Origin: Magnolia sinica
Lineage: Eukaryota > Streptophyta > Magnoliopsida > Magnoliales > Magnoliaceae
Direction: 5' to 3'
DNA length: 64,000 nt
Assembly (NCBI RefSeq): GCF_029962835.1
Contig: NC_080582.1
Coordinates: forward strand, 23,444,032 to 23,508,031
Each line of letters opens with the position of its first letter. Position 1 is the stretch's first letter. The notes beneath the pieces were generated by a model that worked only from the letters and a program-made list of their open reading frames with translations, had not been told where the DNA came from and ran no database searches. Position numbers and translations under genes: made by a program. Positions 1-64,000 of the stretch are shown piece after piece.

Positions 1-539
1 TTGAAAATGAAAAAGCAATGTAATATAATTATTTTAGATTGTATAAAATGTGTTTATCAAGTATATAGTGAATTATAGTAATTTTATATAATATAAAAGT
101 TGTTTATTAGGTATATGGCCATATCCACCAGCCTGGTACTTAAACTTCAGCAAAATTTCATCATTTCTTTTCAATATCCAAAAAAGATTCAACGCCCTTG
201 AGCCATTGACTATGAAAAATAAATAAATAAAAAAATCAGCCCAGAATGACGGGTCGTCAAATAATGAGCCATGAACGACGACTTCAGATCGTCAAATTTA
301 GTCCCCACCAACACATTCAACGACTCTAAGCTGCAGAAAAATAATTGGTGGCTTATCAACGTTTCCGAACCACTGAATTATTTCTCCTTCGAGAATTTTA
401 TTTGACAGATTATCCGATTTGACAAAAACAATAAGGTGGTTTTGAGCTGTCGAATTTCGTTTTCAAACTCAAAATTTTCGACGGCCCTTCTCGATGCCCA
501 TATCTATCGAATTTCTACAAATTCAATGGTGGGCCCTTT
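1..539. other. AT-rich intergenic DNA, nothing recognised
   Basis: No coding frame resembling a known protein and no clear repeat structure is visible. Short ORFs here have no recognisable domain. Confidence 0.5.
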
Positions 540-605
540 TCACATAATATCTACTTCAGAATGGCATACCAGAATCCTATGCAACATCAACCTAGCGCAT
601 CTCCT

Positions 606-1132
606 AAAACAAAAAAGGTTTGGTTAGTGATCTAGCACCATCCAGCTAGCTAGTGTCAAAACCCTATGGGCCCCATCATGATGTATTGTTTTATTCATGA
701 TCTCCATCCAATTTTCCAAGCGCATGTAAGGCACGAGCCCAAAAATAGGTAGATCTAAAGTTCTAGTGGACCACACAAGAAATAGTGGGGATTGAACGCT
801 TACTGTTGAAAACTTCTTAGGAGCGGCAAGTTTTTTAGTTCGAGTCGGCATTTGTGTTTTCCCTTCATCCAGGTCCGTGTGACCTTATGAACTTATTGAA
901 TGACAAATAAACATCACTATAGGCACTATAAAGATTTCAACGGTGGACATCATTCTCCCATTGTTTCATATGGCGTGGTTCACTTTAGCATTGAATTGGC
1001 CTCATTTTGGCTCATGCCCTAAAATAAGCTAGAAAAATGGATGGAGGGCGAGAATAAACATATACATCATGGTGGGGCCCACAAAGTTATGACACCAACT
1101 AGCTGGTTGGTGTTGGGATCACCAGCCAAATT
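606..1132. mobile_element. Foldback MITE M1 (Mutator-like family), inserted in R1
   Basis: The two ends form a long imperfect inverted repeat: 'tttggttagtgatc' with the complement of 'gatcaccagccaaa', continuing inward to the 'gggcccc' and 'atcatgatgta' blocks. The imperfect direct repeats gcatctcct (597-605) and gcatcttcc (1133-1141) fit an old 9-bp target duplication. The paralogous repeat near 32575 lacks the insert, which gives an empty-site comparison. Confidence 0.65.
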
Positions 1133-1585
1133 GCATCTTCCTGAAACACCTAAGCTCTATGGGTTTAACAATATGTTGCACATGTAAAGTAATCCACTTT
1201 GCCCATCAAGTGAGCTTCTTGATTTCGGGTAATGGGGCAAACAAAAATTAGCAAAATCCACAACTTAGGTGAACCACACCAGGGAACAATGAGGATGGGG
1301 TAGAACCAATTGTTTAGTCATAGGGCCTCTTACGATTTTTTTAAACACAACATAATAAACAAGTTTTTAAGATTCTAGATTTCAAAATTTCGAGTTTTTA
1401 TAAAAATAAAAATAACTCATATTATCTACTTTAATCAAGTCATTGAGAAAACTATTGGATTATCAATTCCAACCCTTCAAAGTCTCTCCCAAATTATCTT
1501 AGATGAAGGAGAGGTTGAGAGACAACATGTCAACCTTAGACTTAGGCCAAGGAAGACATAGTGAGCCATCTATGTATGGACCCCA

Positions 1586-1587
<2 letters not shown>

Positions 1588-1642
<55 letters not shown>
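1588..1642. repeat. (CT)n microsatellite
   Basis: An uninterrupted CT dinucleotide run of about 27 repeats inside R1 copy A. Arginine-glutamate or serine-leucine frames across such runs are artefacts. Confidence 0.95.
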
Positions 1643-1644
<2 letters not shown>

Positions 1645-1864
1645 AGGTGACACCCAAGGGGTGAGCAAGCCAAGGCTCTCTCTACCCATCATCTTACTCT
1701 AGGATAGTATTTATGCATAAGGAGTTATAGTTTCAAGAAGATACCAATTGTGGTACTCTACTACCCTATAATCTTCCTATAACCTCATTTTTAATCTAAT
1801 CATTCTAATAGCATCACCATCCATCATTGATCCAATACTGATGCAAACCATTGTCTTCCACCCT

Positions 1865-2060
1865 AAGTGACAATCATAGGGTAGGACCTATACATAAGGA
1901 GTCATGGTTTCAAGAAGACACCAATTATGATATTTTGCTATTTTATAGTCTTTCATATGCCCACTACCTTAAAAATATAATTTTGCCTTCCCATATACTT
2001 CATATATAATTTAATCCTTCTATTGTCATCACCATATACAATTGATTCTGATAGGATTTT
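1865..2060. repeat. R1 repeat, partial copy B
   Basis: The blocks 'acataaggagtcatgg' and 'tttcaagaagacaccaatt' repeat the text found at about 1715-1750 in copy A, directly downstream, as a truncated tandem piece. Confidence 0.55.
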
Positions 2061-2289
2061 ATACAAAATGTAGGAGAATTTAATTTTTATGACAACAAAA
2101 AAATGCACAATCCTATCTACCAGGACCTCCCAATGATATATACATCAAATTTCTGAAGGAATCTAAACGTAAAAGATCTTAACATGTTAGTAAATGTGAT
2201 TCAATGGTGTAGAATACTCTTATTCTAATGTCAACCAACCAACCTAGGAGGATTATCCCTAATCTATCCTAGTACTGGAGAGATTAGGC

Positions 2290-2395
2290 AACCCAAAGCA
2301 ACTCCTTTAGTAGGTACTAAGGAGAGCTCAAAGTCATCTACAAAAGTGGACCACATAGGAGATAAAGAAGTGGGAAGAAGGGAGAGGATGAAGGT

Positions 2396-2447
<52 letters not shown>

Positions 2448-2700
2448 AGGGGGTGGAACATCCAAGGTTGCTCTAATGTTCTCCTTTAGGATAGGATCTA
2501 TATGTAAAGGAAGAAGTTAGAGTTTCAAGGAATTCCCAATATAGTATTTCACTACCCTACGCACAATTTTTTAACCTATCGTGAGAGAAGTGTATCCATC
2601 AGCCACATCCATACATATAACCATGATCTAATCATCCCATTATCATGTTCATCCACTAGAGATCTAAACTCTATACTAATCAAATATTAATCATGCTTCA
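2290..2700. repeat. R1 repeat, copy C with CT microsatellite
   Basis: 'aaggttgctctaatg', 'aggataggatctat' and 'agagtttcaagga' follow a (CT)25 run at 2397-2446, in the same order as in copies A and D. The copy is partial. Confidence 0.55.
2397..2446. repeat. (CT)n microsatellite
   Basis: A perfect CT run at the position equivalent to the CT run of R1 copy A. Confidence 0.95.
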
Positions 2701-3640
2701 TACACATCTTTTGGCTGAGATGAGAAATCAATGAGAAGAAATTACAAAGTGGATGATATGTCCTTAGGGTTTTTTACCATAGTCAATCGGTAATCTGAAA
2801 AATGCAATTTGTTTAGGTTGGCCTTGGTCCCACCCATTGTCGGGCTCAACTTTTGGGGATGCACTATCGCTCATATAATAAAATATAACATCATGTAATT
2901 AGTTTTAGAGTGTTTATTTGATTCTAGTGCATTGATATGTCAAATGAAAAGTGATGGCATACATCTTGTTCTCCCATAACACCAATCCATGATCAGTGTT
3001 TACATTTGACTGATACAGCCAGATCAAATGGTCCAGAAGCTACACCGTGGCAGCCATGTCACATGTGATGAGGATAAACCTTAAAAGTCAAAAGGCGTGT
3101 TTGTGTTAGGAAGATTAAACTAGAGTCCAGGTGTAGACAACCCACCTAGTGTTAACCAGCTAACCAGAGCCCAACTAACTCAGTCAAACCTAGTCAAACC
3201 CAATCTAGTCAAACCAAGTCAAAACAAGTCAAACTCAATTGATCAAAACGAAGCCCAGTTCAAGCTCATATATAGGCTCATTAGTACTTAGGACCATAAT
3301 CAAGCAAAACTAGGTGAACGGAGAGAATACACCACCCCAAATGCCCCCTACAAAAAAATGGGAGCCATCATTGTTGTGGGCGACGCAAAATGTGATGCCC
3401 GCTACGTGGACAACCTCCATCTTTTGTAGAGAGGTTAGATGGGGTGATGACATCACCAAGTTTTCTTAGCAAACGTGTTAGAAGAGGAAATGACCCTTCT
3501 ACCTTTACCTCTGGCCAAAATTATGACCTTCGCCCCTTGATCCAACCATTCAGATTACACCACATGGTAGTAGCCAATCCCAACCCTTGGAGCCTCTTTT
3601 ACTCTTGGACTTCCCATTAATTCACAAAATGCTACCCAAA
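2701..3640. other. Unassigned intergenic DNA
   Basis: No coding gene is seen. A short decayed tandem of 'agtcaaac'-like units of about 10 bp lies at about 3181-3245. The remainder may be old retrotransposon DNA, but no domain supports that. Confidence 0.4.
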
Positions 3641-3643
3641 GAA

Positions 3644-3655
3644 CCTATAAATACC
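3644..3655 (+). promoter_or_regulatory. TATA-like box in LTR-like DNA
   Basis: 'cctataaatacc' is a good plant TATA sequence, followed by a CA/CT-rich leader. No convincing coding frame follows, so this may be the promoter of an old LTR and not of a gene. Confidence 0.3.
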
Positions 3656-5680
3656 CATTCCCATCTCACTCCCAATTGATCTTAAAATCTCATATCTCTT
3701 AGATTTTCCACCCATCCACCAATGAGAAAAAAGAGTATGAGGAAAAGAGTTCTAGCCCGAGTCAATCCATCCAAGCCTACCCCTTAGGTAGCTGAGCAAC
3801 CAGAAACCCCTATCCAAGCCACTCAAGTCAACCCTTAAGACAAAACCTATTCACCTATCCATTTTTTATCAATTTCATTTATATTTGCATTAGCATCATG
3901 CATCATTCTCTCCACTCCAATCGACTAGTTGGTCTGGTCGGCCCAAGTGTATGCTTTGCATCTTGTCGGGTTATCGGATCATACTCAGCAAAAACTTGGA
4001 TTAACTAGGATTCAACTGCTTCTTCAAGTAGGTGTGTCAGGGTAGATTTATCTGACTTGAGCCATTGTTTGTTACAAGCATTGTATCGCCACACTACATT
4101 GCATACACCTTTACATCATTAATATGTAAGAACCAATCCGATCCTTAATATTTTATTTATTCTTGTGAAGTAGAGATCATATGCTTGTATGGGTAGAGAT
4201 GATGAATAAAGCCTTCCCTCTTTGTAGCTCTGGTCTACCTAGAATTTTCGGCTGCAAATCGGGAGTCATTTTAGGATAGGAAATACAATGATTCCTTCTC
4301 CTAAGGTTTTTTACAGGGTCCAAGTGACTGTGAAAATCAGAGTAATTGGTTAATGGCAACTACAATCAAATATAATACCCACACGCCTCAAATGCACTGC
4401 GAAAGCCTGAAAAGGCATCTATGAGTGCAATCAAGCATCCACACCAAGAAAGTGACTATCTATAAAGCAAGAATCTTACAAAAACATGGCAACTCTTTAA
4501 AAGGAAAGAATCCAATCATGTGAATATTCTAATAAAGCTTCTTGTAGATGTTGCGCAATCGAAATAGCCAAAGGCTTACAAGATCCTTCTTGTACACATG
4601 GCCTAATATAATTAACTACACCTACATGGAAAATCAAGGAGATCTACACGATGAATCATCCAAATGTCTCATTAATTATATGCAAATTACAATACAACAA
4701 CCACCTCTCCAAATCTATAAAATAAGCACTAGATTGAGAGCTCAAGGCACCAACCGAGTCATTACATACCTCTCACATTGAATGCTGTTTTATCTTAATT
4801 GTAGCCTTAATTCTTTCACTTTTGTCTATCCCCGCTGCAAAATGTTGGAGTTTAGCATAGCTTAGATCACTACTGTCTGGCGTCATCACTACAATACACC
4901 TAGGAGTAGTGTAAATATCCATGACATACCGTTATTGGATCCCTGATCAGCTGAGTCCTTACTTGGAAGATTACACCCTAGTCATATATCTTGATGGCCA
5001 TTTGCCTCGATTGTTTGTCCATATCGGCAATCATAGATATTTATCTTTCATTTTTCTCTACTTATTTTATTTTTTCACTGAACGTACTGAAACTTCATCA
5101 TAAATCAATAAAATCAGCAATTCAGTTTTTTGTTTTTTAACTATTTTCATCCATTATTGCATTACTAAGAAACCTAAGGTCCACAATCATTGTTGAAAGA
5201 AAAGTTCTTAGCTCAAGGTAAAAGAATCCATTCAAAAGGATTAACCCTCTCCTTCCAAAGTGCCTAATTACTACAACATTGGTGGCTAGACATTCAGATC
5301 AATCCTCACACATCTGATCCTACTAATTTGGCACTTGGGGTCATAAGCATTCAATCGAAATCAAGTCAAGCACAATTCTGACATGCTCACACTATCCTTA
5401 TCACACATGTTTGACTGAATGCAAATCGTGTCTATTAATTAACACATGTGGCCTCATGTTTGATTGAATAGCAACAATCAAATCGAGGGGTGATGTGCGG
5501 ACACAATTTCATACCATTTTACGCAGAAGGAATTATACAACATACGCTCCCTTCATCTCCAGACAGTATGCACTAATTTTCAATTCTGACAAACGATCCA
5601 ACAATTCAGATTTCAGACCATTCATTTGTTTTGTCCCACAATATTGATTGACAAATACTCAAAACCTCCTTGATAGGAAT
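3656..5680. other. Unassigned DNA, possibly LTR-derived
   Basis: The stretch has LTR-like style: a second TATA-like 'ctataaaataa' near 4720 followed by a short leader ending in 'cattgaatgctg'. No paired LTR, target duplication or protein domain could be found. Short ORFs at 4548-4781 and 4921-5103 match nothing I recognise. Confidence 0.3.
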
Positions 5681-5681
5681 T

Positions 5682-5687
5682 TTTATT
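5682..5687 (-). terminator. Candidate poly(A) signal of the CSLE gene
   Basis: On the minus strand this reads AATAAA, about 70 nt downstream of the CSLE stop codon. That is a plausible distance for a short plant 3' UTR. Confidence 0.5.
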
Positions 5688-5754
5688 CATTATTCATTCA
5701 TGACAGGGACATTGGATCAATGGCTTGTATAAACCAACCATATCCCCACATCTT

Positions 5755-6300
5755 CTAATATATTGGAATTAAACAAGCCAACACAGCTACAACTACGGAT
5801 GTAATAGCAAGGGAAGTTGGCAAGCGACCCTTGTCTTTGCGAAAAAAGAGCCCTTGATAGAGAGGTACATTAATCAAAACCAATGACCCACATAAAAGAA
5901 ACTGCAACATCAACGTCTCAAGAACACTAATCCCACCGTCCATCATGACTCGCGTGGCCCCACCAATCAAGCAAAACAAATTGAGTATTGCAAGAGAAGC
6001 TAAGATGGTAAACATGGGTGAACTGGATCCAAACTCCATGATCTCTTGCTCGTACCTCTGGGACACGTCATCGTCGGACACCTTGGCTGTGATGATGAAT
6101 GCTGACTTGGCAATACCTGATAGGAGGAGGAGGGTGTCCACGAACGCGAAGAGGTAGGAAGTCGTCCTTTTCAGGAGCCACATCCTTTGTTCATTCCACC
6201 AGCCCTTGAGTGTCATACCATGCCAAAGGGACTCAAGGATGATATATGCGTACTCGGCAATGATCACGTACATGAACGGTAGGAACCATGGGCTGTAGAT
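5755..6300 (-). CDS. CSLE: CSLE exon 8 (last; C-terminal membrane domain)
   Basis: Starts after a clean acceptor (tttcag) and ends with TAG at 5755-5757. It encodes residues 557-737, including WWNEQRMW, the FVDTLL segment, [12 protein letters not shown] and four to five hydrophobic spans, the last running to the C-terminus. The upstream ATG at 6399 lies inside the intron and is not the start. Confidence 0.95.
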   Translation of the reverse strand: MYSPWFLPFMYVIIAEYAYIILESLWHGMTLKGWWNEQRMWLLKRTTSYLFAFVDTLLLLSGIAKSAFIITAKVSDDDVSQRYEQEIMEFGSSSPMFTILASLAILNLFCLIGGATRVMMDGGISVLETLMLQFLLCGSLVLINVPLYQGLFFRKDKGRLPTSLAITSVVVAVLACLIPIY

Positions 6301-7033
6301 CTGAAACCATGCAAAACGCCATTTTATGTTTTGGAGCTTGTTCAACCATGCATATGGTAAATGTAATTTACGTTGAGCTGTAAGTAGAGCTGTATTCATC
6401 CACTATCCTAACCATGCAACAAATTTCTGTGTGCATTGTAATATTTTCAACGTGATGTATGAAATCTACTCTAACCATCATAAAGCCCTCCCTAATCGTT
6501 TGGGTGTCGAACCAAAAATCAAGCCCATCCATGATTCACATGAGCCACACAACAGAAAACAATTGAGGTGTAATGTACATCGTTGATTGCATGCAGGGCC
6601 GACCATATGGATTGGACGGCATATACGCAAAATGGTGGGGGCCTTTTCACCAATCGTGTATGATCCTATGAATGTTTCCTGTCATGTGGCCCACCTAAAT
6701 TGTTCACTAGAGTTCCTGCCTATGCATGACTAAATCAAGCCAGGGCACATCTGATGGATGGTTGGATGTCATCAGCACATCACCAATAGGCCCCACACAA
6801 AAGAACAATTTCACCCAGTGTTTGGTGAAAATGTTGCCATAGAATCATTTCCGGCCACCCACTTGTTACGCTTTCGTCGGGAGAATGTTCCGTAGAGCCA
6901 TTGTTCGGCTTTAGACTCCTCAGTGTGAATAGTCTCCGCATCGGAAGCCTACTCGGGCTGTTCGGTCTATTCATGGATCGGGCTGTTCGGTAATATGGTT
7001 GCCGCGGATAAAGACTACTTTCCTATTCACTTG

Positions 7034-7067
<34 letters not shown>

Positions 7068-7485
7068 ACCGACGGAAATAAGGAAATCCCTTTATAGAGG
7101 CAAAGGGAAGGGAAGATGACATAGAATAGTGTTGGAAAGGAATTCGGAGCCCAAAAACAGTAGATGCCATATCCCATTTGAAGTGCCAGCTTTATCTTGC
7201 CATGCCCATATATAAAGGGACAGTATTTGGATGTAAGTATCTGAAAGTCACCCTCAGACCATCTCTTATGTTGCACCAAAGATTGTGCTAATGAGGTGGG
7301 TGCAAGCCCTAAGAAACCCTTCCTCACTGGGTTAAAATATACAGATTTCCATCCCCTGCATTGGATTGACAAGCCTGTAATCACATCCTCCACAGGACAT
7401 CCGTATTTCAGTCCCATCTACATGCAAATCAACATGCATCAAGTTAGTTAATATATAATTCAATGCTATTTCAAGATGATGATTT

Positions 7486-7549
<64 letters not shown>

Positions 7550-7993
7550 GACCTAAGAGATCAGTACGATATATTGAAAGTGATTGTATCAAGATTCCAT
7601 TAAAACACATGGATAGTCCATGGATGAATCCAGACTATTCTAACACAATCCATTTCATGGGTTACCGTGCAAAAGTTACCCTGCTCTCACCATTTTAGCC
7701 ATCCAATCAATAACCCATGGAATAGAAGGTTGAGATAAAAATGGGCGATGTTACTGAGCTAAAAATATGTTGGCCACACCATAAAGTGGGATGGAAATTT
7801 CAATCTAAGGATTAGCACAGACTATAGCTTTTGAAGGCCATAACTTTGTGATCACCGTATATAATATGTCATTAAAAAGCCATATATGAGTTCTACTTGG
7901 CAAATTTCAAAGGTCATTTGCCCCTAAACCATTACATGAACTTCAATCGCATTGGGAGTTAAATCTGTGTTTTGAATCAAAATTTACTATTTT

Positions 7994-8045
<52 letters not shown>

Positions 8046-8425
8046 TGTGTCAAAATTTCATTACTTTAGTAATCTTGTTATTATTTTTAGTTGTTTTAGA
8101 GTTTTAAGAATATTACAGTGACTTTTAATTTTTTTTCTTATAGTCTCTAAGAGAGGTTTGATAAGATTAGACATCTTTTCTTAGAATCTTTAGAGAAGTT
8201 AGATTTTTTCTTTATCTTGTGGGTTTGAAGTTCTCTGTAGATTTGACACCTATCATAGACGATGAAGACGATGATCTCTTTATGTCCCTTTCACAATGCA
8301 CCTGCCAAGCCAAAGATTTGGCCTGTTATCGCATTTCCTCTGTATACAGGGAACGTGATCACATGGCCACTCCACCAGCCAGTTGGGCATTGCAGTAAGT
8401 AACAAATAGATGGTATTAGTTTTAG

Positions 8426-8496
<71 letters not shown>

Positions 8497-10203
8497 CATT
8501 TCCCCATTGAGTATTCTCCTCATATGTACAAGTTGCAAGACCCTTTATTCTCTCTTCCGAGTCATGTGAGCTTTCATCCACCTTCCTCCCAATGGGGATT
8601 GATTCCCATTTCTCCTTATTTTGTTTATTATACTTCCTCCCACTTAGACTCTCTCTCCTGTGAAAACATCCAGTGCCCACGTACAAAGGCCCTCCATAGC
8701 CATCCAATCCAGGAAAATCCACCTTCATGAGAAACAAAAAAGTAAAAGAAATTAACATAAAATGAAGGAAAAGGATCCCATGACAAATACTAATACCATA
8801 GTTATACAAGCACTAACAATCTAGGCTTAATCATTGGGTTGGAAATCTAAGAAGCTTTTGACTCGAACCAAGTTTCTCGGTTGACTCGTGATTCAGTTGA
8901 GTTGAATTGGATAATGGTTTTTTTTTTTTTTTTTTTCTAATTTTAGAAAAAGAAGAGGAAGACTAAGATGAAGATGATAATGATGATGATCATGATTATG
9001 GACATATAAATCCATTCCGAGCTCAAAAATCCAAATTAGAGAAGAAACACCCAAAAATTCAAATGGGAGAAGAAGAAGAAGAGCCTGAATCAACTCCATA
9101 ATGACCAAAAGTTAAACGTTTAGATGATCCAAGCGGCCAATTAGAAGACTTCTGCTAATTGAATGTTGACAGTTGATTGAACTTTCTCATAACCACCCAA
9201 TTACAATCATCAAAAGTCATCTTATCAGAGGCCAGGATTATGTGAACAATCGAACAGAAATTGAGTATTGGTAACTAAAATATTAGTATGGCGATAATAA
9301 AATCAATGTAATTAGAGACCAAATTGCATTTTGATTGTACCCACCTCAGAAATTATCTTCATGGAAGTTCCATAAAGATCGTTCTTCGTCATGTTATTGT
9401 AATTCTGTGGGAATTGCACATAAGCAATCTCGTGGCCATTTTTTTCATCCATGAAAAAACACAGTGCGTCTCTCACCGATTCCGAATTGTTCGCGTACAT
9501 ATCACAATCTACATTCAAGATGATCGACCCGTTGCTCATCTCCGACGACACCCTTATCTGCATAGAATAACCATAATGAACATGGCCATGATGGAAATGA
9601 TGATGAACACAGGTATTTATACATATATGTTCTTATTATAATAGTATACTCATGTACAAGTAGTTGGACACAAGCATACATCTAGCATGCGTTTCTAAGG
9701 GGGCCCACATGCAGCTTTGGTTGTGTCACTGGAACCGTCCATCTTTTTGGGTACCATCATGGATTGGCTGCTGTCCAAAATTGCACTAATTAAGCAGATG
9801 ATCCTGAATATCAATTGGTTTGCATTTAAGGAGATTTCATTAAGTTTATCCATGTTCCACGGTCAACAGTACAAATCGATGCTTTCGGATCAGCCTGGAA
9901 GATGGACGGTTCTGATAAGCTGTCCATGGCTACAAGTGGCCCCTCCAGTGATCATGCTGGATGCAAATGTACGTATGGGGAGCATGAATGTCAATGCATG
10001 CTAGATTACCAAAGCATTCATAGCTCCAGCTTTGAAGTTGTGATGGTGTTGTGGTCTCTTCTCACGTGCTAAGTATACCAGAGTTGGCAATGTCACTCCT
10101 TCATTATCTACAGCATTTGGGTCTCCTCTTCCATCAATTAATATCTGTAAATGTTAATATATTAAAAAACCATTAGTAAAAAGAAATTTACTCTGATCAG
10201 CAA

Positions 10204-10242
<39 letters not shown>

Positions 10243-13200
10243 TAAGTTGCAGAACAAAGAACCGATCTATACATTAATGATATAAATAATAATGACTTAT
10301 CTTGAAGTATCTATGAGTTGACTCAGCTGAGTTTTTAATAAATCACCCAAAATTTAGAACCATGTATTACACTAGGGTGACTCATCAACCATACAAATGA
10401 CTTATATGTATATTCTTTGTTGTGGATGGCGTGTAGCCAAAATCACATTGATTGGACAACCGTAATCATGTGTCCCAATCCCAATTTTTGGAAGAAATTA
10501 TTCAACCGAATTTCTATATGACTTGGCCGTGCTGGGTACTTATTTGACCAGAAAAAAGCAATTGTCTGATTAAATGAATTAAGAGATAGGAGTTCAGCTA
10601 AATATTTTTTTCTAAGTAAGGATTACGCTGATAAGTGATGATTGGACGAGAGGAGTTACATCATATAACTAGGTACAAATAAGCCAATAAAAGACAAGTA
10701 AAAATCCTTATCTTCACATACATATCTATTTCACCGACCCTTTCTCTAAGACAGCATCCAGATCATTAATATGCCTTTCATGTAGGTTAGAACTTATCCA
10801 ACAAGAAATTTTACTATCTTAGGATGAATAGTAAAACTTCATAGAGTCTTTTAGTCCAGGTACAAGCAATTGACATCTTCACAAACATGCCTATTTCACC
10901 GAGCCTTTCTCCGAGACTGTGTCCATATCGTTATGCCTTTCATGCATATTGGAACTTGGTACACATTGGACGAGACAATGCCCAAATGGTATTATAAAGA
11001 AGAAGAAAAAAATACTGGAACAAATAGGGTATGGTTGAGACTGACTGAGCTTGTTGAGGCCTGAAACTGAGTTGACTCGGATGAGTCAACTGGCTTTCGT
11101 CCTGACATTCAAACCCGTGATCATAACCATCCAACTAGTGGCCATAACCAAGGATTGAAATCAAAATGGACATCTTTCAAAAACCAACACAAAATCAGAT
11201 GGTCAAGATGGTCCAATCGATGTGATTTGTAAGCCGGAATCCATCCAAAACGGGGACCAACCATACAAAATTCTGTATCTTTTGGACAGTCAGAAATGTC
11301 CAACCATATCAACATTTGGCTTATAGCCCATCCTTCTGGTGGGCCACCAGATAAAGGGTTTAGATCACACATACTTTGTTTGCCACACGTGTTGTGACTG
11401 TGGGACTAACATAGAAGTTATAGTATATATACCTGAAGAATGGGCTGGTGATCGCGCGAAGTGATTCCTGAATTCCATTCAGAAAATCCTTTGTGCTTTT
11501 GGCGCACTTCTTCTGGAATTCTACCCAACTTACCTGCTGTATCGATGCGATTCTCCATTTCTTCATACATTTTCTACAAGAAAAATAAAGAGATCATGAT
11601 CTGGGCCGTGTAGTTGTCATGTGGGCCACATGTGTATAATTAAACAGATGGATAGCAAAAAAAAATGATAACCAACGGCCTTAATTTGATAAGGATGTGT
11701 CCCTCACTATGAGTGGGCCATACTAATTTTGTTACTGATTTTGAGAGTGAGATGGAAATTTAGGATCTTGCAATCCTGAATTTTGTGGGTCCCATTCTGG
11801 ATGGAACGTATCTCTAAAATTATGCAGTCCAAACAATAGTAACCGTATGATAAATGGCTATCAAATGGATGGTTCAGAGTAAAATAGAAAGTGGTCCAGA
11901 TTCAAAGGGGAATATTAGATGGCTAGTATTAGCTGATCACTGCAATTTTTTTGGTTAGAAGCAATCTACAGTTGGTCCAGAGAATTGGACGGTCTGAATC
12001 ACCATTCAACCATGCCAGGTGTGCAACTGAAGAGTCACCACCCTTCTTTTAATGGTGCAAATAAAACATAGGATTCCAAGCCTTTGAAACGATGGAACCC
12101 ACTTTCGATGCCCCCCGAACCAAAACATACTCAGATTAAAACATATAAAATAAAATAAAATAGCCCCTCTATGTATCTCCAAAAAAAAAATTTGATTAAA
12201 TGATCATGGTCACTAATCAATGGATCTGTGTTTGTTGGTTAATTTTTCACCGTTGATTGATTTAGATCTTAACCATCCAGTAGATGTTTACATTGCCAGT
12301 TCAAATCAACTATTTGCTTAGTCTGTGGGGCCTGATAATTGGACAGCATGTGTGGGATCATCATGCCCAACAAATCACACGTGAGAGATCCGAGTCTCTT
12401 ATCATGCTAACCCCAAAGGTACGTAGATGCCTCGATTAGAAAATTCAAGATTCAGGTGGGCTAGATGCCGACGAAGAAAATGAAAAAGATAGTAGGAATC
12501 GACCACTGTCCAGATTCCAATCACACATGTCGACATGAAGGTCAGATTGATCTGACATTTGAGACAAGGCATGTGGAATGGACTCAGGATTCGATAATGA
12601 CCCCTCCAGTACCAGTGTCGGTGCTGGAAAAGCTATGTAGGCCCCACCATGATGGATGTGATCTATCCACACCGTCCATCCATTTTTCCAGCTCATTTTA
12701 GAATTTGATGCCGAAACCGAGACAGACCCAAGTTTTAGATGGACCACACCACAGGAAATAGTGAGGATAATCAAACCCACCGATTGAAACTTTCCTAAGG
12801 CCCACCGTAATGCTTATTTCCCATCCAACCTGTTGACAAGGTCATACAGAGATGGATGAAGCGAAACACAGATATTAGCTTGATCGAAAACTTGTGGCCC
12901 CGAAGAATTTTGTAATGGTGGGCATTCAATCACTAGCGTTTCATATGGTGTGGTCCACCTGATATTTGGATCTGCCTCATTTTTGCAATCATGCCTACAA
13001 TGAGCTGGAAAAATGGATGGACAGCTGGGATAAAACATATATATCATGGTGGGGCGTACAGAGCTATTCCAGCACTGATGTCGGTACTGGAGCGGTCACT
13101 ACCGAATCCCAATCTGTACAAGGTGGCGATTCATTCGATGAGAGGCTCCGATCTCACACACGTGTGCTTCATTTCCACATGCAAGGCGAGTACACTTGAA

Positions 13201-16200
13201 ATATTTCAAATCTAAGCCCACGGGCGTGTGGAGAACAGCCCAATCCGCACACATCCCAATATAGGCCATGGGTGCAAGATCCATTTAGAAAAGAAATAGA
13301 TGACAAGAACAAAATTGTAGCCGTCCATCCGTTTCCGAAGACTGGAATTACCGGATTTCATGGCACAGATAAAGGGTGTGGCCCACCCGGTGGAAAGGGT
13401 TGATCTCCCCCCCTCCCCCACATGCTCTCCATTGACATGTGTTGCTGCATGCGGATAGGAAGCGCTCTACACTCGTGTGGGCTGTCCATACGGATACACT
13501 AAAACTGTGCATTGTTGATAAGCCAGTGGGCGACCATACACGAAGCACACATGCACGAAATCCGGACCGTTCAATTATGGATGGAGCATAGCATGAAATT
13601 CACACTGATCGAACAATCTTAAACATGTGGTAACACTCATGGAATTTGGACCGTTGACCACCTTATTCCTAACCGTCCATCTGATAGCCAGCCATTACAT
13701 GGTTAAGATTGGTACATCAGTGTGACTTTTGGGCCATGCACACGCTTCTGAAAAAAAACAAAAAACAGAAGGATCATATGATGATAGGATTCGATGGGCA
13801 TCTTACCTTCATGGCCCACCATTCCTCGGCCTCTCTAATATAAGGTGGGCCAGACATGGTGGAAAAATAGGCTGCCGGGCACCTGGGCTCCACGTTGAAT
13901 TTCTTGCAGAAGGGAATCCAATGCTTGGTAAATCGAGATGCTTCTAAGAGAGCATAGAACGTCAGATCCGACCCTCCATCATCGGATAGATAGACGCTCA
14001 GCTTCTCTGGAGGGTAATTGTAGGCCATGACCGAAAGAACGGTGTTGATTACTAGGATGGGCGGCTCGATGGAAGGATCTGCCGTGCATACAAAGACATC
14101 CACGCCTGGTAATTCGTCTTCGTATCTAGTTCACAAATAATACAAGTGTTCAGTCAACGGTCCACGTTCAAAGAGGACAATGTCCAATGATTCAGATGGC
14201 TAGAACAGCTAAATGTGTGGTCAATATTCAACAGATTTTGTTTAAGCCATCATCCACCGTTGGATCTTGAGTGTGAATAGTTTTCACAAGGAACAATAGC
14301 TCATCTGATGGGCCGCGACTTTTGAATGGCACTAACCAAAAATCTACAAGATTGGAAGATCATAGCCATCCAATCTTGGTAATTTTTTATGTATGTACAT
14401 GTAGGATCGGGGAATCCAAATCCATTATCCATTATCCATTATGAGTCACAAAAGATCAACGGTCTGGATGATCGGGCTATGGTCCTCTCTCGTCCAAACT
14501 AAAGGCTCCAGCATGTTATAGGCAATAACTGGTCAGATCATCAAAGGTGGGAGTCGGTACGCGACGCAACGCTATCATCCAATCAACAACAAGAGATTTT
14601 CAATCTCTACGCGCGTGTGAATCCGTACACACCCAGACGCAAGGTCATGTGTTACATTATGACACGTGTATGGCATCGGAGCTTTCTATCGGGTGTGATA
14701 CGCTATTTAGAACTTCTGACATAAAAATAACCGAACTTCGCCTCCTCAGTTGGGCCACATATATCAAAACCAATGAATGGCTAGAAAAAAACATTTCGCA
14801 ACCTATTTACTTTGTACGTTGTGGCCCAAATGAAGAGTGAAATTTTTTGATCTTATAGAATAAAGACACTAGCATCATTTCCAATCTTATGGAAAGCTCA
14901 GATCTTACACACGTGTTTCATATTTGCACTTATTTTCGCGCTTGAATTAGCAAACTTCTCCACCATCTTTGGAAAGTAATAGTCTTTCAAGTCTAACTAA
15001 TGGGTCCTTGATTCAATAATCCAGACCGTTGATCTGTTCATTCCCAACATGAATGGAGGATGCCAAAATATTTCCTAAATCCTGAGATCCAGAGACCAAT
15101 ATTAGGACCTTGATATTCTCTTCTTCCGTCTATCCATGGGCCACAAAATTAAAGGTTAAGATTGTCTTGTCAAAGAAAGTCTTGTGTCATATTCTATCTA
15201 GAGTTGTAAATAACAGATTAACAGGCTGGATTTCCAAACCATGGGACCCACCCTTCGTAATTGGATGCCCGTGTATACTGTCGAAAGATGCCTCTCACGT
15301 ACAATGAGTGTGACTATTTTGGCAATACTATTTTTGTTCGGTACAAGCGACAAAACTTTCGTTATCGAATCCGCCTTTTTTTTCTTTGCCTTTTTTGGAT
15401 GCAAGCTTCTGAAGCGGATTGGCTGGTGTACCACACACCACCCAACTGGCTGATGTGTTGACGTCACTAAGTTATGTGGGTCCCATTATGAGGTATGTAT
15501 TATATCCCAACTGTATTTCCAATCGGCGAGCTCGTCGTAAGGCTGGAGCCAAGACAATAAGATGTATCCAATGATGAAGTGGACCACACTGCAAAAAGCA
15601 GTGGGGCATTGAATGTCTACCATTGAAACTCTTTTATGGGTCACAGAAGCTTTGATCAATATGATTTTTTTTTTCCTATTAATCCAGGTATGTATGACCT
15701 TATGAACAGATTGGATGGAAAATAAACGTTGCAATGGGTCCTACGAATATTTTAACAGTGAGAATCATTGTAACCACTGCTCTCTGGTGTGATATACTTA
15801 GGGCCTGTTTGGCGGACCGATCCCACGGTATTACGAGGGATGGGATCACGATATCTCAGGATATGCATGATGAGCCAAATAGACCTGGAGAACTTGTCCC
15901 AGGATATAAGCAATCCCATGGATCTTAAAACAATCCATTGACATCACCATCGTTACCTTAAAATTAATCCCATCCCTTGGTTGGATGGATTAGAAGCCAA
16001 ACGGACTGTATAAACTTGTCTCAGGATATAGCAATCCCATGCATCTTAAACCACTCCACTGCCACCACCATCATTACCTTAAGGGCCTGTTTGGGAGCGT
16101 GGATTTAGAACCCCCTGGATTTGCAACCCCTAGGATTGGAAACCCCCTGGATTGGCAATCCTCTCGGTGTATTTAGCACCTTGAAGTGTGAATAAACTTT

Positions 16201-19200
16201 AATTCAAAAATACCTATACATGGTATATTTACGGGGGTTTGAATTTAATTACTAAATCAACTTTAATATTCCCAATTAGTGAGATATATAATTTTTAACA
16301 CTATGATTGTGATAAGCCCGCTAAAATATATGCTTTGCCTAAAAATGATGAAATTCCAAGTCTCAGATGGACCGCAAGCACAAGATCATGTCCGAGTGAC
16401 TAACCAATGATTTTTAACCGTTGATTAATATGGACAATGTTTGGATGGTGCTGGACAATATTTGGACGGTGCTGATCTACATGAACAATGTTTGGACGGT
16501 GCTAATCATCGTTAGTGGGCCATGTGCCCAGTGGAATGATAGTGTACAGTGACATACATTTATACCTGCAACTATTGAAATGATTTTAGGTGTAATCCAA
16601 GCTCTCACCTTGGATTACAAACCCCCTCAAAGAGGGGATTGGGAACCCCCTGGATTGGCAATCCCCAGTTGCTTTATGCTGCCAAACAACTAAGGGGATT
16701 TGAAACCCCCTTTAATCTCCTCCAATCCCCTCCAATCCAAGGTGCCAAACAACCCCTAAAATTCATCACATCACTCTTAATCACATGGGATTTGCTTGGC
16801 CAAACAAGTCCTTAAGCTTTCGATATGAATCATTGTTTGCATGAGGCTTTAAAATGATCTCGCAAAATGGATGAACGTGTAGATATAATAAATACATCAT
16901 TTTGGGGGCCATATAACATTGATATCTTTTGAACCGTTCGTACCCCCCCCCCCCTGCCCGACAGTAATCCGTCCAGCCAAGGATCTGCGGGGCCCACTGT
17001 GATGGAAGTGTTTTATCCACGCTTTTAAGACACGAACCAAAAAATGAGCAGGCCCAATGCTTAAATGGATTATAAAGTGGGGATTAAACGTACACCATTA
17101 AAAACTTCTGGAGAGCTGGAGAAGTTTACAAAACTCTGTTGGGTACACCATGAGTTAAGAGTCTTATCCAACCTGTCCATCCATTTTAACCACCCAAACT
17201 AGAATCATATCCAAAACTCAAGCAGACCACACAACATGAGACCGTTGAACACCAACCGTTGAAATCTTAACAGGGCCATAAAAGTTTTGGATAAACATCA
17301 CTGTTGGCTATAGGAAGGTTTCGACCGTCAATATCATTATCGACTGATTTCCTGTGAGCCAGCTTTGTATAAGCTCCAATTTGGGGCTCAAGATAGCCAC
17401 ATACATTCACGCTGGGTCCCACAGAGTTTAACCAGTAGGTAAAACGTACTGGGTCATCTAATACGCAATCTTATTTCATGATTAAAGTGGGAGATGATTA
17501 TATAAGGCCGAGGCCCTTAATGTGGGGCCTACCTCGATGTATGTATGCTAAATCTACACCGTCAATCCATTTTTCCAGGTTACTTTAAGGCACTAGCCGA
17601 AAAATGAAGAAGATTGAATTGTCAGGTAGACCATACACTAGAAAACAGTGGTGATTGAATGCTCCACCGTTAAATACTTACTGGGGCCTACTGTAATGTT
17701 TCAGTGATGTTTATTTACCATCCAAACCGTTGTTAAGTTGAAACAAAATTGGATGGAAAAATAATAATAATAAATAAATAATTTGTTTCATTTTTGGGAT
17801 TGTGTCTTAAAAAATGATGTATAGAACATGAACATGCATCAAGGTGGGCTCACCTGGCGAGCACTATCAATTAAAGGTAGAGCCGGGCATAATTCGACTC
17901 GATTTGACCTAATTCAATCCAAACCGAAAGCCATAATTGGGTCGAATCGAGTAAGCACACTCAGATTTATCTGTACATCGAGTGGACTTTAAATTAGTGG
18001 TCAATCCGGACCAATCCGATCCCCACAACATTCTCCAATCCCCAAAACGTACATTCAACACGGTTTCGTATAATGTTGTCCAATTAAGATTGAGATATAT
18101 TTCATTTTTAATTTGAAACCATAAAATAATATAAAAAATGAATGGCACGACTAAATAAATACAACATGGTCAGTCTACGGAGCACGGACCACCATGTGGC
18201 AGGAGAGTGGTATCCTCTCAACTGAGGCCCGGAGCACCGAGTCTGACACTTTTCACGCTCAAAATTGAAAATGGGATTGCGTGCTGAGTTACTCGGTACA
18301 ATAGCTCTTATAATACTGAGTGAACTCTATTGGGCCCACCTTGAATATATGTGGTTTATCCACACCGTCCATCCGCTTTTAAAGATCATTTTAGTCGTTG
18401 GAACCAAATTTGAAGTATATCTACATACCTCGACTGGACCATACCATATGAAACAGTAGAAGTATTGATTTCCACTGTTGAAACCTTTCTAAGGCACACA
18501 GTGATGTTTAATTTTCATCCAACCTGTTCAAAAGATTTAACAGAAATGGATGAAGGGAAAAAAATAAATTCTATCTTGATCTAAAACTTCTGCGGCTACA
18601 GGAACTTTTCAAATTTAGAAGTTTAAATCACACGGTTTATATTGGTGTGGTCCAGTTGATACTTTTATAGCTTCATATTTTTAGCTAAAGCTCTAAAATT
18701 ATTTGGAAAAATGGATGAACGGGTTGGATAAAATGCATGAATGAAGGTGAGACTCACAGAGTATACTCAGTACACTTAGGGCACTGAGTTACTTAGTACG
18801 CAGTAAGCTACCTTTCACACCGATACTCTTGACTGATGGGCAGCAGGTAGGTAGCAGGTACGTGTACCTTGCACTGTTGACTTTAACAAGTTCTGTGGTC
18901 ATGAGGAATGTGTTATATACAAACCGTCCATCCATTTATAGCGGGCTCGTCTCGGTACTTAAGCAGGAAAATAAGACAGATCTAAAGATCAAGCGGACCG
19001 CAATGCAAAAATGTAGTGGGGGAGTCATGGAAGTTTCGGATCAATATGAAATTTGGTTTTCCTCTTCATCTATTAACAGATTGGACGGAGAATAAATGTT
19101 CTGGTGGGCCCTATGAATTTTTTAACAGTAAAAATCATTATCCATGGTGTGGTACATTTAAGCTTTGGATATGATTTATTTTTTCTCTAATACTCTAAAA

Positions 19201-21200
19201 TCATCTCGAAAAATGGATGATCAGTATAAATATAATAAATACATCACTCTGGGGCTACGTAACTTTGTTCTCCTTTGGCCCGTTCTTACAACTCGAAGCG
19301 TTGACGGTGTCTTTGGACGACCCTAGGTATACAAGTTTGACTGGAACAGAGGCAGACTCGATCCGACTCTGACTGAGTCGGTCTTGGTTCGGTTCAATCC
19401 AACCAAGATTCAGCTTGGATCGTGTCAGACCCGTTGGACTCAATCCTGAGTTAGATCGAGTTCCGATCAAGGTTTTAATAGTATTGGATGGAGTTGAGTT
19501 CGACCTAACTTGGTCCGACTGGACTCAATGCCCACCTCTAATCAAAGGCCATGTTCTGAAATTTCTCAACGATCAGAATCCACGACTATATTCACTTGAG
19601 TGTGGACCATTGCTAGACTCAAGTTTCAAAGTTCAATGGTCCATTTGAACGGTTTAGATAGCATATACACGTCATGGTGGGCCTTACTTATGTGTAGTAA
19701 CAATCGTAGGAACATATGTTACGATTCCCCATAATCAGTAAACGTGGCATTTTACTACTGTCCATCCACAGCAACATCCAAAGAGACGTGGAGTGCAAGG
19801 TGAACCCAACAGATAGCTACCTGGTGTAAAAACTGTGTAGGGCCCAATGTACTGTATGTGTTTAAGTGCTAGAGCTAGGCATCCAGTGGAGTCTGACGGA
19901 GTTATGGCTCACCCGCCCCGATTCGGTTTTGAAATACGCCTGGCTCGAATTGAGCCCGATTCAATATCGAGTCCAGCATGCCTAACTAGATCTAGAGTCC
20001 AAGTCTAGTTGAACTAATTCAGACCAAGTTTGACCCAGACATAAATATTGAGTCAGGTTGAGTCGGCACCAAATCAAGTTGGATGTAATAAGTATACACG
20101 AGCTGAAATCACAACTCAAAACCTATATTCACTTGTTAGAATTGCAGCTTCTATATCAACTACACCCATCTTATATTTGAAACGGTTATTCTTTTTTTTT
20201 TTTCAAAAGATATATATGTACCAGACGAGTTTTAGATTGAGTCGTGACACCGACTCGACTTTGAATCCGGTCTGATTAAAGTCAACTCGATTTGGACCAA
20301 GTCACCCACTCAGTTTAGATCGATTTGGATCTGAACGAGTTGGACAAGTTAAGTTTACCGAGTCGAATAGTCGCGTCATTTTGAGAAATTAGAGCTCGGG
20401 TCGACCAAACCACGGGAAACAGTGGGATAAAAACATCCACCGTCAAAACTTCCCTAACGCATACAGTAATTTGCATTTGTCTTCCACCGTGTTCATGAGG
20501 TCACACAGACCCCGATGAAGGGAAAATACAAATACCAGCTTGATCCAAAACTTCTGCGGCCTCCATGGAGTTTTGGACAATAGGCATTCAATCCCCACGG
20601 CTTCCTCTCGTGTGGTCCACTTGAGTATTGGATGTGGATCAATTTTGAGATCATGCCCTAAAATGAGCTGCAAAAACGGATGGACGGCTTGGATAAAACA
20701 CATACATCGTGGGCGGTTGGGGTTCACCACGCAATCCGCGTCTCATCGCAAGAATGAGAGAGAGAACTGCACCACTCTCTGTTGTGCAAGGCGTTTTCAG
20801 CCGTTAGATGGATTAAGTGGGGCGATTAAAAATAAATATTTAATACATCCAACGGCTGAGATCGCCTTGCGGAGTGGTGCAGGCAACGATCAGTTTCTTT
20901 TTCAGATTATTCGTACCTTTGGGAGAGTCTTTCCTTGAAGGTGGAACGGTCGACGCGATTCCAACGGACGGATTGAGTAATAATCCAATAGAAACCGAAC
21001 CAAACCTCTGCAGCAAACACACCAATCCAAACCCATCTTCCTTCTTCTCCTTTCCTTGGAATATGAGTTGCTCTATACGCCCATATCATACAAATGCCCA
21101 AAAACATACAGATAACATACAACCTATATGCAATCCTACCCGTTGCTTCTCTCGTTTCAAAGAGAGGCAGATACCCATCTCCTCTCCTTTCACCTCCCAT
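5755..21200 (-). CDS. CSLE: Cellulose synthase-like protein E (CSLE), complete 8-exon gene
   Basis: A GT2-family processive-type glycosyltransferase of the cellulose synthase superfamily, expected in Golgi or endomembranes. The product made by CSLE enzymes is not established. Coding exons on the minus strand are 20917-21200, 13807-14125, 11433-11573, 10010-10144, 9345-9557, 8495-8722, 7070-7417 and 5755-6300. All introns are GT-AG and the joined frame has 737 codons without a stop, matching the usual CSLE length of roughly 730. Two membrane segments lie at about residues 28-76. The catalytic residues are DDG at 143-145, DCD at 310-312, VED at 449-451 and QHKRW at 489-493. About six membrane segments follow from residue 521. 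The ATG at 21200 opens the CSLE-typical N-terminus with YLPLFET. The wording of every exon fits subfamily E better than CSLG. The 15.4 kb span is inflated by transposons in introns. The donor after exon 6 is weak (GTCTCT). No frameshift or missing catalytic residue was seen. Confidence 0.95.
6301..7069 (-). other. CSLE intron 7
   Basis: Begins GTAACTCTCT in the sense direction, so a CT microsatellite (7036-7065) starts at intron position 5. The interior at about 6480-6780 has decayed foldback-repeat fragments such as 'catccatgattcacatgagccac'. It ends with TTTCAG. Confidence 0.85.
7036..7065. repeat. (GA)n/(CT)n microsatellite at the intron 7 donor
   Basis: About 15 dinucleotide repeats lying 4 nt inside the intron 7 donor. 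In the sense strand of the gene it reads CT. Confidence 0.95.
7070..7417 (-). CDS. CSLE: CSLE exon 7 (VED and QHKRW catalytic motifs)
   Basis: Residues 441-556. It opens with [15 protein letters not shown], where the VED aspartate is the presumed catalytic base, followed by [13 protein letters not shown] and [12 protein letters not shown], the product-binding motif of the family. A membrane segment starts at [12 protein letters not shown]. The acceptor is 'gcatgtag' and the donor TCG|GTAACT. Confidence 0.95.
7489..7544. repeat. (TA)n microsatellite
   Basis: About 28 TA repeats within CSLE intron 6. Confidence 0.95.
8003..8042. repeat. (GA)n/(CT)n microsatellite
   Basis: About 20 GA repeats within CSLE intron 6, followed by a short GT run. 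Reads CT in the gene sense. Confidence 0.95.
8432..8493. repeat. (GA)n/(CT)n microsatellite forming the intron 6 donor
   Basis: About 31 repeats. On the gene strand the exon ends GAG and the intron begins GTCTCTCT, so the repeat supplies intron positions 2 onward and replaces the usual purine at +3 and G at +5. Confidence 0.95.
8495..8722 (-). CDS. CSLE: CSLE exon 6
   Basis: Residues 365-440. It holds the conserved [19 protein letters not shown] block followed by a more variable, charged linker that ends TQWGNE. The acceptor is 'catgaag' and the donor GAG|GTCTCT, which is non-consensus after the GT. Confidence 0.93.
8723..9344 (-). other. CSLE intron 5
   Basis: GT-AG intron. It contains a poly(T) run near 8915-8936 and an imperfect 'gat/gag' repeat stretch. 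No gene or mobile element is recognised. Confidence 0.7.
9345..9557 (-). CDS. CSLE: CSLE exon 5 (DxD motif)
   Basis: Residues 294-364. [14 protein letters not shown] carries the DCD metal/UDP-sugar binding motif, followed by [20 protein letters not shown]. The acceptor is 'ctatgcag'. The donor is GAG|GTGGGT, and the next exon supplies the valine codon. Confidence 0.95.
9558..10009 (-). other. CSLE intron 4
   Basis: GT-AG intron of 452 bp with no recognisable element. A short ORF on the opposite strand at 9717-10004 is not a gene. Confidence 0.7.
10010..10144 (-). CDS. CSLE: CSLE exon 4
   Basis: Residues 249-293. It encodes [16 protein letters not shown] and the conserved [20 protein letters not shown] block that binds the substrate side of the catalytic pocket in this superfamily. 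It has no internal ATG near its start, so an ATG-based ORF scan misses it. The acceptor is 'tttacag' and the donor TTG|GTAATC. Confidence 0.95.
10145..11432 (-). other. CSLE intron 3
   Basis: GT-AG intron of 1.3 kb. It includes a TA microsatellite at 10209-10239 and two related copies of a short segment ('acatcttcac...tatttcaccga', near 10715 and 10870). No gene is recognised. Confidence 0.7.
10209..10239. repeat. (TA)n microsatellite
   Basis: About 15 AT dinucleotides in CSLE intron 3. Confidence 0.9.
11433..11573 (-). CDS. CSLE: CSLE exon 3
   Basis: Residues 202-248. It reads [17 protein letters not shown] then [12 protein letters not shown] and ends SRDHQPILQ, the usual CSLE/CSLG link between the plant-conserved region and the DxD exon. 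The acceptor is 'cttgtag' and the donor CAG|GTATAT. Another frame here also contains an ORF, but only this frame joins its neighbours. Confidence 0.94.
11574..13806 (-). other. CSLE intron 2
   Basis: 2.2 kb GT-AG intron. It holds one complete foldback MITE (12587-13109). Around it is low-complexity and repeat-like DNA without coding signals. Short ORFs at 12445-12780 and 13099-13548 are MITE or spurious frames. Confidence 0.8.
12587..13109. mobile_element. Foldback MITE M2 (Mutator-like family)
   Basis: Long terminal inverted repeats: 'ggattcgataatgacc' at the left and the complement of 'ggtcactaccgaatcc' at the right. Both continue inward through 'ctccagtacc', the 'ggccccaccatgatg' block and 'ccgtccatccatttttcc' to the 'gtggtccacc' block. 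Length is 523 bp. No clear target duplication was found. Confidence 0.8.
13807..14125 (-). CDS. CSLE: CSLE exon 2 (first catalytic aspartate)
   Basis: Residues 95-201. It opens [17 protein letters not shown] and carries [15 protein letters not shown] and YLSDDGGSD, the first conserved aspartate motif, then [15 protein letters not shown]. The exon 1/exon 2 junction splits an arginine codon AG|A. The donor is AAG|GTAAGA, a strong match to consensus. Confidence 0.95.
15801..16811. mobile_element. Tourist-like MITE B, itself carrying element C
   Basis: Terminal repeats GGGCCTGTTTGGC and GCCAAACAAGTCC are flanked by TTA on both sides (15798-15800, 16812-16814). This is the TSD and TIR style of PIF/Harbinger-type elements. 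The interior contains 'atcccacggtattacgagg' and its partner 'cacatgggatt'. Without C the element would be about 334 bp. Confidence 0.8.
16083..16756. mobile_element. Tourist-like MITE C, copy 1 (nested in B)
   Basis: Terminal repeats GGGCCTGTTTGG and CCAAACAACCCC with TAA on both sides (16080-16082, 16757-16759). It has an internal 'gatttgaaaccccctt' style sub-terminal repeat. Related copies lie at 28069-28724 and, truncated, at 30270-30575. Confidence 0.85.
16985..17430. repeat. Foldback MITE fragments M4/M5
   Basis: 'ggggcccactgtgatgg', 'gtgttttatccacg', then a second start at about 17135 with 'acctgtccatccatttt' and a right arm ending in 'gggtcccacagag'. Two overlapping or truncated copies. 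Confidence 0.6.
17515..17850. repeat. Foldback MITE M6, partial
   Basis: The left arm 'gtggggcctacctcgatgta' with 'accgtcaatccatttttcc' continues to the middle 'ccaccgttaaatactt'. A weak end lies at about 17850. The right inverted arm is largely missing. Confidence 0.6.
18273..18806. mobile_element. Foldback MITE M7
   Basis: Inverted ends 'gggattgcgtgctgagtt' and the complement of 'aactcagtgc...tactgcg' continue into the common arms ('accgtccatccgctttt' and 'aaaaatggatgaacggg'). About 534 bp. Target duplications are not clear. Confidence 0.75.
18885..19290. repeat. Foldback MITE M8
   Basis: 'aaaccgtccatccattta' at the left and 'gaaaaatggatgatcag' with 'aaatacatcactctgggg' at the right form the inverted arms. 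The middle carries 'gaataaatgttctggtggg'. Confidence 0.65.
20390..20740. repeat. Foldback MITE M9, left arm truncated
   Basis: Begins at 'accaaaccacgggaaacagtg', passes the central 'ttgatccaaaacttctgcgg' and ends in the right arm 'acggatggacggcttgg', then 'acgcaatccgc', the terminal motif of the M7 subtype. Confidence 0.65.
20917..21200 (-). CDS. CSLE: CSLE exon 1 (start codon, N-terminal membrane segments)
   Basis: Residues 1-94 plus two bases of codon 95. It contains [17 protein letters not shown], a hydrophobic span ending [11 protein letters not shown] and a second span [15 protein letters not shown] before [15 protein letters not shown]. The ATG at 21198-21200 precedes the family's usual first conserved block by only nine residues. 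Donor AAAG|GTACGA. Confidence 0.95.
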
Positions 21201-21297
21201 CTCTCTCCCTCTCTCTCAGGAAGCTTTTGGATTGAGAAAATTTTTGATACTCTGGCAGAGGGCGATGGATGATACGCAGGCACTTCGAATCTAAGTG

Positions 21298-21306
21298 CAT
21301 AAATAG
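21298..21306 (-). promoter_or_regulatory. Candidate TATA-like element for CSLE
   Basis: Minus-strand CTATTTATG lies about 98 nt upstream of the CSLE ATG, ahead of a GA-rich 5' leader. It is a weak match to TATA and is offered only because of its position. Confidence 0.25.
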
Positions 21307-22004
21307 CATACAAAAGTCAAATTAAACCGGTCAAATTATGCTTCCTTACGTGAGGGTCAGTGGTCTGCACATTTTTTCTCTTTTTTAATTTGGGTTAGTA
21401 TATGACATGTATATGACGTTAGAGTGCCAGCACAATTACAATTTTCTTTTTTGGGCTGGAGGCCGGATGTAATGCATGGAGCCGCAACCAGACAAAAATA
21501 AAAAATAAAAAATAAAAAATAAAACCTACTCTGCATCGTGGCTTATTTTAGTGTAATTCAGCCTCTAAATTGACTATGCTATCCTTGTACAATACTTTTA
21601 TTACAACCTTAATTTAAAAATTGAAGAAGCCTTTAGAAAGTTGAAATGGGCTCACTTGCAATAACTTCGTTGATCGATTCTGTCCATCAGTTTTTTCATC
21701 TCCTTTTATATCATTGGACTAAAAAAAGACGTGAATTCGAGTGGTAGGTGGTTCGTAAAAAGTTTAAGTAGTGAGTAAAATATGAACCATTAAATGGAAT
21801 CTAGATAATTTGGACCACTTAATTATTTGATGTGCTTCATTTTATAGGCTCGTCATATAATAATTTGTACATTTGAACTAACGGTGTCGAGCATCAATAT
21901 GATAAAATAAAAAATTTGTGGCCGACTCTCTGTGTGGGCTCACCTTGACGTTCGAGTAATTGCCATTGAGATGAAATAGTTGAGTGAAACTTCAGTCTTA
22001 TCCA
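21307..22004. other. CSLE upstream intergenic region
   Basis: AT-rich DNA with a short 'aaaataaaaaata' tandem near 21497-21522. No gene is seen. It would hold the proximal promoter of CSLE, but I cannot support individual operator sites. Confidence 0.4.
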
Positions 22005-22440
22005 AGATGGTACAACCCTTTCTATGGGGCCCACCTTTTGTATGTATTCTATATCGCGACATCCATACTTTTTCAGAAAATGGACCATACCAAACATTAG
22101 TTATTGAACATACCACCATTAAAAACTTCTTAGTGTGCACGTAAACGCATCTTTATTGCTAATGTCCCATCCAATATGTTGATAAATAAGGTCACATAAG
22201 CATGGTTGATAAGGTCACGTAAGCATGGATGAAGGGGAAAAATAAATACGAGCTTCGTACAAAACTTTTGTGGCACATTAATGATCAATCACCATTGTTT
22301 CCTACGGCATGGCTCACCCTATAATCAGATCTCTTGAATTTTTTGGATAACACCCTAAATTGACTTAGAAAAATGCATGGATGATGTTGATACATAATGA
22401 ATGCATCAAAGTGCGCCCCATGTTAAGAGGTGTACTATCA
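22005..22440. repeat. Foldback MITE M10
   Basis: 'tggggcccaccttttgtatg' at the left with its inverted partner 'catcaaagtgcgcccca' at the right. The middle has 'gtcccatccaatatgttgat' and 'gatgaaggggaaaaataaa'. Confidence 0.65.
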
Positions 22441-22489
22441 TTGTTGAGTTTAGGGTTGCAATGTCTTTGGTGAGCCCATGAAGGCATAC

Positions 22490-22795
22490 TAGTAACTCAA
22501 TGTACGGAGTAAACTATGTGCGGCCCACCTTGATTTATATATTTTATCCCCTCTATCCATCCATTTTAGAATATAATTTTAGTGCTTCAGCTAAAAATAG
22601 AGCATATCTGAAACTCTAGTGAACCACATCATAAGAAAGAGTTCAATGAAGTCTGCTGCTAAAATTATTATTCTAATTGTTTTCTTTCATGTGTTTTATT
22701 TTTTCCTTCAATATACTTTATTTTGGGCTACACTCATAAAAGACACTAAAAAAATTTGATGGAGAGCATGGATAAACCACATGCATTCACTGTTT
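22490..22795. repeat. Foldback MITE M11, short copy
   Basis: The left arm 'cggcccaccttgattta' and 'ctatccatccatttta' pairs with the right 'ggataaaccacatgcattca'. The core is deleted. The satellite array begins directly after it. Confidence 0.6.
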
Positions 22796-25700
22796 GCCAG
22801 GATGGACTTCAACATATGTTCAAAGGAGTTACAGTGCAAGTTGGTGTTGGTCGATGTACGTACGTCGGTATGAGGTTTGATTGTTTGCAGAGTGTCCATA
22901 ATACAACATCTTCTCAAGTGAATATGCACCCTCACATAGTCTGGTGAAAGCATTTGATTTTTGTTTGAAGGGATTGCAGTGCAAGTTAAAGTGGATTGGT
23001 GTTATTTTAGGGGTTCGGTATGTTCTGGTGAATGTCAGTGTAGGTTTTCATTATTTCCAGAGTGTTATACCCTGATCTGACCTCAACCCAAGTGGATACG
23101 CACCAACTCCTATTTCAATGAAAGCGTCTGACGTGTGTTCAAATGGGATGTAGTGCAAGTTGGAGTAAATTGGTACTATTTTATGGGGTCGGTGTGGACT
23201 TCAAGTGTTTTTGGAGTGTCCATATCCTGATGTGACATCTTATCAAGTGGATCCGCACCCACTTGTAGTTCAATGAAAGTGTTTGACATGCACTTGAAGG
23301 GACTGCAGTGCAAGTGCGAGTGGATCGGTGTTATTTTAGGGGTTCGGTGTAGGTCAGTGTTCGTCGATGTAGACTTTGATGTTTTTGGAGTCTCCGTACC
23401 TTGATATAACATCTTATAAAGTGGATACTCTCCACTCGTAATTTGGTGAAAGCGTTCGACATGCATTCGAATGGATTGTAGTGCAAGTTAGAGTGGATTA
23501 ACATTATTTTAAGGGTTTTGTGTGCATTGGTGTATGGTTTGAGTATATCCAAAGTCTTTGCACCCTAATGTAACATCTTCTTAATTGGATATGCACCCAT
23601 GTTTAATTTGGCGAAAGGGATTCAACGTGTTTTCAAATAGGGTGCAATGGAAGTTGAAGTAGATAGGTGTTATCAGATTAGGTTAGTCGATGTTCATCGA
23701 TATAGGCTTCAAGTATTTTCGAAGAATCCATACCCTAATGCAGCGTCTTCTCAAGTGGATACACACCCACTTGTAGTTTAGTGAAAATATTCGACATGTG
23801 CTCGAATGGGCTGCTGTGCAAGTTGGAGTGGAATGGTGTTATTTTAAGGTTCGGTGTAGGTCGATGTGTGTTAGTGCGGGCTTCGAGTGTTTCTGAAGTG
23901 TCTATACCCTAATGTAGCATTTTCTCAAGTGGATACACACCCACTCGTAGATCAGTGAAAGCGTTCGATGTGCGTTCGCAGGGGCTACAGTGCAAGTCGA
24001 AGTGGATCAATATTATTTTAGGAGTTCAATGTGGGTCATTGTGCGTCGATGTGGGCTTCGAGTGTTTCTGAAGTGTCCGTACCCTAAAGTAGTATCTTTT
24101 TTAAGTGGATATGCATCCACTCATAATTCAGTGAAAGCATTTGACGTACGCTCAAAGGGGTTTTAGTGTAAGTCAGAGTAAATAAGTGTTATTTTAGGAG
24201 TTCAGTGTGGGTCAATATACGTCCATGTGAGCTTTGAGTATCTCTGAAGTGTCTATACTCTGATGCAACATCTTCTCAAGTGGATACGTACCCACTCATA
24301 GTTTAGTGAAAGCATTCGATGTGCGCTCAAAGGGGTTAAGTGCAAGTCAGAGTGGAATGGTGTTATTTTAGGGATTCGGTGTGGGCTTTGAGTGCTTTTG
24401 GACTGTCCGTACCCTAATGCAGCGTCTTCTTATGTGGATATGCACCCACTCATAGTTCAGTGAAAGCATTCAATATGCGCTCGAAGGGGCTACAGTACAA
24501 GTCGGAGTAGATCAGTGTTATTTTAGGAGCTCGGTATGGTTTAATGTGCGTCGGTGTGGGCTTTAAGTATTTTCGGAGTGTTCATACCCTAAAGCAGTGT
24601 CTTCTTAAGTGGATACGCACCCACTCATAGTTCGGTAAAAGCATTCGAAATATGCTCGAAGGGGCTGTTGTGCAAGTTGAAGTAAATCAGTGCTATTTAA
24701 GGGGTTCAGTGTGGGTCAGTGTGAGCTTCGAGTCTCTCCGAAGTGTTTGTACCCAGATGTAACGTATTCTCAAGTGCATATACATACACTCGTAGTTCGG
24801 TGAAAACATTTGATGTGCGCTCGAAGGGGTTGTAGTGCAAGTTGGAGTAAATTAATGTTATTTAGAGGTTCGATGTTGGTATGCGTTGGTGTGGGCTTCG
24901 AGTGTCTCAAGAGTGTCCATACCTTAATGCAACGTCATCTCAAGTTGATACGCACCCACTCGTAGTTCAATGAATGTGTTCGACGTGCACTCAAAGGGGT
25001 TAGAGTGCAAGTTGGAGTGGATCAGTACTATTTTAGAGGTTTAGTGTGGGTCAGCGTGCGTTGGTGTGGGCTTCAAGTATTTCCGGAGTATCTGTACCCT
25101 AATGCAATGTTTTCTCAAGTGGATACGCACCCACTTATAGCTTGGCGAAAGTGTTCGACATGTGCTCAAATGGGCTGTGGTGCAATTCGAAGTAAATCAA
25201 TGTTATTTTAGGGGCTTGGTGTGTGTTAGTGTAGGCTTCGATTGTTTCTACAATGTTTGTACCCTAATGTAGCGTCTAGTCAAGTGGATAGGCACCCACT
25301 CGTAGTTTGGTCAAAGCGTTTGATGTGCGCTTGAAAGGGTTGCAGTACAAGTCGAAGTGGATCGATGTTATTTTAAGGATTTGGTATGAGTCAGTGTGCG
25401 TCGGTGTGAAAATCGAGTGTTTTCGAAGTGTTCATACCCTGATGCAATGTCTTCTCAAGTGGATATGCAACCACTCGTAATTTGATCAAAGCGTTCGACG
25501 TTCACTCGAAGGAGTTGCAGTATAAGTCAGAGTGGATCAGTGTTATTTTAAGAGTTTGATGTGGGACGGTGTTCGTTGGTGTGAGTGTCGAGTGTTTTCG
25601 AAGTGTCCGCACCATAATGCAGTTTCTTCTCAGGTGGATACGCACCCACCTGTAGTTCGGTGAAAGCATTTGACGTGCGCTTGAAGGGGTTGCAATCCAA

Positions 25701-26012
25701 GTTAGAGTAGATCGATACTATTTTATGGATTCGGTGTGGGTCAGTGTGCATTGGTGTAAGCTTCGATTGTTTCCGGAGTATTTGTACCTTGATGCAGTGT
25801 ATTCTCAAGTGGATATGCACCTACTCATACTTCGGTTCAAGCATTTGATGTGCGCTCAAATGGGTTGCAGTGTAAGTCAAAGTAGATATATACTATTTTA
25901 AAGGTTCAATGTGGGTCGATATGGGCTTCGATTGTTTTCAGAGTGTCTGTGGTCTGATATAACGTCTTCTCAAGTGGATACGCACCCACTCGTAGTTCGG
26001 TGAAAGCGTTTG
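22796..26012. repeat. Satellite-like tandem array, about 19 units of about 175 bp
   Basis: The marker 'gtggatacgcacccactcg' recurs near 22918, 23091, 23248, 23421, 23585, 23755, 23929, 24105, 24280, 24434, 24609, 24774, 24944, 25119, 25284, 25459, 25634, 25809 and 25974. Spacing is mostly 175 bp, with shorter units near 165 and 155. Each unit also carries 'cagtgcaagt', 'gttattttaggggttcgg' and 'gtaccctaatgcagcgtc'. Units differ by many substitutions, so the array is old. It is non-coding. Confidence 0.95.
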
Positions 26013-26181
26013 CTGGCATTTAAACATAAAGATGAAGCCTAGTAAAGTTTCAACAGTAGCATTTCTTTTCCCAAATTCCTCACAAGTGGCACACTTGAGT
26101 TTTGGATCCACTTCATTTTTTGTTTTTTTGTTTTTTTCTTATTTTGTCCTAAAATGGGATGCGGATTGCGTCCTACCCCCA
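26013..26181. repeat. Foldback MITE fragment M12
   Basis: Contains the right-half text 'ggcacacttgagttttggat' and 'cctaaaatggga' without the left half. It abuts the end of the satellite array. Confidence 0.5.
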
Positions 26182-26629
26182 CCTGTCTCTAGCTGTGGAC
26201 GAGCAAGAGCTTTGAGTGGCCACCATGATGTATGGGTCTTATCCACACCGTCCATCCATCTTTCCCTATCATTTTAGGGCATAAGCCCAAAAATGAGTCC
26301 TATCCAAAGCTCAAGTCGACTACACAATGGAGATTAAACTCTTAAGGTTGAAAACTCCTTGGGACCACAAAAGTTTTGGATGGAGCTGATATTTGTATAT
26401 GTAACTTTATGAATAGGTTAGATGGCAAATAAACATCATGGTACACCCTAGAAAAGTTTCAACGGTGAGAATCATTATCACTGCGCTTCCTGTGGTGTGG
26501 TCCACTTGAGCCTTGCATATGAGCCCTAAAATGACACGTAAAAACGGAGGGATGGTGTAAATAAGACCCATACATCACGGTGGCCACTCAAAGCTCCTGC
26601 CCGTTCCCAGCTGGAGATGGGTCCCCTGA
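26182..26629. mobile_element. Foldback MITE M13
   Basis: Inverted arms: 'agagctttgagtggccacc' at the left matches the complement of 'ggtggccactcaaagctcc' at the right, continuing to 'acaccgtccatccatcttt' and 'acggagggatggtgt'. About 450 bp. Confidence 0.75.
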
Positions 26630-26843
26630 AATGATCTCTCAAAACAGATGAACGGGATGAAATTTTCACAAACATCACGGTGGTCCCCACCTAGCATCCA
26701 ATGTAGAACTTCCTGTGAACCGACAATCCAGGTCACGTCCGACCAGTTCTGAGATCTCTGCACAGGAGCTAGGGTCACTACCGAATCCAAATCCTTGGTT
26801 TGGAGTTAAGGTACACGTGGCAATCATCTGGATGCATATGACA
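26630..26843. repeat. Foldback MITE arm fragments
   Basis: Right-arm text 'aaaacagatgaacggg' and a separate terminus 'ggtcactaccgaatcc' (same terminus as M2) remain, without partners. Confidence 0.45.
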
Positions 26844-27378
26844 GGAAACGGATTGGCTACTCCCCCGGCCACCAGCCAATGGCTGATGGTCGGTACTCTG
26901 TGGGCCCTACCATGATGTATGTGTTTCATCCATTCCGTCCATTTATTTTTCAAGATCATTTTATGGTATGAAACCAAAAATGAGTTTTATCCCAATCTCA
27001 AGTGGACTACATTACAGGAAAGAGTGTTGAATGAGCGTCGACCATTAAACTTTTTTGGGGACCATAAAAGTGTTGCATCAAGCTGATATTTGTTTTTTCC
27101 CTTCATCTGGGCCTGTATGACCTAATCAACAGATTGGATGTCAAATAAACAGTACAGTGGGACTTAGGATGATTTTAATGGTGGATATTCAATCACTATT
27201 GTTTTCCTGTGGTGTGATCCACCTTAGATATATGTCCCTCTAATCTTTGGGATTAAGCCTAAAATGATCTTTAAAAATGGATGAACGGAATGGATGAAAC
27301 ACATACATCATGGTGAGGCCCACGGATCACCAACCACCAGCCACGGGGCTGGTGGCAGGGGGTAGCCAATCCGTTTCC
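26844..27378. mobile_element. Complete foldback MITE M14 with perfect 9-bp target duplication
   Basis: Ends GGAAACGGATTGGCTAC and its complement GTAGCCAATCCGTTTCC, flanked by CATATGACA on both sides (26835-26843, 27379-27387). Length 535 bp. Long inverted arms and a 9-bp target duplication are the signature of Mutator-like (MULE) non-autonomous elements. No transposase is encoded. Confidence 0.9.
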
Positions 27379-27387
27379 CATATGACA

Positions 27388-27814
27388 TTTGATACGCCGG
27401 CACCGTTTCCAAGTCATGTTCCCAAGATCCGGAATGCACTCGAAACTGTACACGTGGCATATATTAACTCAAGTTTAGCCGTCTAGATTTGAGATCCTAT
27501 TGTTTTCAAGTCATAATCCCAAAATCAGATTGTTTGAATAACCCTAGCCTCTGATTCTTAGACACTTGATTGTGACCATTGGACCGTTCTATATTTATAT
27601 TATTAACTGTCCAATAAATGACCATCAATCCGGTACTCTGAAAAAGAAATAAGCTTAATTTTTTAGTTTATAATGCATCCATGATGCGTAACACAATTTC
27701 GACCGTTTAATTTTAGTAACGATACGCCACGTGTACAATTATAAAGTGCCTGGATATCATCCATACACCTATCGAGGGTGTCAGAGCCCCCGTCTGGGAG
27801 TGGATGCTAGCTAC
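27388..27814. other. Intergenic DNA between MITEs
   Basis: No gene is recognised. The sequence is not obviously repetitive. Confidence 0.4.
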
Positions 27815-28880
27815 CGGTGCGGATTGCGTACTGATTACCATGTGGGGCCACCGTGATTTTAGCAGATAATTTTAATAATTGAGCCTTAAAATGAATTATA
27901 TCAAAAACTCAATTGTACCACAACACAGGAAAAACAGTGAATGTAAAGTCTGCCGTGGAAAATTTATCAGGGCCATAGAAGTTTTGGATGAAGCTGATAT
28001 TTGTGTTTTATCTTAGCTTATAAACATCACCTTAAGCCTTAGGAAAGTTTGGACACTGCAAATCATTAGGCCCGTTTGGGAGAGTGGATTTGGAATCCCT
28101 GGACTCCAAACCCTTAGATATAAAACTCATGGATTTGAAATTCTCCTTTTGTGTTTGGCACCTTAGATTGGGAATCAACTTTAATCCAAAAGTAGCTACG
28201 GATATGGTATATTTAAAAGGTTTGAATTTAATTACTAAATCAACTTAATACCAGTAATTAGTGAACATATGTAATATTTGATACAATTGTTGTAATAAGC
28301 CCGCTGAAATATATATTTTACCTAAAAATGATGAAATTCCAACTCTCTAATGGCCCACAAGCACAAGATCATGTTTGAGTAACTAACCAACAATTTTTAA
28401 CCATTGATTTAAATGAACAATGTTTCCACAGTGCTGATCATCATATTAAAGTAATTATAGTGATGTATTTGATAATCTAATTGTTTTGGGATATCATTAG
28501 TGGGCTTATGTGCCCAATAGTTTAATAGTCTAGTGACACACATATTACATATGCAACTATTGTAAGGATTTAGATATAATCCAACCTCTCAGGTGGATTT
28601 CAAACCGTTCTTTGAGGGATTTGAAACCCGGCTTTGAAACCCAATTACTTTATGGTGCCAAACAATCAGAGGGTTTAAAATATCCCCCTCAAATCCTCCC
28701 AAATCTATGGTGTCCAACGATCCCTTATTCTCATTGTGTGGTGGGGTGTGGTTTACTTGAGCTTTCCATATTCTTCAATTTTGGGCTGAACCCTTAAAAT
28801 GATATTTTTAAAAAAAATTATACATTGACAGCGTGACTAAACCACATACATTTACTGTGTGTCCAACGGAATTTACTTAT
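27815..28880. mobile_element. Foldback MITE M15 carrying a Tourist-like MITE
   Basis: Left 'gcggattgcgt' terminus and 'atgtggggccaccgtgat'. The right arm resumes at 28728 with 'gtgtggtttacttgagcttt' and ends near 'catacatttactgtg'. The nested element is at 28069-28724. Confidence 0.65.
28069..28724. mobile_element. Tourist-like MITE C, copy 2
   Basis: Begins GGCCCGTTTGGGAG and ends GTCCAACGATCCC, with TTA on both sides (28066-28068, 28725-28727). The interior ('tttgaatttaattactaaat', 'gcacaagatcatgt') is closely shared with copy 1 at 16083-16756. Confidence 0.8.
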
Positions 28881-28947
28881 TACCATAAAATCATATGATT
28901 AACTCAATAGCTAATCCCATTTGGCTTGCCACATGAGCTATGAAATT

Positions 28948-29441
28948 GGATTGCATCGTGTGCCACACAAGAATAACTCCAGTGGTGTGTTGACTTCACC
29001 GAGTACTATGGGCCTCCATGATGCATATGTTATATTTACATTGCCTATGCATTTTGTAAAGCTCAAGTGGACCACACCACATAAACTAGTAGGGACTGAA
29101 CGTTTGCCATTCAAAACTTTTGGGGCTACAAAAGGTTTTAAATCAAAATGATCTTTACTTTTCCCTTCATCCTGGTTTTTGTAACCTTATGAACAGGTTA
29201 GATGACAAACAAACATCATATGAGTCCTGGGAAAGGCTTCAAGAGTGGAATCCTTGTCCCCACTTCCTCAGTTGCGCAGTTCATTTGAGCTTTGGATCTG
29301 CTTCATTTTTTTACCCTTCTCCTGGAATGATATCTAAAAATGGATGAATGGTGCGAATGTAATACATACATTATGATAATGGGCCCTACATAACTTGATG
29401 ACATCAACACACCATTAAAGTGGGTGGCACACGACGTAACC
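28948..29441. mobile_element. Foldback MITE M16
   Basis: Inverted ends 'gattgcatcgtgtgccac' and the complement of 'gtggcacacgacgtaac' continue through 'ggtgtgttgacttcac' and 'gaacaggttagatgacaaa'. About 494 bp with no clear target duplication. Confidence 0.75.
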
Positions 29442-29519
29442 TGCTTCTGCATAATGAGCTTATACTTTTTGACCCGGGAGCGGATTAGCTGTTACTCGTG
29501 TAACACCTCAGTGAGTGTT

Positions 29520-30003
29520 GGAAACGGATTGGCTACTTCCCCTGCCATTAGCCTCGGTGCTCTGTGGGCCCACCATGATGTATGTGTTTCATCCATTCCA
29601 TTCATCCATTTTTACAAATAATTTTCGGTTTAATCAAAAGATGAGAGGGATATAAATCTCTGGTGGACCACACCAAAGGAAAACAATAGTGATTGGATAT
29701 CCATCATTAAAATCCTCCTAAGGCCCACTGGACTGTTTATTTCACATCCAATCTGCTGATTAGGTCATACAGGTCCAGATGAAGGGAAAAAAAACAAATA
29801 TCAGCTTGATCCAAAACTTTTTTGGGCCCCAAAAGGTTTTTAATGGTTGACGCTCATTCAACACTGTTTCCTGTAATGTGGTCCACTTGAGATTTTGATA
29901 TATCTCATTTTTGGTCTCATACCATAAAATGATCTGGAAAAATAGATGGACGGCATGGATGAAACAAATACATCATGGCAGGGGGAGTTGCCCATCCATT
30001 TCC
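29520..30003. mobile_element. Complete foldback MITE M17 with perfect 9-bp target duplication
   Basis: GGAAACGGATTGGCTAC at the left and a diverged inverse ending CATTTCC at the right, flanked by GTGAGTGTT on both sides (29511-29519, 30004-30012). Length 484 bp, same subfamily as M14. This is an independent confirmation of the 9-bp duplication. Confidence 0.9.
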
Positions 30004-30269
30004 GTGAGTGTTATCCTAACAGTGTGAGGTTCACCTGATTTTATTTTATTTTTATTGTTATTATTTTAATATCTATGCAGTCCATCTGTTTCACAGTCAA
30101 TTTTAAGATGTGCTGGAAAGATTTTTTTTTTTGTTTTATTATTATTATTATTATTATTATTTTTAAAGCAAATAGAATCTCATGATCTATCAATAATGTG
30201 AAGACATGGATGAGGGGAAAATATAAAGATCAGATTATCCAAAACTTGTGGCTTAGAAAAAGTTTTTAA
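30004..30269. repeat. Foldback MITE fragment
   Basis: Text such as 'atgtgaagacatggatgagg' and 'atccaaaacttgtggc' belongs to the middle of the family. An 'att' trinucleotide run lies at about 30139-30161. It is the host of the truncated element that follows. Confidence 0.45.
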
Positions 30270-30575
30270 GGGCCTCTTTATGAGCGTGGATTTGGAACCC
30301 CTTGATTTAGAACCCTCCGGATTTGAAACCCCTTGGATTTGAAATCCTTCCAGTATACTTGGCACCCCAGAGTGTGAATCAACTTTAATCCAAAAGTAGC
30401 TATGCATAGTATATATATAGGGGTTTGGATTTAATTATTAAATCAACTTTAATATCTTTGATTAGTGAGATATGTAATTTTTGACATAATGGTTGTGATA
30501 AGCTCGCTGAAATATATGCTTTGCCTGCAAATGATGAAGCTCTCACCTCGGATTTGATTTCAAACCCTAAATTTG
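30270..30575. mobile_element. Tourist-like MITE C, copy 3 (3' truncated)
   Basis: 'aagggcctctttatgagcg' then 'ggatttggaacccct' and 'ggatttgaaaccccttgg' match the first half of copies 1 and 2. The similarity stops around 30575 and the opposite terminus is absent. Confidence 0.7.
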
Positions 30576-30819
30576 CTTTTTATTATTATTATATATATAT
30601 TTTTATTACACACGTGCACACACACCTCACACACTCACCCTAGTGAAATTTCACCACCTATGTATACTCAAACCCTTGACCGGGTGTTGAAACTTCAGTC
30701 CGAGAGTCTACGCCCAAGTTAGCCACCTCCACTAGTGTATCGATGCCAAGACTTCAGTGGTGAAACGGGATATCTTTCACTCAGTCTACCACTTGAGTGT
30801 CAAGTCACAGTGGGGTAAG

Positions 30820-30821
<2 letters not shown>

Positions 30822-30880
<59 letters not shown>
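30822..30880. repeat. (TA)n microsatellite
   Basis: About 29 uninterrupted TA repeats. Confidence 0.95.
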
Positions 30881-30882
<2 letters not shown>

Positions 30883-31480
30883 AAACAGCCATTTTCATAT
30901 AAATCACACCTCCTCAATTTATATTTCAACAAAAATATTTTATAAGTTATATTTTCATTTGTACTGATGTCCATATTAACTAATTAATGCTTGAGCACTG
31001 ATCAGGTGCAACTCCTAGTAAGAAGCTTGTCCATGCATCCCGACTTCTCCCACCAAACCTCACCTGTTGGGAAATCCATACAATGAAAACAAAAATTCCC
31101 TACGTGAAGATACTTGTTAGAAAAATTAGGCATGTTCACTCATCAGGTAAGCCACATATATTTATATTGATTCAGACTGTTATTTCAAAACAGAGTGGCC
31201 CGCCTGAGGAAAGTACCCGCCTGAAATTTGTGGCAGTTGATTTTCATTATTTTGCATGGTATGGATTTCCTATCAGGGTGAAAGTCAGGCAGGTAGGGTC
31301 AGGTTGGTGGTCAACCCTCTACCAATCCAAGCCTTCTTATACCTCAACCCCAACCTTGGGTTGAGAAATCTCAACCCATGCCCAGCCTACTTGGGGTTGA
31401 GAATTCTCAACCCATGCCCAACCCAAGCGGGCTCGGTCAGGTTCATTAGGTTCGTCAGGTTAATACATGCTAATATTTTC

Positions 31481-31481
<1 letters not shown>

Positions 31482-31520
<39 letters not shown>
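31482..31520. repeat. (TA)n microsatellite
   Basis: About 19 TA repeats. Confidence 0.95.
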
Positions 31521-31524
<4 letters not shown>

Positions 31525-32040
31525 GTAAAGAACTTTATTTATTTTTTTAAAAATAAATCAGCTAAAATATACTAACACTATTCTTTTAAAAGTCATATTA
31601 CATGGCATGCAATCTATTTGGAAGAGAGAAATTCAGCATATCTTGTTAGTTTGAGTCGTAAGAAATGACATAGACTAGACCTGTTGGAACTGAAATTTTC
31701 AGTGCCTTCAACACAGACGATCCACACTTAATTATAATTTGTAACTTATATATGGATCTGATACAGGTTGAGTCGAACAACTGCCTAGCCTGACTCAAGT
31801 TTTATTGGGTTGGTGTTTGTATAGCCTACGCCGAAGACCGAACCGATACATCCTGCCGGAACCCAACCCAATGCCGGGACGGTCACGGGTCGGTCAGGTT
31901 AAACCGGCCCCACTTTCAGCCCTATTTCCTGTTGTGCGGTTGGACGTCAAAGTTCCCTACTTCCCACTGTACCTGACCAATTCCTGAAAAGAAAACTTTT
32001 TTGACCGGCAATAGGGTAGAGTGAGACCGGAATCAGCCAG

Positions 32041-32480
32041 TACAACGACAAAGATCTGTGGGTCCCACCATGTATCTTTTGAGAAATCCACTCGGTTGAT
32101 CGGGTGCACCCCTTGATGCTTGGCCCTGGAGACGATTATCAGACGGATCCAAAAATGGACCACACCACAAGGAACGATGGTTATGGGATGCCAGCCATAG
32201 GTAGGTGTCTGCGGCCACCACCACGGTGTGTACGTTTCATAAAACTCATTAAACAGCTGTGACTCATAAGGATGGATGGAAAATATAAAACTCATCCTGA
32301 TTCAAAACTCAAGTGGGCCACACCGCATGAACTTGTATGTTTTAAGGATAATTTTACATTGTTCTCAGTGATGTGGCCCATTTGAACAATGTATCGGACA
32401 GATATTTTGGATTTACGGTGAAAATAAGGTTTCTTACCAGTTGGATGGAGTGGATTTCACAAATACAACCTGGTGGGCTC
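32041..32480. repeat. Foldback-type repeat M18 (diverged subfamily)
   Basis: 'tgggtcccaccatgtatc' at the left and 'aacctggtgggctccac' at the right, with 'gtgggccacaccgcatgaac' and 'tttaaggataattttac' in the middle. The same middle text flanks the Copia element at 53575-53680. Confidence 0.6.
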
Positions 32481-32539
32481 CACAGAGTATGGGTGTTGAA
32501 CGGTTACTTAAAGCAGTTGTAGTGGACTATTCTGGTCAA

Positions 32540-33173
32540 GAATGGCCAACTAGAATCCTATGCAATGTCAGCCTGACACATCCCTTAAAATATCTAAGCT
32601 CTATGGGTCCCAATACCTTGCGTATGTGAAATCGAGACTGTCTATCAGGTGAGCTTCTTGATTCTAGATGATGGGCCTAAAAAATTAGCAAGATCTACAA
32701 ATCAGGTGGGCCACATCACAGGAACAATTGAGGATGGGATGGGAACTAGATGTCTGTGTACAGGGCCAAATACGAGTTTTAAAAAACTGCGTGTATTATC
32801 TTGATGAGGCCTTTCTTATATTATTAAGTTTCTATAAAAGTAAAATATTCAAATCCAATATTGGCGCGTATTATTTTGATCAAGCAGCTGACAAAGCTAT
32901 TGAATTGCCAATTCCAATCTTTCAACTAAAATGAGTATCTTATATTAGATGGAGAGGTAGAGAGCTAGCATGTCAACGTTGGAATAGGTTCAAGATAAAC
33001 GGATAGAGCCGCCACGGATGGGCCCCACTTGTGAAAATTGTGATAGTAGGAATGAGAAATGATTCTTTATTTCTCTCTCTTATCTTTTGCGATCGGTCTC
33101 TTTTTCTTCGTGCAGATGACGCCATGGGTGGATACACAAGGCTCTCTCTGTCTATCACTCTAAGAAAAAGATA

Positions 33174-33227
<54 letters not shown>

Positions 33228-33400
33228 TAGAATTTTAAAGAGACAGTAACATGTGGTATTCTATTATCTTATAATCTTTTATATACCCATATCATATAAG
33301 AGACATGTGATCCTGCTTTCCCATATACCTCATAATTGATTTAGTCCTTCCTATACTATTGATCTTATACCTATTCAAACTAAGTAGATGACCCTTATAT
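32540..33400. repeat. R1 repeat, copy D (empty site for M1)
   Basis: Collinear with R1 copy A ('agaatcctatgcaatgtc', 'tctaagctctatggg', 'ggtgagcttcttgattc', 'acaaggctctctctgtc'), but without the M1 MITE. The CT tract is short here, and a TA microsatellite occupies 33177-33224. Confidence 0.75.
33177..33224. repeat. (TA)n microsatellite
   Basis: About 24 TA repeats inside R1 copy D. Confidence 0.95.
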
Positions 33401-33426
33401 CTAAATCATTAATGTTATTAGGTACG

Positions 33427-33553
33427 AATAAAATATTTGTAATGATTAAAACAAATGTTTAATAATTGAAAACATTTATAAAATCTTTTAATAAAATATT
33501 TGTAATGATTAAAACAAAAGTTTATCAATAGAAAACATTTATAAAATCTTTTA
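33427..33553. repeat. 63-bp tandem duplication
   Basis: 'aataaaatatttgtaatg' starts at 33427 and again at 33490, and both copies continue to 'aacatttataaaatctttt'. Two units. Confidence 0.85.
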
Positions 33554-33559
33554 AATGTT

Positions 33560-34411
33560 GAACTCAGAAAATCATTTGATGAATGTATGATACCAAGATT
33601 TAAGCCATAAGATAGTTTGTAGGAAACTAGTGGATCTTCTATTGGACCATATGAATCTTGATCTAACTTTGGTGGACGTGCCCCACTATGCTCTTTTTTA
33701 TCTGTCGCATGATGACTTTTAATAAACCTTGAACTCCTTACACATTCTCAGGTCTAAGGATTAATTAGATCTAATACAACCTCAAAGCAATTATACTCCA
33801 GGCATGATAGGTTCCCCATACTAACGACTTGAACTTAATTCATTAATACAAATGCCTAATAGGTCAAACACCAAGAAGTTATTTTCATAGCATGCTCACA
33901 CTCTTATGTGGGGTGGTGCAAAGGCACACTAACTTGTTATACTGCTCAATGGTAGAGACTAATTCCATCACAAAAGATGGCTACAAAAAAATAATCAAAG
34001 TAATTACAATTTATTAGATAACCTGCTATATGGTCCTAGAACAAGAAGATAATGAGATCAATGCAACCCAACTCTCCCTTGGTTAATGACTGTTATGCCC
34101 ATTCCTAATTTCTCAATGAAAACTAGAAGAACTCCTCTCCTTTAACCCTATGTTTACACATGTTTAAGGTATACCTACACATTGACTATGCTATCTAAAC
34201 ATGTTCATTTAGGATCCATGGTCATCATGATTTATGGATAAGATCATCAATATCACATCAACGTCGTCTATGGACAAATTCCATATTGGTTTTTTAAGGC
34301 ACAACAAAAATAGGGCTACCATGGTGTGTATCTTTTATCAAACCATTTCATTAAGTGTGCCTCATCAAATGAAAAGAAGGTACAAAACTAAGCCTAATAA
34401 AAAATTAGGCA
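33560..34411. other. Unassigned intergenic DNA
   Basis: AT-rich, no gene recognised. The last 40 bases ('gaaaagaaggtacaaaacta') look like the left half of a foldback-type repeat that continues after the Copia element at 53575. Confidence 0.45.
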
Positions 34412-34416
34412 TGCCA

Positions 34417-34836
34417 TATTTGAGATCTGACCCTGTAAAAGAACCTTAATCTGGATTGAAACAAATAAGAGAAAATGAAAATCCAAGCAAACACACAGGA
34501 AACACATGATTTTTATGTGAAAAACCCTTGCGGAAAAAAAAAATCATGGCACAAAGCGACAATCAATCGACTATTCAGAGAAGATTACAAGGATGAAGAA
34601 AACTTACAGCCAAAACCCTAGCTCTTTCTTTCTCTTGGAGGCTCTAAAAAAATTGCAACTCACTCTTAACCCCAATATAACTAACTTTAAAAGCCACCAT
34701 TTCATGCAGAAAATGTCAAAACTACCCCTCCAAGGGTCCACTAACACTTGGGCCTTATTAACATGTGAAACATGAGTCATATAAGTTCAGAAATGTGAAT
34801 AGACCCAATAATGATTTTGGTGTCATAATTTTAACG
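34417..34836 (-). repeat. Copia 3' LTR
   Basis: Aligns throughout with 53110-53574: 'gattgaaacaaataagagaa', 'cactcttaaccccaatataa', 'tccactaacacttg', 'aatagacccaataatga'. The outer dinucleotides have decayed. A purine-rich GTGGAGGT (minus strand, about 34837-34846) precedes it, as expected for a polypurine tract. Confidence 0.9.
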
Positions 34837-34846
34837 ACCTCCACAT

Positions 34847-34989
34847 GGATAGCAAAATCACTTCCTTACCTTGATAAACGTCTTCTAAGCATCACCACCA
34901 TCACTTCGTGTACACTCTGTCTCTATTCATTTCTTGTCAAGCCCAAAGAAATCGAGCAAAACTTGAATTTCTTTGAAGAAACGATCTTC
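34847..34989 (-). pseudogene. Copia polyprotein C-terminal tail
   Basis: Minus-strand frame with the DMLxKIV-type C-terminal motif and FKFCS, ending in a TAG stop about 55 codons after RNase H. The frame is split by S1. The piece before S1 lies at 45957-46560 and joins this one in register once S1 and one target duplication are removed. Confidence 0.75.
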
Positions 34990-37699
34990 ATAAATGTCAC
35001 GCCCTAAACTTGGAAACCGGGCTCACAAAATTCCCGATCGCCGAATCCGGCACCGACTGCCTCCGTAGTACCCCATTCTCGGCTCCTGACACCCATTCAC
35101 CAGGTTCTAATCCTGGGATCCTAGAAGGAGGATTTCTAAATCACAAGTCTGTTTCATAATCATCATAACCAAGATCACAACCACAGAAAATAACTACAGG
35201 AACATCATTACAAACTCCACTAAGAATAAAAACTTTTTACAATACAAGGCGTATAAGAAAGATACAATGACTAATAATCAGAACTCCAAAAGAAAGCTCC
35301 ACTGCACGCTCCTGCTCAGCTCGACTGCGTCCTATTAACACCTGCACGCATCTATTGTGCATAAGCTCATTAAAAGCTTAGAGGGTGGTGTAAGTGTGTG
35401 CGCAATATAAGCGTGATCAGGGTGCAATATCAAGCAATACGAAATCATACTGGTAAGTCCATAAGCACCATGTAATGTAGGATCGTAACAACTTAAATGT
35501 CATATACCAAGGGTGCAATGCAATGTGTAATGCAAAGGGATAACGATGTTGGAATGTATAGTCGGGATGATAGTACGTGGTATCGTAAGTTGTGGAATTC
35601 ATCACAAGGGACTTCTATCCAAACCAGTCTCATACCTAAATTTAGATAGCCGGACTCAATGTGGTAAACTCCTGACCTCAGGTTGGTCGCGCGCCCCAAC
35701 CGAAATCCCAACCATTGTGAAGGTATGCATAATGATTTGGTTGCGCACCACCAGCCCGAGTGGATAATGAATGGATGAGTTAAATGCTGAGTATGCAAAC
35801 CCCTGCGCAGTAACCTGTCAGTTCAGTAGCCTACTAACCATTGGTAGCTCGCCCAGGTCCTTAGATCCCGCCTACATCAGTGTCCGCCCACGTGTGCAAC
35901 AATGACGGGGTGTCATAATACCAGTACCCAACATCTCTGGAATCATCACTAGGATTTAGTACAATGTTGTCAGTCATACGAAGGTTATGTGATGCAAGAC
36001 ATGAGTGCTATCAGCCATACCAATGCTATGATGTGATGCAAGGCCTATATAGCCAAATGCCATACGGAATATGTAATGCGATCATGCTAGTTTTTATATC
36101 AAGTCCACACATCAGTACAATTACTTTCTGAAAAATCACCGGGGTCAAATACATTACATGCTCACTACCGCTTTCTAGGCCGCATAGTCCAGCGAGCGTA
36201 ATAGATCTCACTACCCGCCTGTGGACAGCCAATCACCAACATGGCTCGACAGTAGCGGACCCCTTCACCTGGGAGGGTAATGTCACGCCCCAAACTCAGA
36301 AACCGAGCTCATAAAATTCCCGATCGCCGAATCCGGCGCCGACAGCCTCCGTAGTACCCCATTCTCAGCTCCCGACACATATACACTAGGTTCCGATCTT
36401 GGGATCCTACAAGGAGGATTTTAAACATGATTTTGATTCGTAATGAGCATAACCATAAGTATAACCCATGAACAATAACCACAAGAACACCATCACAAAA
36501 TCCACTATGATAAAAAATTTTGAGTACAATGCGTATGAAAGGGAAATACAAGATAATAAAAATAATAGAAACTTCAAAAGCTCGACTGCACACTCCAACT
36601 GTGGTAAAGCAACGGCTGTGTCCTGGCATCACCTACATACATCAATCGTGCATAAGCTTATAGAAAGCTTAGAGGGTGGTGTAAGTATATGCGCAATGTA
36701 AGCGTGCTCAGAATGCGAGGTCAGAGTACTACGGAATCATACTAATGAGTACATGAATACAAGCAGCCGTACCAAGGTTATGCGGTGCAAGATATGAATG
36801 TTATCGGCCATATCAAGACCATGCGATGCATAATGCAACTCAAGCATACCAATCCTCATCCCAATCCATATACAGCTCATCAAATATCAGTACAGTTCTT
36901 ATTCTGGATAATCACAGGGGTTTAATACACTCTACGCCAGCTTGCCGCCTCTATCCAAACGCACAACTAGGAGAGTGGAAAAGACCTTACTATCCGCTTA
37001 CCAATATCGGGCCCGACTCGTCGATAGCGGACCCATTCCTCAAGCTGGTTAAACTCAACCTAGAAATTGCCCCCTCACTCAGGCGGGTAAGGTCACACCC
37101 CTTTCCAACCGACCACGACATAGTGGGAGACGCAGCCTACTGGTATACGGCTCTCGCGCGCTCATGTATCCACTCGGTCTTGACGTTGGAGTCATCCTCT
37201 GGTACTATCAGGTTTAGGAATTTTCACCTAGGAACATCTATGGCTCCCCGATGCTAGAAGCAAAATTTTCGGTATTCAATCTGGCCACCCACGATATGTC
37301 TGTGGAGGCAATGACCCTGATGTAGCTAGGGCATATAGTAATTACGTCATATAAATGCGAAGTGCATGAATCACACTACTAGTCATGCAACAATCTAGCA
37401 CGTACCGCGCGCTCGTGTAGGGCAACTCCACCTATCAGGGAGCCCATAAATAATCTGCCCAAAGGCATATGCTATGATCAATCACTCCTCAAATCAAGCA
37501 TACATATGATGCGTATGAGCATGGATCATAAATCTATACTAAATATGTTATATGGTGATGGACTTTGTTCATAACGGAGATGGACCTAGACAACCTACAT
37601 ACTACAAGTATGGGCCTATCAATGAGCCTTACGAAGAGTCATAATGCAGACATTTAACCAACATTATCCTTACAATGTGGACATCAAACCATCATTGCT

Positions 37700-38070
37700 C
37701 CTAAGGCATAACCCGCTATAAATGTCAACACATATACCATGGTGGAATCACACTACAATGGGCCTTATGTACATCCTATTGGGCCTCGACCCATGGGCCT
37801 TCAATACATCAAATGGGCCTCATAACATGGGTCTCGTATATATCAAAGTGGGTCTCGACAATGGGCCACAAACATATCAAGATGGGCCCAATCACATGGG
37901 CCTCGCATACGTCACAATGGGCCTCATAACATAGGCCTCATATCTATTAAGGCGGCCTCAACAACGGGCCTTATACAAATGAAGGTGGGCCTCAACAATG
38001 GGCCATAAATATGGTAAGTGGGCCACACCACATGGGCCACATGTATATCAAATGGGCCACACTCAAATAT
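37700..38070. repeat. GGGCC-rich degenerate tandem repeats in S2
   Basis: Repeated 'atgggcctc' with spacer 'atacatcaa' in units of about 20-30 bp. Equivalent but longer tracts occur in S1 at 40900-41570 and 42280-42600. Confidence 0.7.
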
Positions 38071-38089
38071 AAGTAGTGATAAGGATTTC

Positions 38090-38870
38090 CACCATTAGAA
38101 TTCCCAAGGGTTTAATGGTGGACGTTCAAACCCACTGTTTTCTATAATGTGGTCCACCTGATCCTAGATCTGTCTTATATATATTTTTATTCCGTCATAG
38201 GCCTTAAAATAATCTCCAAAATGGTTGGACGGTTTGGATGAAACACATGCATCATGGTGGATCCCATAGGGATGGAAAGGATGGACGGCATAGATGAGGT
38301 GCATACCCCATGGTGGGGCCCACACTAATGGAAGGTGTGGATTGCAATACATACATCAGTGGGTCCCACGTGGGGCCCACCATAATGTTTATTTTCCATC
38401 CAGCCCATTGACAAGGTCACAGAAAACATGGGGCCCACTGTAATGTTTATTCTCCACCCAACCTGTGGCCAGGTCATGCGGACCTGGGGCCCACCATAAT
38501 GTTTATTTTACACCCAGCCTGTTGGTAAGGTCCCATGGACCAGGGGCCACCGTAATGTTTATTTATCATCCAATCTGTTGACGAGGCCACATAGGCATGG
38601 GGCCCACCGTAATGTTTATATGCAATCCAAACTGTTGATAAGGTCACAGGACCTGAATGAATAGGAAAAATAAATTTCATATTTGATCCGAAACTTCTGC
38701 AACCCAAAAAGGGTTTCAATGGTAGGCGTTAATCCTCATTGTTCCCTGTGATGTGGCCCCCCCTGAGTTTCAAATACAACTTAATTTTGGGGGGACCACC
38801 GTCCCAAAGGGGACCTACCAAATGCACGGAGTGGATGTGCATCACATAATGTGGTGGGGCCCATGGCTGG
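38090..38870. repeat. Foldback-type repeat in S2 with internally amplified core
   Basis: Family text 'atgtggtccacctgatc', 'gttggacggtttggatg' and 'catcatggtgg' surrounds a five-fold tandem of the element's middle section (38372-38655). Confidence 0.7.
38372..38655. repeat. 57-bp tandem repeat, five units
   Basis: 'ggggcccaccataatg' or a variant starts at 38372, 38430, 38486, 38543 and 38599. Each unit carries 'tttatt..ccatcca..ctgttgacaaggtcac', the MITE's central segment. Confidence 0.9.
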
Positions 38871-39536
38871 GAACCACGGTCCCTGCTCGTCCAGCGTCCA
38901 GAACGTTGTTACGTCCTAAGGTGTCAGCGGCAGCAGCAGGCGCTGCTGCCTTATGTTTTTTTTTTTAAATTAAAAATCTTATGGTTTTTCTCATATGGGG
39001 ACCGCATTAGATGAATCCACTCCAGCCATTGGATTCTACAGTCCAAGACCGACCAAATGAGTCCAATATACAGCGTGTTTTGGTGTATAACAACGTCGGA
39101 GTGGATTTTGATGGTAAGGTCACTTTTTCTACGCTATGGCCTGCTCGATGATCAGATTGGCCTCATTTTTCAGCTTAACGCCAAAAATGGGTTGAGCAAT
39201 GGAATGGATGGCATGGATTCAGTTTGTATATCAAGGTAGGGCCTACATGAGTAGCCTAACCCAAAAGCTCATTTTTTTGTTATCTTGTAAGCACACACCC
39301 ATGTCAGTACACGCACCCCATGTTAGCCACAACCTACGTCCAGCATCCAGGGACACTGGACGGCCTGGGTAGTCACAGACATCATGGTGGGTCCCACATG
39401 GACGTGGCCCACCTATTGGATCAACATGATATTGGTGTTTTCCTTCATCTTGGCCGTCCAATGGACCCACTAAATGGTGGGCCTCGCGATCGGACTGTCA
39501 ATCATCTTGCACTGAAGTGGCCACAAGATATCTCAC

Positions 39537-39540
<4 letters not shown>

Positions 39541-39580
<40 letters not shown>
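39541..39580. repeat. (GA)n microsatellite
   Basis: About 20 GA repeats in S2. Further short GA runs lie at 39895-39911 and 39978-39991. Confidence 0.95.
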
Positions 39581-39585
<5 letters not shown>

Positions 39586-40899
39586 AGAGACGGTGATGGA
39601 GGGGCCCCACCAGTATGGGCCCCACATGATACAACTCATACATCAAAATAGGTCCCACCAAAAAGTGGGCCCTAAAAATAAGAATTTAACGGTGGATCAC
39701 CCACCTCTAAGCCTTCTCCTTGATCCCTTAGCCTCTTTAGCTCCTATGCTTAACCTTTGACAGTGGATGATGAAATTTTGATGGTGGGGATGAGAGATGA
39801 GAGGGTGGGCTACACTTGTTATTTTTGAAAAAACTTGAGAATGCTTGGATGTGTGAAAATTTTTGGGTTGCTTGGAAGTGGAGAGATGGAATGAGAGAGA
39901 GAGAGAGAGAGGAGTGATGGGTGAGGTGTGATGGGTGATGGGTGGAGTGATGGGGTTGTAAGAAAGTGATGGGTGGAGAGAGAGAGAGAGAGTTGACTTT
40001 GGGAATGGGAAGGGATGGGTTATTGTACTTGGGTATGGCTTGTACTTGACTTGTACTTGACATGAGTGATTGATTGATTGATGGGACATATTGTAGAGAT
40101 TCCCTCAAAATTCGCAGTGCGCTGCGTTTTCTTCGAATTGAATGCGGGCTCACATCTTCTGACCTAGGTATCAGATCAATGCGCGAGTCACGGCGTTGGA
40201 ACCGCGGCGACGACGCGATCGGTAAGATACAAGTTTCGGGTTGAGCTGACTTTGGTATACAGGACTAGGCTTAGGGTCGCGTGCAAACGTCGGATACGGG
40301 TCAAGGGTTACCGAAATTCAATCTGAAGGACCGCGGAAGCATACAGAATGGTACGAACTAGGATAAGGGTCTTATCGGTAAGGCCACACCTCATATCAAC
40401 TAACCACACTACAGTGGGAGTCGCGGCTTAATGGTATAAGGCACTCGGACGCTTATGTTTTCCACTCGGTTTTGGCGTTGAGGTCTCCTAGTACCATGAA
40501 GGTTTAAGAGCTTTCACCCAAGGATATCCTAAGTGCCCTAAATGCTCAAGTAACATTTTCGGTGTCCAAATTCAGTCATCCACGATATACCTGTGGAGGC
40601 TACGACCCTAATGAAGCGAGGGCGAATATCAACATGCTATGCAATGCCAGATTCATGAATCACACCAATCAACCATGCGTCCAATCCTGCGCATATAGCA
40701 CACTCATGTGGGACATTCCCGCCTATCAGGGAGTCCCATAAACAATCAGCCCAATGACACATGCTATGCTCAATCACTCCTCATAACAAGCATGCAGATG
40801 ATGCGTATGGGCATAGATCATGAAGTGTACCAAGCATGAATATAATCACGTACATCATGGTGGGCCTATATAAGGCAGCCCATGGCCCGTAATAATGAA

Positions 40900-41570
40900 T
40901 GGGTGGTGTGCACATAATCACACACATATGGTTAGCCTCACGCGTCACAATTGGGCCTCACCCATATAATGGGCCTCATGCATATAATGGGTCTCACATA
41001 AGGGTCTCATACATCACAAGGGACCTAATCACATGGGCCTCATACAAACAAGATGTGCCTCATATAATCACAATGGGCCTCATACATTCCCAATGGGCCT
41101 TATACAATCACGATAGGCCTCATACAATCACAATGGGCCTCATACAATCCCACAATGAGCCTCATACAATCATAATGGGCCCCATACACAATGGCCCTCA
41201 AACAATCACAATAGGCTGCATATAATCACAATGGGCCTCATACAATCACAATGGGCCTCATACAATCAAAATGGGGCCCATACACAATGACCCTCATACA
41301 ATCATGATAGGCCACATATAATTACCACGGGCCTCAAACAATCACAATGGACCTCATACAATCATAATGGGCCCCATACACAATGGCCCTCATACAATCG
41401 CGATAGGCCGCATATAATCACAATGGGCCTCATATAATTACAATGGGCCCCAGGTAATCACAATGGACCTTACATGGTCACAATGGGCCTCATATAATTA
41501 CAGTGAGCCCTATATAGTCATAATGGGCCTCATATAATTACAATGGGCCGTATATAATCATAACGCTATA
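40900..41570. repeat. 20-bp minisatellite in S1
   Basis: 'aatgggcctcatacaatcac' is repeated head to tail about 25-30 times with variants (gggcccc, aggccgcat). The ORF at 40899-41225 is a frame through this repeat and not a gene. Confidence 0.9.
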
Positions 41571-44500
41571 CTAACTCATACATAGTGCATATACTAACTT
41601 AGTCGTAGTTAATACTCAGCCTATATATGGCGGGGTCCATAGAAGGACAACAAATCTAATCCGTAACATGAGGATCAGTCCTCAACAGTGGATATTCCAA
41701 ACCCGATATCATAGATCCTTGCATCTATAGCAAGCGGTGATGTTGTACTCTCCTCATAACTAGGATGGGCCTATATAGCTTAATCATATCAAGAATGGGC
41801 CTAGGTGGCTTGCTCATACCAAGAATGGGTCTAAGGACAAGGGGTGGGCTTTCTTGCCCGCTCCTTCACATAGTAAATTGGGCTTCCTAAGGGCCCAATA
41901 AGCGCAAGGTGAGCTCTTCAAGGTATGGTGGAAGCACAATCCAGAATGGGGGCCCAACAGTTTGGGTTAACCTACTAAAGCTAATTGGGCATGGGCCTAA
42001 TAATTATGAGGGCCCAATGATTTGGGATAGCCCATGAAGGTGAGATGAATCATTCTAATAATGGTGAGGGCCCAACTGCTTGGGTTAGCCCATTGAGAGG
42101 ACATGAGGATTCGACGGATCATAGGGAGGATTACAATGTGGATATTTAACCATAATTGTTCCTAAGGCATGACCCATTTAAAACCTATCCTATAATGGGG
42201 TCTAAGATCTTGTATTAACTAGGAAGATGGATGGGTATCATAGTCATCATCACATACACCATGATGGACTCACATATCACGATTGGGCCATATAGGTACA
42301 ATGAAATGGGTCATACGTCACAATAGGCCTCACACAAGGGCCTTACATACCCCACATTGGGCCTCATACAAGGGCCACACATACTCCATATTGGGCCTCA
42401 TACAAGGGCCACTCATGAGCCTTATTTACATCACAATGGGTCTCATCATATAGGCCTTATCACATAGTCCTTACATACATCACAATGGCCTCATCATATG
42501 GGCCTGATCACACGGTCCTTACATATATCACAATAGCCTTATCATATGAGCCCCACATACATTACATTGGGCCACATACAAGGGTCTCATGAAAATAGTC
42601 CATGGCCCACATAATAGCTAGAGAATAATGGGCAGCGTTCGCAAACATTCTGCACAACATGTTGGGCCTCAAGTAACGGCCCAAAGCCTAAATACATCAA
42701 TATGGGCTATATGAGGGGCAACCCATGACCCTAAAACATCGTGGCCAAAGAGAACATCCCATTCATGCATTACATTGGGCTTACAATCAGCCCACAAGGT
42801 CCAAGTAAACAATACTACGGGCCTAAAGGTTATGAATGGGCCCAAACAAAGTCTAAGGTGAACCTCCAACCACCAAGGATGAGAATGGACCTAATAAATA
42901 GGCCTAATTAAGGTGGACATTCAACCACCAATGGGCCTAGAGGGGTCCACAATGGGGACATTTAACCACCATTATCCCAAAGAGGCAGCCCAATAACAAT
43001 CTACCAAGAATCAAGGCCCGTGGCCCGAGCACAATCATAAAAAAGAAATGGATAGCTATATATATACTACTTACATCACATGTTGGGCCTCAATAAAGTG
43101 GCCCAAGGCCTACATACATTACATGGGTCCAAAGGAGCAATACATGACCCAATCCACAGACAATATCATGGGCCCATAGGAAAGGTTATGGCCCAAGAAT
43201 AAGGTCACTAAATCCATACATTATGGTGGGCCTAGTGTGGAGCCCATTATCTCAAATACATGGGCAAGAATCACATCCAAGTTGGGCCCAAATGAGTTTT
43301 ACAACATCAGCCCAAAAACTGATTAATTAGGTGGGCAATCAAGGGCCTAACCACACATACATTTCAACTCAACCAGCCCAACATAATGGTGGACATAGTC
43401 CATAAATTCACTGGGCCTAGATAGGACGTTCCAGCCCATTTGGGCCTACTAGAAGTCCTAAAAATCTGGTTAAACATAGGTTCTTATAACCCAACTAAAG
43501 TGGGCCTCTAAGATGCATTAATCAAGCCCAAAATTCTGAGGAATCAAAGCATGAAACATTCCCACAAGTCTTCTCAACATGGTCGGCCCCACACCATTAA
43601 AATTCCAGCAACAAACAATGCATTCTTTTAAGGCAACAAGCTGGATTTTCAGCCCACTTATCTTTCTGGGCCTGTTGAGGTCTAGAAATATGTAAAATCA
43701 AGTGAATAAAATTCTCAGGGTGACCTGCAACATACACAGGGGGTCCCACCACATGGGGAGTGGCTATTCAACACATAAGTCAAATGGGCCTTACTGCTGG
43801 ACTGGAAGTCCAGCAGTCAGCCCATAGCAGTGGGCGTCCCAACCAGGTGGGTGGTTCAATGGTCTGGACGGCTGCCCAAAATAAACTCAAGGTGGGCCTC
43901 ACCATGGATGACCCTCCAAGCGTGGGCCACGTCCAAGTGGGCCACACTAGATGGGTGGAAGGGTGGATAAAACATTACATCACTAGATGGGTGAAGGTGG
44001 GATGGCCAGCCCATGCTGGACGTCAACCACCATGGGATGTCCAGCATGGCTACTGGTCAGCCATGTCCCCCAAATTCTGGTAGTCCAAATGACCTCCAAT
44101 CATATATGATGGGTCCCAGCAAGGTGGACCACAGTGGAGGAAAATTTTGAGGTCATTAGACATGCCAAATATTTTTTACAATTTATGGACAGTAAGGTGT
44201 TTTTGAAAAATCTGTTGCTGAAATTGTTGTTGTCCCCATCTTTGGCACCTCATGAGGTGGGCCTAGGCCTGCCAAGCCAAGGGGGAAATAGGTGGATTTG
44301 ATACTTTCATGTATAGACAGCAAGTGGGGTCCACTGGAGTGGCTTACTTTCCCCAAAATCAAAGTGTAAAAGATCCATTTCCAACATGCAACCTTGCTGG
44401 ATTGTCCAGAAATTTCTGGACGTCCAGCCTCCTTTGGCCCATCCCATAGGCCTCAATCAAAGGATAAATGATGTGAGCCCTATCATACATCAAGGTGGGG

Positions 44501-45600
44501 TCCATACCTTAGAAAACCCCCAAAGAAATCAGGGATAAAAAGCCTCACAAATGGGCCTGAAATAATGCCCAAAAACAATGCAGCAAATGGGCCTGAAATT
44601 TGGACAACAACATATGCTGTCCATATTTCAGTACTTAGAAAATATCCAAAGGGATTTATACCCAAATACATCAAGTGGGGTCCACCTTAAGGGACCATAA
44701 AAATTTCAGACCCATTCCCTATCAATGATCTCTAAGAAAAATCAAGCATTTGGGGCTATCCAACCCATGCATTCAACATGCATAAGGACATCCAACCTAG
44801 TGGACCTGGACGTCCTAAAAATCTGAGGGTCTGGGACGTTTTTGGTCTCATTAGTGAGCCACCAACATCAGGAGAAAAATAGAGAGAAAGAGGGAGAGAG
44901 AGGGAGAGATATCAATGGCCATAGGGGAGGATTTCGGTACTATGAATCCTCCACCACTCCATATCTTACATCGTGCATGCATGGATCTATACAATCCACG
45001 AAACTTGCTGAGGTAGGGATGCCATCCCTACCATGCATGCTATGGTCTAGATGACCAAACAAGATCCTAGATCCAAGGATATCTATCATGGTGGGTCCAT
45101 GGAGAATGACCCACCATGGAAACGTGCATGCATGAAATGGGCCCTTGGCCTCTCATCTTGGAGCTATGTAGGACCTCCACCATTGATTGGTGGGTCTACA
45201 TACTCCCAAGTATGATAGAAAAGAGATATAAAAGAAAAGAGGAGAGAAGCTTCAATAGGTAACACCCACCTTCAAGATCTACCCTCTCCTTCAAGGTACT
45301 AGCTCCAAAGCTCCAAGGATGGTGTTCTAATAGAGGAGATGGAGTTTAGATGGTGGGATAAGGAGAGAGAAAGGAGAAAGGTTGCTGAAATTTTGGGAGG
45401 GAGGTGGATGTTCCACCATGCAAGAGAGGGAGAAGGAGAGAAATGAGAGAGAAGAGAGAGAGAGATGGGAGGTAGTAGCAATGTAATGATGAATTCGAGA
45501 GAAGGAGATAGCTAGGGAAGAGGAATTCATCATGGCACATTGGGGAAGCAACCAAGATCTCATGATTACTCTCTAGAAAAGACAGGCAATATAGTTAGGC
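41571..45600. other. S1 interior, GGGCC-rich, non-coding
   Basis: More 'gggcctcatac'-type repeats at 42280-42600, then diffuse 'tgggcc' repeats. A GA-rich tract lies at about 44878-44910 and 45361-45470. No protein domain is found. Confidence 0.65.
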
Positions 45601-45956
45601 TATAGGTAGCTAGCAATGAGTAGATAGCGTGGAAAAGAGTGAGCACTAGGTGGGCCCACGTGGAAAAACGTGCCCATGGGTCTAGGTGGGTCCCACATGC
45701 ATGATCAAGGGCTAAGAATGGTGCGGCCAATATCTCAAGATGTATATATCGAATTCATGCATGAGACGCGACGTTGAAACCGTGGCGTCGATGCGGTCAC
45801 AATGACATAGGTTTTGAGTTGATCCGGGTCGGGTCTACATGACGGGATTTAAGGATGACCGTAAATGAAATCTACAGGTCGCGGGTCGCCAGGATTTAAT
45901 TGGTAAGACCGCGGGACCTAACAGAACAAAATAGATACTCAGGCTAGGGTCTTACA

Positions 45957-46561
45957 ATAAGCATGTCTACTAGATTCTCACCAATGTGAATCTCTTAAGA
46001 GTAGCATCTTCATCTTCTAGCATATGTCAGATAAAGCGATGACGAACGTCAATGTGCTTAGTCTGGGAGCGATATGCCAAGTTCTTTGCCAAATTAATCA
46101 TGTTTTCACAGTCACAATGCACGGGCATAACTTCCTGTTGAAGCTCCAACTCAATCTTCATCCCTTTCAATCAAACAGTTTCCTTGAATGCCTCCGTCAC
46201 TGCCATGTATTCTACTTTAATATTGGAAAGTGCAACATATACTGAAGCTTAAACATCTAACTGATAGCTTCGCCTGCTAGCATAAGAAAATAATTGGAGG
46301 TAGTTTATTGTTCATATTCCCTGCATAATCCGAATCAACATAGCCTGCTAGTCTCTCCTCTAAATCTCTAAAATACAAGATGGAGTTCGTCATACCTCGT
46401 ATATACCGAAGTAACCATTTCACCACTTCCCAATGTTGCTTACTGAGGTTTGACATGTATCTGGTCACAACATCAACTGCATGTAAAATATCCAGTTCAT
46501 ATAGACCATGATATACATAAGATTTCCAACTGCACTTGTATAGGGCACACGAGACATACAC
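45957..46561 (-). pseudogene. Copia RNase H region (decayed)
   Basis: Minus-strand frame with DVVTRYMSNLSKQHW, KWLLRYIRGM and GYVDSDYAGN, typical of the Copia RT connection/RNase H. The downstream 'HIDVRHRF' text lies at about 46030-46060. Stops and frame changes occur near 46300. Confidence 0.85.
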
Positions 46562-46686
46562 CGCTTTTCTTATCTCACGTAAGTCATAATTTCAAAAAAA
46601 ACCGAAGGCGAGCAATGTGGGGAGTGCTAACCGGAATTTCACTTTTTTAATCTGAACTTGACTAGATACTTCTTAAGATACTCCTC

Positions 46687-47279
46687 TTAAGAGGACCACG
46701 GCCTGCTCCTCTCCCTATCCATGTGTATATCAATCCCGAGAATTCTCGTTACAACCCCTAGATCTTTCATTTCAAACGTCTTAGATAATTGAGCCTTTAA
46801 CATATTAATTTTAGACATGTTATGATTGACAATAAATATATTATCAACATACATCACTAGAATGATGAATTCTTTGCCATTTAGTGCTCTAAAATAAACA
46901 CAATGATCAAATTTACTTTTAGTAAAACTCTTTCTCAACATGAAAGAATTAAACTTTATATACCACTGCTTAAGCGACTGTTTCAATTCATATAATGACC
47001 TCTTGAACCTGCAAACAAGATCCATCTTCCCTACACCTCGAGCCCTTCTAGTTGCTTCATGTAAATCTTCTATTCTAATTCCCCATGTAGAAACACAATT
47101 TTAACATTTAACTATTTCAAGTCCATATTGTATTGGGCAACCAGAGCCAATACAAATATGATAGATACCTATTTTACTACTAGCGTAAAAATCTCATTGA
47201 AATTGGCACATTCCTTCTAATCATACCCCTTCGCTACCAATCTGCCCTTGTACCTAACTAGTTTCTTCCGGAATATCCA
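46687..47279 (-). pseudogene. Copia reverse transcriptase, 3' part
   Basis: Contains RSLYELKQSLKQWY, FDHCVYF, VMYVDNIF and LSKTFEMKDLG. The active-site YVDD reads YVDN, so the last catalytic aspartate is lost. The frame is interrupted at 47280 by S3. Confidence 0.9.
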
Positions 47280-50200
47280 TGTAACGCCCCGAAAATCAGT
47301 ACCCGAGTACATGGACTTCGGTCCGGAGTTTCCAGGTGTTAACTTAATAAAATGCAAATGTATCTTTATTCATATTCACATTTATTCAACACATGAATAA
47401 CCAGAGTTGCGCAATTCAATTTAGTGGAATCAAAGCAAGGTAGAGATAATAAAAATCAATAAATATAGGGCAAACAGTCAAAGTACAATTAAAAAGTGGT
47501 GTTACTCAAATGAGGATTATACAAGCCATAATATAAATACCTATGACGGTTAAAGTGTAGAGTTTTTAGTTTATGACGAATACTCCAAAACATGCAGACG
47601 GTGGCACGAGACGATATAAGCCTACCTGTCTAAGGTCTCACTAGTACCTACATCAATGATATACCTAGTTGGTGTTTTAAAATACCGTCCCAGGTGGGAG
47701 TGAATAGCTAACTTAATGATTTCATTAGTTCTAAGTCACACATGTTGTCGACTCAATCAACGCAGTTAATGATAAAAAAAGAAATCAAGCACTTACTAAA
47801 TACTCTTGTTAAATGCATGATGAAGATTATGAAACGATGCATGCACCTCACAATCCAACACTCCTGAACAAGCGACTTCAACACCTATTTCACAAATGCC
47901 AACACTCCCTCATCATGCTACACCAACACCAAATCGTCACTTCATATCTAATGTAATGCAGTTGATGCATATGTTAGCCGAGTAATTATTAAGTTCTATT
48001 TATCCAGCATATTGGCGAAATTAGGATATCGACGTCATATCACTAGTCATTTTCTAGATCGCGTAGCTCGTTGTGGCATGTATCGGCTCCTCACCAGTGT
48101 TCATTGATCTAAATTTAGGTGTCACATATTTATCTCATAAATCAACAATTCTAAAGGTACGATATGATACCTAATTGTATGAGGATCAACTTGGTATGAG
48201 TCATTACCCAAACACCAAGTATGATCAATCAGTTCCGAGGTGCAGACTTGTCACATAAAACCAAATCACTATAAGGAAAGGGCTTGTCACCCAATTTCAT
48301 TCACGCCCAGATCGTTCGAACGATACTCTGGCATAGAACCATCAGCCGGGTAATTTGACAGGGACCATTCGAACAATGATTTATCACATCAATTAGTTCT
48401 CACTGGTCACTACGGGGAGGCTCGTCACCCCAGCGTAGGCCGATAGCTCAAACATGGTGTCTCATACCACCATACTTGGCTCATGAGTCTTAGTGGGATT
48501 GTATCGTACTAACGGTTATGAATGAACCCATCTATTGGGAACGGGGTATCCTAGAATCCATTTAGTCATGTCATATATTGTGAATATACATGATCAGTCG
48601 GCTAGTGGACTAATTTGATTGACCTGCGAGAACCACGACGTAACTGGCATTGGGTGCAAGCATCCCATGTAGTCCAGCTACTGTCAATCATCCGTATTTA
48701 ACCCGGGTCGATCGAACAAGCTTGGGGTAGCCGACCTAACTCGGGCCACTCCTTGGTTTGGGCGATTTATCGACTGACCCAATATCCTAAGAAATTTTAA
48801 ACATCGCTAAGAGCTAACAATTTATCAGGAAATCACAATAAGATTTCATATGAAACCTATATTTGACAACACAATTATCTATGCATTTCATCGAACATAT
48901 GAGCATCAATAATATAACACCATCACTTAGGCATTTCATCGAACATATGAGTATTAATAAAACCAAACATTCACCTAGGCATTCCATCAAACATCTCAGC
49001 ATCAATAAAACATCACATTCAATCACTTAGGCATTTTATCAAACATGTGAGCGTCCATAAACAAGCAATAATACATGTTGCGATCAAATCAAAATATGAA
49101 TATGTTAACACACACCAAGTTATTTACAAACAATAAATCATTAACTAAGACCCTCAAGGGTCAATAAATGATAACTTAGGAATAATGGTCTGCAACTTAT
49201 GACAATTTGCCCGACTCATGGTACTCGTACAGTTAGGGTGTTAGGGAAAGATTGTCGAAAGACCTAAACAAACATACAAGCTTGTAAGATTAGGGGTAAA
49301 CAACTAATAAACCCTAAATTACAAGTGAGATTCAGTACTTACCTCCAATCGTTGCCGGGAAAGCTTCAACGATGGCTCTGGTTACAGCGAGATGAGTAGA
49401 GAGGGGATGAAAGGGTGGAGGTGCACCAACATTCACACCCCATGCTCTCTCTCTCTCTTCTCCTTTCTTCTCTTTCTCTTCTTTCTTTCTCCCTTTTTCT
49501 CTTGTTATAGGCATGAAATTTGTATGGGAGGAGGTGCCCAAACAAGGGCCTTATATAGAGCCAGAATTAGTGAAAATGGCCCTAAGGGCTAAGTTTTTAC
49601 TATACTAGCCCTAGGGGAGTATGTTTCTACCCTTTGGGGGCTACTACATGCGTAGGAGTCGATAACCACCGTTGGATAATTGTCCCTAGTGAGGATCTAC
49701 ACATAAATGTAATCAACTTGCCGTTTGGAACCGTCGATTGACAAGTATATGATCAGAAGTCTGTTCGATGGTCATCGATGATCGATCGGGGCCACGGCTA
49801 TACAGATATGTGCAAGATATTAACTTATATTGTTGCCCTAAATTTGGTCATGATCTAACGGTCCAAAAGCTACAACTTAGGTAAAGACCGAACGTAGATA
49901 ATTGACTTAAGTTCTTAGTTAATTTCAGGAATATTCACACAACTTATGCACCAACCTTGCAAGTCTAAGTTGAGCGATTCAAGGCACGATCACAGCTCGA
50001 TGTCTCACGATGGACGTCAATCCTACTAAGACAAACGTATTTCTATAGCCTCGGGTTTAGTGGCTCACTAATGAGCAGTCTAGAGCTTGTTTGGATAATC
50101 AAGGTATTTTCAGAATGAATTGGGTATCGAGATTTCTTGTGTACAATGATTAAAGTTTGGATTAACTAAGTTCATAGTGTGGCCTATTCACAACTAGTGA

Positions 50201-50601
50201 AAATAATGATTCAAACATAATCGCTTTAAACCATCGGTTCTTAGGCTAAAAGGATACTGGGTCAATTTGGTTTGTTAATTAAGATCCGACCCCTAGTTGT
50301 CTCAACCTTAGGTAGGTCTTTATTTAGTTGTGGTTGTTTTGATTAGTCAGTGATAGGTCAACTAGATTTGGGCTCTATATGAATAAATCACAAGGCTAAG
50401 CCTGATGTTTAAGTAATCGGGCAGATTCGTTGGCTTCCTATGGTTGATTAAATTGGATTTGTGCGGTTCCTTACCAGTACCACCAGTGTATAGGCTCACC
50501 TTGAGTATTAGGGGTCAGTTAGTAACAATGTGAGCTAATTGTAATGAAAATTTTTTAAGGGTTTTTAGAAATCCAAAACAGTGAAAATTCGGGACGTTAC
50601 A
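47280..50601. mobile_element. LTR-like element S3 inserted in the Copia RT
   Basis: Begins TGTAACGCCCCG and ends GGGACGTTACA, with the perfect 5-bp duplication ATCCA on both sides (47275-47279, 50602-50606). It is 3.3 kb with no coding domain, so a solo LTR is likely. It splits the RT codons for GCKW from the following FRKK. Confidence 0.85.
48870..49075. repeat. 48-bp tandem repeat in S3, four units
   Basis: 'gcatttcatcgaacatatga' begins at 48883, 48931, 48979 (variant) and 49031 (variant), each followed by 'catcaataaaac'. Confidence 0.85.
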
Positions 50602-50606
50602 ATCCA

Positions 50607-51067
50607 CTTACACCCGATCACCTTCCTCCCAACAGACAACTCAACTAGCTCCAACATTTGATTTTAATACAAAGAATCTATATCTTCATGCATACTATCA
50701 TCCACTTTTTTATATCTTTATCTTCTAAAGCTTTCTGAAAAGTACATGGATTCTCCTCATTTATAATCAGAGCAAATGCAATATTAAAGTCATTCATGTA
50801 TCTCAACAGTAATCGGCGATCCCTTAGTGAATTTCTCCTAACAGGTGGCAATTTCACCTCTTTTTATACCTCAATATGCGGCTTAGGTTCCTCAAGTATC
50901 TCACTCTTGTCTAATTTCACATTAACAACTAACTTTTTTGTTTCCTTTTTCTCATCCTTCTGAAACAACGAACCCTTATTAAATTCGACATCCCGGCTGA
51001 TAATGATCTTCCATGAAGTACGGTTTAACAAATTGTAACATTTCAACCTCATCGCCATAACTAACAA
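50607..51067 (-). pseudogene. Copia integrase C-terminus / RT start
   Basis: The minus-strand frame gives SWKIIISRDVEFNKGS (integrase tail) and, next to S3, LELVELSVGRKVIGCKW, the first conserved RT block. No continuous frame links them. Confidence 0.75.
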
Positions 51068-51279
51068 AAGTATACTTTTTTGCTCTTTAGTTTAGCTTAT
51101 CTCTCTCAACAGACGATATATGAGAGTAAGCATCACAACAAAAAATTCTCAAACCCAAATAATCAACTACCTGACCACTCCAGACTTGTGAATTTTCCAA
51201 CCAATAACTATAAAGGTAGACCTATTCACCAGATAATAAGTTATAAAAACGTACATCTTCAGCCTAAAGCACTTTGCCT

Positions 51280-51748
51280 AATTTAGAATTGCTTGACATA
51301 CTTTGAGTCCTTTATAAAAGAGTCTGGTTCATACATTCTGCCACACCATTATGCTTTGGCATATGCCTCACTGTGCTATGCCTGACTATTTCTTCATTCT
51401 TACGATATTGATTAAATTCTCTTGAAGTAAATTCCACACCATTATCTGTTCTTATAACTTTCACTTTTTGCCATGTCTATTTTTCAACCATTGTTTTTCA
51501 CATCTTGAAAGTGGCAAACACATTGGATTTATGTTTCAAAATATAAATCCAAACTTTCTTAGAGGAGTCACCGATAGATGTGACAAAGTAAGATGATTCT
51601 CCTTTAGAAACAATGGACGATACTACTTGTAAACAAGTTTCCCTTTACTGACATATACATATATTTTTTTGTTTTAAAACGCAGCCCCGACTATTTCCAT
51701 ATATACAATGCGTATATACATCCAAATCAAAGCTTTTAAAACTAAGAA
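51280..51748 (-). pseudogene. Copia integrase core (decayed)
   Basis: Minus-strand text includes VIRTDNGVEF with the second catalytic aspartate and PKHNGVAE with the glutamate. An in-frame TAA follows NQTLL. Too many stops remain for activity. Confidence 0.8.
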
Positions 51749-52363
51749 TTAACTTACGTCAAGAAGTACCTTCATACCCCACTTGGTCATGTGGCCTAAG
51801 CATGCATGCCACAAATGTGTTGATCTAGAATCTGTTAAAGATATTACAGTTCCATCAGATATAGTATTTCCAATCAACCAATAAAATTTATTGCGTTGTT
51901 CTACCTTCATTATTGTAAGAGCCCATTTTGAAACCTTTAAGGCACCATCATAACCGGTGAACTTGCAACCAATTGCATCTAGAACTCTCAAAGAGATCAG
52001 ATTCTTCTTTAAGTCTGGAATGTACCTCACATATATAAGAGTATGCTCCACCCCATCAAATATCCTGATGCGAACTGAACCAATTTCAATAATCTTGCAG
52101 GCATCATCATTTTTCATAAGAACCAGCCCACCATTATACTTATTATATGTGATAAACCAACTATGATGAGGACACATATGGTATGATGCCCTTGTATCCA
52201 AGATCCTTTCCTGATAGGAATTCTCAGCCTTGGTTGTTGACAATACATCACAACCATCTGTGCCTTCACTAGATTCAACTGAATTAGATTCCTTCGGCGA
52301 ATCATCTGACTTCTCATTCTTTAGGGCTTTGGAAAACTGACGGTCATTTTTTAAATGTCTCAT
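51749..52363 (-). pseudogene. Copia protease and pre-integrase region
   Basis: The protease block reads DTRAS instead of DTGAS, followed by YHMCPH, LISLRVLDAIGCKF and WHACLGHM, the zinc-binding GAG-pre-integrase motif. Confidence 0.85.
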
Positions 52364-52434
52364 CCTCTAACAATTCTAACACATCAACTTTTCTTTACTC
52401 TTGACTTGGATCTAGATCGTGGTTTTCCCTTCTC

Positions 52435-53065
52435 TTACTTAGACAGTCTTTTCCGAGTAAACAATGCATCCGTAGAGTTATATTCATTGTCGCTCTGATG
52501 TCGTAACTGCTTCAATTGAAGGGTTACGATAATAGTCTCGATGTCTAAAGTATCACTACTATGGCAAAGAGTACCAACTAGATACTTGAATGACTCAGGG
52601 AGAGATTTCAACAAAATTAGGGCTTTCCCGTCCTCCTCGATCTTCACCTCAACACTCATCAGCTTGTAAACTAATTTGTTGAGCATTTTGATATGTTCAG
52701 ATAGATCCGACCCTATCTCCATTTTCAGAGTATAAAACCATCTCTTTAGAAATATACAATTTGTGAGAGATTTCGTTATGTAAATACTCTCAAATTTCGC
52801 CCATAAACCAGCAGTAATCATCTCATCTATGATATTGTAAAGGACTTCATTGACCAAACATAATTAAATTGTATTAATTTTCCTTTGTTCAAGTTCATCT
52901 CAATCTTCTCCTTCAAAGATTCCGAATGATGCACTTTTTCAAGGAGTGCATACTGCAACCCTTTTTAAACTATGAGGGCTTTCGTCTTCAATCTCATAGT
53001 TTAAAGTTATTTTTACCTATGAATTTCTCTGTCTCGAACTTCACATTTGACCCCCTTGACGCCAT
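52435..53065 (-). pseudogene. Copia gag (UBN2-type) pseudogene
   Basis: The start MASRGSNVKFETEKF lies at 53065 and a stop occurs where tryptophan is expected after NNFKL. A second open stretch to 52435 has LWAKFESIY, LKMEIGSDLSEHI and LLKSLPESFKYL, typical of Copia gag. Confidence 0.8.
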
Positions 53066-53095
53066 ATCTCAAATCTAAAGTAACAAACCAACCTC

Positions 53096-53109
53096 TCTCT
53101 AATACTACC
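53096..53109 (-). other. Copia primer binding site (decayed)
   Basis: Minus-strand AGGTAGTATTAGAGA, next to the 5' LTR end, resembles the initiator tRNA-Met site TGGTATCAGAGC with several changes. Confidence 0.6.
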
Positions 53110-53301
53110 TGTTGGAGATCCGGCCCTGTGGAAGCACCTTAATTTGGATTGAAATAAACAAGAGAAAACGAAAATCCAATCAAACGTATATAAAACGCAT
53201 GATTTTTACATCGAAAACTGTTGTTAAAAAAAACCACGGCACAAACTCATCAATCTACTATTCAAATAAGATTACAGGGATAGAGAGAACATACAACAAA
53301 A

Positions 53302-53344
<43 letters not shown>

Positions 53345-53574
53345 GAGGCTCTAAAAAGCATTTTAAAAAAATAAAAATCGTATGTCACTCTTAACCCCAA
53401 TATAACTAACCCTAAAAACCACCCCTTCATTAGAGAAATATCATAAATATCTCTCCAACGGTCCACTAACAATTGAGCCTTGTTAACATGAAACACAGGT
53501 CATATGGGCTCAAAAAAGAAAAAAGAAAAAAAAAGAATAGACCCAATAGTGACTTTGGTGCCACAATTTTAACA
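53110..53574 (-). repeat. Copia 5' LTR
   Basis: On the minus strand it begins TGTTAAAATTGTGG and ends ATCTCCAACA, an intact TG...CA pair. It is 465 bp and aligns with the 3' LTR. It contains a CT microsatellite (53304-53341) that the other LTR lacks. Confidence 0.9.
53304..53341. repeat. (CT)n microsatellite inside the Copia LTR
   Basis: About 19 CT repeats at the place where the 3' LTR has only 'ctctttctttctcttgg'. Confidence 0.95.
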
Positions 53575-54073
53575 GGCCACAACACGTGAACTTGCATATT
53601 TTAGGCATAAGTTTACGTTATTCCCATTGATGGGGCCCATCTAATTTTTTTCAAGCTTATCTTTTCATAACTACGGTTACCCCTAATCTGACTGCACTAG
53701 ATCTGATGGCCAGTAGATCAACACGTGGTGGTACCACTACAAGCAAGATCAAGATGAGATCTCCGCAGCAGATGCGATCTTCAGGAGGAGATCGTGAAGT
53801 GTAAGAAAAGTTGTCGATACGAGACACATTTCAACACACGTGTGAAAATTTGTTATAAAGACACATTGCAAAATAAGAGAGGCCATCGGTACCATAATGA
53901 CCTAAAAGGATTTTCATGACTCCTGTTTTAATTGGCAATGACTTTTCTTGTGACACATGACTGAATACAAGTGGTTCTACTTGGGAAGACCTATAAGTGA
54001 CAAGCTTTAAAACGCAAGATTACCGCAACACAAGGCAAAACATATTTGGCCATAAACCTCCAGAAGCAAGTTG
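53575..54073. other. Foldback-type remnant, then unassigned DNA
   Basis: To about 53680 the text 'gccacaacacgtgaacttgc' matches M18 and completes the repeat hit by Copia. The rest is unrecognised. Confidence 0.55.
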
Positions 54074-54110
54074 CACTACAAGAAAGTGAGCCATTACCGA
54101 CTCTTTTTTT
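54074..54110 (+). mobile_element. CACTA-type (En/Spm) terminal sequence
   Basis: CACTACAAGAAAGTGAGCC, preceded by TTG (possible 3-bp duplication), has the canonical 5' end of plant CACTA elements. The opposite end (CTTGTAGTG) was not found in the remaining 9.9 kb and may lie outside. Confidence 0.6.
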
Positions 54111-54189
54111 TTCCCTTCCGATGACCAATGTGAACCACGGGCAAAGGTAAGAATCGTTGGGCTTCGTGTGGCTACTGACGACAGAAGGA

Positions 54190-54901
54190 AATGAGCGCCG
54201 CCGAAAGTGTGGTGTCAGGGGAACTCTTTGCGCTAATTAAAAGAAACGAGCGTTCGTTTCTTATATCATCTCTCTACCAGCGCCCTCCACCCCATTCCCT
54301 CTCTCTCTCACTCCCAGCACCGTCCGCCCCCATTCTCTCTCTCTCTCTATCTCTCTCTCTCGGCGCCCTCTTCCGCTATTCCCTTTCCCTCCCTCTCTCT
54401 CTCTACAACTTGTAGCAGATCTAGTTTGGATTTTCTTTAGCCTTTCCCCCTTCACTCTTTTTTAGGGTTTTGAATATGGCTTGGAGCAAATCTAGTTGAG
54501 GTCGAAGCATTTGGTGGAGCGTTTCTTGTAGAAATTGCATTTTGTGAGAGAAGTCCCGTTTTTTGATTTTTTAGGCGTTTGGAGTTATAGATCTGATTGG
54601 CATTGAATTGCAAATTCCAGACGTGCTGAAGAAAGCGGAAGAGGAGTTCGATTTTCAGACGTGCAGGGGCCTAATTTTATCATGTGAGGTGGGTTTTTTC
54701 AAAGGGGTTTTGAAGATTCTCGAGAAGGACGAGCATAATTCTATGGGGTGGGACTCGAAGAGGTTTTTAAGATAATTCTTGAAGTGAGTTTTGATCCTTG
54801 CAAGGAAGCGACAGGATCTTGCCATGGTTTCATGATCCCATTGCAGAAGACTAGGGTTTTGGGGTGGGTTTTGCGCAGCAAGGCCATTTGGTTTTTTCTC
54901 C

Positions 54902-54944
<43 letters not shown>

Positions 54945-55180
54945 ATCTCACCGACTTCCCCTAAATTCCCATTGACTTCATTTTTTAGTGCTTTCGCAAT
55001 TCATTCTTGATGCTCAAAGATCGGTTGGGTGGTTCCATGATGAGTCTAACTCGGGACTCACTGACGATTCCAACTACTCCAAACCCCGACTGCTACTTAC
55101 TGTCTTAGAATTTCTTGGTGTTTGTTGTTGTTTGATATGTGAGAAGTGTGTTTGGTGTGAGTTCAATTGTGGCTAGAGGT
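54190..55180 (+). promoter_or_regulatory. CT-rich leader-like region (possible transcript 5' end)
   Basis: CT tracts at 54297-54410, then 'agggttttg' type plant leader text and short exon-like GA-rich stretches. A second CT array lies at 54903-54941. An inverted repeat AAGAAACGA/TCGTTTCTT lies at 54241-54262. No long frame starts here. It resembles the 5' UTR and first intron of a plant housekeeping gene, but no gene follows in frame. Confidence 0.35.
54903..54941. repeat. (CT)n microsatellite
   Basis: About 19 CT repeats. Overlapping ORFs on both strands are artefacts. Confidence 0.95.
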
Positions 55181-58100
55181 ACCTCAATAATATGCTTTGG
55201 ATTTATTATAGGCAATTTGGATGACCTGCCGATGAGCGCAAACTCACACATGACATGGCAGGGTACCACATGGGAGGCATAATCTCTGATTAATATTAAA
55301 ATATTGTTGCTTTATGGCCATGAAGTCCGTTACAGCCATAAAAACTAAAAACCCCATTGTGGAATACCTGATGTATTTCATGCATGCTAACTGTTTGATG
55401 AAATGGCTCAACAAGGAATGTTTTGGTGGTTAAAACTGTTTGTCATGTCATAGATTAGATGACCTAGTCCAAAATCTCCCTGATCAGATGATTTTAGCTA
55501 TTTAGCAGTGGAATGTTTCTCGTGAACTTGAATGGGCACAGTTTGAACTGCAGGGGATGCAAATGGAAATTACCTAGAGTGGGAAAGAAGACTGCTAATA
55601 AACTCATTTGGCTTCCTAGTTGTTGCTTGCATATGTAATAAGAAGGGCTTTACAATCTAAGTAATTTATCTGTTTTGTAACGAGGTTTCCTGAAGCTAAT
55701 GGTGAAACAACATGTCATGTTTGGAGTCATCAAACTAAATATACCAAGAGCCATGCCAAATACTATTTTAGGTATGGCTTTCAATACAATTTGAGCTACA
55801 AATTTTTGATATGTTCATCTAATGAATTGATAATCTGAGGGAGCAATCATATATGTGCATCCTAAAATAAAATCATGGTTTGTTATTGGATCACTGGGTT
55901 TCCAGCCTATCTTTAAGCCTCTCATTGTGGTTAAGGTTCTGTTTGGCAGCGGGACTAAAAGTAATTTGTCGTAGGAACGTTTCCTGCCAGGCTCTGTTAT
56001 TGGCCTTTTCCCATGGGAATTGTAATTTTGAATAAGTTCAGAAATCTTGGAATTTAAGAGCATTATAGTTTGAACACAAAATGACCAAAGAAAAGATGGA
56101 AAAGGTTTAATCATTATAGTTTCAACACTAATAATTGCTATGAGGGACCATTTTTTCCTTTTGGGCAATGCCCATGTGTCTTCTTGTTTGTAGTTTTTGG
56201 TGCTATCTCAACGCCTCTTTAATGAAGCTTGTTGTTATGTTTTTTTTATTATTTTTTATTTTTTTTATTTTTTTTATTTTTAATTTTTAAATTTAAAAAA
56301 GGATGGAAAAGGTTTAATAATTGCTCTTGGAAGGCCATGTTCCTACTGTAATTTAGTTTTAGCTCTACCAAGCATTGCCTAAAATAAAAGCCATTGTGGG
56401 CTTCTATCCTTCAATCCTTCAGCTCATGGGAGTGAATTTGGTGTTTCTATGCTTGTCATGAGCAGTGGAGTTTTGTTGGGCAGTATCCTATCAAATTCCA
56501 TGGTTTTAAGTTGTAGTGCAGAATTGCAGGCCAGTAACAGCCCCAAGGATCTGTTCTGATTTTGACTGATTCATAGAGTTTGGTTGTGGCCCCATAAATT
56601 ATTTCTATGGGCTGCTCAGATATCGGACATTCTTTTAGTGATTCATGCATTGCAACATCTTTTTGTTTCTGAATTGATGCAAGTGGAGTCGATTTTGTTT
56701 TAACTGGGTTTACTGGTTCCTCCGTTTTTGTGTTTTTTTTTTTTTCCATGCTTCTTCACTGGTACTTCTGTATGTAATAAGTGATGAAATTTGGACAAAA
56801 TTCTCATCATCTGATATGTACCCGAAGTTGAATTTTGGAAGTATTGCATTTATGTAGAGCAATAGATGACTATTCCCAGGGATCTTTTAGGGTTATATTC
56901 CTTTTTCCTTCTCATTGCATCTATTAGTTGGCATTGATGTTTTGTTTGGAGCTGAACCTTTCTGATTGTCTTGCATTAGTGTGGATCTGATACTTGATGC
57001 AGTAGGAAAGTCCATAATAATGATATAAATGATTGAGTGATTGAACTGATATTTGGAATAAAATGTCTCCATTCCATGCTAAGGCTTCCTTATCAAAAGC
57101 TAGTTGTAAAAATACAGAATATCGTTACTGTATCAGTATGTTATGCACAAATTTTTTTTCTAATCATTCTTTGCAGTGCAGTTTGAATGGGATAGCTATC
57201 CAAATTAGAACTTTTTTGAATTTTTGCTCATTGTACTATTCCATTATCCATTTATTTCTAATCTCCTCCTCTATGAACTTGTGCACATTTGATGTAACCA
57301 GACCATCCAGTGTATAGACTGCTCATTGTGAAATTTAATTTCTGCAGTTCATTTTCCATTGGATCAGCTCTTCTTTTTTTCTTTTTTTCTTTTTTTCTGA
57401 AAGATCCAATGGATCAACTCATTCTCTTCTTTTTTATTAAAACCGTGACTTTTTCCTTCTCACTATTGAAATGGGATGTCGTATCTGGGAAACTCTGAAG
57501 TTTGTTATGTCGTGACTGATGTAACTAGCCAAACAAAAGCACTACTGATTCAGTTATAATGCAGTAGAAGGTTCTGCACACATTATCTTGACTTTTCTTG
57601 TTTGTGAACTGTCGTTATTTTACATTACTTTCATTTCATTGGTGTCATGTTCAAGTGTCAAGGCAATTTTATATGCTCCAAAGATGAGACGCATCAGGTT
57701 TTCTGTTTGTTACTGTTATTAGGTGGGAAGGCGAAAATCAGCCTGCAAATGAGAAGGGTAAGCTGTGTTGCACGGAAAGCCCCAAGTTTTAGTGGTCCAC
57801 TAATGCTTTCAAACCAAGCTTCTGCAAACAGTTTATCCTTTTGACTGTGAGGGCCCAACATGCCTTATCTACTTAAAGTACCTCTTGTTCTTGTTCTTGT
57901 GTAGGAACTTGTTCTTGTTCTTGTTCTTGTGTTTGTTGAGGGCCCAACATGCCTTATCTACTTAACGCTTATTGGTGTTTGTAGGAACTTTCTTCATAAC
58001 ATGTCATTTGCCACTAACATGTGGGTGGAAGCACTGTTGGTTGTGGATGCTTTTACTCAGTTTTCTATTATTCATTGTAAAACAATCATGCCTCAATGTT

Positions 58101-60693
58101 CGAATGACAAAGCCCAATCTTCTAGATTCTTTTGAATTTCCTTAGCGGCTTTGTAGTTATGGGATTGATTTCTTGTCTTTGTCTGTTTTCATTCTTAATA
58201 ATTTAATGTTTTCTTTCAAAAGAAATGCATTAAATTATGAAGCTGACCTATTGATCTGCATTCCTGCCAATCTACAGGAGCTGGAAAGGGAGAGGACTGC
58301 TAGGTCAGATTTGGAAAGGGCTGCCCATGTTGATTTATTAAACATCAACACAGAGATTTTTCCCTTCATTTCTTAGGTAATGTGACGAAGAACTTTGGAA
58401 AAGGATTAGTTTCATTCGGTTCTGAAAAACTTGAACTATCAGTAAAGAAAAATTCAGATCATACAAGCCTTCTGAAGACATGACCTTTGATGTGCATTAG
58501 CTCTGCCGTCACCATACTTATCGTGTTAAGCTGTCAATTGTGCCCTTCCTTTTTGATCTTTCTATTCTATGTTATTCAATTCCCTGGGCACTTAAATGGC
58601 TCTCATGACAGTTATATTCTTTTGGGAAGCTTATGAGACATTCTTTTACGGTAACCTCTCACTGTCCTTATCGTAGTAACCAGCGTCTTACACTAGCATG
58701 TGTTTGATGCTTCATTACAGTTTCTTTTTTCATAAAAGTCTCCACTATAGCGTTTGGTTGCATTAAATGGCCAAAGGTGCGTTTGGTTGCATCAGTGATT
58801 GACTTGATCCTTCCAATCATGGTAGTAAGTGTTTGTTGTGAGCAGCTAACATCTGATCATGTATATCCTCCACGGGAGTGTTGATTTTGCAAGAATCTGC
58901 AAGGGCAGGTCTAGCAACAAGCAGAATGGAAGAACTTTCTGCATAAGTTTTATTATGCTATATTTCCATGAATGTTTCTTGTTGGATGTGTATATTAACG
59001 TTCTTTTTGATAAGTAGAATGTCTATGAACAGATCCACTTTGCTGTATTTTTTTGATAAGAAGGAAGACCGGTCTACATCAAGAGACTTGGTAAAGCTGA
59101 ACCAAACAAGCTTATGCACATTACTAGAATACACAACTACTTAAGGTATCATGTACATGAGTATGAGAGGGTCTTCCTCTATGAAAGTTCATTACTATGA
59201 GGACGTACCTAATAAGATGAAGGTTCATTACTTCACCTTACCATTTTCATATTCATTTCAGTTCTGATATGGAATAATTTTTGTTCTGGATATGGCAATA
59301 TGCCTTCAACAAAGTGGTCCTCAAGAACATTGATGCTTGCAAGCAGCTCTCCACCATCACCTGAACTTCGCTCGGACCGAACGGTAACAGCTCCGCCTAC
59401 TGAAGTTTCTTCGCCCGGAAAATATTCAAAATTTTCGGTGCTTTTTAGTAGACTTTCTTATTCATTTCCCATTTTTGTGTTATTTTCGGAATTGTTAATA
59501 ATGACTAGGATTTCTGTTAATTATTCGGTAATGTCGATTAGTGGGTGATTGTTATGTTATACTGTTTAAGATTACTATGGTTTTCTTTTGATCACTCTCT
59601 CTTTCATCTCTACTGTACACGTGGCACATATTGAGGGCGATTGGGACCATTAATCAAGTGGTCAGCCGTATAAATGAACTGTAGAAATAAAAAAGAGAGG
59701 GGATTGGACTATCTTGTCTGTCACATCATTGATTTGCAAATGGAGGGTTTAGAAAGGTTGGGGAAAAATTCACACATTGGTCTAATTCTAATAGGCTAGA
59801 GTTGCACCTGTTATTTTCTTTTTAATAAGCCACAGTATATCCACATGGTGGCCTTTCATATTGACAAACCATGTGGCACATATACAGTGGAGATGAGTTG
59901 ATGAGAAAGGCAAAATCTTGCTAATGGTGGATCATGTCTTCATAAATAGCTTGCCACTCATTGGATCATAAATCCAACTGATTAAAAAAATGCCTGTTCA
60001 CATTTCTTTCTTGGATTTCTATTGTTCTACTTTTGTCATTTTTAATTTACTCTTGATCTTAAAAATTCAGTTCTTTTGATTTTTATTTATTTGTTTATTT
60101 TTATTAACAATGACTTGACTGTTGAGATAAGAAGAAAGAGTAGAATCTTAGTGAGTAAAATGTGAAGGATGGTAAAAACTACAATTCATCAAACTTGCAA
60201 GGAGTTTTGTGCATAAAGGTCCTATGTTTTGGGGATAATGACCATTGATTTGAAGGAGCCCATAATGGATGTTAGTGCTTAAAAACTTCCCAGATCGGAT
60301 GATTCTAACCCGTGAATCAGTGGCCTACAAATAAATTGCTAGGGATAACAATGGTACAAAATAAAATCCCATTGAGCTCTCTGTACAAATCATCGGATCA
60401 ACGTAAAATGGAGAAAATCGATATCTCCTGCTTCTTTTGGATTATATAGAGGATTAGGGTTTTCATGTTGGGACCTCGAGCACAACATCCAGGTCAGTGA
60501 GTTTTCCTCAGATCTGAGATTTTTTTTCCTGCGATGTCATCGTTTTCCGCCCTTCTACTTTGATTTTCCTTGATTTCTTGTCAGATCTAAGGTTCTTATG
60601 TGATATATGGTGTAGATATCTTGAAAAATGAATGATATCTTTTTATAGATCGCCGATAAAATGCTCTATACCATGTCCATTGTCTTCCTACAG
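55181..60693 (+). other. Intron-like DNA with unassigned exon-like pieces
   Basis: T-rich, intron-like composition on the plus strand. Candidate exons follow acceptors at 55212 (NLDDLPMSANSHMTWQG, stop soon after), 58278 (ELERERTARSDLERAAH, charged, coiled-coil-like, then a stop) and near 59300 (serine/proline-rich). I recognise none of them. A tandem copy of 'gagggcccaacatgcc' lies at 57850-57960. Confidence 0.35.
57850..57980. repeat. Direct duplication of about 90 bp
   Basis: 'gagggcccaacatgccttat' occurs at about 57850 and again at about 57940, each followed by 'ctacttaa' and a 'gtaggaact' block. 'cttgtt' hexamers lie between them. Confidence 0.8.
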
Positions 60694-60781
60694 GGATGCT
60701 AACACTGTTAATGATGTTATGGAATTTGTACTTCAAAACTTCACAGAGATGAATAAACTTTGGTTCCGAATGCATCATCAG
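60694..60781 (+). pseudogene. VPS35: Single exon of a VPS35 retromer subunit (fragment)
   Basis: Between acceptor CCTACAG and donor CAG|GTTAGT, one frame reads DANTVNDVMEFVLQNFTEMN followed by KLWFRMHHQ. This is the conserved VPS35 segment usually written NFxEMNKLWVRMQHQG. VPS35 is the cargo-binding retromer core, acting in endosome-to-Golgi/vacuole sorting. No preceding or following VPS35 exon was found in the window. The next exon would begin with a glycine-proline. W-F and Q-H changes suggest relaxed constraint, so it is a captured or decayed fragment. Confidence 0.75.
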
Positions 60782-61563
60782 GTTAGTTGAAATTTTAGAG
60801 AAATATTGCTATTGTGTTTGGGCACAAACAGTAAGTGCATGGCATAAATGAAAAACTGGAGCATGGGGGTTTGTGAAGGGAAGATGCAGTGCAGGTTTTT
60901 ATTATTATTATTTTGTAGAAATTGGTTATCTGAAATGTTGATCAATTGCTTGAAATGTCTGACCACATAAGATTTTTTAATACAAAAAAGCTTGACCAAT
61001 TACTCAACTCTGTATTGGATTGTTATTGTAGGGCCCCCTAATCTCTGATCAAACAGCTTGTGGGGCCCACTCCTGGGCTTTCGTGGAACCAACTCCTAGG
61101 CTGCAGCATCACTCGTCATCGAGTTCAAAATCAAAATGGACATTTCCTATTACACATTTCTTAAGTTGCTTATGTTTTATAGTTATCTGCTCTAGGAGTA
61201 GCTGAATAATTTTTAAGACCTACGACAGTACACTCAAATATCTACATTTTCTACACATTCGGCTTGAGCTTTAGGCCATTCATGTGGGTGTGTTACTACA
61301 AACCTTAAGCTGATGAAATTAAAAATGTTGGAAAATTGCATTTACATGATGTTGATAAAACCTAATTCAATTGCAACAGTCAGTCCCAGGTTATTACTGT
61401 AATGTTCAGATTCTAGTTTTTTCTCCAGCTTTTCCTGTTTGTGTTTTTGTTTATTGAGTTGAAGTGATATATAATTGATGAAGTCTTGGAAATTTGCCTT
61501 TTCTATTTGTCATAGTTTTTATGTTTCTATTTCCAACACCATGCTTCTGTGTCTTATACTAGT
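60782..61563 (+). other. Intron-like DNA
   Basis: T-rich, with donor GTTAGT at its start. 'tgtggggcccactcct' near 61061 is a foldback-repeat relic. No exon is recognised. Confidence 0.4.
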
Positions 61564-61602
61564 TACGTCCACAGAGATGTGAAGCCTAAAAATTTTCTAC
61601 AG
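61564..61602 (+). pseudogene. Protein kinase catalytic-loop fragment
   Basis: After the acceptor-like ATACTAG, the frame reads YVHRDVKPKNFLQ, the HRDxKPxN catalytic loop in the form with FL used by casein kinase 1-type kinases. Only 13 residues match, and no other kinase motif is near. It stands 13 bp from a Copia primer-binding-like site. Confidence 0.45.
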
Positions 61603-61615
61603 GATCAGAGAACTT

Positions 61616-61627
61616 GCTCAGATACCA
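61616..61627 (-). other. Copia-type primer binding site of a second element
   Basis: Minus-strand TGGTATCTGAGC differs by one base from the initiator tRNA-Met site and directly follows an LTR-type end CAACA. Confidence 0.6.
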
Positions 61628-61990
61628 TGTTGAGTGCAGACAATTTTAAGTGATAGAATGCAAGATATGATATCTATAAACCTCTAGTACCAAATGCAGG
61701 AAGAATCTAGAATAGCTAGGAGGATTGGAGAGATCCAGAAAGCAATATAGTTGCAAGTTTGTCATCACAAAAGAATTACAGGAATGCCATTACAAATCAT
61801 CCCTCAACAAGTACAGCTGTCTGTTAATATGCATGGGTGATTGATCTTTCTCAAAGTATCTGGGTATCATGATTCCGGGAAAATCAGTACCAATTCATGT
61901 GAAATGGATCAATTATACTTTACCTGGCCGTGCTTCCATTTGTATGTTTTACTTGCATTTCTGAATTTGAAATGGTGATGTATGGAGTGA
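61628..61990 (-). repeat. Candidate Copia LTR remnant (minus strand)
   Basis: Plus-strand text starts 'tgttgagtgcagacaa' right after the primer site, so the minus-strand LTR would end ...CAACA. The outer end is uncertain and no polyprotein remains. Confidence 0.4.
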
Positions 61991-62695
61991 ACCACTTGTA
62001 AGGCTTCCCCTAGGATCTTGAAGAGGACCTTGGGTCATAAGGTTCTAGTTCTTACATATATGTTGATGATTTTACCGGCATGAACTTGAAGAATGTCCAC
62101 ATCAGTGAGAAAGTTTATTCCTATTCTGATTTGTAGAGTAGACAAGAGACTTAATTCTCCTCAATGAATATTTCATGGTAGTTTTAGATCTTGATTTAAT
62201 ATCCCAAATGGGTTGTTTGTTATGGGTAAGTTGCAAGGAAATTGAAATCTGAGCCATAAAACTATATGTTTGTCCACTCAATGGATTAGTGACTTCTAAT
62301 ACTTCCATTCTCTTTACACAGGCCATCTAACTGGAGGAAAAAGTGAATCCGTTTTCACGACTTCATGTTGGGTGTCCATAGTCGCCTTCAAGTAAGAATT
62401 TTCACGACTTCATGCTTAGTGAGGCATGCATAACAAGTGATTTCTTGTTTAGAAGCCCGCAATATAACTTCATGCAAGCCATGTACTATCTGTTCATTAC
62501 CTCACATTTATGTAACATAGTTTGTTATTCCTCTAATTGATAACGGTCGCATTTGAGTAGTTTGTTATTCCTCTAACTGATAATGTTTGCATTTGATTAT
62601 CTTAATATTGGGGCATGTTGTTTGCTTGCGGTCGATCACAATGCATCATTAACATGAGAGATGCATCAGAGTAGACTTCCTTTTTCTCTATCCAG
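61991..62695 (+). other. Intron-like DNA with short duplications
   Basis: 'ttttcacgacttcatg' occurs at about 62353 and 62398. 'gtttgttattcctctaa' occurs at about 62520 and 62561. No coding segment is recognised. Confidence 0.5.
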
Positions 62696-62756
62696 GGTCT
62701 GTGTACACCGGAGTAGTCTTCTACAAGAAGTTGTGTGGAGTATCCATTATTCAAAG
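62696..62756 (+). pseudogene. UKL: Uridine kinase-like / UPRT exon fragment
   Basis: Between acceptor TATCCAG and donor CAAAG|GTGAGC the frame is SVYTGVVFYKKLCGVSIIQR. This matches the start of the uracil phosphoribosyltransferase domain in plant uridine kinase-like proteins (SVYTGV.FCK.LCGVSIIR). Those enzymes take part in pyrimidine salvage. No flanking UKL exon was found, and the usual cysteine after F is tyrosine. Probably a captured or decayed fragment. Confidence 0.7.
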
Positions 62757-64000
62757 GTGAGCTTTTATGCAAGTATTGAATTTAGATTTTAGGCATTAAA
62801 AACTAAGCGAGTGTTTTGAGATAAATATGAGATTTTGTTTCAAATAGAATGCAGTCACGTGATATCAATATTCAGCCCCTTGACTTTATAATGACATATT
62901 GAAATATGAATATATGTGACTATTTCATCAGAGCTTTATTCTTTTAAAATGTCTGTACTATTGTGAAGCTCTTCCTGTAGGTTTGTGCTGTTTGTGTTGA
63001 ACTCTTGCTAAGAACTCCGATTTCCATGAAACTCCATGGATCTCAATTTCCAAGCGAATCTGTTTTTGTGGAAACATATTTCTTGTGAAAGAGATTGCCT
63101 ACGCTGCTTGGGTATTGGGAAAGCCATCCTCAGGCATTCCTCAAAAACTTATTTGGTTTCTCAAGAGCCACTTTGCAAAGCAAAAGCCAACTGCATTGTT
63201 TTGCAGGCTTCTTCAGTGTAAACATAGGCTTGATTCTTCCATAACACAAATGTTGATTTTCTCCTCTTTAATTCAATTATATTTGTTGACCAATTGAAAA
63301 GGAGTTTTGAGTCTCAGGGTTCAAGATTGAAGAATTGAACTTGAGACTTTCTGGGGTTGGAGAACCAAGTATGGTAGAAAGTTGAGTTTCCTTGTTCTAT
63401 CTCGTTTGTTTTATTTAGTGAAAGGAAGTAATTTTTAAATATGTGATCTTTAATTGAAATTGGCCATTTCTGTAATAGTGTTTCCATAGCCACATGTTTT
63501 TCATAGCTGATCAGGTTCATTTTCCCACTTCATTGTGGTGGAAGACTGCTGATATTGGTTTATTTCTTCCTAGATGTGAAATTGTCTAAAAAATTATCTG
63601 GATATCTGGGCCCTGTGCAAGTTTGATTCATAGATTTTTGTAGTAACCTGGAAAATACAGAAAATAGTTGTTAATACTTGTAAAACCATGTTCTTGTTGT
63701 TTTTTTTTTTTTTTTTTTTTCCATGTAGAATTATACACGCGATTGTTGAGCCTTTCAGCTGTTAGTTGCTTTCTGTTCCACACAAAACTGTTTCCTATCT
63801 CTTCTTATGTTGTTAGTCTCCCTATATTGTTACATTCTATTCCTACACCACTCGAAGCTCGGCTCACATTCAGCTGGTTCCAAGGATTCCAATCTATGTG
63901 CGGGCACTGTAAAGGAATAACAATTCTTCCACTGTCTCTCTCTGTCTTTGTTACCATTGCCAATTTAATACCCGACTCAGGCAAGTCACAACTCAACTCA
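62757..64000 (+). other. Intron-like DNA to the window end
   Basis: T-rich with a poly(T) run at about 63700-63721. A short open stretch at 63036-63221 may be exon-like but matches nothing I recognise. Confidence 0.4.

Follow-up and report, generated by a model that had tools for sequence, protein, structure and literature searches.

Exon-sized pieces of unrelated nuclear genes that follow one another on the plus strand behind a CACTA-type terminus raise the question of whether a single capturing transposon carries them or whether they lie side by side in separate insertions. At the Magnolia sinica locus treated here (the window, i.e. the whole 64,000-nucleotide stretch of DNA analysed, is C10:23444032-23508031 of a 1.84 Gb genome), the initial annotation had proposed one captured chimera at 54074..63000. 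According to our analysis, a single non-autonomous CACTA DNA transposon of the gene-capturing kind (Pack-CACTA element) very probably spans the plus strand from 54074 to 65978, with 11,905 bp in total: positions 54074..64000 lie in the window and the remainder in the stretch continuing beyond it (L009, in which L009:3978 is equivalent to window position 65978). The annotated start is indeed a family boundary; the annotated end was set too early, the true end lying outside the window. The element is of a known kind and a member of a large, many-copy modular family with common gene pieces; the sense orientation of these pieces is its interesting part.

Termini and extent of the element

The left terminal inverted repeat CACTACAAGAAAGTG (54074..54088) and the right end read inward (TACTACAAGAAACTG) match at 13 of 15 positions; relative to the left terminus CACTACAAGAAA at 54074, the inward right end TACTACAAGAAA is one base off, at the outermost position. 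Taken alone, the CACTA 12-mer is weak in the window (two matches with at most one mismatch versus 0.60 expected, a number reached by 13 of 100 shuffles); the annotated CACTA terminus is exact at 54074-54085 and strong as a family boundary. In a genome search with 54050-54700 (265 first-look candidates, best 40 scored), 22 of the 53 match rows begin exactly at query base 25, which corresponds to 54074, and in the search with L009:3500-3990 (757 candidates, best 40 scored) 30 of 43 match rows stop exactly at L009:3977. The element sequence ends at L009:3978 with TTTCTTGTAGTA; its last base differs from GTAGTG, a change also present in the siblings k13 and c5, the former of which has an intact target-site duplication. 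Both ends are thus family boundaries, and a mosaic of repeated modules fills much of the interior: The siblings compared cover the element except 56221-57909 and 58126-60366, and 58960-59460, inside the latter gap, proved to be repeated when searched in the genome.

The expectations of the initial annotation for the region beyond 64000 were not borne out: Instead of the predicted CTTGTAGTG the right boundary reads CTTGTAGTA, which is not the CTRR of the Helitron alternative either, and the right flank is TGA in place of a TTG duplication (left flank TTG at 54071..54073). Exact 3-bp duplications (GCA, CTA, TAC, ACT) were found in four of the six copies checked with both ends; the window copy and c5 have no matching one.

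Helitrons are characterized by 5' TC and 3' CTRR without duplication, Mutator-like elements by a 9-bp duplication and usually long inverted ends. That one of these captured the pieces has a vanishingly small probability: Gene fragments are carried by both kinds of element (part of the review PMC13317346), but the ends of the element are CACTA-type, its right end is not CTRR, its inverted ends are short (13/15 bp) and its siblings have 3-bp duplications, so that both origins were rejected by the element ends.

No transposase was present among the 25 Pfam families shown of 27 matched by 128 ORF stretches of the element (in this set, 121 of the 141 element ORFs of at least 38 aa agree letter for letter, and six stretches are without such agreement with the element frames). 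Transposase_21 is abundant elsewhere in the genome (1669 first-look candidates); by eye, none of the best 150, which were scored, overlapped the four intervals in which left and right ends are linked (see below). Cut-and-paste mobility, with the transposase presumably supplied in trans by other CACTA elements, is what we infer from the element ends, from an interior in which no transposase match was seen and from the many Transposase_21 genes in the rest of the genome.

Other repeats in the window comprise a tandem array of approximately 13.5 copies of a 175-bp unit (23705-26007), tandem arrays of TGGGCCTCATA-like units (41026-41563 and 37780-38004) and a repeat pair of 70% identity (53112-53573 and 34419-34835), one copy of which is situated just left of the element.

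Captured gene pieces and their parents

The three annotated fragments were observed as claimed, and three further captured pieces (SAUR, SEC14/SFH, VAMP) had been missed. For VPS35, a module at 60367..61271 (plus strand), common to c-family CACTA elements and the C19 copy, holds a 187-bp block (60683..60869) of intron end, exon (60694-60781, 88 bp) and intron start that is 91% identical to the host gene on C6. The exon keeps its AG and GT splice sites, and 60695-60781 matches Vps35 in Pfam (PF03635, E 1.8e-9) and PDB (VPS35, E 7.5e-7). The host gene itself lies at C6:3057030-3074385 with its exons in order; a local VPS35 gene was rejected, as no other VPS35 exon was present near the window on C10 among the matches listed (best 62 of 85 candidates), in order or otherwise. 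At four further loci (L035-L038; C2:125483314, C16:49130356, C9:31061268 and C3:81520526), positions 502-725, approximately, of the VPS35 profile are found in one piece, with internal stops in three of the four, as if another part of VPS35 had been copied without introns.

Thirteen VPS35 copies (the window element and 12 siblings) have ten substitutions (nine in 13/13 copies, one in all ten that reach the site) and a 4-bp deletion in common in comparison with the gene. Because of these common changes, the copies are most simply read as descending from one capture that then spread into several CACTA types; some of the substitutions could have arisen in the parent. The elements that carry the piece are unlike one another in their left ends (c, s and c5 types) and in their neighbours. 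That the pieces make up a functional chimeric gene, or are exons maintained by selection, would be in line with both splice dinucleotides being retained in 11 of the 13 copies, with the sense orientation of the confident pieces and with the leader-like left end; this explanation is nevertheless very improbable, since differences from the gene are found at 6-9 of 87-88 sites in the exon and at 4-8 of 85-99 in its flanks, i.e. the exon diverges as fast as or faster than the flanks, and six of the 13 copies contain a frameshift (1-bp exon deletion) and four a stop. Selection on the VPS35 exon was rejected on these grounds, and no sign of selection for the protein was seen in the 13 copies compared with the gene. 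As parts of a Pack-CACTA element, the coding pieces would rather be carried as passengers than as selected proteins.

For the kinase loop annotated at 61564, the corresponding kinase-like block (intron end and exon start, 61468..61608, plus strand) is 88% identical to a locus on C7, whose frame resembles a protein kinase by reading (Pkinase E 0.026 over 31 aa), and the piece itself contains a HRDVKPxNFL motif by reading; its Pfam match to Pkinase reaches only E 0.041. The first base of the block is the exact stop of the preceding module in the siblings c4, c12 and c5, and its exon is cut at 61608. The segment just past the truncated exon (61603-61640) presumably resembles the region beside the primer-binding sites of plant LTR elements and is perhaps a joint with retrotransposon sequence.

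Within a kinase-UKL module (61512..63572, plus strand; 94-96% identical in the C17, C13 and C19 copies), the exon at 62696..62757, which we take to be UKL by name, is flanked by AG and GT and resembles uracil phosphoribosyltransferase: Positions 62698-62757 have a uracil phosphoribosyltransferase as best PDB match (E 0.011) and no Pfam match. The frame starting at 62697 was wrong and matched nothing relevant. Three UPRTase loci exist in the genome, none of them matched by DNA among the 40 scored. Parents were therefore found for two of the three annotated pieces, the C6 gene for VPS35 and the kinase-like locus on C7; the parent search fell short by DNA for UKL.

The additional pieces are likewise on the plus strand. 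A SAUR fragment at 54575..54772 matches residues 17-49 of Auxin_inducible (PF02519, E 9.5e-5; 23 bits, below the curated cut-off of 26.3). The repeated module 59058..59306 contains an exon of a SEC14/SFH lipid-transfer protein, of which 59060-59173 matches SFH5 in PDB (E 1.4e-9) and no family in Pfam; it is followed by another repeated module (59306..59460), whose copies form a set of their own. Further to the right, 63831..63949 is a module common to the C17, C13 and C19 copies, and the right-hand modules beyond the window include a VAMP fragment (L009:3298-3396, E 5.7e-5, below the Pfam curated cut-off). In a sibling element on C1 (L016:9329-9947), pieces of the RNA polymerase second subunit are present in sense orientation (Rpb2 families, E 1.7e-10 and 4.6e-13). 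Fragments such as SAUR and remorin mark the genome as that of a land plant.

Linkage of the modules across the genome

The genome was searched with six modules, namely left end, SEC14, VPS35, kinase, UKL and right end. For the linkage count, the C6 parent and 14 second pieces were dropped from the 54 rows of the VPS35 search, nine 37-bp rows from the 40 of the UKL search and 24 of 40 SEC14 rows without the whole SEC14 block; 13 second pieces were merged among the 53 left-end rows, and among the 43 right-end rows two second pieces were either merged or left out and one short row, lying inside a match on the opposite strand to it, was removed. Among the matches listed, 62 linked module pairs within 20 kb were found at 26 loci, all 62 on the same strand, versus 0.37 expected and a maximum of 3 in 300 trials by random placement on a model of 19 contigs of equal length. 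The order left-SEC14-VPS35-kinase-UKL-right is kept in 56 of the 62 pairs; the six reversed pairs all derive from two adjacent elements at C12:39281610-39293355. The same modules thus recur in other elements with fixed order and orientation, and at C12, C19, C1 and C6 a left end is linked to a right end on the same strand (spans of 8-17 kb); all six modules together are found in the window copy only, among the matches listed.

A competing reading, that two CACTA insertions lie side by side and have never moved as a unit, the right one (with the VPS35, kinase, UKL and VAMP pieces) having lost its left end, would accommodate the mismatched duplication of the window copy and the differing closest relatives, among the siblings compared, of its left part (L040/L041) and its right 5.6 kb (C19 copy); it is made distinctly improbable by three observations: at C12:39285321-39293355 a single strand carries the left end, the SEC14 and UKL modules and the right end in unchanged order; left and right ends are also linked at C19, C1 and C6; and no internal CACTA terminus was found in the element, an 8-mer at 56511 excepted. 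A hybrid that arose in situ would be a variant of this reading and is counted within the main explanation. The annotated single chimera behind a CACTA terminus is accordingly upheld, because a right terminus exists and occurs together with the left end at other loci, two of the pieces have parent loci, and the matches listed near the window contain no further VPS35 exon.

Under the explanation as one Pack-CACTA element, the modules would have come together when neighbouring, related elements of the same orientation recombined or were excised aberrantly, and the window copy may be a hybrid in which the left half of one element was joined to the C19-like right half of another, an origin that would explain its mismatched target-site duplication. 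The two adjacent elements on C12 are related, gene-carrying CACTA elements in the same orientation, which is the arrangement proposed to yield hybrid elements. This tandem pair and the mismatched duplication are what is expected under the proposed hybrid-element capture; together with the hybrid make-up they fit this route, albeit without proving it.

Orientation, possible transcription and known systems

The CT-rich, leader-like region of the initial annotation was recovered: The motif TATATCAT at 54262 is followed by a pyrimidine-rich tract up to 54420 (plus strand; 87% C+T in the 100-mer at 54295), and a second CT tract is located near 54887 (83%). The first 600 bp of all 13 left ends examined, which represent five sequence types, contain a 100-mer that is 85-93% pyrimidine, and a TATA-like word (loose pattern) is present in 12 of these ends; four right ends read inward show 52-65% pyrimidine and a TATA-like word in each. 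From composition and motifs, the left end is a putative rightward promoter and leader; transcripts starting there would cross the sense exons and may splice them together. Given this leader-like left end and the soybean precedent Tgm-Express1 (see below), transcription of the element is plausible.

In a two-strand Pfam scan of the element and parts of six siblings (ORFs between stops; 266 plus and 260 minus in total), ten captured genes at E < 1e-4 were sense and none antisense: Vps35, Synaptobrevin, Auxin_inducible, Ribosomal_S5, SKA1, Sulfate_transp, LRRNT_2, Rpb2 (two families, one gene), Remorin_C and Meth_synt_1. The window element contributed 64 plus and 64 minus ORFs (one being the wrong-frame UKL stretch; the minus ORFs were also scanned as a set of their own, A6), the siblings 115 plus and 106 minus as well as 87 plus and 90 minus ORFs; in the sibling sets A2 to A5, 115/121, 106/111, 87/97 and 90/90 listed ORFs were entered, with low-complexity ORFs and those across the joint of two stretches left out. 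Eight of the ten genes were placed on a plus-strand ORF; SKA1 and Meth_synt_1, for which follow-up scans located no ORF, are assigned to the plus strand because their sets contained plus ORFs only. SEC14, UKL and kinase are also sense and were excluded from the count, since they had been found on the plus strand by reading.

The ten-to-zero distribution gives 0.002 in a two-sided sign test with thresholds chosen after the results. A chance run or few independent captures would be a rather unlikely source of such a strict orientation in view of this value and of the nearly equal numbers of plus and minus ORFs scanned, even though the genes are only ten, the siblings have modules in common and the minus strand gains matches at looser thresholds (11 plus, with CLP_protease added, versus one minus, DUF2722, at E < 1e-3; 17 versus three at E < 0.005). 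We tentatively propose, with somewhat less than even confidence, that, in this genome, CACTA elements gain or keep host gene pieces only in sense relative to a promoter-and-leader left end and that the pieces pass between subfamilies as exon cassettes, a modular exon-shuffling whose directionality would stem from selection against antisense pieces or from capture tied to transcription. A sense-only rule for CACTA elements was not encountered in the partly covered literature on captured-piece orientation and Helitrons (PMC3288121), a coverage that does not establish its absence. If true, the rule would tie transposon transcription to the capture or survival of gene fragments; one genome with many siblings, common modules and identifiable parents makes the direction choice of captured exons testable.

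Host-gene capture by En/Spm-type elements is known from the Tpn1 family of morning glory, to which the Magnolia element is likened by description, not by sequence. In Chenopodium, CACTA-like elements carry gene fragments upstream of transposase domains (part of PMC8978399); both are CACTA elements with host gene fragments, and no transposase domain was found in the Magnolia one. The Pack-CACTA elements of Arabidopsis, rice and maize are similar in being non-autonomous, with CACTA ends, captured coding DNA and several loci per element (for maize, see PMC8903248), and in the proposed capture route through tandem neighbours of the same orientation: In Arabidopsis, two insertions next to each other, deletions at their termini and a resulting hybrid element enclosing the intervening DNA are described (review PMC13317346, in part). 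In contrast to these accounts, as far as the cited parts extend, the Magnolia modules occur in elements whose left ends are clearly distinct, and the confidently identified pieces are in sense orientation. The closest precedent, judged from part of PMC1947982, is the soybean CACTA element Tgm-Express1, in which five unrelated host fragments are spliced as exons into chimeric transcripts that originate from the promoter of the host gene F3H; internal transcription starts are thought unlikely there, which speaks against assuming an internal promoter in the Magnolia element. Both elements combine CACTA ends with unrelated host fragments of exon-intron structure; whereas Tgm-Express1 is a single, transcribed 5.7 kb insertion in a gene intron, the Magnolia element is an 11.9 kb, possibly transcribed member of a many-copy modular family.
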